A DNA stretch of 64,000 nucleotides from Anas platyrhynchos (taxonomy: Eukaryota; Chordata; Aves; Anseriformes; Anatidae): contig NC_092601.1 of the NCBI RefSeq assembly GCF_047663525.1, forward strand, positions 15,213,501-15,277,500. Reading direction: 5' to 3'. Numbering within the stretch: position 1 is the first letter of the stretch; every line of letters begins with the position of its first letter. The notes under the pieces are model-generated. The model was not told the DNA's origin. It ran no database searches and was given only the letters and a program-made list of their open reading frames with translations. This document shows, piece after piece, positions 1-64,000 of the stretch. Made by a program: the position numbers and the translations under genes.

Positions 1-339
1 AAATGCAATTTTTTGTCCTCCCTGGAAGGAGGAGCTAGTGAGAGCTGAAGCAGAAGACAAAGGCTGTAGTCAGCTATCAGGATGCTTTGAGGTCTGATGA
101 CCCAATCTGTGCAGTTGTAGAGCCAGACACTATTAAAACTGCCACGGGACGACCTACAGGAGGGAAAGTCAGGCTTTGTCTCCAGGAGAATCAGTGCTTC
201 TCCGTGTAGTCCCTATGGGTACCTGCGGAGCACGCAGCTCTTCCTGTATAGAACCAGATGGTCAGCCCCATGCAAGGTCATTCTCTCCAAAACGGAGTGA
301 TTAAGGGATCAATTAACTTTGTTTCTGGTATCTTTCCAG
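1..339 (+). other. CHST12: CHST12 5' intron, 3' end, with acceptor AG at 338-339
   Basis: A pyrimidine-rich stretch ending in CTTTCCAG (332-339) looks like a 3' splice site. The known CHST12 layout puts the whole coding region in one 3' exon behind a 5' UTR exon, so the exon probably starts at 340. The upstream 5' UTR exon and promoter are not recognisable here and probably lie before base 1. RNA splice evidence would be needed to fix the junction. Confidence 0.6.
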
Positions 340-358
340 GCTCCTGGTCTGCAGCACC

Positions 359-397
359 ATGCTGGATCCCAACCCTCACTCTGCAAGCCGGAGGTGA
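359..397 (+). promoter_or_regulatory. Upstream ORF of 12 codons in the CHST12 5' UTR
   Basis: ATG at 359-361 has A at -3 and is followed by 11 further codons and TGA at 395-397. It sits 20 bases inside the predicted 3' exon and ends 37 bases before the CHST12 start, so it does not overlap the main frame. If the exon begins at 340, ribosomes would meet this start first, which would typically lower translation of the main frame. The effect is inferred. Confidence 0.45.
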
Positions 398-434
398 ACC
401 CAAGTGAAAGTCAGCTATCGCAGTAGCTGTCAGG

Positions 435-1694
435 ATGACCAAAGCACGGCTCCTCCGTCTCTCTGTGGTGCTGGTCTCCATCTTCATGATTCTCCTGATC
501 ATCGTGTACTGGGACAACGTGGGAACGGCGCACTTCTACCTGCACACGTCCTTTTCCAGGCCTCACTCCCCAGGGGCCATCCCTGGTATCACTGCAGGTG
601 GAGATTGGGAAGCCTTGCCAGAAGTGGATGAATTTTTGGCCAAGCTGCTTAGTTCAAACCTGAAACAGAACAGCTCTACCTCCCGAAAGACAGAGCAGCT
701 GCTCGTCCAGGGCTCCAGCAAGCCTGTGGTGAGCAATTTGGAGGAGAACGTACGGGGCTACGACTGGTCTACACACAATGCCAGAAACAGCTTGGACCAG
801 GAGAAACTGCAGATAGAGAGGCAGAGAACATTGCGGGAGTTCTGTGCCAATTCCAGCTTCGCCTTCCCCACCAAGGAGCGCTCCTTTGATGACATCCCGA
901 ACTATGAGCTCAACCACCTGATTGTGGACGACCGCCACGGCATCATCTACTGTTACGTCCCCAAGGTGGCCTGCACCAACTGGAAACGGGTGATGATCGT
1001 GCTGAGCGAGAGCCTGCTGGACCAGGGGGTTCCCTACCGAAACCCCCTGGATATCCCGCGGGAGCACGTTCACAACACCAGCACCCACTTGACTTTCAAC
1101 AAATTCTGGCGTCGCTACGGGAAGTTCTCCCGGCACCTCATGAAGATCAAGCTGAAGAAGTACACGAAGTTCCTCTTCGTACGGGACCCTTTTGTCCGCC
1201 TCATCTCTGCCTTCCGCAGCAAATTTGAGCTGGAGAACGAGGAGTTCTACCGGCGTTTTGCCGTCCCCATGCTAAAGCTGTACTCCAACCATACCAACCT
1301 TCCCACCTCTGTTAGCGAGGCCTTTGGGGCAGGCCTCAGAGTCTCCTTTTCTGACTTCATCCAGTACTTACTGGATCCCAGGACAGAGAAGATGGCCCCC
1401 TTCAACGAGCACTGGAGGCAGGTTTACCGGCTGTGCCACCCGTGCCAGATAGACTATGATTTTATTGGAAAGCTGGAGACGCTGGATGAGGATGCTGCTT
1501 ATCTACTGCAGCTCCTCAAAGTGGACAGGCTGCTCCGCTTCCCCCCCAGCTACAGGAACAGGACTGCCAGCAGCTGGGAGGATGACTGGTTTGCCAAAAT
1601 CCCACTGGCCTGGAGGCAGCAGCTCTACAAGCTTTATGAAGCAGATTTTGTACTCTTTGGCTACCCCAAGCCAGAAAACTTGCTTAAAGACTAA
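435..1694 (+). CDS. CHST12: Carbohydrate sulfotransferase 12 (chondroitin 4-O-sulfotransferase 2)
   Basis: Transfers sulfate from PAPS to position 4 of GalNAc in chondroitin and desulfated dermatan chains, in the Golgi lumen. The 419-residue protein is a type II membrane protein: a short basic N-terminus (residues 1-8), one hydrophobic anchor (about 9-26), a variable stem to about 140, then the sulfotransferase domain to the end. The 5'-phosphosulfate-binding motif PKVACTNW is at 176-183. The 3'-phosphate-binding region is at about 246-258, with R250 and S258. N-glycosylation sequons are visible at N79, N139, N214, N285 and N375. The length and the C-terminus (FGYPKPENLL) match the vertebrate family, where human CHST12 is 414 residues and also has a single coding exon. 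The start has A at -3, and an in-frame stop lies 30 bases upstream (405-407). The frame is intact with no disruption. CHST11 and CHST13 are related, but the N-terminal and stem sequence fit CHST12. Confidence 0.97.
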   Translation: MTKARLLRLSVVLVSIFMILLIIVYWDNVGTAHFYLHTSFSRPHSPGAIPGITAGGDWEALPEVDEFLAKLLSSNLKQNSSTSRKTEQLLVQGSSKPVVSNLEENVRGYDWSTHNARNSLDQEKLQIERQRTLREFCANSSFAFPTKERSFDDIPNYELNHLIVDDRHGIIYCYVPKVACTNWKRVMIVLSESLLDQGVPYRNPLDIPREHVHNTSTHLTFNKFWRRYGKFSRHLMKIKLKKYTKFLFVRDPFVRLISAFRSKFELENEEFYRRFAVPMLKLYSNHTNLPTSVSEAFGAGLRVSFSDFIQYLLDPRTEKMAPFNEHWRQVYRLCHPCQIDYDFIGKLETLDEDAAYLLQLLKVDRLLRFPPSYRNRTASSWEDDWFAKIPLAWRQQLYKLYEADFVLFGYPKPENLLKD

Positions 1695-2092
1695 AAGTGA
1701 TTGGGCTGTGGGTGTGGGAGGGAACATCTGAAATACCAAAAATGTTTAAAGCCTCCTCATTTTTGCTCTTAACTCCCTTCCCCGTACAGGTTGGTACAAT
1801 GGAATATATTTTTTCTACTGCTTCCCCTTCCATTTTTGCAATAATGCTGGAGTCCAGGATATTCCAGCCAGCTGTGCATATGCAAAAAAAAAAAAAAGCC
1901 TGTTTTTTATCATTGTTTTCTGGGTTTTCTTTTTTTTTTTTTAATGTCCCCATGTTTGCAATGGGTTGCTGCCCATGATCACTCTGCCAGCTGTGTCCTT
2001 CAGTAGCTTTTTATTAATACTTTTTTAAAATTAATATATTTAAGATATTTAATACGAAGCGTGTGTTGTGGCAAAGGAAAGGAAGGAATAAA
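1695..2092 (+). other. CHST12: CHST12 3' UTR, proximal part, AU-rich, with AATAAA at 2087-2092
   Basis: The stretch after the stop has a 14-base A run near 1883-1896, a T run near 1929-1942 and a strongly AU-rich block at 2005-2055 made of TTAATA and ATTTAA units. A canonical AATAAA hexamer at 2087-2092 lies just downstream, but an A-rich tract directly follows it, so cDNA 3' ends mapped here could be internal priming. AU-rich blocks often shorten mRNA life. Confidence 0.5.
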
Positions 2093-2740
2093 AAAACAAA
2101 AAGTCAAAGAAAAAAAAAACGAAGTGGTGCATCTGCCTCTCTGTGTTGTCTCGGGGCTGTTTGTGCTGGAGGTGTGGTGTTGGCAGAGCACTCGAATCTC
2201 TTTGGGAGCTGGGTTTGTCAGTAGTGCCTTTTACCTGCCACGTCTGCTCACGGTTGTTCTGAGCTGGATGCAATGCAGCTGGGGCAGCTCTTTGACTCTG
2301 CCAAATGTCCCTGGAAAAGTACTAGAGCTCTGGTGATGCTCGCAGCTGGGGTCGCCGAAGGGAAGTGGCTGTTGGGAGCACTGATGCCAACACCCGTGGC
2401 CAGCCCAGCACCCCTGCACTGCTTCCACTTGCAGCAAAGTGGTGGAGGGGCTCTGCTTTCCAAAAACATATTTGCACAGCCCCTGCTTCCATGCCTTGCA
2501 TCTCCCACAATGGTCCTTTTGGGGGTTGTGGCCAACGTGGATCGGCAGAGCATGCTCCTGGATGAAAAAAATCAGCATCGCAGCTCTACACCACAGCAGC
2601 TGAGGCAGGAACAGTTCATCCTGTTGCACTATGGGGCTGAGGTCTGCTGCTCCATGACCTAGTCACTGCTGTGTTACACCCCCACCACTGTGAGTGTTTT
2701 AAGGGGACGGGGCAGGGGTGCAGATACTTATCCCAGAAAG

Positions 2741-2746
2741 AATAAA
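2741..2746 (+). terminator. Candidate distal polyadenylation signal of CHST12
   Basis: Canonical AATAAA, followed about 25 bases later by a GT-rich stretch (TTGATGTGTG near 2767-2776), the usual arrangement for cleavage at about 2760. It would give a 3' UTR of about 1.07 kb. This signal has a better downstream element than the hexamer at 2087. Confidence 0.45.
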
Positions 2747-2760
2747 ACCCCAAAAGATTG

Positions 2761-5700
2761 CTTTCAATTGATGTGTGCCAAGGCTGTTTCAAAATTCATT
2801 TGTTTTCAGAGTGCTGACTATTGCTTGTGACACTGCATCCTCATCCGCTGCATTTCTGTTTATACCAACTGACTGATGCAGATTTAATCATCTGCCTCGC
2901 TGGGACCTGCTGCAGGAGTGATGGTTGCCCACTGTGCTAGGAGCCTGTGGGCTGCTTCCCAAAGGAAATTAATGCTTTTAGAGACACTTTTTGTATCTAA
3001 TCAGCTGAATCTGCTTCTCTCTGAATTGCTCTGCAAAAACAGTCTGCGTTGCAGATTGGGCAGGGAACTCCTTTAGAGCTGAAATGCTTAATTACTTCTT
3101 GAGCTGTGAATGGTATCAGTGATTAAAGCCCAGGTTCAGGCTTTGTGAGGCAGCTTTGTGTTCTGGGCAGGCTCTTCTGAGCTACATTTTCTCAGTTTCT
3201 CTCGGAGGCCATCAGCAGGCATGACTTTTCCTCCCCATTTCTTTACTTCTCCAACCTCTGTACATGTGTCGTCTTGGCATAGTGCTCTCTTCCTGGTAAA
3301 TAGGCTGCATCAAGCTTTTTAATCTTTAAGTGAAAGGTAATAGCAAGTAGTTATGCTGGAGGCAAAGAATCTGTTTCTCATTGTATTCACAGCACTCTCC
3401 TGTAATTTCTGCAGAGATATTTGCAGTTTAAATGAGCCTGAAGCCATGATCTGATTCTTAGTGCTTAGATCTTCACAGCTTGGGGAAAAAGGAAGTTCCT
3501 GTTTCTGAGTCATTATTTAAAACTAATAATAGAAAAGTGTTGATCTATTCATTTTTTTTTTCAATTACAAGCTAATCGCTGAAAAACAGAAAAATGTTGA
3601 GACTCTTCGTCTCCTGTAATGAGTAATCCCGAGAGTCTCACGGTTCCTGTGATATTTACATTTCTTCAGGGCGGGTTCATCCTGCTCTTCAAAGATACAG
3701 CATGGATGTTTTAGGCTGTTGTCATTACAACGTGTTTATTTTTTTTTCTTTTAATTTCAATTTAATTGATGTTTAGTATTTGCAGACGTGGGCAGCTGGG
3801 AACATTGCGCAGATGCGCTGCCAAGCGCAGCATAGCATGAGCTGTGCAAACTTCCTTCCAGCTGCTTCCCCTACGCCTCTTGACCGAGCCCTGTCTCTTC
3901 CTGCCCCTCTGAACTGTGCTCAGCCCATGTGCCCCCCGTGATGCTCGTCCTGCAAAGCAGCTGCAGCTGCATCCTCACCTGCAGCCTCCCTGTGATTCAT
4001 GGCTGTGGCTTGTCCAAGGCAGAGCAAGAGCATCTTTCCATGGTCCCCGGCTGTAAGTCGCTTGTTGTGGGCAGAGGAGGAATTGGTTGCAGGGTGTTAC
4101 CCCTCTCGACTCTCATTTTTGGTGGTGGTGCAATTGGCAGAGAACACGCAGGGTGGCTGCAAATCTACCCAGCAGCTGCATGATGGGAGAGCATCCCCTC
4201 TTTCCATCTGCCTTGTAATTTTAACAGCAGGAGAAGAAAAAACCCTCCCTCCCTCCCTTTGCAAACCTCAGAGAGGGGACTCTGCGCTAACCCCCCTCCT
4301 GTGTCCACCCACAAAGCTGGGCAAAGTGGGTAAATTCCAGCATTATGTGCTAATACCACCCCAGTCACTCTTAGGTCCATCGTGCTCCATGTGCAAGGTC
4401 TGGGAAGCTGCCTGCAGGCTCCTCCTTCCCCAGCAGCTTCACCCTCGGTAGTTGTGGTCAGGGTGGTAAGGATGGTTCAAGAGGGCTGTCTTCCATGCTT
4501 TCCCTCTTTCACCCAAGTCCAGCCTGCTTTTACATTTAAGAAATTTCAATCTTTGCAGACCCACACCCAGCCAGAGCTCTCTGTGCTTCCCCTTGCCACG
4601 CTCCAAAACGCTTGCAGGGAGGAGCAAGAAGCTCCGATGGAGAGGGTCGCTTTGCAGTGGGTGGCTTCTGGCTTGCAAATAGCTTGTTCCTCGCTGCTTT
4701 TTCTTTTGAAGCCCTCCCTCCCCACCCTTCCACCACTGTGAATGTATTGTTACGGAGTCCAAGGCGATCCAGGCTGCGCTGAGCTTTGTGGTGAGACCAC
4801 TGCGTTGCCAGAACTGGGACAGAGCCTCCGGCTTCGGGAATGTGCATTTTTTGTGGGTTTCTTGCTCGGTTCTGATGATGTAAAAGTGGAGGGGTTGGGG
4901 AGGGGGAGGACAAAGAGTTCAAACCAGCTGTGCTTCCTCTCCCTGGTTTTCTAAATGAGCTGGAATTCGGTATTTGACAAGCAATGGCAGAATGACTGGC
5001 AAAGGCAGGCAGTATGCATCCGTGCTGGACTCAAGTCAGGAGAGGGGCTAAAAATCCCGAGTTTAGATGGCTTTGATGCCAGTACTGATTTTATAAGGGA
5101 TAGAAAAATGCTTTGAAGTGGCCTACTTGTGTCTAAATAAACCTGGCTTTGTCGTTTCATGCTCAGCCTGCAAAATTATGTCCTGTTCCCCTTCTGGCTT
5201 CCTTTTCCCTGGGGTTGACCACTTGGCAAAAGCCAGCCCGGTGTCTCCAACCAGGCAGAACCGAAGTGCAGATGCAAAAATAACCCGGGGTTTGACCGAG
5301 GTGTTCCCAGGTGGAACTGCAACCAGCTTTTGTGCTTGCTCAGCGTCACAACCGAAGTCTTTGTGCAGCCATTTGACAGATGGGGTCCCTTGCTGTTCGA
5401 TGCAGTACTCACCTCTACATCACGAGGTATGTGACCTGTCCCCACAGCCCCTGCATGCTCCAGGGAAGGGCTGTCAGGCCTCAGAGCTCTTTGCTTTTTG
5501 AGCAGTGGCATGGCTTTGCCAGGGTACGGAGAGTCCTTAACTCATGGATTCCTTTGCATCTCGGAAATTTTTGCTTTAACTGTTTAATTCACATTTTGGG
5601 ACAAAATTGTAGAGCCATCACCCACGGACAACCCATGGGGCAAAAAGTTTCCCTTAGATAATTTGTGGAGGGATTTGGCTGTGCACTTTGAATCCCTCCA

Positions 5701-8700
5701 GGTGGCACTGGGAGGGTGGAGGGCAGGGATGAATGGCAGCATTGAAAGGGTGGTGAAGAAAAGCGAGTTTGTTCCTCTTTATGTAAGCTGGAGTGCGGGG
5801 AAAGCCGGTGACTTGGCAGGATCACGTGTGGCCGTGGTGCAGAACGGTGCCAGGGAGGGTGTGGGGTGCGGTGACTGGACAAGCAACTGGGGTGGCTGGA
5901 ATTTAAGGGCTTGCCCATGAGCTCGCTAGGAAACCTTCCCATTTTGGGTAGGGGTAAAAAGAAAGATGGGGATTTAATGAAGACAATGATGCCTGGGTCT
6001 GAAGCAGGGTTAAGGCAGCCCTTCTGTTCTATTTGCTTTACTCAGGGATCCAGCTCGGCCTGCAGAGGCTGGTGTTGGCTCCTGCAGGAGCTGGGTAGTG
6101 CTCAGCTGCGGGGGAACCTGGCGGCGATGCTGGGCAGCGGCTCGCTCGCTGCAGGCGCTGGGTCTGCGAGTGGCGCCGGGGCTGTGGCAGCTCCTCAGTG
6201 GCCCATCTGAAACCCATTTGCTGTTCCTGGGCTCTGAGGAGCAGTGTTGTTGCTGCCAGGCGGGCTGCAGCTCCCAGCCCGGCTCCCGTGGCAGCGGGGT
6301 CCATCTCGAGAACTTTTGCAGCTCGGCTCCAGCATCCCCTGGAGCATCCCGACGTGCCGCAGCGCCTTCCCGCAGAGTTGTTGCAGCAGCCCAATGTCCT
6401 CCCAGCCCCGCTTCGTTTTCGCTTCATCTTTGCTTTTGTGGTTGTGCATATTTCAGGGAAAGCTTTAAATAATTAAAAAAAAAAAAAAGAAAGAAAAAGG
6501 AAGTGCAGAAGTCATAGCAGCTCAGCTCGGTTCCTGTTGGGAGGGAGATGTGAAATCAGCGGTATGATGCTGGGATGGGAGAGAAGGAAGTTTCCACACC
6601 AAAATGCTCTGGCTGTGAGTTTGGGCACCCTGAGTAAAACCTTTTGGGGCCTTCCTTGCTCTCCGATACTCAGAAAACCCAGCTGCCCTACCTGCAGCTG
6701 CTATTTCCTTGCTCTAGGAGGCTTTGAAGTGGGGCTGCAGCCTCTGCCACTATTTATGCTGCATTTCTGCCCAGGGGAACAAGTTGGGGTTGCAAGAGGC
6801 CAGCAGCGAGCAGGCGATGTGTGGGGCTTGGTGGTACCAGGCTGCAAGGATTCAGGCTCTCACCATTTCCAGACTGGCAGCTGGGGCACAGGAGCCCCCT
6901 GGAGAAAGCTCTCACGCTGCTCGACGGAGAGCAATCAGCTTTCTGTGGGCTTTTCGCTGAGCCTTTCCCTGGGCTTGAAAAATGCATTGCTGCTGCAGAA
7001 TACCAGAGATTACTGCGGTGTGGGTGGGGGGGTTTGGGGAGAGATGATGACCCCCTGGGGCTGGGAGATGGGGAGCGTTCGGAGTTCCCCTTGCGGGAGC
7101 TGATGTCAATACCCGTGACAAACCCAGGCACTCTCACAATTGCCCGTGTCCTCAGGCCTAGAGACAGATGAGAGCGTGTTTTTGATTAGCAGTGCTGCTA
7201 ATTGTTTGCTGCTTGCTGAGGCTGTCTCCTGCCTGTCCCCGTGCCGGGGCAACGGGAGGTACCTGCTTTCTGGGGGCTTTTTGGGGTGAGCTGTGCCTGC
7301 GGGAGGCCTGGAGGCCTCGGGGCAGAGCAGGCCTCAGCAGCGCCCAGGCTGAGAGCCTCGGCTGCAGCATTCAGCAATAAAAGTCACACAACCCCCCCCC
7401 AATCCAGCCTTTTTGTGCCACAGGGTGAGCCTGGAGGCTGTTGGCATGAAAAATACGTGTATTGATTCATGAAGACCTTACCCTTCGGAGAGCTCAAGGG
7501 CTTGCACGGGTCCATGGGCAGAACTCAGCTGAGGAAATTCATGGAGGCCGTGGCTGGCCGCCCCGCTCCGTCCCTGGCTGGCTTCCAGGCAGCTCGAGGT
7601 GCAGAGCGTGCCATCCCTCTGAACAAAGTGTCTTTTTTTATTATTTTTTTTTTTTCTTGGAAGATGTTGCCTATCCTTGACTTTCCATGGGGGCCAGGGA
7701 AGAGCTGGGGGGCGCTCAGCCAGCTAAGATGTCCATGAGCATTGAAGGACTTCTGCTTTTCACCTACTGAAGGGTTTAACAGTTGTGTCTCAGGTTCTTA
7801 TCCTTAGATTAGGCTGAATCTGGTTGCCAGACCGTACCGATACCAAAATACTCCCATCCCTGTCTGAACCATTAAACAAACAGTCTGAGCCATTAAACAA
7901 ATGTGGGAGACTTTTCCTGACCCACCGGGCAGTGCCTTAACGAACCTCGTGTTTTATCCCCCGGGCAGACAGATCACACACGGCTTTGGCAAAGCTGCGT
8001 TTTGTGGCAGGGAAGCTGCAGCTTCAGTGTTTATTTCTCTGTCATTCTCTGCAGGAATTCAAAATGGATGGGAGAGAACGCGACCGGGATTGCCTCTTGT
8101 TTTGGTTGGAGCCTGGACAGTCCTCTGTGGAAAAAAGGGAGGAGTGCGGGGGATAGCGATGAGCCAGCAAGACGTGTGTCAAAAAGACAGCAGCGGCCAA
8201 AATGTGGTCAGCAGGGAGTGGAGCGAAGCTGGGGATGTGTTTCTGGAGGGGAAAAAAAGGGTGTGGGGAACTGAGGGCATCTACAAACAAAATGAGACTG
8301 CTACAGAGCGGGTAAATGCTGAGAGGAGCAAGAGGGACTGCTGAGAAGGCAAGGGCCATCCTCTGCAGCATGGGGAGCTGCCCTGTGTGCTTCTCCAAGA
8401 GTGGGAGCGGGGGCCACGGCAGAAATAATTGAATAACCAAGCGATGAAAGCTTATCATAACACCATGAGCAAAATCCAAGGAATTCTGCTACAAGATGCA
8501 GGGTCAGACATTTGGGATAGGTGTGGCTCTTTGAATGGCGGTGGTTCTCGTAGACTCAGCCCACCCAAGCAGCTGTTTAGAGGCAGGCTTGCATCAGCAG
8601 AGGGCTGAGGTGCTCCTTGCCTGTGCTGGCACAGGAAGGCTTGCAGCTTTGCCAGCCCTTGGGCTCTGCAAGAAGGTGACATCCATGTGGTGCAGCTGCT

Positions 8701-9360
8701 GCTGTGCTTGGGAGATCACAAGCATGCCATACGAGCTGTCCCCAGATTACAAAACAGAGCAGGGATGAACTGACCCTTTTGTTTAAATCAGAAGTGCCAA
8801 CTGGGATGAAATACCATGAAGAACTGTTCCACAAAAGCGGTGTGACCAGACGGGATGGACGTGCAGGAGAGGAGGTGCCAATGACCTTTCTTGGGGTATT
8901 GGGTGCCTCTGTTTCCATTTCCCTCTCTCAACCTTTGCGTGCCTTATTGATTTCAGACTGTATATATTTTGGCTCTTGGGTAAATCAGAAGTATTTGCTA
9001 CCTAGAATAATCATGCTGAGAGTATAAAGCTTTGTACAAAGGCTTCAGTGACCTTTAGCTAATGGGAAATCGATGAACCAAGTGTATGCAAGCCTTTCCC
9101 AAGTGCTGGGTAATGCCATGCATGGTGGGGACCCAACCTGGCATAACCCAGGTATCCAATACCAGTTCTGGGCAGGCAGATCTTCTGGGTAAAGGTTTTT
9201 GCATCGGGTCAACATGACCTGGACTTGTGTTTCGTGATTATTATTACATAATATTGTGTTTTTAAGAAGGTATGTATTTATATATAAAGTCAGGTGTCAG
9301 AATCAAGCTACAGGTGAGCACATCTGAGCTGCTTAAGCAAATTCAATAAACTTTTTGTAA
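2761..9360. other. Non-coding stretch downstream of CHST12
   Basis: No exon with conserved protein sequence was recognised on either strand. The open frames are short and compositionally unremarkable. Contents are a CCCT microsatellite (about 4243-4258), a GC- and CpG-richer patch (about 6100-6420), scattered A or T runs, a T-rich tract (about 7631-7656), and a 21-base tandem pair at 7862-7903. An AATAAA at 9345-9350 could end an unannotated non-coding transcript, but nothing upstream supports one. Confidence 0.6.
7862..7903. repeat. Two-copy 21-bp tandem duplication
   Basis: The unit starting GTCTGAACCATTAAACAAAC is present at 7862-7882 and again at 7883-7903 with few changes (for example GAACC to GAGCC). 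A local replication-slippage duplication; no gene is affected. Confidence 0.85.
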
Positions 9361-12300
9361 GGTGAAATGCAGGCAAGTTCTGGCCTTCTGTTTCCTATAA
9401 GCGGAGGATCGTTTTTCACGATTACGGTTGGTGTGTTGCAATGGACCATCAGCTCTAGGACGGTCGCTCCTCCCTGCTACCGCAGCTTCATCTCCTCCGG
9501 CCCTCCTGAGCGGGCCCCAGCTGTGTCCTGGAGATGCTCGTGTTGTGCAACCTCCCAGCGCTTATTGCAGTGGGTGTGGGTGTCCCTCCAGCTCTGTGTC
9601 CCCAGGCCAGCTTGCTTTTTTCCTGTTCCAGCTACTGTCAGCAGCCAGAGGGAACTGAGTGCCTGCGGCCAGTCTTCGCTGTGGGATCCGGGCCCCTGTA
9701 GTGAGTCCCCAGTTAGTGGGGCTGGGAGCTACTGCTAATCCCTGCTCAGAAATGGTACAGTCGGGATCGTGTTGGTTTTCCCTCTTCTCTTTTAAAGTCC
9801 TCAAATCTGAGCTTTCTGGCCCTTTTCTGGAATTCTCAAAATAGTGTCGGGTTTTTCTTCCAAGACCTGCCTGCCAGCTGCAACGAGGGAACGAATATAA
9901 CGCGTGGTGGATAGTGAGACTCGGAGCTATTCAGCAGGTGCTGCCAAAACAAGGCATTTCTGGGATTGGTTTTGCATTGCATATTGCTTTTCCTGGGGAA
10001 AGGCAGGGTGCTAGGAGCCAGTGTGAAACCAAAAGCCCTTTGTAAGACCAGGATTAGCCACGTTTCTGTGGCACCCTGCAGCTCCAGCTGGAGGCAGAGC
10101 AGCAAGATGAAGCTGCTGGGGTAAAGTCCCCTTCACCTCCCGAAACTGGTCCCCCAGCACAGCCATTGCTCCAGGCAGCGGTTTCTGGAAGCAAATCTGT
10201 TTTTTTGTTGTGGTCATAGTGTGTTTTGTTGTTGTTGCTGTTTTTGTTTAAAAAAAAAAAAAAAAGCAAAGTTTCTGTCATCAGCAAGTGAGAATGTGAA
10301 TTCAAGATGTTGGGGCCGGCTCCAGATGCTGTTGCAGTTTGCATTTATTACATTTTTTAGAGCTTAGCAAAAAGGTCAGTGTGCTTGGATGCAGTTCCTC
10401 ACTTTTGGAAAGTCTGCAGGTTTGGAAGTAATGCTTTTCCTTTTATTTGTAATAGGGAAACAGCCTGCGTGCAAAGCTCGCCTTTGGAAGCGAGATACCA
10501 GCTGAAATCTAGCTCTTGAGTTTGTCAGCTCAGCCTGAAAAGACAGTTAGGGACAAGGTGTTTCTTTGTTTGCTTTTTTTGTTGTTGTTTGTTTGCTTTT
10601 TCGTCCCTCAACATACAGGAAAAAGCTTTCAGCATAGATTAGGTTGCTGTTGTCAGGGTTAGCTCCTGCCTGGCGGTGCCTATTGGAAGGAAATTTCCAA
10701 TACAGCCCAGTTGCCAGAGACAGATTCTTTGTTGGAACATCCTGGTGCAAGTGTTCTGACTTACAGTGACACTATTTAGTGAGAGAACACATGGAAAGTG
10801 GCTGCTTTGTTTTTAACTGCGAGCCTGATATTTTTTGTGATATTTTTATTTTTTAGCTGGTGTTTGCTTTGGACAAGCCAGTCACCACACTGCAGACGTG
10901 ATACCACCCGGACGTCTACAAGCCAAGTGTTTTCCCAGGACCCTTGGCTGTGTAGACCTGTGTAGTGGTGAGAATCGAAGAATCCCATCGGGATGGGGTT
11001 AAGGTGTTGGTGAACGTGGCCACGTAGCTGGAGACAATCTGCTTTTCTCTCCTTTTCTCAATTTCTGTCTCCTGAGAGGCAGACACTCTGTGTTTACCTC
11101 CGGGATCTCATGTGGTGCCCTCCGTGTCTTTGCACAGCGCTGAGACCGGAGGTTGAACCGACATTTTTCCCCTATAAAAATGGGGAAAATGGATGTGTTT
11201 GGCTTGATTTGCTGCCTGACCCTGGCAAGGCATTTCTAAAGCTGTTTTTGCTGCTGCAGCTCTCTGCCCAGCAGCTGCACGGCTTGACGACGTGGCGCAG
11301 GCATGGCTCTTCCCAGCCCTATTTAGACATCTACCCAAAGATAGCCGGGGCTGGATTTGTATTTGTTTTTCTTCTTTTCTTGTTTGGTCTAAACCAACGG
11401 GGGATATTTCCCCCCTGAAAGAACAGCAGTGTTTGGTTTGAGAAAGGATGAGGTCAAGAAAAGACAGGAAGAGGCTGTCTCATTGTGTTTTCGGCTGTTC
11501 CACTGCGTTTCTGCACCTGCATCAGGCTTCCACTGCTGAGAACTGGGGCTCTGCTGCGCTCCCAGCACGGCGCTGACGGAGAGGAGGAAGCATCCTCAGC
11601 CCCCAGCCATGTCCTGGGATTTTCTTGTCACTCTGTTATCACCTCCAGAGTTAAATCCTGAGCCCGCCTGGGTCCCTGCAAGGTCTCTGGAGCAGCTCTG
11701 AGCCGGCTGCTCATGCTGCACTGCCCACCGTAGCAGACACCAGCTCCATCCCAAATGGATGGAGCAGAAATCCTAAATGGGATGGTGATGAATTAGATTC
11801 TCAGCAGGATTTTTCTAGCTCGGAGCTGTATCACCACAGTTTGCAGAATTTCCACTTCTGCAGTGAATACGGGGTTGGTTTTGTCTTGTGTGCTACAGAG
11901 CTGCTCTTAAGATCGGGGCATTGATGAAGCAACTGGGGTTGAATTAAATAAAGGCAAAGCCGTGGCTCCTTCAGAAGATTTTAAGGCTCCCTTCCCTTTT
12001 GTGACAAATCTTAGGTTTTTCCCCAGCAAAGTTTTCTGTGAGTAAAAAAAAAAAAATATAAAAAGAGACTTCTCAAAATGAATGGTTTAAAAATAAAAGA
12101 GAAGGAAGGGAAGCAATTTGCAGATTGTGTTTCTGGATTGTTTCAACAGCAGTTTAATACAAATAAGACCCACATGCTTGAATGTGTTGGGGTTGCCTTT
12201 GTGGTGCCTTTTCTGAGAACAGAGATAACTGCAAGTGTGAAAATGTCGACACAAAGGGTTTTCCGTTCCTCGTTCTGCAACTGGGTCATGCCCCGATCCC

Positions 12301-15300
12301 CAGTGAGTCACTGGTCTGCTTGGGGCCTCTGGTTTTCCTGGGGTTACAACTACAAGCACGGTCCTAAGGATTTGGAAAAGTTCTTGTGCCAGACGGATAC
12401 CAAGAATTACTGGAAGTGTATTTAGGTTAATGGCTGCAGCAATTAAAATGTTTATGTTATTTGCTACCTCAGGCTGTGGTTACAAGGCAAGTTAAGCAAA
12501 CGTTTGGGTTGCTGCTGCAGGGCCAGCAAGAAGGTACTGACCCATTAAATATCTGCTTCCACTGGACATCTGGTACAGGGGTTTGGTTTATGCTAGTTGT
12601 CTTTAATCTAAACCACGCGTATATGATAGGTCAGTACATGGCAATCAAAACGTTGTATGTTGCAGGATGTGTGGTACGTGCTCCAGAGCACTGTACAAAT
12701 GCTTTTCTGCGTGGGGTAGCCTCTGGATTTCAATAGCTCACTGGGCAGGTCAATGGTAAGTTAACAGCTTTTAGTCCTATTGGCTCTTGATGGGATTTAC
12801 TTTGACTCAGGAAAATGCAGCGTGGCTCAGGCAGGCTTTTTTTCTGCCAAATAATTATTTTCCTATATGTTTTTCCTATTGCTGCTTTAACTGTGCCTGC
12901 TCTGCCTGTTTTAAAGGTTGAGGTGGGGCAGTGCCTGTTCTCCTTCCCTGCTCCCCACACACGCACATTTCGGGGAGTACCACAGCTGGAGACCTTGCAG
13001 TCTGTGCGGTTCGAGTGTGTTTGATACTCAGGTCTTTCACACCAGCAATTCGCCCCGTGTTTAGTCTAGCAGCATTCAAGATTATGGCGAGCAAGTGGAG
13101 CCGGGAGAGGACTTCAGAGATGCTGGAGAAGAAAAGTTATTCCAAGAAACTGATATACTCTCAGGAGCCTCAGGGGCAGCAAAAGAGAGAATAGAAATAG
13201 GTTATCTAAAGCCTAGGCAAATAAAATATTCTTATTATAACTGAATGGGAACCATGCCAGCTCTCTGTAAGCAATATTTCTCTTTGCATCTTGCTCTACC
13301 AGTTAATTGGACATCTATTATTTCATGATTTCAGCAGGAAACATAGCCTGAGTGATGACTTTGGTACCCAGCCCAGCACCACTGTGCACTTTCAGAGCCC
13401 TGCATTGTGGAAGTGCTTCCAGTCACTCTCTGTTCCTTCTCCAAATGCGTACGCGAGCTGTCAGAGCTTCTTGGTGACATTTCCAAGGGACGGCGGCTCC
13501 ACAACATGCTCCTCCAACAGGCAGCTCCCTCTGTGATGCTCAGAACCCTGCGAGGACAGAGGTGGAGGCAGCTTCTCCTTCCCCACCTCCTGCTCCTCTC
13601 CCTGCCCTGCCCGAGGACGAGCTGTGTTTGGGCACTGGGAGGACAGAGCCGTGCTCTCCACAAAGGTATGTGGGAGTCCAGTTGGTCCCCCAGTGCCCAG
13701 TTCTCTCTGCCAGCCTATTTCAGCCACGGTTACATCCAGAAGTGTCTGTGGAAGCAGCTAATTTTAATTCCTCTACCTTTTTTTTTTTTTTTTTTTCATG
13801 ATCATGATTTTGTAAACAAGTTTATTCACCCTTCCCACCTGGCTCTGGGCTTTATCCGCATGCAGCCAGGGAGCACAAACCGAAGTCTGAGCGCAGTCCT
13901 AGCTGCCCGCCCGGATGCTCCTAATGAATTGTTTGCAGGCAAGCTTCAGACCTGCAATTACACTCAGAAATTATTCAGCAAATAGTTTTGAATAATGAAT
14001 CCCTTTGAGAAATTTGAGTTGCTCTGCGGGCAGATTCCAGACGGAGAACATGCTCGGAAGTCTCATTTTTTAACACATTTTCCCCTCTGTTTGCCAAGCC
14101 ATGGGGTTGGCATAGTATCCCTTTCCGATACCTTCACGTAGGACTAAACTGCTCCACCAGGCACATGCGTGGTGCATGCTGAGAGTGCCCACTCGTGTCC
14201 CCTGCTCCAAAACAGAGGCACAGGCACCGTGTGCCCCCAAATCCCCTCATATCCCCCCTTGATGGGGGTCTTCACGTGTAGATGCTACCAGAAGTGCAGA
14301 GCATCAAGGGTTAGGGAGCAGGACCCTGCTGGTTGTCCCCTCTTTCAGCCACCTGTGTGATCTGCAAAATGAGCCTGAAATTGCTGCGGTGCCTTTGGGC
14401 AAGGGGGCTGTAGAAATGTAAAGAGCTGGGAGAGCTCTGGGGGAGAATTTGACATCCTGAGAGCTAAAGGAGGAGGCAAAAGCAGCTTGTGAGGTGAAGT
14501 TTCTGTGGGTTTATTCCAGCTCCCTCCTGCCAGGCTGCGCGGTGAAGCGCGGTGCTGATGGTTTCTGGCTGGGGGATGGAGAGAAGTGACAGGGAAGGCA
14601 GAGCTAAATGACTGACAAGCTTTTGCAGGCTGAGGCTGCTCCATCCGTGTGTCACATCGAGGGGCTGATTACTGCAGAATAAGAAGATGGTCCCTGCCAG
14701 CAGGGAAACCTGAGGGCAAGGAGCTGAGGACATGAGGACGTGTGCGACTTGACACAAGCTCCTGATGGGTAAATATTGGGGCCTGTCACTCACATGGCCC
14801 TAAAGATGCTGTGTCCCCTACAAGCAGCGGGATTCTCCCCTTCATCAGACAAGCCTCATGGGGTCGAGCTGCATCTGAGGGGCTGGGGAACTTTCATGGT
14901 AAAAGAGAGAGATCTGGGAGGCTGTGAGGGGTGTCCTCTTTGTGCGTGGTCTCTTGCAGGTATGGAGATCCATAAAAAAGCAGGTGGCATTGCCACAGCT
15001 GTAGGGTTTGTGCCTCCTCACTTGTTATTCCACAGGACCCATCTCCAGGTCAGGCACCAGCTCTGGGTTGAGTTCCCCTTGAACCAGGGCTGTTTTCCAG
15101 CCTCCTGGGGATCTGCCTCCATGAACACAGCAGCTGCACCTTCCCCACCCCAAAGGGGATGTGGGAGGAGGAGAGGGGACCCACGTTGGGAAAACCACCA
15201 AGGGCCGAGTTACACAAGGCACAGAGATACATGGAGAAACCACTCTGGCAAAACGTTTCTTTCCTCATTTTGCAGACACCGGCAGGCAAGGCCAGCGGCG

Positions 15301-16300
15301 GTGCTGGAGCAAAAGGCTTGCAAACACCCGTGGTTCACGTGCCATGCATTTGCTTGTCCCGTGCCTGTTGCAAGGAGGCAGCATATCTCTGTAAATAGCG
15401 AGGCTCTTCCCTAACCAGGTGCCGGTGTTTGCATATTTGGAGCACTATGGCCACAATCTGTCAGCGGGAGAGCAGCTACGAAGGAAACAGCTCTGGACGT
15501 TCATACGCAAATACCTCAGCCTGGAGGTAGGGCAGGAATACAAATTCACCCGTGTCCCTGCTGGGCTCTCTGCTATTAGGTTTGCAAATTCCTTATTTTT
15601 AGCTGTGTTTGAAAAACACCCCAACCTCCCACAGCCCCATCCGAAGGGGACAGGCGAGACGTGAAATTCCCTTTCTCAGGATGTTTTGCCACCTAGTGCC
15701 CAGCCGGGGAACCTCAGCCACAGCCTGCTCAGGGCAAAAGCACCAGGGGTGGCTTTTTTGGAAGAGCATAAATATTTTCGTAGAGCTAGGTGACATAAGA
15801 GCTTAGATTTAGGACTTCCATGTGTGAGACTCACTGGTAGCCAACAGCACTTACAGGTGTCTCATTTATGATAGACCTCAAAATCCTAAATTGTTCCACT
15901 GTTGTCGTTCCCATCCTGTCTCTGAACAGGTGGTGATGGAAAGAGTGACTTTGTGGTGGAAGAGAGATGACTTTGGACAGAAAATCCTGTCCTAAAGGAG
16001 CCTTTCAGAAGCATTCCTCTGACACCTGGAGGATGCTCCTGGAGAGATGGGCACCTGGGGGGGTGCTGTGCCACCTGGGGAGCCAGGCTGCCTGCTTCCA
16101 CCATCAGCAGTCATCACAGTATCAAGCACTGCGGCTGATTTAACAGCAAGGACAGACAATTGCATGCATGTCCTCCTGCCACTTTGTATTCGCGCTGCCA
16201 AATAACCTGATGCTGTGTGCATCCAATATGACCAAACACTTTTGCTTACAAGGATTAGGTTTGCAAAGCTATTAGCTTCCTAAATACGCCAATAGGTGAC
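9361..16300. other. Non-coding stretch, mixed composition
   Basis: No recognisable coding exon. It holds A or T homopolymers near 10250-10265, 12043-12055 and 13780-13797 and GTT-rich simple sequence near 10202-10245 and 10560-10600. Several frames of 60-210 codons have no family resemblance and are treated as chance. The 13.8-14.0 kb part (AT-rich, with GTAAACAAG) could be regulatory but is not distinctive. Confidence 0.55.
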
Positions 16301-19211
16301 TAATGGCTTCTAAGTGAACCTGAGACATACAAAGGGGCTGAGAAAAGGCAGGAAAAGGTTCAGGGCTTTGTATCACTTAAGAGCTGCAGCTCTCAAGTGT
16401 TTTGAAAGTATATGTTCAATGTCTAATATTCACGTCTAATGAAAAGAAAAACCTGAAAGGAGTACCTGAAATATTTCAATTACTTTATTGATTGGTATTA
16501 TGGAGCATATGTTGCTAAACCTCATTCTGTTGTGGTCCTGCAGCAGCTGAAAAACAGCACCCTTGCCAAGGGTTTTTACAAGCCCTTTATTTATATTCCT
16601 CTGGTTTGCAAAACGCAGCTCTGTGGAGTTCAGCTCATGCCTATCTATTTGTCTTAAAATCGATGTGCCAAAATATCACTGTAGCAAATACACAAATCAT
16701 CTCAAGTAGTGTATTTCTGATGGTCTTAAAAATAGAATAAAAAATTGCAAAGTGTGGTCATCACCAATGGCTGGAGCAAAAATAGAACCATCTCTAGACA
16801 CAATTTTAAAATTATTTTACATGTTACAAGGTCATGCAAAGTGCAGTTTTGCTGTTTGCTTTATAAGTTCAGGTATTGGAGGAGTCTCGTTCATAGCAGA
16901 AGAAAGGTTTTTCTCCCCATTAATGAAAGCTGACATAAGTAATGAAATCCACGTCTCTGACCTGTGGGAGACACCAAGCTTGTGCATGGGGAGGATGCTG
17001 CAGTTCAAAATCACCATGAAGTCATGAGAAAATCTCAAATTGCTTTTATCTCCAGCTGGGAAATTGGGCAAAATCTGGAATTTCCTTACAGCTTACAGAA
17101 TTAATTGTCAACACAGGCCAGCTATAAATAATTTAAGTTCCACTTAGATAGAATGAAGATTCCAGTATCTCATCAAGTCATCATGAAGATAATCAGCTTG
17201 TGTCCTGTTCCATCGCAAATCCCTGTGGAAATCCCCTTTGTCTTCCTCGAGACATGGTGCTGTAGTCTCTAGGCAAGCAGGCGGGGGATGCAGGGCAGCG
17301 ATTCTGCTGAGGCATCAGCTGGATTTCAAAGCTGGATTCTGAAAAACAGCCCTCTCAATTTGTCTATCTGATGTATGCTACAGAAGCATGGGAATTAAAT
17401 TTAATGGCCTTTCTTTATAGAGTCTAGAGGCCGACTAATTTTAATGCTGGATTCTTTTCAAGATGGTTTTTAATTTGACATTTCTTTTTAAATGGGGATG
17501 CTTACAGAATGGCAATGTGATTCAGAGATGGGGTAGGAATCCTGAGCTGTTGCTTCAGAGCTGGAAGAAGACAAAACATGATGAACCATCACTTTGGGTA
17601 TTTCAGAATTCACTCTCAGGACACTAGGGTGTCTTTAGAGCACAGTGGTGTACTTCCAGCTTCTCAGTAGGCCTAACGAGGTATCACTTTGCAGCAGCAG
17701 ACCTAGGAAGACACATGACTTCCTACTCATTTCATATCATCTTAGGGATCTCTGCACCGACAATATCATGGAAAAGATTATTACTTCTTCAAGAGCCACA
17801 GTGATATGTGGCAGCGGAGATTAAATCCGGATATCAAATGTACAAGGCACGTAACTGAAAGCAGTCCTGCAAAAAGATTAGGGTGAAGCCATTTAGCAGA
17901 GACCAGTACCAGTCTGGCATCTTCTTGTTAGAACAGTTTGTAGCTTCATGTTACTCAGAGGCTAACGCAGCTGGTAATTCTCTAGGAGCAACGTATGACT
18001 ATTTGGGAAATCTTTATCTACTCTACGAAACTTGGAAGGAAAGGATTAAGGTCATGTATTCTTTATAAGAATGCTCTGGGGCCTACTCCTGCAAAAGGAA
18101 AGTGCCTTTGAAGAGAGTGGGGACTGAGCAGGGGGTAAGTCTGTGAAATACTGGAGGCCAGGGCTTAGTAGGGGGGTGTTGGAAATCCCTGCAGACCTCA
18201 GGGCCATGGGGCAGCCAGGGCATGGGAGTCCACCTCTGTGAAGAGGTGGAAGGGCCCAGTGCTTTGGTGCGTGCCAGAGATGAGGCCTGGAGCCACCAAA
18301 GAGCACGAGGATTAGGCATGTTGGAAGCCCAGCACGTCAGCTGATGTGAATCCATCAGGGAGGCCTTTGCGAAGGCTTCGTGCATATCATATGCATGGCT
18401 TTACTTTAATTCCTTCTTCTGAATGGGTCCCATGCTCTTGACAGTGTGGGTAGAGGAGGAGCTGGTTCAAAGCATCAAAAGCAGTTGCTTAACTTTTCTG
18501 TTGGATGTTCCCTTGTGTTTGCATTTCTTGGAAGAAGGATAAATGTGCACATAGCATTTCCTAGTTAAAAGCTAGCATGGGCTTCCTCTCCTTTTACCAG
18601 AAGAGAATATGTGCACCCTACTTTGCTATTTTCTTTGAAGACTGCAGACAGAAAGAGACTGTGGAAGAGGGTCTCAGACCCGTCTGTGCTCCAGTGGGAC
18701 AGACTGTGTGAGACGCAGCCAGTAGCTCTCCTGCATTTTGAAGATGCTTTTGTTTGTCCTGCACGCTGACAGTCCCACGGTGCAGCCTGACTCTGCTCTG
18801 CCTTTCCTGAGACATCCGTCACTTGTGTCTCTCAGAAAAAACAAAAGGCAAGATTTCAATCCCTCCATTTCTCAGTTGTTTCTGTTGACACAGTAGATGG
18901 TGCCACAATGTAATGCATTTATTTGCATGGTTTCTTATCTGGAGGCTTTTTCTGTTTCCTTCGAGGACTACACATGCCTTATTAGGCATCATAATTCCTA
19001 TCTTTCCCCCTTTTTAAAGAGTTTTTTGTTGTTGTTGTTTTTGAGATCTTAAATATTATCTCAGGATGTAATTTGTACCCTGAATTTTTCCCAATTTTCC
19101 TCATGCTATCTAATTAGTATCACTTTTAGAGTACAAACATTTAAGAAGAAATGAAATTCTGATAACTCACATTCAAATTTACATAATAGTGTTGGATTGC
19201 TGGATTTTCTC

Positions 19212-19242
<31 letters not shown>

Positions 19243-20400
19243 AGTAAAATACAAAATACAGTGCTCAGATTTTATATCAGGCCAGCATCTACTGTTGGAA
19301 AAACTGTATGGAGCATGTGGTTTTGGAGAATGAATATTGCAAGCGAGTGCTCAGCATTCTTGGTCACATCTTGAGGGGAGTCTCGGATCTCCATTTTCCA
19401 AGTGCTTGGCAGTGTCTCTGCAGGCACTGAGATATCCACTGCTGGTTTTATCCATGGCAAGGATGTCAGAATAGCTAATTTCTTGCAACCAGAACTGACA
19501 GCAGAGAGACAAATGGTGACCTTCATTTCTAGCTTAGATGTCTTCTTCTGCATCAGCCTGAAAATGAGAACACCTTCTGTGTCTCGTAAACGCTTTGATA
19601 ATTCAGGCTGACAATTTGTCTGCAAAAGCCGGGGAAAAAAATAAGAGGAGGCTTATGGTTCTGTGGCCTTATGGTCAAAATGCAATACTTCATTCCTGAT
19701 CCTTTGTTTGCTTTTTTGTTGGAAGTTTCACCTGCGGAGCATTTGGTTTTCTGGGTCTCAAAGCACAGTTTTCCTTCAGCAGGCTGTTTAAATATTTACC
19801 TCCCCTGCCCTTCCCATCTCACCATACTTCAAACTGGAGAAGGGAACATTTATCCAGCGGCAGACTGGAAGATGCTTTGTCTGAGCGAGTAACAAATATT
19901 TGCAGTTGAATAAAGACTGGAGCTCTCGGTCGCTGGGAACACGTATTTCAGCCTCAATTTGGAATAGGTGATGAGGTGATTACCGAACCCTGGTTGCCAT
20001 GGGGAAGGGAGGAGGGTGATTGCTTTTTGATTGAAGAAACTGCGAGGCACCTACGGTAACTTATTACTAACACACACTCAAGGTGCACTTGCCATCGATG
20101 CATCTGACGGAGAGCAGCCGTCCGTCTTGCTCATGTCTAAGGAGTCAGCTTTCGCAGCGTTAGTTATTGGCGATGAAGGTCAGATTTCCACAGCTGGCCG
20201 TTCCTGTCGCATCCCTCGGATTTTGTGTGGCTGTGGGAGTGATTCCCTCCGGGGCGGGTGATTGAATTTGTGAGCGAGGCCGGGCGGTACGGGGGTGCTC
20301 ACAAATCAAACAGGCAGCTGGCCACGTACAGCGAGTTGCTTCAGCAGCGCCCGGCGCAAGGCAGCGATGTGAAATGAGAAGTGGAGGCTGAGGTCTATTA
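16301..20400. other. AT-rich non-coding stretch
   Basis: Clearly lower GC than its surroundings, with short frames only and no recognised protein family. It includes a GTT repeat near 19028-19041 and a (CT)n-(T)n tract at about 19208-19241. It could contain old transposon remnants, but no terminal repeats, target-site duplications or reverse-transcriptase motifs were seen. Confidence 0.5.
19208..19241. repeat. (CT)n followed by (T)n tract
   Basis: About seven CT dinucleotides run directly into about 20 T residues. A simple-sequence tract, expected to vary in length between individuals. Confidence 0.9.
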
Positions 20401-21943
20401 AACACGTCAGATTATTGAGCTGGTGGGCTGGGGAGCAACTCCTGCAACTCCTTCACATTCAAAAATCTTTGGAGAAAAGCTGCGTTGGTGTGGTTTATGA
20501 GGTGACAAAGGGCACGGCTTGGTCTGCAAAAGCAGCACCAGACTGTGGCAGGGATGGGGCTGAGCATGTCAGGAGCATAACGGAGGGGCTGGGGCAAGGG
20601 TGGTGGCTGCTCTCTGCTGGTGCTGAGAAGTGCTGAGCGCCTTCATCCTGCTCTATCCCCTCTCCTGCATGGCATGGCTAAGGGCTGTGCTTGGCATCTT
20701 GTTTCTGTCGAAAAAAGAGAAGCATTTTGGGTGCAACCATTAACAATATTGGCTAACTCAATCCTTCTTTACCAGTTGGCCCTGTACTGCATGCAAGTAC
20801 CAGGCCAGCTTGTTTGCCCAATTTCAGCGTGGGTTTCCACCCTGCTTAGTGCTTCCCATGCTGGAAGCAGCCACCAAGTAGCCAGAGTCTTTGGGATGCC
20901 ACTTAATTCTCTTATCCTTGTCCTTAATGATCAGACAGCGGTGGAGCCACATCACAGTAATTGTATTCATCTCCTTCTCTGCTTTTCCTTGTAAATTTGT
21001 TCCTTGCATTTGTTTCTGGATGGCAGATGTGTTAATGGATGGCTAGTTTCAATGTGTTTATCTTTCTTGTGCTGTGCATTTTGGATATATAAGCGGTGAG
21101 AAGAGATAAGCACATAGAAACCACTTCTGCATTAATGCGAGCAATTCAGAGATTATAAATATATATGAGAGAAATTCTGTGCTTATGAGTATATTTTAAT
21201 GTTTTGTTTAATGCATTGACTCTCTGGGGACGAGACAAGAAAAAAAAAACACCTCATTTGTATAATTTAAGCGGCTGGCAATAAAAATAGGAGCAAAGAA
21301 AGGACAAATTAAATATCCATGCTTTCAAATATATGCAGATAGCTTGCCTTTGAGGGGCCAGCCCTTGCAGCGGGGTCCTACAGCTTCAGCCCAGCCTTTC
21401 CTGGACTGAAGCCTTGCACTGTGATGCCTATGGGACCCGGCATCTCCCTGGGGTGGCAGGACAGAGGCAAGTCAAGTCCCAGCATGTACAAGGGAATGAG
21501 GGGGACATGGGGAGAGCTGCTTGGGGTTTTCCCTCTGCGAGGGCTATGGAAAGGACAGCAGGGACTGCCAAAGCCAGTTGTGCTCCCCTTCCCCCTGGGT
21601 GGACGGCAGGCCTCACGTACTAAGGAGGATAAAGGGTAAGTCATAATGAATAAGAGATTCATCCAGTTCCCATGTTGGCTCTCTGGTTCTTGGAGCTCCT
21701 CCTAGCAGAGGAGGCACATGTGCACTTCCCTAAGCACATTTCTTTATGTTCTTTCTTTCTTTCTACTTCACCACCTTAGCTGTTTTCAGGTCTGTATGTG
21801 TCCAGCTCTTTGTTTAGGGTCACACTCCACGGTCTCACCCCTTTAGTTGCAGATTTCTTTTATTCCAGCACAGCATGCCAAGGAATAATAATCATGCAAA
21901 ATAATGCTTAACTTTTCTCACAGTTAAGAAAGGTCTTGGGAAA

Positions 21944-21962
21944 ACAAAACAAAACAAAACAA
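21944..21962. repeat. (AAAAC)n microsatellite
   Basis: About four consecutive AAAAC units preceding CCCCAGC. Short simple sequence with no associated element visible. Confidence 0.85.
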
Positions 21963-22874
21963 CCCCAGCAATAATCTATCAAAACATTCCCCATGGGCAA
22001 AAGCTGCTTAACTGAGCACGCTTACGCTTATCAGCAAAAACTAAACACTACTTTTCTCTTTCTCACTCCTTTTGAGCCCTTTTCATCAGCAGAACACATC
22101 TCTGTCCCCACAGAGCAGGAGGCAGACCTTCCTCAAAGAGCGCCATGCCCTGAGGATTTCCTCCAGTCGTTTCCAATTGCAGACCTGGAAAAGGTCTCTG
22201 GATTATTGGCCATACCTCTGTGCTACAAGATCAGGCAGCGAGTGATGCCTCTGACTGCCTGGCTTATTCAGTGCTTCGAGTCTGCAGATAAGAAGTCCAA
22301 GATCTGGCTGTTGGGTTGCGCTGTAGCCCTGCAGCCAGATGAAGAGGGAGATTTCCCCGTGTCCTGGTGGTTCTCTCTTGGCAGAGGGCAAGGAGGTGGA
22401 GCTGCTCCTTCACCACCACCTGGACCCCTGCCCCTGTCACTGCCCCAGCTTTCCCAAGTTTTGCTTATTGCTCGCTGGAGCTAAAGGTTCAGGAAAGGGT
22501 TTGCTGTTGCTAGGAGTTCTGGCTTCCAGTTCTGGCATTGTGCCCTGCACAAAAGCTTTGCTGTTTCCATGACAATTATGTCAGCGTTCTGGCTTCTGGG
22601 CTATCCTGCCTTGACTTTGGAAAGGGAACATGGGAGATGGGATCAAGAAGAGAATTCTTGTGTTCTGCTTTAAAGAGAAGACACCCCCACCCTAACCAGC
22701 CTTCCTGCACTGTGCTTCCAGATGCAGACCCAAGGCTGTGGATGGTTTCTCTTTTGGGACACGTGTCTGTGTGGATCCATTGCACTCTCCTGCAGTCTGG
22801 ATGTGCCTGTCCCATGTGACATGATATTATCTAAGCCACAAATTTCCATTCACAACCTGTGGCCACACAGATAT

Positions 22875-22878
<4 letters not shown>

Positions 22879-22905
<27 letters not shown>

Positions 22906-22936
22906 AGGGACCATGCTGTTTTCATATGCCTTTATT
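22879..22936 (-). repeat. T27 tract with reverse-strand AATAAA; possible retrocopy 3' end
   Basis: On the minus strand an AATAAA hexamer (22931-22936) is followed 25 bases later by an uninterrupted run of 27 A (22905-22879). That is the spacing of a polyadenylated mRNA 3' end copied into the genome. The minus-strand sequence before it (higher coordinates, to about 23300) shows a 91-codon frame with no recognised family. No target-site duplication was found, so a simple poly(T) expansion beside a chance hexamer is also possible. Confidence 0.35.
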
Positions 22937-25900
22937 GGCAGAGAAGTATATTTATATATAAATATTGATTATTCCTCAAGTGTGCAAGAAAAGCCCATAG
23001 AGATGGAAACCCATTTCAGCTTCATTATCTTATTTTTCACTGCAAGAGGCTGGTGCATTGGTTCCAGAAAATGGTGACCACAAGAAGAGGCTTCACATCC
23101 AACACAGTGAATGGATGGGAGATTCCCTGGAGGACCCAGTTGCCCATTTTGGCCCCCCAGGGTCCCTGTGGAACAAGGAGGTTCCTGAAAACCATCCAGC
23201 CTTGAGACTGGAAGGTTACCCCAAAACAGTAATGAGCATTTCACCTTTCTGCAGGGAGAAAAATGAACACATTGCAGTTCAGACCTCTTGGAAAGATCTA
23301 ATGTGGTATTTATTTCAGGTATAAATTTGGATATATAAAAATGGCACCTTTGTTCTCAGCCTGCAGCGCTGGATCCAGCTCTGACTTGTAAATTAGGAGT
23401 GGATCCTTTAAGTCAGTGGAATTACGGCAGCCGATATGACAGCAGCCTCACCTTGACAGTATTTCGTTCACCGTGGGCCTCGCTGCAAGCTCCTGCTGGT
23501 ATAAATCAGAGGAAACGCTGCTGAAGTCAACCCTGGTGGAGAGGGAATGAAAGAGAAGGCAATCTGTGTGTTTTCAGGCAGCAGATAACGTCTGCACGCC
23601 CTCCTGCCACAAAGGAGGCTTGGGCATGCATCACGGGGGAGGCAGCATCCCGCCGCCTCGCTGAGCACTCGGGTCCGTGCTGAAATGATGGCACCAAAAA
23701 CATCTGAGCACCAACCCCAGGCTGGAGACAGGGCTCAGAAGACCTGTGCGTGGTGCTTGCTGTGATGCTTTCCCCACCCGCATCCCCTCCTGCTCTCCAA
23801 GGAGTGGGCTGAGGATTTAGGAGGATTTTTGCTGCTTTTCTCTGCCTGTTGCACATCCTCTCCTTGAGGCATTCCTGCCAGAGGCTGTGCCAGGTCATTA
23901 GATTTTGAAGGAGAACATCCCAGCCTTCACTGAGACTTTATGAGTCAGCCCACTCCGAGTGCTGATCCACGCTGTGAGGCTGTGTAGGAACTCTGTGTTT
24001 TCTCCTGTGCTACACAGACCCCAAAAGAACAGCCTAAACAGGCAGAACTGCTGGATGGAGCCTCAGGAAAGGCAGGGTCAGCTCTCGGCGCAGCTCGTGG
24101 CTGAGTCACCACGGCTTGGGCAATTACGCTGATGTCTCAGGTGCAGGTCCCAGTACCTGTGGCTGGATGAGCACGTTCCTGCTGGAAATAATCTTCCTCT
24201 GGGCACGTGTCTTGTGAGATCCTTGGGCTGCCTCTGGTACCGATTACTGCAGATTTAATGGTGTTATTAGTTTAGCTGGTCAGACCTTTATCAGGACAGA
24301 TTAGCAGGTGTATGGGAGCTGTAATATCCTTGGCAGCACTATTTCTTCCCCAGTAATTGCCTTAAGATGGTTTCATCTCGCTGTCTGGGTTTGCTTTTCT
24401 TTCATTCCTTTTTTTTTTTTTTTTTAATTCTTTCACTTATTTCCTGAATGTTGTGCCACGTTTTCCTTCCTCACGCTGAGAAATAACAGCTCACGATGTG
24501 TGAGCAACAGATAATGGGGTACGTCTACCCAAGCGCTCGTTCGCACAGATCTTTAATTCAGCAGCCCTGTGGCAAGTGGCTGAGGAGAGGGAAGTGGTGG
24601 CTGACTGCAAATACCTCAAGTGGAAACTGAAAAAAGGCAAAAAGGCTGGGCAGCATCTGTGGCAGTGGCATGTCTGCACAGACACCAAGAGACACGGGGG
24701 CAGCATCATCTCGGGGCCATCCCAGCCACCCTCCTCAAGCTCCCCCTCACCGCAGTGATCAGAAATGATGGCTGGTTCAATTTTTCCATCCTCCTTGGTG
24801 CTCGGAGGTGCAGAGCTGCTTGGACGAGTACCAGAACCCCACCTCCTGCAGAGGCCGGGAGAGGCCAAGCGGGCAGGCACACAGGACAGGCAGGGCCAGG
24901 GCATCAGCAGTGCTGACTGCTCACTTCTCTGCAAATTGGACCCAGAGAGCCTGGCACGGTGCTGCGATTGGGAAATGCCTGTCTGATTAAGGAATGATTA
25001 AGGCTTGGCTATTCCATCCTGTCCTGCACACAGCGTCTTGTGCTCCACAGCATCTGCCTGTTGTCATAAAAACTGAGAGAGACAGGGGCGAGGCACATGG
25101 GGACAAGCTATTAATTCCTGGGTCTTTTAGAAGCTCAGGTGCAGAAATATTTCTTGTGGATGTTTTAAAACACAGCCTCCTTGGATAATTACCCTCCCCC
25201 CTTAGTCTGCAACACGAACCAGCTGTTTTATTCAGAGTGCAAAGAGGTAAGAGGAAAAGGTTGGGCATGGAAAACCTTTGAAATCAAGGGCTGTGCTATA
25301 ACTCTGTGGGATTCCCATGCAGTGAAGATGACCACGAGGTAAGCAGGGCCCCTGCTCTGGTCCCTTCGCTCGTGTGCTCCAGGCTCTGCTTTCTTCTGGG
25401 GGTTTCTTGCAGTCAGCAAAACACCAAGTAGGAAGACTCTGGTCTAGATTCCTCCCTTGGAAAAAATGTTCTCTGCAAGTGCTGAATCTGCCTTTATTGC
25501 TGAAATATTTTTAAATGATTACTTTAATAAAATATTAATGAAATAAGTGATGAGACTGCCTCATAACCTTCAGCGAGCGGTACCCCTGTAAGGCAGAAAG
25601 CACCGTCCTTTCCTCTCCAGAGAACACTTACCCCAACGCAGTTCTCCCTCTGCCCCAGATCAGGTTTTCCCAGCTGATCCAAGCTCAGAGTGAAATCCCA
25701 AAATTAGGGCAGCCAGGAGCCTCTGTTGCAGGCTGGCGAGGAAGTGTGGGAGCAGGCAGCAGCATGAGCCTGCGCTGCTTTGCAGCTGCCTTGGGTTAGC
25801 GCTGAGTCCCGGGACTTCACCTAAAGATGTTCAGCAGGCAGAGAAAGCAAGTGCTGCAGCTTCTGTGCTCCAGGGGCTGACCTAACCAGTACTCATTCAT

Positions 25901-26366
25901 TCCTACGGAGTTTGGGAAAGTCTTACACAATTTCCATGTCTGCCAGGCAAGCAGCACTTCTGTGGATGCTGACTCTTTCCTGAAGGGCTCCGGTGATCTC
26001 TTTTGGCTGTACCTGCTCATAGCTGCTCTTGTTTGTTCTCCTGGCAGCCTCTGGTGATTTGTTTTTATGCTGAATATAATTACAAAGCTAAACTGAGCTA
26101 CACTGATTTTCCCCAGAAAATTTGCGCTGGTAGTTTTCTGCTTACAACAACAGGGACATCACCAAACACTGGAAGCTCGGGCATCTCCTGCACTCTCCCA
26201 CTCTCCCTATTTGTTTAATTCTTTCAAGTCAGGACAGGTGTTGGTGTATGGGATGTGCTGTGGTGTGGGAGGAGACCCCAGAGCCATACTCAGGGCTGCT
26301 GGTGTTGCAGATAACTCACCAGCAAGATTTCGAGTCCCAGCATCAATGAGTGTAACATGCAACGTG

Positions 26367-26402
26367 CCATCAGGCAGGAGTTTCCCATCAGGCAGGAGTT
26401 TC
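26367..26402. repeat. Two-copy 18-bp perfect tandem repeat
   Basis: The unit CCATCAGGCAGGAGTTTC occurs at 26367-26384 and again, identical, at 26385-26402. A third degenerate start (CCGTC) follows. Recent slippage duplication. Confidence 0.9.
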
Positions 26403-28998
26403 CCGTCGGAGGAGATTCTCCTTTCCGGGATGCTCAGGATTGCTGCAACAAAGGTGCTGACCCACCGAGAGGGCTGACAAATATTAAAAGAGGGCCAGAG
26501 CTGTTATTTCTGTTTCGCTGCACCAGAGGAGGCACCGGGTACTGTCCGCTGGGACTCCTCGGGCGTTCGCTCTGCAGGGGACTGAGTGAGCATTTCTCAC
26601 CCGTGCTGCGTCAGCGGTAACGTGTCCTCCCTCCAGGTGGCTGTGTCCTGCGAAGTTTCACTCTTGATCAAGTTAGATCAGGTCTGAAATCATCCCCTTC
26701 TCTCCTTCTGCTCTTTAAAACAACTCAGACTAATGCGGGCCTTTTTTTTTTTCTGTTATAGGGATGTAAGAGCAGCTGAATGGGATGGACCAAAGCGTGC
26801 TGAGCCCAGCATCCTGCTTCCATGGTAAGTCGATAGCAGCCTGGGGAAGGAGTAAGAGCAGTATTTATAGGTTGTAGACCCAATGCCCTCTATGCCACAG
26901 GTTTAATCATTGCTTTTAATAGCCCTCGGCAGCCCTTTTTGCTGTGAACACTCCAGTCTCCCCATGAGGCCTTTGTATGGCTCTCAGCCCTCAGCACCTC
27001 CCCTGCAGTGAGCTCCTGCTGCTGCTCGGGGGGACAGGGGGCTGCCGTGCTCTGCCACATGCTGCCTCATCATTTCATCGGCTTCCTGGGGTGTTTTATT
27101 ATAAGAAGGGGTGATTCATCATTCTCCATATGACTGCTACATACCAGTCATGATTTTACGTGCCTCTGTGATGCCCCATATGAAAGATTCTTCCTTTTTT
27201 TTTTCTCTCTCCAGTGGTTCACAGGCAGAGAATAAATCCATAGCATCTTTAAGACAATAGTGGCAATACAAGAAAAGACCACAGGATATTCCCAGAGAGA
27301 GTTACTGAACAGCAACTATCTGTAAGTCCTTACAGCAGCACAGGGATTCAAGTAAAGCTGTTTTAAACATGCTATTTCAGTAATGTGGTAAAACGCCTGT
27401 ATTGACTCAAATGGCAAAGCGGAGAGGGAGGACCCACGGGGCTGAGAGTGGGACTGAGATGCATTAGCAACATTGCTGCAGGAAAACCTTGTCCTCGAGA
27501 CATCTCAAATTCACATTTCCAGCCTGCCTGGGTGCATTTAGAGAGAAACACACTTTTCTCTAAAAGAGACTTCTGGCTTGAGCTCCTTTGAGGAAACAAC
27601 CCATGCTTGCCACCCGGAGCCGTGTCCACTCCCAGTTTCTCGAAGCCCAGGAGTCTCCTGAACGCCTCTCGAAGTGTCTGGCATCTGGAACAAGGAGCTT
27701 GTGTGGCACGGTGGACCCTCAGATGCCTTATCAGGCACCAGTATGTTTTATGAGATGTTTTATCAGATAGGAGGGGAAAAAAGTTGCTTCAGAGCCAGCG
27801 TGAGTCACAGAGGCACCGCTGCGCTGCACAGCCCTGCTCAGGTTAATAAAATTCCTGCCAGAGCCCGGGTGGCTCACGGGATGTGGTGGCTTTCGTATTG
27901 ACGTCACCGCTCCTACTTTACCCTTGGGTGATAGCGGCCAAAATTCATCACCACCTGGCAGCTGCCGGGTAAGCCACACAAGATAAACCAGGGCTCCCTG
28001 GAGCAAACAGGTGGCTGCTGCGCGAAGGGAGCCGCTGGCATCAGCGGGACAGGAGGGGATTTTCGTCAGAGACGAGAAGGAGTGAGGGAGTGAGATCGAG
28101 GGGAATTCATCGCCGAGCAGTGACAAGGGGAGATCTCTCGACAGAAATGGCAGAGAAGCAGCCGAAGCAGGGGGCAGAGGGAGAAGTGACAGAGGGAGCC
28201 AAAGAGGAGTTAAACAGAGAGATTCGACTTTATTATAGGAAACCAGGAACACTGAACGAAACTGAAAACATTTAGGAGTGTGGAGAGATGACCCTGCCTA
28301 GTGGAAAGGGTGCTTGCCACAGTGTGTCTTGGAGAGCAGGAGCTCTGTGGGGTTGGAGAAAGGCATGGGATGGTTGTTGGCAGAGGGGCAAGGCACAGGA
28401 GCCTTTGGGACAACCTGCAGCCCCTGGATTTTCTGCCTCCATGGAGGACACCAGCAGGGTAGGACATGTGAGCTGAGGAAAGAAAAATAAAATTCCTCTG
28501 GGAAGCTTTGTGAATGTGGATTTCTGGGATCTTTGCTTGCATCATTCCATCCTGGCCTTTTTCAGAGCTGGGCTGCCCCGTGGGATGGAGCCGGTCTGGC
28601 ATTTCTGTGTTCCTTTCATTGCAATTTAATCAGGGCAGGATTAAATATGTTGGTCAGGGCAAGGTGGGGAGGTTTCAGCATCGTGTCACATCTGGTCTGT
28701 GGGTGGCAGACATCTGTCTCCGGGACCTGCACGCAGTGGGCATTCGGAGCGAGCTTTTAATGCTCCAGAGCCTGGCACATTTTTGCCAGCCCTAAAAATA
28801 CACCCTGAAAAAGGAAATAAAATCTTCACAGGCTTTACTTCGCAGCCACTAAAAGATCAAGCAGTAGCACACTCCTGTATCACCTGCAAAAACGCAGATG
28901 CCCTCATCTCCCTGAACACATAAAAGGCATTTCTCACCCAAAGTAAATCTGAGTAGTTGTAATTTCTTTCTCCTTCACACAGAAAGAGAATACAAATT

Positions 28999-29013
28999 GC
29001 AGAGGGCGCTGCC
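28999..29013 (+). promoter_or_regulatory. CTCF-like motif, + orientation
   Basis: GCAGAGGGCGCTGCC contains the core AGAGGGCGC of the CTCF consensus (CCASYAGRKGGCRS), with 11 of 14 positions fitting by eye; the first three positions are off. It lies between CHST12 and the GPCR and points toward the GPCR. Binding is inferred from the motif only. Confidence 0.4.
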
Positions 29014-30452
29014 TGTTAAGGAGGAATCTCTTGTTTCCCAGGCAAATCATTAGTAACATAAAATGGTATTTAATGACCATTAAGAAGGTGGAAATCCTGA
29101 TGGTATGAATGGCTATTTTTGGCCTCTATTTTTTTATTTTATTTTTGGTGAGCAAAAGGCTCCCCAGAAGGCAGGAGGATATTATCTGAAACTGAGATTT
29201 CCCAGAGCATCATCCCATCATTCAGTAACAAAAAAAGCCCCCAGCCTTCAAAAGCCTGAGTTCCATTAGATGCCAAATCCCCTCCCGGGATGCCTGCTGT
29301 TTTTTTTTTTTTTCTGCAGGGCACTGCGAGGGGAGCCCTGCACAAGTCAGCAAGGATGGACTCTTCTGGCAGCATCAGGATGCAGGGTGCAGCCCCTTGT
29401 AGCCAGCACGGGGCAGGCACAGGGTAGGGGCCGAGCTGTGGTTTCATTCCAGCCCTGCCGAGCGTTGCTGTATTTTTTTTCCTCCCACCTGTTGCCTGCT
29501 CTGGTGTGTTTGCACTTGGAGATCTTTGGGAGAAAGGTTTCCCCCCTTATCATACAGCCCCAGCGCTCGGTGCAATGGGATTCTTAAGCTTTAGTGCAGC
29601 CTTTCAATGCTAATGTAATAAAAATACACAATTTATTTATCAAAGGCTCTTTTAAAAGAGATGATGGAAGAAATAGATTTTAACCTACTTCTGATCCTCG
29701 GGAGAAGAAATCACTTTGATTCTCTCCTTCCCAGACAAATAGCATTGCATTATTTGATTCTGATTTTACTAGCTATAAAACACTTTCTATTTTTATTTTC
29801 ACATGCCATTGACTTTGCTTGGTACAGACACAGCCAAACAAGCGCTGGTTTTTCAAGTGCAAATCACATTAATAGAAGCCTGGTTCTTTTGACTCGGCAC
29901 ACGGTAACTTAGCGGTAAGAAAAAGACAGCTGATACCCAAAGAATATTTTCCTATTGCATTTTCTAAATCACCTCCAGGGCTCCATTATCCCTTCTGAAT
30001 TTCCAAACGTGGAGTGGTGATGATTCCTTTAGTACTTCTGGCGCTGTCTCTTCACATCAGGAGAATTTATCTGCACGGGGGAGTGAAACAATACGATCAG
30101 ACAATGAAATCTCGAGTGGTAAAGTGTGTGAAATTCCCCACTAATTTTTTTATGATGCTGTTTCTAGCGTTTCTTCACTGCTGGTAATGGCAACTGACAT
30201 GTCTGTAGCAGAGAGTGCCTGTTCTGGCTGCATTTTATCGGCGCAGGGTGAGCAGCAAGCAGCCACGTTGCTGCTGTATCCAACCTGCTTCTCTGCTGTA
30301 GCACTCGGAGATGGAGCTGCAGGGGAGAGCCCTCTCGTTGGGAAGCTGTCTGTCGGATCATGTGCCCGCTGGCTGGGCAACAGGTTACACGTCCAGTTGT
30401 CCCCAGTAGAAATCATTTGTCTTAACACTTGATCTGAGTTAAAATGTTATTT

Positions 30453-30458
30453 TTTATT
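30453..30458 (-). terminator. Candidate polyadenylation signal of the GPCR gene
   Basis: The plus strand reads TTTATT, so the minus strand carries AATAAA, 165 bases after the stop codon. It is inside an A/T-rich tract, which raises the chance of coincidence. The downstream GT-rich element is weak. It is the nearest canonical signal seen. Confidence 0.35.
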
Positions 30459-30622
30459 TTTTTTTCACATCCTTCCCTTGTTGCCCTGTCTCTGTATTTT
30501 TGAACTGGTGGTGGGAGTGATAAGAAGAAAGTTTTTTCCATCGTTAAAATATCTTGCTCAGAAAGACCTCTCGAGAGTCCTTAAATGCGGGTGAGGAGGT
30601 GAGGTGCACTGCCTGAGCAGGA

Positions 30623-31942
30623 TTACAAGGAAGTGTTCTCGCTGGAGACAGTGTTCAGGGGTGGATGCTGGCAAGAATTCAAGCGCCCACACTTGTTCTT
30701 ATTGCCCTGCCCTCCCTGAAACCTCCTGCCCGTGGCAGAGGGTCCTTTCCTCGCAGGCTGCATGGAGCTCTGGTAAGAGAGCAGCTCTGGGACCGAGGAA
30801 CGGGTTGTCCCCTCAGACAGAGAGAAGTTAAAGAGAGAAACCATTCTTTGGTGGTATTTGCTCTTCATCTCCTTGGCTGACCTGTAGAGGTTCCCAACAA
30901 AGCAATAGCATATAGGGTTGAGGCTGGAATTGTTGAGGCCGAGCCACTGGGCAAAGGGCCTGAGCTGCAGGATCCAAGGAGAAGGAGTCACATCCTGCAG
31001 GGACTTGGGGATGTTGAAATCGATCCAGATGTCCATCAGGTAGACGGGCAGCCAGGAGATGGCGAAGAGCAGGACCAGGGCCACCACCATCTGGGCCACC
31101 TTCTTCCGGATCTTCAGCCGGGAGGCCGGCAGAGAGCGGTTCAGGGCACTGCTCTCCTTCAGCTGGCTGCCGCGGCTCCACAGCCGGCGCACCGTGAGGA
31201 AGCAGATGACCATGTTGAACAGGACCGGCAGGCAGTAGAGAGCACAGAAGAGCAGAAAGTTGTAGGCTTGCTTGAGCCTCTCCTGAGGCCAGATCTCCCT
31301 GCAGATGGAGAACACCAGGGGCAGGCCCTCCACCACCCCGATCTCATCCCGTCTGTTCATGAAGATGAGCGGCATGCAGATCCCCGAGGACAGCAGCCAC
31401 ACCACCAGGATGGTGCTGAGGATCCGCTTCTGGGTGAAGAAAGAGCGGGCGTTGAGCGGGTTGTGCACGCTGTAGTACCGGTTCACACTGATGACGGTCA
31501 GGCTGAGGACGCTGGCAGAGACCGAAACGGCCTGGATGAAGGGCACGGCCCGGCAGAGGAAGTCCCCGTACACCCAGGCTTTGTAGATGAGGTTCCCCAC
31601 GGTGATGGGCATGCAGACGCACACCACCATCAGGTCGCACACGGCCAGGTTGATGAGGAGGCTGCGGGTGGCACTCAGGCTGGACGCCCGGCTCGGGCGC
31701 TTGCGAGTGAGCACCCTGATGGACATGATGTTGCCCACGAAGCCCACCACGAAGGACACCAGGTACATGGCCGTCAGGCTGATGGTGACGGGCTCCTTGG
31801 CGAAGAGGAAGAGCATCTTCTCCAGCTCTTCCCAGCCCAGCTCCTGGCTCCCGTTCCACAGCCCACCTTGGGTCTGGTTCTCCTCCTGCCAGAGCTGCAG
31901 CAAGCCGGGGGGGGCCCGGGGGACGGGGGGCGAGGAATTCAT
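30623..31942 (-). CDS. Rhodopsin-class (class A) GPCR, probable peptide receptor, orphan
   Basis: A complete seven-helix receptor of 439 residues in one exon. The N-terminus is extracellular with sequons at N2, N22 and N30. Helices are at about 54-78 (N71), 91-120 (D103), 128-158, 173-195 (W182), 226-251 (P239), 281-308 (P299) and 326-350 (N342-P343-x-x-Y346). C130 and C214 should form the conserved disulfide. The usual D/E-R-Y motif at the end of helix 3 is N154-R155-Y156, and helix 6 has SWLP instead of CWxP. The third loop is rich in Arg and Lys, and the Ser/Thr-rich tail (about 366-439) suits arrestin control. Helix 3 and 6 wording recalls cholecystokinin, orexin and QRFP-type receptors, but I cannot name the gene. 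The start at 31942 has a good Kozak context (G at -3, A at +4); the frame extends seven codons further only through GTG. The 5' region is a CpG island. Confidence 0.93.
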   Translation of the reverse strand: MNSSPPVPRAPPGLLQLWQEENQTQGGLWNGSQELGWEELEKMLFLFAKEPVTISLTAMYLVSFVVGFVGNIMSIRVLTRKRPSRASSLSATRSLLINLAVCDLMVVCVCMPITVGNLIYKAWVYGDFLCRAVPFIQAVSVSASVLSLTVISVNRYYSVHNPLNARSFFTQKRILSTILVVWLLSSGICMPLIFMNRRDEIGVVEGLPLVFSICREIWPQERLKQAYNFLLFCALYCLPVLFNMVICFLTVRRLWSRGSQLKESSALNRSLPASRLKIRKKVAQMVVALVLLFAISWLPVYLMDIWIDFNIPKSLQDVTPSPWILQLRPFAQWLGLNNSSLNPICYCFVGNLYRSAKEMKSKYHQRMVSLFNFSLSEGTTRSSVPELLSYQSSMQPARKGPSATGRRFQGGQGNKNKCGRLNSCQHPPLNTVSSENTSL

Positions 31943-32578
31943 GGCTGAGCCCCCCCCGAGCACCCCGGGCTACCAGGGCAGAGCCTCCCGCGCCGCACCG
32001 AGCGATCCTGGCATGGTTACGTGGGAGCAGCCCCGCCTGGAAAAGAGGGTGCAGAGAGGGGGGGTGAGGGCTGCTGCCGGCATTTTCCCCCCGGGGGGGG
32101 GGGGGGGAAGATGCCGGGGGGGTGGTGGTGGTGAATGGCTTCTGGGCAACTTAGTTCAGCCACGGATGTGAGCGGCGGGGAGGGCAGCTGAGATGCCTGG
32201 GGGAGATGGAGTTGTTGTGTTGTTTTTTTTGGGGGGGGTCAGTGCCCAGCCTCGGGGAGCCAGGGTGGGGGCCACGATGCCCCCCGCGCCCCAGCAGAGC
32301 AGCCCCAGCCGCGCAGCCCCGTTCCCCCCCGCAACCCCCCCGCAGTCCTCCCGGCAAAGTTACCTGCCCTTCAGCCCCGGTCCCCTTTGGTCCCCCTCTC
32401 TCCCCGCGGTGCTCCCCGTTTCCCCCCGATCCCCCTTTTTCCCCCGGTTGTGCCCCGGTCGCGGCTCGGCGGCACTCACCGGGCGGGGGCGGGCAGCGGC
32501 TCCCCCCGCCGGCTGCTCCGCCGTGTGCTGGAGGTGCGGGACCCGCTGCCACGGGCACGGGCACGGGCACACGCAGCT
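31943..32578 (-). promoter_or_regulatory. CpG-island promoter region of the GPCR gene
   Basis: Dense CG dinucleotides and GC-rich sequence surround and precede the start codon, and no TATA box was seen in it. It includes a G15 run (32093-32107), a T9-G8 run (about 32222-32238) and a block of C runs at 32393-32457 that is G-rich on the coding strand. The transcription start is not determinable by eye. A 5' UTR exon could exist within or beyond this block. Confidence 0.6.
32549..32570. repeat. (GGGCAC)n hexamer tract
   Basis: Three to four GGGCAC units immediately precede the left pentamer arm and share its GGCAC core, so the two may have a common origin by slippage. Confidence 0.75.
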
Positions 32579-32790
32579 TGGCACGGCTCAGCTCGGCTCG
32601 GCTCGGCTCGGTGCGGCTGGACACGGCTGGACACGGCTCGGCACGGCTCCGGGCGGCACGGCTCGGTACGGCTGGGCACGGTTCAGCACGGTTCGGTGCA
32701 GCTCGGCATGCACGGCACGGCTCGGCTGGGCACGGCACGGCTTGGCTGGGCACGGCACGGCTGGGCACGGCTCGGCACAGCTCGGCACAC
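32579..32790 (+). repeat. Pentamer array, left arm (GGCAC/GGCTC units)
   Basis: About 212 bases built from degenerate 5-bp units, mainly GGCAC and GGCTC with variants GGCTG, GGTTC and AGCTC. These are the reverse complements of the units in the right arm, so the two arms form an imperfect inverted repeat around a spacer of about 300 bases. It lies about 640 bases upstream of the GPCR start codon. The long frames read through it are artefacts of the stop-free unit. Confidence 0.9.
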
Positions 32791-33093
32791 CCAGCCCCGT
32801 CCTGCCCCCCCGAGCTGTGCGCGGCCGCACCCGGCGCTGCGTGCAGACCCCGCTGCGCTCTCCCGGTCCATGCCCCCCTCCAAAGCGCACACCGGGGTGC
32901 AGCCCCCCTTTAGCCCCCCCACCCCGCACCGCCCCCCTCTGCACACCCGCCCCGCACCCCCTCGGGCTCCTCCCGTCCTCCCCTCTCCCCGTGCACCCCC
33001 CCGCCGGCACGGATCTCCCTTGGCACCCCCTTGGCACCCGCACGGCACCCCCCGATTGTCCTCTGCTGGGACCGTTGGCTCGCTTCGAGACGA

Positions 33094-33674
33094 ACCGTGC
33101 CGAGAAAATGCCGAGCCGAGCCGTGCCGACCTGTGCCGAGCCGTGCCAAACTGAGCCGTGCCGTGCCAAACCGTGCCGAACCGTGCCGAACCGTTCCAAA
33201 CCGTGCCGTGCCGTGCCGAGCCGTGCCGAGCCGTGCCGAGCCGTGCCGAGCCGTGCCAAACCGAGCCGTGCCGTGCCGTGCCGTGCCGTGCCGTGCCGAG
33301 CCGTGCCGTGCCGTGCCAAACCGTGCCGAGCCGTGCCAAACCGTGCCGTGCCGAGCCGTGCCGTGCCGTGCCGAGCCGTGCCGAGCCGTGCCGAGCCGTG
33401 CCGTGCCGTGCCGAGCCGTGCCAAACCGAGCCGTGCCGAGCCGTGCCGAACCGTGCCGAGCCGTGCCGTGCCGAGCCGTGCCAAACCGAGCCGTGCCAAA
33501 CCGAGCCGTGCCGAGCCGTGCCGAACCGTGCCGAGCCGTGCCGTGCCGAACCGTGCCAAACCGAGCCGTGCCGTGCCGAGCCGTGCCGAACCGTGCCAAA
33601 CCGTGCCAAACCGAGCCGTGCCAAACCGTGCCAAACCGTGCCGTGCCAAACCGAGCCGTGCCGAGCCGTGCCGG
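33094..33674 (+). repeat. Pentamer array, right arm (CCGTG/CCGAG/CCAAA units)
   Basis: About 580 bases, roughly 115 units of 5 bp: CCGTG tends to alternate with CCGAG, CCAAA or CCGAA, giving a loose 10-bp higher-order period. The array lacks TAA, TAG and TGA in every frame on both strands, which produces frames of over 300 codons reading as Pro, Cys, Arg, Ala and Ser runs. No conserved protein is encoded. Such arrays are prone to length change and assembly collapse. Confidence 0.95.
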
Positions 33675-36230
33675 GCTGCAGATGCCCGGGCCGTGGTGCT
33701 GAAGGGACAGCTCCACCCGAGCCGGGCAGGGCTGGGCTGGGCCCTTCCCCTCCCTGACCCTTCCCCTCCCCTTGGCCCTTCTTCCCTGGGCCCTTCCCCT
33801 CCCCTTATGTCCCCCCCTCTCCTCCAGGACTTGTATCCCAGGCACTCTGTGCCCACCTCCGTCACACCAACCCCGCTCCTTTTGCACCTCCAGCAGAAGC
33901 CAGTGGTTGCCACCACGGCACGTGGTGGTGGTGGTGGCAGTGGTGGGAGCCCACTGGAGCAACGAGCCCTCAGGGGGACACATAGTGTTGTGGCTTTCCT
34001 CTCAAACTAGAGGAATGGGGAGAGCCCTACGTGGAAAAAGTCACTTGAAAAAGTTGGAGGGGTTGGCTGGGCTGAGCGAGGCTGGGTCGTTTTATGAAGC
34101 TTTTCTCTTGGAGGTACTCGGGTGATGGCAGGGAATCAGAGGGGAAATGTTTGACAAGAGGAAGGGAGAGTTCTGCCTGAGGAGGTTGGGTTTTGGTTTC
34201 TTTCTTTGCCTTCTGAGCAAGCCCAGAGTGGCACTGAGTGGCGAACGCCCTTCGTTTCAGGGGGAGATTCTCCGTCAGTTTGAGTCTATTTGTGTTTAAG
34301 AAGAAAGTAAATATTTTTGGTCAGCCTGACGTGAAATGAAAGAAAGATCAGCAGTGGAACAGCGTCGGGGGGGTGTCAGCGTATAAAGCTCTTCTGCATC
34401 AGAATGCGTTTGCTTCGGGCATGTGACTGCTCGTTCCCTTATAGTTTTATGTATGTGTATTTATAGACCTTCAGAGACAAACAAGTTCCATAAACTAATT
34501 ATAGCATGTCGCCCAGAGCACAAGGTACACATTATTCTACGCAGGGAAATGCACTGAAACTCTCACGGATACCTAAAATCCACTGCAATTTCACAGCTGC
34601 TCCACAAGCAAATTGATGTGTGGCAAGCAGGCGACTCAGCAGGCCGGGGCACAGACATCACTGGGAACCTCCACACACACAAGCCCTTGCCAGCCTCTGC
34701 CCAGCCTCCCTAAAGCAGACACATTGTTATATGCAGAAAACAATACAACGGAGGTGTTAAATTCATCACTTTTAATAGTGTATTAACAGGCTACAAGAGG
34801 AGAGAGCAAAGAAATGTGCCAGGGCTCTTTAAACGTATTTTTGTCCAGGTAATTGCCTTCCAAATGTTCAAGCTAATGAATGCAGTTAACATTTTTATCC
34901 CATGCTCTTTGTTTGTAACCTGCATGATTTACTGCTCAGGAACCTAAGGCTAGATTACTAAGTTGATCAGCGGTTCGATATAATTAGGATGAATCTGCTT
35001 TTGCATCCATTGACACAACTCACAAATGCCAAGTCATCTCTAGCAACAAATCACAAATCCATATGCTGCGTATGGCGGACAGAAAGGACAAGGACGTTGA
35101 TTACAACAAGCTCATTGATTACAGCAGGCTCAAAGTCACCAAATAACTCAAGATGGGGAATCTCCAGCAAAAAGAAAACGCTGTAGTCTTTTTACATCAG
35201 CTCCCCTATTACTGAACGACTTTGGAGTAAAAGCTAAAGAAAGCTCGCTGGAGACAGGAGCCATCCTTCACCAGCAAGGGTAATGGAGTGGACGCTGATT
35301 GTACAGCACTGTGCATCAGAAATAACCCCCTGGTCTCACCGGAGTTACAGCTGCGAAGCCCTGACCTGAGAGAAGGAGTGAGTCAGCTGCTTTGGGGCAT
35401 TGCCAGGATCTCAGAAAAACCTCACAGCAGCTCCCAAGCCCAGCACGTCTGCCCAAACCTGCTGTGCCCACTTCACGTCAGAGTCCCAGGGTGGGGTAAA
35501 TTTAGCAGAGCTGGCTCAGCACAACCTCCCCGCTCCCTCTGCAGCACCAGCGGGAGCTGCGCGGCCGCACCGATGTGCTCCAACTGTCCCAGACCCAAGA
35601 AGCGGTGTAAATGAAGGACACCCTGAGGCTTTTCCAACTGGTGGCCGGATGGATCAGCTCCTTGTGAGCGCCTACAGCAGCTCACGTCCCTTCCCCTTGT
35701 AAATGTGCTGAGTGCAAGGGGATGGATGGGCAGCTGGCCTCAGGTCCCAGTGCCTTTGGGAAGAGGCGGTGAGCTGGGAAAGCTGGCACTGGTGGAACTG
35801 GTTCCCTTTGGTTTTGCTGGGAAGAAAAACACTTGGAAAGCACTGGATAAAAGGCAGAGTGGTTCCTCATTGCCACTTTGCTCCTGTCCCTCACACTTTT
35901 CAGTCGATGGCTCAGAGATGGGGGGACGGTGGGATATGGGAAGCTCCCGGAGCCCCTAGATCTGCTGTGTGCACTCCTTGCAGCCCCCTGGGGACCCTGC
36001 CACACAGCAGGGCTACGTGTGCATTTCTAAAGCTTCATATCCACAGGAGCAATACTGACACCTATCTCTTTGGCTCTCTTTTGCTATCAGGACAGAGTAA
36101 CAGCGTCACCACTTGCTAGCATGTACTGGACAAAAGAGTCTCCAGCCTTCCCTGGGCCATTTTCTTATACCCAGCAACAGCACTCCCCAAATCCCCGGTG
36201 TTATTCTTTTTGGGGATCTCTGTGCCGAGT
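33675..36230. other. Non-coding stretch beyond the array
   Basis: CpG-richness fades by about 34.0 kb, with a GGT-rich tract (about 33920-33945). An AT-rich segment (about 34420-35000) with several TAAT-type homeodomain-like cores looks like a conserved element. No exon was recognised. Confidence 0.5.
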
Positions 36231-36232
36231 TT

Positions 36233-36253
36233 GCCGCTCCCTCTGCTGGTGGC
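36233..36253 (-). promoter_or_regulatory. CTCF-like motif, - orientation
   Basis: The minus strand reads CCACCAGCAGAGGGAGCGGC here. Its CCAGCAGAGGGAGC fits the CTCF consensus CCASYAGRKGGCRS at 13 of 14 positions by eye. It faces the plus-oriented motif at 28999 across the GPCR locus, the convergent arrangement usual for loop anchors. Binding is inferred. Confidence 0.5.
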
Positions 36254-39200
36254 TGCTCTGTCCATGTGGCAGTGTAGCTCCAGCACCGTGGTTTTGGTGG
36301 GGACACAAAGTTATTTCTGGCACTGTGGTCCGGGTCCTTAGCACAGCTCCGGCGTGGAGGTTGCTGATGCTGGCACTGCCATGGGTGTAAATCTGGGTAG
36401 AGACAAGAGGCCAATGCTGTGCACAAAGACAAAACAGAAATAATGCCAAGTGCACTTCGGAATCTTTGAAACTAAAATCACAAAAGAAATACAAAACAGC
36501 TGGGAATTGACGTTTGTTGTTTGTAATTACTCTTACGAGAGTTAAACCCCTTCTTCTCCCTCTATTCTTTCCCTCTCAATCAAAGAAGGAAACATTTAAA
36601 CTATTTAAAGTGTCCTTTTGAGGATTTTAAATGGAGAATGTGTGCATTTTTCTGCCTGGGAATATTCACTGATGTCTGTTTTCATAAACAGATACGTGCC
36701 AACTTCTTTATCTTCTATCATTGTTATTGGAAGCCTCTTAGACTGAGTGCTCCGGAAATGTAGTGGCTGAAATGAAAAGATAATTTTGCACAGAAGAATT
36801 TGTCTGATATGATATTTGCTCACTCAGAAACAATGAAACACCATTTTGGCATTAGTGTGATTCAAAATCTCTCAGATATCTTTGGTTTTGGTTTGTACGG
36901 GAGGTCAGGCAAGTAGCAGCCTGAGGAGTATGGGGCTGGATGTGCCCCGCTGGGACCTGCCTAAAACAGGACCGCACCGAGTGAACTTGATCCTGTATCA
37001 TTAAAAGGAGATACACTGCACAATAGGGTGGCTTTTTTAGGAAAAATCAGTGTTGCAAATCCCTAATTCATTGCTCAGCTGTACAGACAAGGATGTGAGG
37101 TGATAGGGAGTGCCTGCTAAGCCAAGTCTTTGAGAGGTTAAGAGAAGCCCAGGTTTTTGGGTCTCTGTTTCACCCTGCTGTAATACCGGTGCTCTAAGTG
37201 GGTGCCACTACTGAGAGAGGTGGATACAACAAAATCAAGAGCAGGAGCTGCTAAGGCAGTCTGTCCTTACACCTGAAGGCTGCCAGATCTGCATAACAGT
37301 CCTGCTTCTTCTGGTGCTCGATACCCAGGTGCAACAGGCTAATAAAGAGCTCTTCACATGAGGGAGCTTTCTCAGCTGATTGCCATCTGGGGGAAATCTC
37401 TGACAAAGCCTTTAAATTTGCCACTGTTTGCATCTTCCCAGCTGCAGATGCTTGCAGAAGTGGAAGGGAAACGCGTGGAGGCAGGAAGGAAAGGCTCTGA
37501 GAAAAGCACTTGTGAGATCCGCATCTGCTAGCATCGGGAAGGAGGTAAGGGGTTTGGAAAATACAATAGCAGGGATTTTTTTCTGAGCATGAAGATTTAC
37601 TCCTGGCTGATGTGACTGGGATCAGGTTGGAATGAGAACTAGAGTTTGAGCACTTTTGCAACAAGGGCAAGGTGATCAAGTGGTATGTGTTAAAAATAAG
37701 CCTTCCTATGTTTTGCATTCCTAATCAGGAAATCCCTAGGACTTCTGTGGATTCAAGAGGGAGATCAGCTGGGAGGCAGGGAGAGATGTGATCATGGGTC
37801 TGAATCCTCTCCAGCAGTCTGTTCTAATGTTCTGATGAGATAAGAAAAAAATCTGTGAGCTTCTATTTATCTTGGGCAGCCTTTTAAGAGGGATCTCCGC
37901 AAGCAGAGTCGTACAAAATCAGAGGCTCTGAGAGGTTGTTAAGCTCGGTGAGGATCAGTTGCAAACTTTTTCTCTCTGGTAACAATGCGTAACCTCTCAT
38001 TGTGCAGTGACTCATCTGGAAAGACTCAGGCAATTTACTGGAGGTACAATCACTGCTCTCTCATTGCCACTGACCACGTCTGTCTCTGGTTCCAGCCTGT
38101 GTTCACTGCACAAGGCAGCTTCAAGAAATGAAACATGACAGTCGCTGGAGCTTGGTGCAGAGGCTGGGGTTAGGAGGTGAAATAGCTGCACCTCAGTTTT
38201 ACTCACAATCTTCAGAACCAGCAAGCTTGTGGGCAATAAATCTCGGAGCAATTGCTAAACAGTTCTTTGGATGAGTGGCATGTCAAGGAACGGAAAGAAC
38301 CAAGGGATGTTTGTGGCTCTTTGGCTGCTGTTTGGGCTGGAGCAGGAAACACAGAAGCTAGAAAAACCTTGATTAGCAGCTGAGACCATGGCACTGATAC
38401 CTATGTACAGCTGAATGGAAAACTTGGGTTAATGAGCTGCTCAGCAGCCCTGGCCCCTCACTTAAGACAAGGGGCTGGTTAGTCTGTGCCATCTGGGCTG
38501 TGCTGCAGGCTGTAGAGGAGTCTGGCACAAGATCCCTTAGCTTACTAAGGCAACTTCTGATAGATCACAGCCAAGACACAGGCTATGTGATTAGGCCCTG
38601 AGCTGTAGGGTGAGAGCACTATGCTGGGGGAAAAATGCCTGGTTCTGTCCCTCCTCTCCGCTATTTTGCACCACATACCTTGGCTTCTTCACCTTTATAA
38701 GGGTGTTATGACACTTCCTTCTCTTTATGGTTTGCAAATACAAAGTGCTACAGATGTGAAATCTTTCAAAAGACCCAGCTGGGTGTGATGGTGTAGAGAA
38801 AGCCTCCTGATCTCCACTGGCTGTTGTCTTGTGCTCTAGTAAAGTCAGATTTGGCCAGCTATATTCATACAGCTTAAAGGAATTACATGATAGATGGCAT
38901 CCAGCTCTGGCAAGAGGGTCTTAAACAGCCTGCAGGACTGGAGGGTCAGCAAATTTATGAGCAAGGCTAATTTCTGTCACCCTTTCCTTAGGCAGCAGAG
39001 GTATACAATAATGCAGCTGTCAAGTAAAGTGATACCATCAGACTCCAATTCTTCAACCTCTACAGCAGATCCTTTCTTTCAGAAAATAATCCCTCTCCAG
39101 CCTGTGTTTAATGTCTGCAACTGGTACCTGCCACCATGAATGCAAGATCAGGGCTGGGAGATGTATTTTCCTGTCTGAGCTGGCTCTTGGCTGGAGATAG

Positions 39201-42200
39201 TGAGTTAGAGACTTTATAAAGCTCTCCTTAAATGCAGTGTAAGAAATATCCCTCTGCTTTCCTGCAGAGTCTCCTTTCCAGCTGTGATCTGGGGCTGCCC
39301 AGTGCCTCAGAGCTGTATTCCAGCTAGAACAAGGAATTACTCCTGTCTTGTGGCTGTGAGTTTCTTTTTCCTCTCTTTGGGGAAAGGCTGAACACTTGCT
39401 CTTCATGTTCCTCAGCCCTGCTGGCAGACAGCTGTGGCTACTGAACACTTGAGGAGCTTTGCAGCCCACATGTCGAATAATCAGCCTCTTGGGTAAGGGC
39501 TCAGATGTAAGGCAGAAAGTAACTGCTAGTAAGTTCTGCTTGTCCTGGCAGCTGCTCCTGTGGCAACGTGCTGAGAAAGCCAAGGCCCTGGGGAAGGAGG
39601 GAAATGAGGTGCTGGGGACGTGGGCCCAGCTTGCTGGGCTGCACCACAGCGTGGCTGCATTTTATCAGGGGTGAGGAGCAATGCCTTGGCACGGCCCTGC
39701 TGTCCTTTGGGACCACAGACAGGAGGAGGTTTTTTTTTTTTCTTAATGCTTTCCTAGACAACTTTCCCACTGCTTTAGCAATGAGTCTGTGCCCTTTCTC
39801 CTTCTGCCTTATCTTAAGAGTCTGATATTCAGGTGTCCCCTGCTAAGGCCGGCAGAGGCGGTGTCACCCAGCCTGATGTCTCCGGGCTGCTGATCGGATG
39901 TGACCATCACTCATGGGGGCTGTTTGCTCACCAGCCTGTGAGGAGATGAATGCGTGACGATTGTCGGCAGTGTCAGTGACACCAAGGAGCTGACCGTGTG
40001 CTGTCAGATGCTCCATGGGAGGTCTGCAGCACTGCGGCCTGCCAGGGGGCACCTTGGCCCTGGCACAGCTCAAGCACGAAGGACTGAGAGCCTGATTTCC
40101 CTCTCATTGAGCTGGGGATGAGCCAGAGCAGTTCACTGAGCTCTCTGGATCCAGATGAAGAAAGTATTAAGAAAGGGAGAGCTCATCAGAGGGGTCACCA
40201 CCTCTCCTGGCTTTGCCTCCTGAGGGACAGTCCCTGTCCCCTCCTGCAGCCATTGCTGTCCCTGGAAGCGTTTCAGCCTGGTGCTGCTGCTTGGCCACAG
40301 AAAAATATCGAGCCTGGGCTTTAGGTTGGGCAGTGAAATATTGGTTCCTCTGCCCCTTCCCTTTCAAAAGGCCTTCAGCTTTCCAAAATATACCCCTGGG
40401 CAGGAGCTCATTTCCATCAGTTCCCCCCCCCAGTTTCAAGCCCCAGGCCATGAGCAGGAAAGCTGCATAAAGTGTGGGAGAAAGACCAGCTTGTTCTCTC
40501 TGACCAGCTCAATACCAGCACACAGTGTCTCTGTGCAGCTATTGATGTGCCAGCCCCCCTCCTGAGAGTTTAAACGACCATCCTAATTGTGTGGCTTCAT
40601 TTTTCTCTGGAGTTTCCCCTTAAGGAGCAAGGGAGGAGGTTGGAGAGCATCCTCCCCAAACAGCTATAAACAGCTGGGCCTGGAGCTTTCCTGCCAGAGA
40701 TGCCCTGTAACTCCAAAGACCCGTTTACCCTTGGGACTGTTTTGGCTGGAGGAGGCAGCAGATAAAATCCCGAACCCTGCGGCAGCGCTGTGGATGTGTC
40801 AGGAGAGATTGAGCTCTCTCGGCGCAGATGGTACGGGGTGAGATCAGCCGCTGACATGAGCTCTGGGGAAGGTGCTCAGGAGTCACGGTGTAATCTCTGC
40901 CGCCGCCTGATTTTTTGTGGCATCTCTTTGTTTGTTTGTACTTGAGATATTTTTGCCCCATTTGTCTGAGGGTCCTCTCTGCTCGGTTCTGGAGAAAAAT
41001 GAAATCATGGTGTATTACTGCGGCGGTGGCTGTAGATGGAGTTTGCAGCCATGTAAGTACAAAGCATTAGCCTTATAAATCATTTCATCACTTTTCCTCC
41101 ATGAAAAATGATCTGTCTCTATCAACCCCCAAACAAGCATGAATAAAAAGAACAATTTCTTTCAAATTCAGCTCGGTGTTGTCAGAGGTATGACACAGAG
41201 ATCCCAGCGGGCCTGAATTCCATCTGCATTTGTCTGTTTTGCTGAAGGGGTGGTTGTAAGAATGAAATGAGTTGAACCCCTGAGTTGCATCACAACTACT
41301 ACAAATTGAGCCAGTCCCAGGCAGTTTCTTTGTCCCAGGGGTGATGGATTTGTTCCGGACCAGAGGAAGTCTCACCATCTCCAGCCTCCCAACTTGCAAC
41401 CAAGACAGTCATGATTCCCCAGTGATAGTTGCTCCGTTTTGGAGCAAAAAGGTACTGGATGGGACAATTAAATGTTCCTGTTGCACGCTTTGGGACAAGG
41501 ATAAGTTCCTCATAGTGTTTTTTATGGTCTGGAAGAACATTATAAACTTCAGCACACTCATAAATGTCATCTTTGTGGCATCCTGTGTTGTGGTTGGCTA
41601 CATGGTCACCTCTTCCTCATAAGTCCTTGAGATTATAAATAGAGGGGAGAGCTGGGAATGGCCAATTTAAGCACTGAGAATAGGCTGGAGCAAAACTGTG
41701 ACCTTTGGTGATCCCACCCAAAGGCAAAGATGGGTCAGGGCTGCCTTTGATACTGAGTGTCTTCTTGATGGAAAGGACTGGCAGGGCAGGATCGTCTCTG
41801 CCTTTTGCTCACCATCAGGAATGTGGTCTGTCTTATGTCTGAGGAGCAAAGGAGTGATTTGGGGGCAGCTGTAATTGCATTTTTGGAGCGAGTTTCTGTT
41901 CAATTTTAACACTGTGACATTATGCTGCTTATGATGTGCGTAATTAAAATGGTAAAAATAACATCTTTTTGCCTGCAGTGGCCTGGTCAAGGAGTCGGAG
42001 ATATGCTGGACTTCAAGAAACAAAGAATAGAAAAGAGAACAGGGTGCAAGGGACAGGCAGACTGTTAAAAGACAACTAAAAAGGAAGAAAAAAAAGGAAA
42101 TCAGAGCAAAGAGAGAAGTTAGAGACTAGCTACAGGAAAAATAACAATGTGTTCATTCTGAGCTTACAGTTTCTAGACCTTGGTTTCCTCAGATCTTCTT

Positions 42201-42640
42201 TTGTTTGGAGTCCAGCTGTATTTCTAGTGCAGGCTGGAGGGCCCGTCTGCTTTGTGTGTCCCTTTTAAGCTTTACCCTTTTCTGAACCCACTACATCACT
42301 CCCAGCATCTGCCTAACAAGCCTGCAGTTGGCAGGACTCAGGCTGAGCAAACATCCCTCAATTGGTGAAAAGCATTCTCTGGAAATATCTTGCGATTTAA
42401 ATCTTATCACCCTGCTCTACGTAGAAAGGACATTCATTAGCCCTCAGAGCAAAAAAAAAAAAAAAAAAAAAAAGGCAGTATTTTCCCACTGCAGAAAAAA
42501 CCCAACCCCTATCCTGTGTCCTCCTGCCCAGTCACCAGCCCTTGCTTGTACCATGCACCTGGAGATTTGCAGTGAACAAATAACTCAGTTGATCTGCTCA
42601 TTGATAGAAGGGATTTCAGCAGGGACTTCCTTGTTTGATT
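36254..42640. other. Non-coding stretch between the GPCR and GRIFIN
   Basis: Intermediate GC. Short frames on both strands carry no recognised family. A T12 tract sits near 39730-39741 and an A23 tract at 42451-42473. Parts around 37.1 kb and 38.4-38.8 kb have the look of old SINE-like sequence, but I could not identify a core, tail or target duplication. Confidence 0.5.
42451..42473. repeat. A23 homopolymer
   Basis: Twenty-three consecutive A. No AATAAA lies just upstream and no target duplication was seen, so there is no support for a retrocopy here. Confidence 0.9.
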
Positions 42641-42646
42641 TTTATT
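42641..42646 (-). terminator. Candidate polyadenylation signal of GRIFIN
   Basis: Minus-strand AATAAA about 485 bases beyond the GRIFIN stop codon and the nearest canonical hexamer seen. No strong downstream GT-rich element. An unrecognised closer variant signal is possible. Confidence 0.25.
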
Positions 42647-43129
42647 AGCAAATACAACAACGTTTTTACCCAGCTCCTGCAGAGAACTGCCCCTTTCCGT
42701 CAGTAACATCCATACCTGTTGTGACCATCGCCAGATGGCCAGCTGAGGACTAGCATTAATTCACACCCTACTCGGGCAAACACAATTTCTAGGGTAGCAT
42801 TAAGATGTCCAGACTACTCAAGGTAGATTTCTATGTGCAGTAGTGATCTGCCGGGCTGTCTAATTGTCTAACAGCAAAGATAAGACCCACAAAACCCATC
42901 GTGCACCCTAGGGGCATAGGGAAAGAAGGCCCTTGATGATCTGGGCTACAGATGGCAGTGTGTCTGGGTGCTGCATGCAATGGGAGTGCCTTTTCCTCTA
43001 CAAGGAGGTGCTGCAGCATCTGGCTGGCTGGTGGTAGCATGGGGTGGGTAGGGATGGGGAAGAGATGGCCCCTGGCTGGATCAGGAGCTCCAGGGGGAGT
43101 GGGCTGTGGGGCTGTCCCACCTCCTTCCT

Positions 43130-44932
43130 CTAGTAAAGGCCTCGTTTGGTGATTTCCACTGAAGAAATGGTGATATCGTTGAGAATCTGCAGCTTGGTGA
43201 TGGATGAGAGCTGTTTTTGCCGATGCTTGTACTGCAAGATTTTGTGTTCATCAATGAAAATGTGGAAATAATCGTGGTCGGAGTAGATTTCCACCTGCAA
43301 GAGAGACTGTGTTAGGCTCACTGGGTGGACACATGTCCTCACCAGGCTTGCTGTCATGAGCACTCACGTGAGGGCAAGTGCTTCTAAGATATACTGCAAA
43401 TCCTCCCCAAAATGACATGTGGACAGGACACATTTTTGTTGTGTAAAAGGAAGGAATAGCTGAATTCTTTGTTTTCTGACAGCAGAAACTGTTGATAACG
43501 CAAAGCTTAAATTGGTGACAACTGCAGCATCCAGGGATTATTGCTGGAGCTGTGCATGCCTGTGCTAGAGCTGGGTATAAGTCAGCAGCAAAATCAGGGG
43601 ACAGAGCCGGAGAGGGCACATTACTGGGTATGGGGCTGGCTAGCTCCCTGAGGAAGACCCTGGTATTTTCTGTGTCCCTTTGTCCCACCCATGGACATCT
43701 GTGGTGTGATGCAGGGCTACCTGGAAGGGCTCCTTTGCTTCGAAGGGGAAGGTGCTGTTAACCTCTTCCCTCCCCCAGTGGTTGGCCAGGAAGGAGTTGC
43801 AGACAATCCTGGAGCTGGCGAAGCGGGGGTTAAAGTGGAAAGCAATTTGGTCTCCAGGATAACTGAGGAAATTAATTTCAAACCTAAAAGAGAAAGAGAT
43901 GATGGGGAGCCGTGGAGCGGCACCACTGGATCCTGAGAGCCGGGGGAGCTGCAAGCAGCTCGTGGCCTTACATGCTTGTGCTGGAGCTGGTTTCGCCCTT
44001 GACCACGACGCTCCAGCCGGGACACATCCCCTCAGGGTACAGGGCCTCGAACTGCCAGCAAGGAGGTGATGGTGAGGCACGGCACAGCGGGGAGCTGAGT
44101 GTCACCAGCTCGTCCCCAGACACTTCTCCATCTTTATCACCCTCTTCCCTTTTCTCCCCATTCCCATATAGACATGCTCTCAATCCCTTGCTCTTTTTTG
44201 ACTCCTAAATAAGCTCAGGGACTTGCATTATATATATATTATATATAGTGTGTGTATATATATATAAAAATATACATATATATAGTGTGTGTGTGTGTAT
44301 ATATATATATATAGTATTTCTGCTCCCTGATTCCATCCAGGTCTCTATAAAAGACCTCGGGCAGCAAATCCCACCCAGCACAAAGACACCCTGCTTCTTC
44401 TCCCCTCCTGGACAATGCAAAATCTGAAGCAAGCTAAGCAGAGAACTTGGTGGTGCTCTGAAAAAACAAGGACTGATAAAGGAATGAGAGTAACGTGGCA
44501 CCCAGCCCGTCCCCATCCAGCAGTAGGCAGAGGACCCTTCCCGAGAGCTCCTGCCTGTTCCTGTTCCACCTGCTCCCCCCATCTCCAAGGTTAAACTTGT
44601 ACAGAACGAGCTGGAAAATGTTCCTTTTTGAATAATTCATAGTTTTATTAAATAACTCATTTTAATAAGAAGTGCTTGCCATTTCACCCCGCACTTTTTA
44701 GCACTTTAATGATTTTGCACTTCTGAGCATCTCCCTTTCCCAAACTCACTGCTTGTGCTCGGAAAATCTCTCCAGCTCTGGCATTCCTACTGCCAGCTCC
44801 GTGCCTGGCTCCTGGTCCCTATAGCTCAGCGCTCCTGCACCCCTTGCCTTTCTCTGCCACAGTTTCCCATTTCCAATGCATTTTGGGGATGTGCAGGTTA
44901 AGCACATCCCCGGCACTTACCCGCAGTGCCAT
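43130..44932 (-). CDS. GRIFIN: GRIFIN, galectin-related inter-fiber protein (four coding exons)
   Basis: Lens-fiber galectin with one carbohydrate-recognition domain, cytosolic. The coding exons on the minus strand are 44932-44921 (MALR), 44051-43972, 43883-43721 and 43294-43130. Introns of 869, 88 and 426 bases all have GT-AG ends (donors GTAAGT, GTAAGG and GTAGCC; acceptors GGCAG, TTTTAG and TTGCAG). Intron phases are 0, 2 and 0; the second splits an ATG codon. The joined frame is 139 residues with no disruption, the family length. The sugar-site residues H47, N49, R51, N60, W67 and E70 are kept, but the final galectin Arg is V72. The protein ends KRGLY, as I recall for chicken GRIFIN. The start has A at -3 and G at +4, and a TATA box lies about 50 bases upstream. 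Neighbouring CHST12 and the expected LFNG agree with synteny at human 7p22. Confidence 0.96.
44228..44314. repeat. Compound (TA)n/(TG)n microsatellite in GRIFIN intron 1
   Basis: Alternating TA runs broken by two GTGTGT blocks, about 87 bases long, all within intron 1. Both TA and TG runs alternate purine and pyrimidine, so the tract could unwind or adopt Z-form, and it should be highly variable in length. Confidence 0.9.
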
Positions 44933-44980
44933 CCTGCTCGCTTGCCCCTTGCTGCAGATGTGGGTGTGTGGTCGGGGGGG

Positions 44981-44987
44981 TTTATAT
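44981..44987 (-). promoter_or_regulatory. TATA box of GRIFIN
   Basis: The minus strand reads CCTATATAAA across 44990-44981, with TATATAA at 44987-44981, flanked by GC-rich sequence. A start about 25-30 bases on would fall near 44955, giving a 5' UTR of only about 20-25 bases before the ATG at 44932. A TATA-driven, tissue-restricted promoter suits a lens structural gene. Confidence 0.75.
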
Positions 44988-45116
44988 AGGGGCGGGTGGC
45001 CGGGAGCCCTGTGCACAGGGATTAGCAGAGGCAGCATCCCCAGGTCGCCTTTTCAGTGCAGGCTGTTGGATGGTGCTGGGGAGCAGCAAATCCTGCTCCC
45101 CCCGGTGGGGTCAGCC

Positions 45117-45130
45117 TGCTGAGGCGTGCA
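45117..45130 (+). promoter_or_regulatory. Maf-type (MARE-like) half site upstream of GRIFIN
   Basis: TGCTGAGGCGTGCA keeps the intact TGCTGA half and the terminal GCA of the palindromic Maf element (TGCTGACGTCAGCA), about 130 bases upstream of the TATA box. Large Maf proteins drive crystallin genes in bird lens through such elements. Activity here is inferred. Confidence 0.35.
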
Positions 45131-48100
45131 GGGATAATCCAGCCCTGCACAAAGGCAGCAGGGCGAGCTGGAGCCGTGACACGATGGAAGCAGCATGGGA
45201 CAGTGATGGGGTGGATGTGCTGGGAGCACAAAGGGAGGATGGGGGCTCCCGAAGCTGGAGGAGATGCCAGAAGACCTGTCTGCTGCAAAGTCCATAGAGT
45301 CTGTTTTCTCTTTGCTCTTTTCATTTTCTCTCTGCATTTTTGCTCCCTCAGAGCCCCAGCCTGAAACGAGCTGACAGCAGCTCTGTCCCAGCCGATGCGG
45401 GGCCAGCAGGTTTGGGATGCCACCGCGCTGAGCTCAGTGTGATTCCCTTCCTGGCTGGAAACAAAGCAGGGATTTGGGAGCCGGGCGAGGGAGCTTTTGT
45501 CAGAAATATGCTGTCATGGAAAGGCGCCAAGAAATAGGTAGTGATGAAATGAATTTTGCTCTTCACTGGTGATGGGAGGTTTTTTCATTAGTGTGTGTAA
45601 TAATGTACAGCTGGGCAAAGTTGAGCCAGGAAAAGGGATTTTCACACACCCCTACTCCACTCCCCCATTTTCAGAGGGTGAATGCATGAAAGGCCCATGC
45701 TGGCCCATCCCTGCATGGATGGGAGGCTGCAGCACTCCCCGGATGGTCCTACAGAAATTCCTGGCTTTTGTGGCTGAAAAACCCCTCGCTCTTTGTCCGT
45801 AGTGCTAATGGTATTGAACGTGTTTGTTTTATTTCCAGCAGATAAGCAGAATGAGAGCTGCTGTCCCAGGCTCTAGTGTCCCTTGGCAGATGACTGAAAA
45901 CGCAATCTAGCAGGCATGTAATCCAACAGCCTCTCCGGGGGCTGAAACAAAAAAAAAAAAAACTAATCCCAGGCTGGGATTTGCCCAGTTGGACTCCTAC
46001 AAAACGGCAGTGCTTGCGGTGAGAAAAGGTTGTGTCAGGGAGCACCAGAGCAGGGCTCCGTGCTACAGATGGCAGCATCGGGACGTGCAAGGCAGCCGTG
46101 GAGGTGCTGAGCTGGTGGTGGGGATACACGGCCATCCCTCCTCGGGCTGCTGCAGGGTGCTGCACGTTGGCATCTCATCTGCCCGGCCGTATGTATCCCC
46201 TGCTTGTGGTCTGAGCTCAAAGATGTGGTTTTGCTCCCCAGGTCCTCCTCTTCTGCTTGTTTCTGCTGCCAGCCAGGCTAAGGGCTGTGCAGAGAGGGAG
46301 AAACAGCTCTTTGGGGTGCTTCCTCCCCATGGCAGTGGCCAGAACCAGACAGCATCGCAACTGTGTACATGGGAAAGAGCATGCTACAAGCTAAATAATC
46401 ACAGTGAGTTTAGCACAACCGAGCTAACAAAATAAGTGTGTAGGAGTGTGGAGCAACACGGGGCAAGTCAAAGTGCTGCAGAGTGGTGGGAAAGCAGAGG
46501 GTAGGGTGCTGCCCAGAGAGGCAGTGGCCGGGCAAACACCAGCTCCTTTCTGTGCCCTGTGCCTGCCTCTCACCCACACAGGGTGCTCACCAGTGAGTCA
46601 CAGCCTCTAGAGAAACTGCTGGAGGCTTGTGTTATGTCTCATGAAACCAAGCACTTGCCACAGATCCGTGCAGACAGCCTGGCCTGGCAGGGTGACGTCC
46701 CAGCTGGGTCCCATTACAGCTCTCACCGCAGCCACCGGTGCCACTACCAGCAACAAGCACTGAATTTCCTCCCCTGCTGCTAAAAGCAATGTCAGGCTAA
46801 GTGGCACCGGGAGCTGTGGTTTTCTGCAGGGCTGCCCATGGGAGAACAAAAAATAACACAGCCAAACTGTGTCTGGGGAGATGGGGAAGCTCTGGTGGAG
46901 GGAGGGGGATTCACACTGCTCTGGTTTCAGGGAGAGCAATTTCAGAGATGCTCAGTGCTTCCCAAATTCAGTTTGTTTCCTGTTGGCTTTTTGGAAAGAG
47001 CAAGAAAAGCTGCCAGGGAAAGATGCAAACACGTTTCACCAGTAAGTGATGCCCAAATGCTGCCTGGTTTTACAGGTGAGCCTTTATTTGCCCTCTGCCT
47101 GTAGTGCCATTCCTCCGGAGCCATTGTCACCACTGCAAGGTGGAATGGAGCAGGAATATGTTTAAAGACAGATGTCGGAGTTGGGTTGTTGGGTTGGCTC
47201 TTTGTCATAACTTTTCCCTTTTTTTCCCCCAAACACACTGATTGTGCTCTGCTGGGACATGGCAAGGACTGGCACAGTCTGAGGTGGAAGGATGGCTTGT
47301 TAGCTGCTGGGTGTCTTCATTAGCGTGGCACTTGGGTGATTATCAGATCACTTACTGGCAGACCTGCTTACACATTTGTCAGCCATTTGGTCATACAGCC
47401 AGCAGAGTTTGCACCTTTCCTTAAGCTGTTGTTATCCTTGTCCTACTTTTGGTCATTTGTCCCCAAGTCCTCCTCCTGCTGTTCAGGGACAGGCGCTCAG
47501 CGAGCAGCCTGGCACCGCGCTTCCCACGGGGATTTTCACACAGTCCCCTGTGTGAAAACGGCTTCCTCTGTGCAAGCGTGATGATTTCCATTAGTCTCTA
47601 GAGGTCTCCAAACACACAGGATGGGTTTTCAGGACCTGGCCATAGTCCTTGCATCTACACCCCGTGCATCAATTGCCTTCTGTTCTTGTGGACTGCTCTG
47701 TTGTGCCCACATGTTACAGTGCTATGGATGTCCTCAGATATTATTGCATGCTGCTATCCCCTATTAATATTCACTCTTAAATGTACTTGCACATATACAT
47801 AACAGCTGGGAAACCGCAGTAATAGGTACCTACCTCCTGGAGGCTTGTGCTCACAAATCAGCCCACTCTCCCTGAATACACCAAGGCAAGCGAGGCTGTT
47901 TTGATACCCAGCAACTGAGGCAGGGTGGCTGTCACAGTTTGGGGATAACTGTGGCTTTGAGCACCCCCATCCAGCTGCCAGCTCTTGCCTGCTGGGGGGA
48001 GCACCACAACTCTTTCTTGGTCTTTTCCTCCATCCCTGGAGCCAGGGCGATCCACTGGTTTGCCTAAAACTCAATGCTCTTTGTTTTAGTACAATAGCTT

Positions 48101-51100
48101 TGCAGAAAAAACATCATGCCACAAAACAATGGTGTGGTTGCAGGCAGAGCCTCTTGGGCATCATCCCAGACAGGCTCATGAGTTTGGATTACCCCAGGGC
48201 CAGGTGGGTCTCCTGGACCTTTCTTCTCCTGGACCTTCCTTCTCCAGGACAAACTAGGGGGTGCGATTTCCCCATAGCGAGCATCTGTGTGAGGCTTCTC
48301 CAGACTTGCCTGCCTGCTGGCAGATTCTCTACCTCCTCCACAGCAATTTCAGATCTTCGAGGGAATTCCTAAAACTCCCCCGTGGAATCGGGATGCAGCC
48401 TTCTGCTGCAGACGTGCTGCCCCGCCAGTGTGTTACCCCGCACGGGGCGTTGGCTCCTCTCTTTGCCATGCAAATGCATCAACCATGGAACTAGAAAAAA
48501 AATATTTATGGATACATCAAAACTCAGTGCTACTGCCTATGGTACTGCTGTGTTTCTATCTCACCCTACTGTGCTTTGTGGGACCTGCCAGAAGAGGGCT
48601 GGAGACTCCCAGCAGATCCCTGAGACTTCTGATAATCATCAGAAAAACTGTGCATGGGTCTGATGCCAGCACAGCCTGATGCAACACCCGCTGCACCTTC
48701 CCTCCTGGGATGTGGCTGGCTCTGCAGCCTGCACCTCTCCTTATAGCAGGCACTTGCTTTAAAGAGACTTCTGTTCTTCCAAAAATGCCCTGCAGAGTGA
48801 GCCCATCACAGCTGCCCGGCCTAAAAAAATCACAAGGAGAGCAGGAAAGCAAAACATCACACCCTGCGAGGTGGCAAGAGAAACAGGGAAAAGCAAACAC
48901 CCACCGGCACGCGCTGCCTGTGCCCAGGCTCGTTAAGTGTCAGCTCTGCCGCCAGCCCTAATGAGCTGCCAAGCCTTGGGGAGCGGCCTCAGCACTGGCA
49001 GGTCTGTGGTCACTGCATTTGTTGGTTTGTCCATGCTTTGGGCTGCTGTCCGTGTGTCCTCCCAGCTGGGCAGTAATGCTGGGGAAGGGGAGCCTGGTGT
49101 GTCCCCCCCATTGCAGCTTGTCTGCAGCTACTGGGTGCAAAATCCTACATTTTTGCCTCTTTGCAGGCAAATGTGTGAGTGATAAGATGCAAAATCTTTG
49201 TGCACTTTCCCCAGAATCTCTTCCTGGCTGTGCACCGTCCCCACCCTGCTGGTGATGCCACCCCAGGCCGGGGCCAGGAACGGTGGAAGTGCAGCTGAGG
49301 CCAAGCCCTGGCGCAGCTCCCGCTCCCTCCTCAGGACTTTCCTCTCGAGCAGCTTTGAGGAGCGAGGATGAAAGGCGGCACGGTGGAAACACAAAGCTTG
49401 CCTGGTTTGTTTTATTTATGATTGGCGTCTGCTTAAAAGAAAGCCGGCGTTATCAGCTCCAGCACCGCTGGGTCGAATGAGTAAATGAAAGAGGAGGGTT
49501 TCGCCTGTGATCTAGAGCCCGAGTTTGCTCTTATATGGGCGTCTCACCAGGCCTTGCTTGCTGCCACCTTGCTGCTGCTCGTGTCATGGGGACAGCCAGG
49601 CACAAGGCAGAGGGTGGGGGAGCTGGGGCTGAATCCCCTCACTTTCCTCATTTCCTTGGCCTGGGGATGCTTCACTTGCTGTGGCACCAACCTTTTTTTT
49701 TTTTTTTCATTTTAACCATCTCAGCTTTGAGAGCCAAGACCTCATTTTTTCTTGCTCAGTTCCCCGTGGAGGTGGTGGTGAAGCTGCATCCAAGCACGTC
49801 CTGCTGCTCCTGACAGGTGCTGGTTGGGGCACAGCCTGTGCCGGTCCCTCCTCACATCACGCACACCGCTCCCTGCCACGAGGGGCAGGCAGAAGGCAAA
49901 CACACCACTTGGCACGGGCTGTGGTTTATTGCCAGGGTTCTTGGAGCCAATATTTGATCACCCGTAAATAATTGCCCTGGCTGTGTGTGCCGGGACCTGA
50001 TTTATCCTGCTCCCTGGTGATACCTTCCAAACTCCCCGGGGAGACATCTGCCTCCCTCTCCCCTCTGATGGACGGGGAGGAGGAGAGCTGGTGCTGGGCC
50101 TCCTGTGCTTGCTGTTGTCAGCACATGGGTGCTCTGCGTGTCCTCCTGTGGTGGTCTCTGTCTTGGAGCTAAAGCCATGGCAGAGCCTCAGGAAGGAGGG
50201 GGGAGAAGTGTGTAAAGCCTGGACACGGTGAATTAATTCCTGCGTCCTGCGGATGGAGTCAGGTTTGGCGAAGCCCCTTCTAACCCCCGTAGCCTCATTG
50301 CTAAGCCTTGCCAAATCAGAAGCATTCCTCAGCGGCTTCCCAGGTGAGGGGAGCCTTTGAGGGCCAGCTTTCCTCGGTCTGATTTGGTGCTGAGTGATTT
50401 ACTGCCCCAAAACTCCGGGGGAGGAGGCACAGCAGCAGAGGGGCTGCAGCTTGGCCGCAGGCTTTGCTCCTGTGCTCAGCTATGCATGCAAGTAGCGGCA
50501 CGACGGTGTCTCGCTAATGTTTTTCCCCCCCTGTGCCAGCTCCTTGGACAGGGAAGACCGCATGGCAACAGGCCTGAGCACGGTGCAGGCAGCCACGCTC
50601 CGCATATCAAAGGCTGGATTCCTCCCCGGGGAGCAGCGCGTGGGATAGAGCCGCAGTCACGCGCCTGCAGCTGGCTCGGGGAAGGTGTGGAGGGGAGGGA
50701 AGCCCAGAGAGGGGTGGAAAGGGTGGAAGGAGGGAGTCGACCTGCAAGGTTTGGTATGGCCTGGGGTTTGGAGCCACTAGATACAGGTGCATCGTGTGTG
50801 CTGGAGTGCTAAGGACTCTTGGTAGGTTTCAGGGGGATGGTATGGGTGTGGGGATGTCAGGATTTGTATAGCCCAACAGCTCGTTGGATAGGGTTACATA
50901 CAGACCTTCCTGTGCCCATGTTTGAGATTCTCACCAACCATGGAAACAGCTGTCCTACAGGCTGGGTCATACCAGAGGTTGACTTTGGGGTCAGATGGTG
51001 ACTGACCCTAAAGGAGGCAGCTCAGAAAGCTCACAATGGGAGAAAACTATGAAACTATCAGCGTCACAACCCTCCCAGCCAGCTGCTCAGCCCTGCCTTG

Positions 51101-53100
51101 GGTGACCTTTCCTAGACACATAAATGTGCTAATAATACTTACCCAGGAGGAGGACTCTGGGTTTGGTCAAGGAGAAGGGTTTAGGAACAGAGAGAGTCAA
51201 AGCTGTGGGGTCCAGAGCAAGTCCTTCCTCTGTCTGAGAGCATCTGAGCCACTCCTTGCACCACCACTGGTCTCTTCTCTTGGCCCTATTGCACCGAAGC
51301 CACCCATGAAGGCGTTTCCCATTGTGTCAGTGTCATAAACTGACCATGGTCTTTGCAGACATTTGTAGGACCATAATCTTTGTAGGGCTCATGCTCATGA
51401 GACATGGGAGATGAACACATGGGAAGGGTGTTTTTGGCTTGGCAGGCCCTGTTGCACATCCGAAGGGGACCAGCAAGACTTTGTATGTGTCTGCCTTAGG
51501 CCACCAAGTTATCAAACCTTTGAGCTTGCAGACTTGGTCCTCTCCACATGGGCCCTGACCTTTGCCAGACAGGGCTGGCTGCTGGGGTGTTGCAGCAATC
51601 GCAGAGGCAGCTGGGGAGGAGGATGCAGCTTTCTGCTATTTCAGAGAGCAGGGAGGAAGAGGAAGGGCTGCTGACGAAGACTGAAACTCAAAAAATGACG
51701 ACGATGACAAAAAAAGCTTCTCCCGTTTGGGGAACCAAATGCACTTGTTTCCTGATGTGATCTGGATAGCTCAGACCGAGAGGGGCAGGGGCAGGTCACT
51801 GACTTGCAACTTCTTGAGCTGGGTGAGTGGCTTTTCTGGTTGGGAAGGGTCAAACCTCACCAGCCCCACTCTTCTCTGGACCTGCCCAAGGGCTGTGAGG
51901 TCTCTTCAGCCAAAAGCCTAAATCCCTGACTTGGATCCCTTCCCTCCTCTCTCCTGGCAGCCCTTAATCATGCCATGGTGTGGGGTCTGCTACAAGCAAC
52001 AGCATCCTTGGGGTGGCATCTCAGAGCCCAGGCTGCTCCAGGGGAAGCCAAGGAGGTGGCAGCCAAGGGCACCACATTTTTGGGAGATGTGGGGACACAT
52101 AGAATAGGGGAAGGATTAAGAAGGGGAAGTGTAACCTTCCCTCTAGCCCTGTTTGTTGCTGCTCTTCCTGCTGCTTGCTCTTCCAGCTCCCCCTGGGAGC
52201 TGTGCTGCTCTCTGCCCCATCCCACAGCGAGACACTCTGACCCTGCTCCAGCTTCTTTTGCAGACAGTAAAGTTGCTCTTCTTGAGATGCACAAAAAGAC
52301 AATTGCTGCCCCAGGGACACTGTGGTCAAGGCGAGGAGATGCCACGTTATTTGGTTTCTTCTTTATTTTCATATTGTTTTTTATAGATAGTTCCAGCCAC
52401 AAAGTCTGGAGGCAGGTCCAGCTTCCAGTGCCTTTGGTTAGGCTGGATCTAGGCGTCTGATTCAGTCCCTCTCTATTTCTGGTGCTGGGCTTATATATAA
52501 TTTATTTCTATATAGTTACAAATATAGCTGTGCAGAGCGTGAGAGTTTCAGCAGGGAGGAGAGGGGTGCTTTGTAAATGAAGCATCTGTGTGTGTGAGAT
52601 TTCAGCGAGAAGAAGGGATGTAAACTGGCAGCAAGAGCACGGGGTAGGAGGATGCCACATGCCCTGCGAAGGGTTTAACCCAGAAAAGGTTCAACCCAGA
52701 CCCATCCACATCTTGACTGCAGTTTTGCTGCTTGTAGAGCTGATCTGGGAAGTGGGGTTGAAGCCCATCTGTATCTGGGCAGCAGCTCAGAAGTCAAAGC
52801 GCGGGAGTTGAGGACAGATCTGCAGCCCATACCCTTCTTCCCACTCCCACCATGTGTGATAATTTTCCAAGCCTGTGCAGGGAACAGGCATGGAGGGAAA
52901 TGTCCATCTGCCATGGTCAAGGACAAAGCTCCCACGGATGGGATGGGAGAAGGGCACAGGCCCCATCTCCACAAGTGGTCTGCATTAGCTCTGATCTGCC
53001 TGAGCTCAATCAATCCTGTCTTGTACTTGGTCCAGATTGTAGCCTGGGGAGAGTTTACCAGACCGTGACTCTCTGCTCCGCACATCCTCTGCTTTTCCTC
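45131..53100. other. Intergenic stretch upstream of GRIFIN
   Basis: No recognised exon on either strand. GC-moderate, with a T15 tract (about 49692-49706) and an A15 tract (about 45949-45963). Open frames of 60-200 codons show no family resemblance. It may hold regulatory DNA for GRIFIN and LFNG. Confidence 0.5.
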
Positions 53101-53131
53101 CTCCTCCTTCAGATCTGGCTGCTGGGAGGAA

Positions 53132-53136
<5 letters not shown>

Positions 53137-53162
<26 letters not shown>
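53137..53162. repeat. T26 homopolymer
   Basis: Twenty-six consecutive T. No AATAAA hexamer is found next to it on the reverse strand, so a retrocopy is not supported. Confidence 0.9.
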
Positions 53163-56100
53163 CCAAGAGCTTTTACCAAACTGCAAGGGGTTTCCAAAAC
53201 ATCTGGAACAGCTCATGGAGCTAGAGTGGATTGTAACGCTGAGGGTGGAAATGGGGTCATGGAAATGGAGGCACCCTGTTGGATTAATGCTCGAGAGCGG
53301 CACTTGGGAAGGCTTGGGGTCAAATCCTCACCCCACTCACAAAGGAAAAGTTGGAAAAATCCCAAAGAGAACCCGGGAGATGTTTGTCCACACTACAAAA
53401 CCACTGCTTGTCCCCAGGTCCTCCTCCCTGGGGACTAGGTAGGACTGGAGAAGCTCTCTGGAGAAGGTCCCACCAGCGCTCACTGGTGCCCATTGCCTTT
53501 GGGAATGGATGTGGCACTGTGCTGTTAAAGGGCAGCGTGGGTGTTTTGGTCTTCCAGACCCAAAATTTTCTCCTCCGTGGCAGGCTGGGAGGAGATCTAG
53601 AAAGAAGCCACTATTTTGGAAAGGGCAACCGGGCCCCCTGGGTTATTTGGAGCCTGCCAGCTTGACAGCCATCATGGCTGAAATACTGAGATGGCTTTTA
53701 GAGAAAGCAAAGTGAAGTTAATTAAAGGGAGAGTGTAACTGATGCCAATCCCAGAAGATGATGAAAACAGATCTCTACTAACTTCTTCATTTCTACAGGG
53801 CTTGCATTTGGGCTGATAAAGATGATACTGTCAATGCAGTCGGCCTGCTCAAGTGATTTGCTTTGGCGTCTGGCCACAGCACAAATGGAGCTGGAGTGGA
53901 GTCTACTGCTCAGTTTGATATACAGATTGATAAACTTTATTGATATAAAACCACCATGGCATACCTCATAGGAGGTCAAAAGTGGCTGCCTGTGGGCTGC
54001 AAAATGCTGCTGCCATGGGGAGTTGTGGTCACGCAGCCACTTTTCCGGTGGGGTTGGATGAAAATCAATTCCTGAGCCTCCCAAGTTTTACTTGTTTGGT
54101 GGAGAAAATAAAACCATTTAAATATTATTTATAAATGGTTCTTACAGGGTAAGCCAGACTGCTCAGCTTGGTACAACCCTAAAGCACCTTTACTTAGTAC
54201 AACCACGTAGAGTCCTACATCTAGGAATGAAAAGGGAAGATGCATTTATAGAACAGGACAACCTTTGTCTTGGGGAGCAAAGGGTATGAAAGCCATGGCA
54301 GAACCGTGAGTTTTAGCCTCATTTTAGTGGGACAATCCCTAAAAACTTTTCAGTGGTCTCTCAGAGGTAATCCAGGCTGCCAGAGTCCCAGGTCTGTGGC
54401 TGCAGCAATTATGCCCATGTCCCTGGTACCACGCAGCAGCCATAGGGACAACGACCCGCCTTGGCTTTGGGGAGGCAAGGATGGAGGTTTTATTTACTGT
54501 GGCTGTAGGATAGCATCCTGATGGATTTAAGCTGGGACCCTTTACCCCTGCACGAGCAACCATGAAAACTTTAATTTGTCCATGGAGCATTTGGGAGACA
54601 GGGCGAGGGGCTCTGGCATGCTGCAGCGGGTGCCGCCACCTGCCAGTCTGCAGCAGGCTGGAGGGCTGTGAACCCCGCCGATGGCCTCAGGCTTTCCCAT
54701 CCAGGCGAGAAAACAAGCTGTGAAGAAAGTAAACATGTCACTGAAGTATTTTGCTTTCAGATGGGTTGATCCTTCCTAGCTCAAAGAAAGGACACGAGGG
54801 AGCTGCTGGCAGACTGGAGCACACCCTGACTTCACAAATATTTGAATAACGTTTACCAGGCTTTGCAGTACGCGTTATTCCAAATTAAATTACAAAAAAA
54901 TAAAATTAAATTAAATAGTGCTACTGGACTCTACCAGATGTGATGCCCTCAGGTAAACCTCCCTGCTCGCTCAGCCCCAAGCTCCAGCAGCTCCATCACC
55001 ACCGATTGTGGCCTGGGATGAATCCTTGCAGGGCCAGCAGCTCGGATGGGGCTGAGCCACCTCCATCACACCCTGCAGATGCCTGTGCAATGCCACCATA
55101 GAGCTGGGTGCCGTCTGCCCTCTTGCTTAGCACACAGACGGGTCATTGTTTATGTAGGGCCTCCCTAAAGTGCCGTTGTTATTGTGCTCTCCCTCCCGTT
55201 TCCTGTGTTTGAACCCCTTATCACAGCCTTGTCCTGGGAATATGTGCTCGGGAGGGTGCGTTTTATGGGTTGATAAGCTTTTATTGCGACCGGCCTTATT
55301 TGTGAGATGTCTGGAATTAAGAGGTGGGGACCCTGGACCTGGGTGGAGGCTGAGGGGGCGAGTGGTGGCCGTGTCTTGCAAGCAGGCAGCTGCCTGGGGA
55401 CAGCTCCAATGGGGCAGAAGGGGGTGTCCCCCTGCCCCATCCACACCTTGCATCCCTCTGTGCACCTCCATCACAGCCCACAAACCTCTCCGACTGCGCG
55501 GGCTGAGATCTTCTCTTGGCAGGGGATTGCTTTTTTTTCTTTTTTTCAGCATCAGTCTAGAAATAAATTGGAGTGACCAATAATGGCTTTGCCAGGTGCT
55601 GGCTCCCTCTGCACTTTCACTCTGAGCATGCCGTTGTGTGTGTGTAACAAACAATGATTAAAGGGCTTTCTTAATCCCATGACTGAGCTACAATGGGACA
55701 AAGCTGTGCCCTTCCTGCCAGCTCCCAGTGCGAGGGGAACAGCTCGTGGCAAGCTCTCTCCCCAGGCTCCCCACTTTTGCAACCATGTCAGAGTGTTTCC
55801 AACCTCCTTTAGCCCCAAAACGCCTGGGGAGCATAACACTGGACAGGAAGATGTTTGTATGCCCTCTCTTCCAAGCAGTTCCCAGTCTCCTGTGTCACCA
55901 CAGGGACCCAAAATGATCTTCCCCGAAATCCATGCTGCGGTCTGAGCTGCACAAACACAATAAAAGTGCTTTCAGGGAGTGCGGCCTTCTTGCTTCATCC
56001 ATTGGTCTGACACAAGATATCACCTTGTCCAAAATTCACCTTGTGCTTGCCCAACCAAAGGCAGCAGAGCTGATGGGTGCCCTTTCCAGATCTTCTGCTT

Positions 56101-59100
56101 CCTGGGTGCCAGGCACCCAGATATTTCCCTGGCTGCTGTCTAAATCACAGGGGACAGAAAAACATCCCCAGGAGAGATGCCCCCAGACACTTGCTGACCA
56201 TGGCTGCGCTGTCAGTGTCCCCTGGGGCGTGTGGCTGCCCTGGACCTGGCACCACCAATTATTCCAAGTATTTTGGGCCAACAGACCCAAACTGCAGCCT
56301 CCTACAGCAACCGGTATTGCCCTACATGCTCACATACATGTGAGGTTGCATCATAGCTGCTTTTTAAACTGTGAGGCTTTTGAAGTAGAAGCCAACGTTT
56401 GTTGTTGTGTCTGCATGGAGCCAAGTCCCTCGCTGGGGTGTTTACAAGAACCTCTCCTGGTTGCAGGGACTCACCTCGCTTTTTGGAGCAAGGGGGTGAT
56501 CTGAGCAGTGTTTGGTCAGGCTGGCAGGATCTGGGACTCCAACCACCATGAAGGAGGCCAAAAGACAGTTACCTGGGAGGGATCCCAGCTCTCTGTTCAG
56601 CTGAGATAACCAGGATCAGGATGACGTGGAGGAGAAGAGGCAAAATTTTAAAAGACGGTTGTGCTCTAGAATAAATAGGAAAAAAAAATAAAATCTTTGA
56701 ACCAGCCATACCATCCTTCATCCCCAACCTTTGCTGCAGGGAGACGATGCTCCATGCTAGGAAGGAGGAACCCTCAGCATCCCCAGGAACAGTGGGTTTA
56801 CCATGGGTTTCCACATTTTTGGCTCATTTGGGGCTTGCAGAGCCCCTGTGTGACCTCCAGCGATGGCTCCTTGCTTGCTGGCAGGGGTCAGCAGGAGCGG
56901 GGATAGCTCCGTGTTCACCACTGAGTTTTGGCAGGGCAGCACTTTGCAGGCACCACGTTGGCTGCTCCTTCTCCCACACCCCACATTTCCCCACATCACC
57001 CAGCTGGGCTCTCTGCTCGGCAAAAAACACCCCAAAGGAGAGGGCAAGCAAGCAGCAGCGGGAATCACCAGCAGCAGCCGAGCAAAGCAACCCCAGCCCC
57101 AGCGCCTCTCCCCGGGAGGATGCAGGATGAAAGCACGGAGCCCGTTTCCAGTCGCAGCTTGCACGGGCTTCCTCACGGACATCTGGCAGCGGGGCCATGC
57201 AGGCAGCGAGGAATGTAACGAGCTGTGCAGATGGGAGGTGCTGCGCTCAGGTTGCAGCCCGTGGGGCAGGGAGTCAGTGTTTTGTTTATAAACACAGGCG
57301 GGATGATTAAGATAAGAAGGGGATGGTAATTAAATTAAATTAAGGCTCTGGAAGTCGTTAGATGAGCCTGAAAGCCTTGCCAGTCGCTTTAATTCCTGGC
57401 TCTGCAGAACAGGGGCTCTCTGTGGTCGAGCACCGGAGGGTGACCGAGGGACCAAGGGGCTCTTTCAGCAGCTCAGTGAAGAAGAGACACACACGGTTAT
57501 ACCCCAAAAAGGGGGATGTGAGGGAGCCAGGTGAGAGGAAAGCCCCAGAGCACAGCAGGAGGAAGGGGAAGGTGTGCAACCTCTGCTTCTCCCCCTTCCA
57601 GAGCTCAAACTGGAGCTAAGACAGTGGGGGACAAAGGACCTGGATCCCCTCTGGGATGCAGCACACAGCAGGACACCCGTCCCACCTGCTGGGCGCAGGC
57701 TGGGGCAGCAAGTTTGGGGTAAAACGGGTTAGCAAGCAGTTTTTGGAAGTGTTTATGTCTCCAGCTCGGAGGCTGCAGCTCTACCTGTGCCAGCTCAGAG
57801 CAAACGACAGCAGCAACACCCAGAGCCGACAAGTCCGCCCCGCGGGGCACGGCACGCCTGGCCACGCACCCGGGGATGACGGCTCCTGCTATGGGGCTGC
57901 GGGTTTGCCTTGAAATCCTGCCCCCGTTTGTTTTGTTTTCCTGCTTGCAATGGCACTGGTATACCTTAATATATTTTTTTCTGCTACGCAGATGGGGTAA
58001 ATTGATTTTAGGAATATTTGTATCACCTTGGGAAGGGGGAATGGGCTGAGTGAGGCTGGATGCTGTATGGCAGGAGCAGCTGCTGTGTAAGCTAATGGCT
58101 TGTGGCTGCGTGGTGAGGGCCGAATCCTGCCCCTGGCATGGGCTGGCTCTGGGGGCTGTATTGGGGGCTCAGCACCCCCTCTGTAGCCCTGGGTGGGCAC
58201 CTGGCTACCACCACTGGTCCTTGTCACCATGTCGAGGCTGGTGGGACACCCCAAGGGAGGTTTCACCCCATCCCTGGGGGAAAGCTGAGCTCCCTGGGGA
58301 CCCCGAGGGGAAGCTGATCCCCTGAAGGTGGGCTGGGACACTGGGGGGAGTATGGGTGTTTCCCTCCCACTGTTCCCCCCAATTAGTCTCCCATCTCCTT
58401 TTTCTCCTCTACAAAGTGCTTCATTAATCTGCTGGGGGTGTTAATGCCGGGCTGAGCTGCAGAGGGTGCCCCCCCGCCCCTCGCAGCCCTCAGCCCTGCA
58501 CACTAACAGGTTTTTGCTGCGCTGTCACGGCTGTTAAGGCCACAAAGGCTGTGGTAATGTGAGCTTCTGGGGCCGTTGTCCGTCGAGGCCCGCGTACCCC
58601 AGGCCCTTTTGAAGGCAGGAATTTGGCTGAGCGTGACCAAGCTTGTCCCAGCGATGGCCCTGCTCCCCCAAGGTCAGGGACATGTGGCTGGGGGGGTGCT
58701 GGGGACGCTGGTGGGCACAAAGGGGCTTAAGCCTGGTTTAGGACAATAGGTTTTGTGTGTGTGGTTATTCCAGTGCCTTCTGGTTGCTCTCTCTCAGGGG
58801 GCAACTGGGTGATCACATACTGGAGGAGAGGCTGGCATGGGCAAGGCAAAAGGGACCAGGACTCATTGGGGTGCAGGATTGCACCCCCGTGCTGGGCTCA
58901 CCAGGACCCAGGGTCTGCTCCAGGCACCTGTGGGAGATGGATAAGAGGCAGGTGGGATGCAGGAGGTGCTGGCAGGGCTCTCTCGGGGGGCTGCAGACCT
59001 AAATGTCCCTGCCCCTTGCCCCAGCAACACCCCAAACTCATGGTCCCCTCCCCAGTGCCGGAGCCGACTGCGTGTGCCGTGTCGCGGCGCGGAGGAGCCC

Positions 59101-60448
59101 AGCTGTGGCTTTGAGCACTGCTGCTGGCCACGCTCCAACCCGGATTTCAAAGCAGCCGCCGGCTCTCTCCTGGGATGCGAGGTGGCTTCGGGGGGACTGG
59201 GGCAGCTTTGTAATTTGAAACAGTGGGGTTAGCCGGGAATGTGCCGCCGGCCCCGGCCATACAAGGGAAGAGGATCCCACTGTGTGCGTGGAGCAGCATT
59301 CCCCATCCTGCCCCAGCACAGCCGAGAGCAAGGAGTCCCCGGCACCCGTTGGCACCCAGGGGTGCTTCTGAAGCACCCACAGCTCCCCACTGGCAGCAGC
59401 ACAAGGGCACACGCTGCATCCTTGCCATCCCCATGCTGCTGCAGGTTGGGGTTGGGTTTCTCTCCCTCTTGTTTTCCACCATGGGCTGAAACTGTACTCC
59501 GGGGCAGGGGGAATTTGCGGCAGCAGATGGTGGGGAAGAGAGAAAAGGATGGAGCACAGCCTGTGGGCACAGGAACCCAACACCCCAGGAGGGAGCATGA
59601 AGTGAGCTGCCTAAGGTGACCAGCCTGAAATGCTTTCAGTGTCACAAATGCACGGTGCTGTCCTGCCTTCCCTGCACGCATAACTGCAGGCAAGCAGTGA
59701 TCCCACTCCGGCTGCATTTCTCCTCTATTTCTTTCTCTTTTTCCCTCTTTCTCTCTTCCCTCTCTAAAACAAAGATGTTTCCCCAGATGCACTGGTCCCC
59801 ATCCAACAGCTCCTTTTGTCTTTGTCTCTTTTAGTTTATTTTTTTATTATTACTATTTTTTTTTTCTTTTTTCTCCATACTCATTTGCTGTCCTCCCAGG
59901 CTCGGCACAGGGTGCCTTGTTATAGTGGAGAAGTTGGCTGAGGGTGCCAGGCTCCTCATGGTGGTGACGCAGAGGGATGCTGCCTACAGCAAAGATGCTA
60001 AAAACCAAATTGATGGGTGTAAGGGCTGCTCTTGGGTGGCAGCAGCTCCTGCTGTCCCTTGCTCTGGGGCAGGACTCACAAGGGACACCGTGCTGTGATG
60101 TCCTGGGCTGCCCATGTCACCCAGGCAGGCCCCTTCTGAGCTGCTCAGCTGTAGCTGCTGTGTGGTCACCGAGGGTCCTGTGCCTGGTCCTGGCTGTCCA
60201 TCTGTCCCAATAACCCTGCGAAAATGTTGGGTGTTTGGATGCAGACCCTGGTCTCTTCCAGCTGCCGTGAGCTGCTCTAGGAAAAGAAACCAGCCCTCCC
60301 CATATGCCTGCCCTCACTTAACTCTGCAAGAGGAAATTTTCTCCCGAGTTCCAGGGATTGCAGAACATTTTTGATGGGAGGGAGATATGGAAAGCTAACC
60401 TGACCTTTTCAACCAGGGAATGGCTGCTTCCCTGCAAGCCCGTTTCAC

Positions 60449-60472
60449 AAAAAAAAAAAAAAAAAAAAAAAA
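60449..60472. repeat. A24 homopolymer
   Basis: Twenty-four consecutive A. No polyadenylation hexamer within 40 bases upstream and no target duplication visible. Confidence 0.9.
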
Positions 60473-61018
60473 GTTGTGTTTTATTTTCCTCCCAATGCAG
60501 CACTGAAAACAAACATCCAAACCTCAGCCTTTGCTACAAAGCACAATTGTCTCTCCGGGGCAGCTCTTATACATTTCTATCCGGTCCTGCCTCCCCGTGC
60601 TGCTCCCCGCCTCTCCGAGGGCTCGGGGAGTGCGGTGGGATCAGCCTGGGAAGTTATTCTGTTCCCACCAAACACCTTGGCTAGCTGTGGAGTCCTTTTA
60701 TTGCTGGGATGTCATTCACACTGTGCTTGTTTAACACACATACCAGCTGCCTCTTTTCATGCTACTGCTCTGAGAACAGAGATTCACAAGGACAGAGCTC
60801 ATCTGAAGTTCACAGGAAGATGGGCTTGGACGGGGACGTGGGATGTAAATCCCCTCGCACGCTGCATATATTTGCATCTGCATCTGAATTTGCATCCTCT
60901 CTCTCATCACAAGATTCCCCCGTTGTGGCCTGCTGGGGAAACGCCATGCATCCTCGTGGGTTGAGTTTGTTGTTGTTTTCTATTTTTTCTCACTGTTGAT
61001 GACTGGGTTGCTTTGCAA

Positions 61019-61067
61019 TTTTTTTATTTTTTTATTTTTTTTTTTTTTGGGGGGGGGGGGGGGGGGG
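61019..61067. repeat. T-rich run joined to G19
   Basis: About 30 bases of T broken by two A are followed at once by 19 consecutive G (61049-61067). A long pure G run is rare and could form G-quadruplexes; it is also a typical site of sequencing error. Confidence 0.9.
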
Positions 61068-64000
61068 TTCTACGATGACCAAACAAGGACTTTTCCAATC
61101 AAAAAAAAGTGACTGCTGCTCAGCCAAACCTGCAGCACCCGGATTGTCACCATCTCCTTGGGCAGCCACGACACGGCACATGCATGGAGCAAGCTCCTCC
61201 TCAGCCACTGTGGCTGTTTTCCCACTTTGGGACATAACAGAAGATCCTTTCAACAACATTTCCTTTGAAAAATAATCCATCTAACTCTGTTTTTGGAAAG
61301 TGCTCCATGCTCTGCACAGGAAGAAGTTAATTACTGTCCAGGGGGTGAGGGCGTGTGTTCTCAAATGTTTTAAATGTTTAATTTTCTTGAAAGAAAAACC
61401 ATCTCTGATCTCTGTTGGATCCTCTCCCTGTTTATACAGAGGGTTTCTATTAGCAGGGCCAACAGTACATCCCTGACCGCCACGTCTGTGTCCTTTCCTT
61501 CTTCCCTCAAAACAGGAACCCCTCCCGAGGGGTGTGTGTCCCACCTCTCCGTGTGCCTCTCTGGGGACGGGGACAGCCCGTGCCCCCCTGCCTGCGCCTG
61601 CCTCACCCCAAGCTGGGGGAAACTCACTTCCACCACTGCAACTTTTCATTTTCTGCCCATTTTCCAGGAAGAGGGGTGAGGAGGGGTGGGTTTCCCCATT
61701 GACAGCCCCTTTCTGGTGGGAGGCTCTGGGCAAAGCACCCCCAAGACCTTTGCTGGTGGGTTCAAGGCAAGTCCTGCTCAAGCAGCTGGGGATGGGCCAT
61801 GCCTGGGAGGTATCCACAGCTATTTCAGAGCAAGTTTCCAAGCAGAGGCTGTCCCACAGCTCTCCCTGCCTCCCTGTCCTGGAGAGAAGTGCTGGTTGTA
61901 AGGACATTGTTAGCTTTCCCCTCTCCTAATGGGATTTGGGGTCTCTCCTCCATCCCATTTCCACCATGAATGGAACAGGCTCCCAGACCCACCTGGGGGG
62001 AGTCCTAGACACTTCTTGGGGTGCTTTATGGGGTGCTGAGCACCCCTAGGTGTGGAGGCTGTGGGGAAATGGGCTCTTTGGAGGGTCAGCCCCGAGTACC
62101 CATCAGTGCCTGCTGGAACACCCCGAGCCCCACAAACTGTTCCAGAGGAATTGCTTTCTTATGTTACTGCTGCTTATCTCAGCTGGTGCCGCTATCAGGG
62201 CATTGTCAGGGTTGCTCGTTTAATGCTGATGAGGGGATAATGAGAATGGCCACCAGTGCTGTAACAGCCATCTGATTTTTCATGTTTTGTGGTCAGGAAG
62301 AGGTGACTAATAGGAAGGGATGGGGAGCGGTGCTCGGGGAGCGTGCCGGCCGCTTGTGGTGGCATTTCCAGGGCTGGAGGCTGAGCGAGCTGCAGGGCCC
62401 CCTGATTTCAGATCTTGTTTCACGAGGAGCTCAGGGCTGGGGCTGCCACCTTCCAGGGACCTGTATCTGACAACATTGCACCAGGGAGGATGGTCTTGGG
62501 ATCCTCTCAACGTCCAGGAGGGGCTGGAGCAGAGGGGGACGTTGGGGTGACAAGAAGGACTTTGAAGGCTCTGTAGGCCGGGCCTCATGGCTGTGTCTCC
62601 TGGAGGGGTATCAAAATCTCCCAGCCTTAATTTCCAGTGAGCCAGCTCCTCCAGAGCTGATTCAACTGGTATCTCACACTTGTGGCTTGCATGTTTGAAA
62701 GTGTCAGAACAAACCCCTGAGCTGCCCGTGTCCAACACCAGCCATATTTTGGGCCCACAACATCCGTTCTGTGCTCGGGACGAGGAAAAATCCCTCCACA
62801 GTGAACAAACCTGGCTGGCGCACTCAAACTGAAGGCCCATGCCCAGCTGAGCAGGGCTGGATGAACCCAGCGAGGAAGGTGGCCTCAGAGCAATGATGCA
62901 GGGGGAGAACTGGGGAAGGAGAGAGCAGAAGGGAGAGGGCACCAAAAGCTTCTGCAGCCAGGGTAGAGGATGTGTGGGGAGCTGTCAGACGTGCCCCCAC
63001 CGGGTCAGGGCTCCTCACAGCTTTATTTTGGCCGCGGGGGCGGCAGCGATGCTTTGCAGCAGGCTGTCAGGGGATGGCGTGGCTGGAGGAGCACCAGAAT
63101 GACTTTATTTCAGAAATATGTCCCTGAGGAGCATGCAGTGCCCCTCGGTTGAGCCGCTGGGACCCGCTCCGCTGGCGATAGCACTCGCCCCGGCTCTTAT
63201 CGCTCCGCTGGGAACAGAGCTGACGAGGAAGTCAGCCAAATCCCTATACGCCATTGCTGCCTTTGTCCCTTTGGCGTGCTTGAGATGAAGGCTGGTTTCA
63301 TTCCTCCTTACTTCTCTTTTTCTTCCTTTCCTCCTCCTTTCCCATGCACGATTTTTGGGGTCAATAATGGGCAGGATGGGGTGCAAGGTGGTGGCGGGGT
63401 GTGAGGGGGGCGATGTCCTGGTGTCCTGCTGGCACCACCCCAGCCGTGGGGCCAGCCGGGTGCCAGGCAGGAAAGGGCGTCCCCAGCCCCGGGAGGGGAG
63501 GAAAGGGACGGGGACAGGAAGGGCAGAGCGGCGCCCGGGGGGAGGCCACGCGAGGTGGGGAGAGCGCCCAGCTCCCGCGGGCAGGTTGTGCCCTCCAGCC
63601 TCCCCGCGGGCCGGGGGCACGAGGCACTGTTGAACGTGGCCCAGAATAAACAGCCTCCTGCCGCCGGCCCTCCTGCCCTCCCGAGAAAACAGCCGGCCTG
63701 TTTTCCAGGCGGACGGGGAAGCGGCGGAGCCCTTTTTCCTCTGGCCCCGTTCCAGCGGAGCAGAGCAGCGGCATTAACCCGCTCAGCACAGGAGGAACGG
63801 GGGAGCCCATCCCAGGGCTGCCATCAGCTCCCCTGGGGATGGGGTTTCTCCTGCCCTGTTAGCGCTTTGTGGAGCAGCGGGGTTTGGCATTGCAATGGGT
63901 TTCCAGCTTGCAGTTCGTTGTGGGTCTCCTTGGGTGCTGTGGGTTAGGGTCCTGGTGCCCTCCTGGTGGTGGTGAGGTGCCGGGAGGATGGAGGGAGCCG
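61068..64000. other. End of window: GC-rich non-coding sequence
   Basis: No exon recognised. A pyrimidine tract at about 63296-63346 precedes a CpG-rich block (about 63430-63760) that resembles a CpG island. LFNG should follow this interval on the plus strand if human order holds, but its first exon was not seen here. Confidence 0.45.
63430..63760. promoter_or_regulatory. CpG-island-like block
   Basis: Visually enriched in CG dinucleotides (CCCGGG, CCGCGGG, GCGGCG units) compared with the previous several kilobases. It could be a promoter of a non-coding transcript, a distant enhancer or an alternative LFNG promoter. No adjoining coding exon was found. Confidence 0.4.

Follow-up and report, generated by a model that had tools for sequence, protein, structure and literature searches.

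An intact orphan class A receptor with NRY at the DRY position in the genome of Anas platyrhynchos

The window analysed here, a stretch of 64,000 nucleotides of the Anas platyrhynchos genome (bases 15213501-15277500 of contig C15; genome of 1.26 Gb in 42 contigs), carries on its minus strand the gene of a real, intact orphan receptor, probably of a clade that has already been named but is unstudied. Judging from its sequence, this gene is likely to encode a working class A receptor of the neuropeptide type, activated by a ligand and belonging to an ancient clade of vertebrates standing beside the cholecystokinin (CCK), orexin (OX) and NPFF receptors, with GPR195 as its most likely identity. 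We report its frame, its family neighbourhood, its genomic place and its motif letters as they are observed; how it works is deduced from them, and the most likely reading is that of an ordinary ligand-gated peptide receptor in which two microswitch residues are changed.

An Uninterrupted Receptor Frame in a Conserved Gene Block

The frame, read on the minus strand from 31942 to 30623, contains no internal stop over its 439 codons. It is given below with its signature residues and its possible 3' end.

30623..31942, minus strand: frame encoding the orphan class A receptor, ATG to TAA, 439 residues, single coding exon
31475..31483, minus strand: N154-R155-Y156 at the DRY position, 3.49-3.51 (sequence, alignment)
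31202..31204, minus strand: Cys247 at 5.58, a position usually occupied by Tyr; register probable (TM5 alignment, census)
31046..31057, minus strand: S296-W297-L298-P299 at 6.47-6.50 (alignment)
30905..30919, minus strand: N342-P-I-C-Y346, an intact NPxxY (alignment)
30453..30458, minus strand: AATAAA, a possible polyadenylation signal, about 165 bases 3' of the stop (sequence)

Residues 70-346 cover the complete Pfam 7tm_1 profile (1-260 of 260) with 149 bits and an E-value of 1.9e-43, and a chance match is thus ruled out. As the single-sequence AlphaFold model of the receptor is poor (pLDDT 43.6, pTM 0.28), the assignment of the seven helices is taken from this match. The class A core is kept in the alignment, with N1.50, D2.50, R3.50, W4.50, P5.50, W6.48, P6.50, P7.50 and the disulfide, whose cysteines are C130 and C214; with the profile match and these core residues, the protein is a class A (rhodopsin) GPCR. 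The earlier note, which had described a complete single-exon class A frame with disulfide cysteines and NPxxY, is borne out by the frame, the 7tm_1 match and the alignment, and the letters that it had read at N154-R155-Y156 and at SWLP in helix 6 are found again in the sequence and the alignment. It had named no strand; the frame is on the minus one.

Other elements are seen at the borders of the frame. A stretch resembling a 3' splice site, CTCTTTTCCAG, at 32047-32037 on the minus strand, 94 bases 5' of the receptor ATG, may mark the end of an intron that separates an upstream, non-coding first exon from the coding one. The presumed 5' leader also holds an upstream open frame of 14 codons, ATG to TAG (31970-32014, minus strand). 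Class I PDZ-binding tails obey the rule S/T-X-hydrophobic, which the C-terminus of the receptor, Asn-Thr-Ser-Leu (30626-30637, minus strand), would fit. Two repeat arrays are located 0.6-1.7 kb upstream of the ATG: about 22 copies of GCTCGGCACG at 32576-32788, and about 57 copies, matching at 78%, of the 10-base G+C-rich unit GCCGTGCCGA at 33110-33673. The observed/expected ratio of CpG is 0.82 in bin 32501-33000 and 1.22 in bin 33001-33500, and the long open frames running across both arrays look like repeat artefacts. Rfam at gathering scores gives no match in the window, and a control tblastn search against phage records gives none either.

The receptor sits between CHST12 and GRIFIN, inside a conserved gene block, the names of these neighbours being probable.

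435..1694, plus strand: carbohydrate sulfotransferase, probably CHST12 (Sulfotransfer_2, 248.9 bits)
43151..43303 and 43703..43885, minus strand: galectin-type gene with two exons, probably GRIFIN (Gal-bind_lectin domain)

The sulfotransferase is taken to be CHST12 from its context. The exons of the galectin-type gene, presumably GRIFIN from gene order, reach 59.5 and 36.1 bits against Gal-bind_lectin (cut-off 22.1), and a fringe gene, LFNG by position, is located outside the window (C15:15308748-15317368). In humans, a 7p22.3 deletion is reported to comprise part of SNX8, EIF3B, CHST12, GRIFIN, LFNG and part of BRAT1, and this published list of deleted genes, which is not equivalent to searching the human genome sequence, contains no receptor (PMC12808965); on the basis of this list, humans seem to be without a receptor in the CHST12-GRIFIN block.

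An Outsider Beside the Orexin, Cholecystokinin and NPFF Receptors

When the receptor is compared with solved structures, its scores among the best 60 of 485 are 129 bits for OX2R, 127 for OX1R, 125 for GALR1, 115 for KISS1R, 114 for NPFFR1, 112 for CCKBR and 104 for QRFPR. The genome's own CCKBR (exons of locus L074) and NPFFR2 (exons of locus L019) were used as a yardstick for these values. At best, CCKBR scores 425 bits against CCKBR and 386 against CCKAR; its range within the family is 367-425, no other family exceeds 159, and the NPFFR2 exons reach 303-427 bits within the NPFF family and at most 113 outside. As true members thus score 303-427 bits and foreign ones up to 159, the receptor, with 129 bits at best, behaves as an outsider to all the families of the solved list.

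Taken one by one, the candidate families are rejected. The cholecystokinin family yields 112 bits versus 367-425 between its members, and a place inside its clade is rejected by the AU tests; the NPFF family yields 114 bits at best versus 303-427; the QRFP family yields 104 bits to QRFPR, judged by the CCK/NPFF yardstick since QRFPR is outside the tree. For the orexin/allatotropin family, the 129 bits to OX2R are below the within-family range calibrated on the CCK and NPFF receptors, and the family signature E/DRWYAI, reported as DRWYAI in 374/392 orexin-family sequences (PMC6629687), is absent, NRYYSV being found instead. As for the melatonin family, NRY is present but followed in helix 7 by NPICY, where the family has NAxIY.

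In the IQ-TREE tree of 28 receptors, the receptor groups with the OX, CCK and NPFF receptors, and inside none of them, at a moderate 84/81, which is below the trusted class of the tree tool. The best tree joins it, weakly, to the CCK receptors as sister (66/48), and its highest identity in the tree set is 30%, to human CCKBR. Its terminal branch has a length of 2.55 versus a median of 0.49, a placement of the kind that the tree tool flags as unsure, and the human sequences of the tree are partial, the NPFF rows starting just before TM3 and QRFPR and KISS1R being left out. AU tests reject a pairing with OX2R (p-AU 2.2e-4), with CCKAR (1.3e-5) or with the CCKBRs (1.7e-4) when each is taken alone. 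With a whole family as its sister, neither OX (p-AU 0.37) nor NPFF (0.42) is rejected, CCK already holding this place in the best tree; GALR1 as sister is weakly rejected (p-AU 0.036).

Human OX2R, searched back against the genome, gives five exon matches of 82-90% identity on contig C3, presumably HCRTR2, and reaches the window gene at 32%. As the genome has its own orexin receptor, its own CCKBR and its own NPFFR2, the window gene is an extra receptor. A genome search with the receptor itself, in which 96 of 1312 first-look candidates were scored, yields 97 matches, any other receptor falling outside every count given here. None of these matches besides the receptor exceeds 34% identity, those spanning most of the helices being at about 22-31%; since the candidates scored are the best ones, a close duplicate in the genome is unlikely.

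The proposal of an orphan close to the cholecystokinin and orexin receptors holds in part: it stands as to the neighbourhood, now comprising the NPFF receptors, and as to the position outside every named family with a solved structure. A named clade to which this gene may belong, GPR195, has been described. Rinne et al. (2019) have listed vertebrate receptor clades without human orthologue, including GPR195, which they place near the CCK receptors and report in 8 fishes, in the coelacanth (two copies) and in 6 sauropsids (PMC6504862). Among the clades in the sections of that study used here, GPR195 would be the best fit for kin, taxa and human absence. It is thus the likeliest name for the window receptor, at roughly even chances, being inferred from these three traits of the published description. 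The tree place near CCK, OX and NPFF agrees with the published position of GPR195. A literature search on the name GPR195 gives that paper as its sole match, and among the matches listed in searches for the receptor, the clade, the motif and the locus, none is recognised beyond the same GPR195 passage.

NRY and SWLP in Working Receptors

The motif census relies on 77 of the 97 matches, which represent 75 loci, two loci having two matches each; 72 of the loci are aligned (3/75 give no alignment) and 70 are readable at 3.49 (2 are not). Asp or Glu occupies position 3.49 in 58/70 readable loci and other letters in the 12 remaining ones, as NRY and QRY (three each), HRY (two), VRY, ARY, RRY and FRY (one each). 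The three NRY loci are the window gene, L051 and L020. L051 combines NRY, NAVIY and CWGP, a pattern typical of melatonin receptors, and we take it to be one of them; L020 is the platelet-activating factor (PAF) receptor, which it matches with 392 bits, the next family reaching 145. Two of the 70 loci, L054 and L058, are receptor-like fragments with a stop right after the DR of DRY, either exon ends or broken copies.

SWLP is found in 5/55 readable loci of the genome, counting the window gene, and 10/55 have Ser at 6.47; the human GALR1 and NPFF receptors also carry SWLP in the alignment and the structure matches. Neither motif is thus retained as a rarity, NRY being borne by three of the 70 loci, this gene included, and by melatonin and PAF receptors. 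The earlier note had held both to be remarkable, a view that is not maintained, as both are present in other receptors of the same genome and in known families. Because the same letters occur in known working receptors, NRY and SWLP do not mark the receptor as stuck 'on'.

Precedents are also documented elsewhere. NRY is, with NAxIY, a family mark of the melatonin receptors, in which the change of Asn to Asp/Glu or Ala is described as harmful to binding and activation, Asn being needed for full function (PMC8745360). Drosophila Tre1 has NRY as well, an acid at 3.49 being reported in 86% of GPCRs (PMC3848830). Given such precedents, NRY alone adds little.

A Probable Second Change at Position 5.58

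In addition to Asn154, Cys247 probably replaces Tyr5.58, which the earlier note had missed. Tyr is found at 5.58 in 25/28 alignment rows, the others being the window gene (Cys), L009 (Phe) and the PAF receptor (Asn); a looser count gives Tyr in 35/40, one of the other five, L026, being misaligned and showing Tyr in the 28-row alignment. The TM5 register is ungapped from 5.50 to 5.58 in the 28-row alignment, and HMMER introduces a one-residue gap versus OX2R and none versus OX1R; the gapped register would put Phe248 opposite Tyr5.58. Position 6.30 of the receptor is R279, thus without acid, and R or K is found there in 9/9 OX, CCK, NPFF and GALR1 alignment rows.

Another receptor of the genome has neither the 3.49 acid nor Tyr5.58: L007 (1501-2160), an NPY-receptor relative which is presumably NPY5R, has NPY1R as its nearest solved receptor (116 bits), with VRY at 3.49, SWMP at 6.47-6.50 and His at 5.58.

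In receptors more widely, the contact made by Tyr5.58 supports the active state. In simulations of AT1, activation brings Y5.58 close to Y7.53; Y5.58A belongs to a group of five changes which together are reported to inhibit constitutive as well as agonist-induced signalling (PMC8342441). The transfer of this result to the window receptor is weak, because its authors call the Y5.58-Y7.53 approach unique to AT1.

Proposed Functioning and Alternatives

In the proposed scheme, a peptide ligand would enter from the extracellular side, TM6 would be moved outward by W6.48 and the NPxxY switch, and R155 would then engage the G protein as usual, Gq or Gi being the usual coupling in the neighbouring families. 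In the resting state, Asn3.49 may hold R155 more weakly than Asp would, with 6.30 also without acid, and the probable Cys5.58 would remove a contact favouring the active state, so that activity would be weakened and not raised. As the two losses would push in opposite ways and the PAF receptor lives without both, we expect signalling that is close to normal and depends on the ligand, without strong constitutive activity.

According to the earlier note, the loss of the 3.49 acid would lead to constitutive activity or to an altered choice of G protein. We regard this as unlikely, even though neutralising the acid is reported to activate many rhodopsin-type receptors constitutively (PMC8745360) and R279 leaves 6.30 without acid too. 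The melatonin receptors carry NRY naturally and need its Asn, Asp/Glu or Ala being harmful (PMC8745360), and the PAF receptor also has NRY; 12/70 readable loci of this genome do without the acid, a basic 6.30 is the usual state in all nine rows of the related receptors, and Cys5.58 should act in the opposite direction. The present data do not support the claim of raised basal activity, nor do they refute it.

Asn3.49, the probable Cys5.58 and the long branch could also be explained by relaxed constraint on a non-signalling, decoy or decaying receptor in which two microswitch positions have been lost. This is quite improbable, as the frame, its start and stop, the disulfide cysteines, D2.50, W4.50, P5.50, W6.48 and NPxxY are all kept, and the PAF receptor signals without the acid and without Tyr5.58. 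That the gene is a drifted second orexin-type receptor would account for OX2R being the best solved match (129 bits among the best 60 of 485) and for the p-AU of 0.37 obtained with the OX family as sister; it is made highly improbable by NRYYSV in place of E/DRWYAI, by Trp at 6.48 where both orexin receptors have Tyr, by a single coding exon where the orexin receptor shows five or more exon matches, and by the rejected pairing with OX2R alone (p-AU 2.2e-4). An assembly error at codon 154, AAC, which is one base from an Asp codon, is hardly credible in view of the intact surrounding frame and of the 42-contig assembly.

Alongside the preferred reading of an ordinary peptide receptor, a bolder one can be proposed, although we give it a rather low probability: a non-mammalian clade of peptide receptors could have permanently replaced both the 3.49 acid and Tyr5.58, rewiring its microswitches as the PAF receptor did independently, and could have kept a peptide ligand that was lost in mammals. 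An intact peptide receptor without evident human counterpart at the locus would point to a peptide system of birds, perhaps also of fish, whose ligand is still to be found. Moreover, a natural N3.49 and a probable C5.58 close to well-studied receptors with DRY and Y5.58 would offer a clean test of both positions.

Comparison With Known Receptor Systems

GPR195 resembles the window receptor by its place near the CCK receptors, its presence in sauropsids and the absence of a human orthologue; its description in the section of the paper used here has no mention of NRY, which the window receptor carries (PMC6504862). The melatonin receptors share a natural NRY with it and differ by NAxIY (PMC8745360), L051 having NAVIY and CWGP where the window receptor has NPICY and SWLP. 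The orexin receptors (HCRTR1/2) show a similar QAVSVS stretch in TM3, but they combine DRWYAI, Tyr6.48 and several exons, whereas the window receptor combines NRYYSV, Trp6.48 and a single coding exon. The cholecystokinin receptors, of which human CCKBR is 30% identical to the receptor, are its weak sister (66/48), and the 112 bits between them contrast with the 367-425 bits within that family. Finally, the PAF receptor (L020) has, like the window receptor, a natural NRY and no Tyr5.58; it is a lipid receptor, and it belongs to another branch of the 28-receptor tree.
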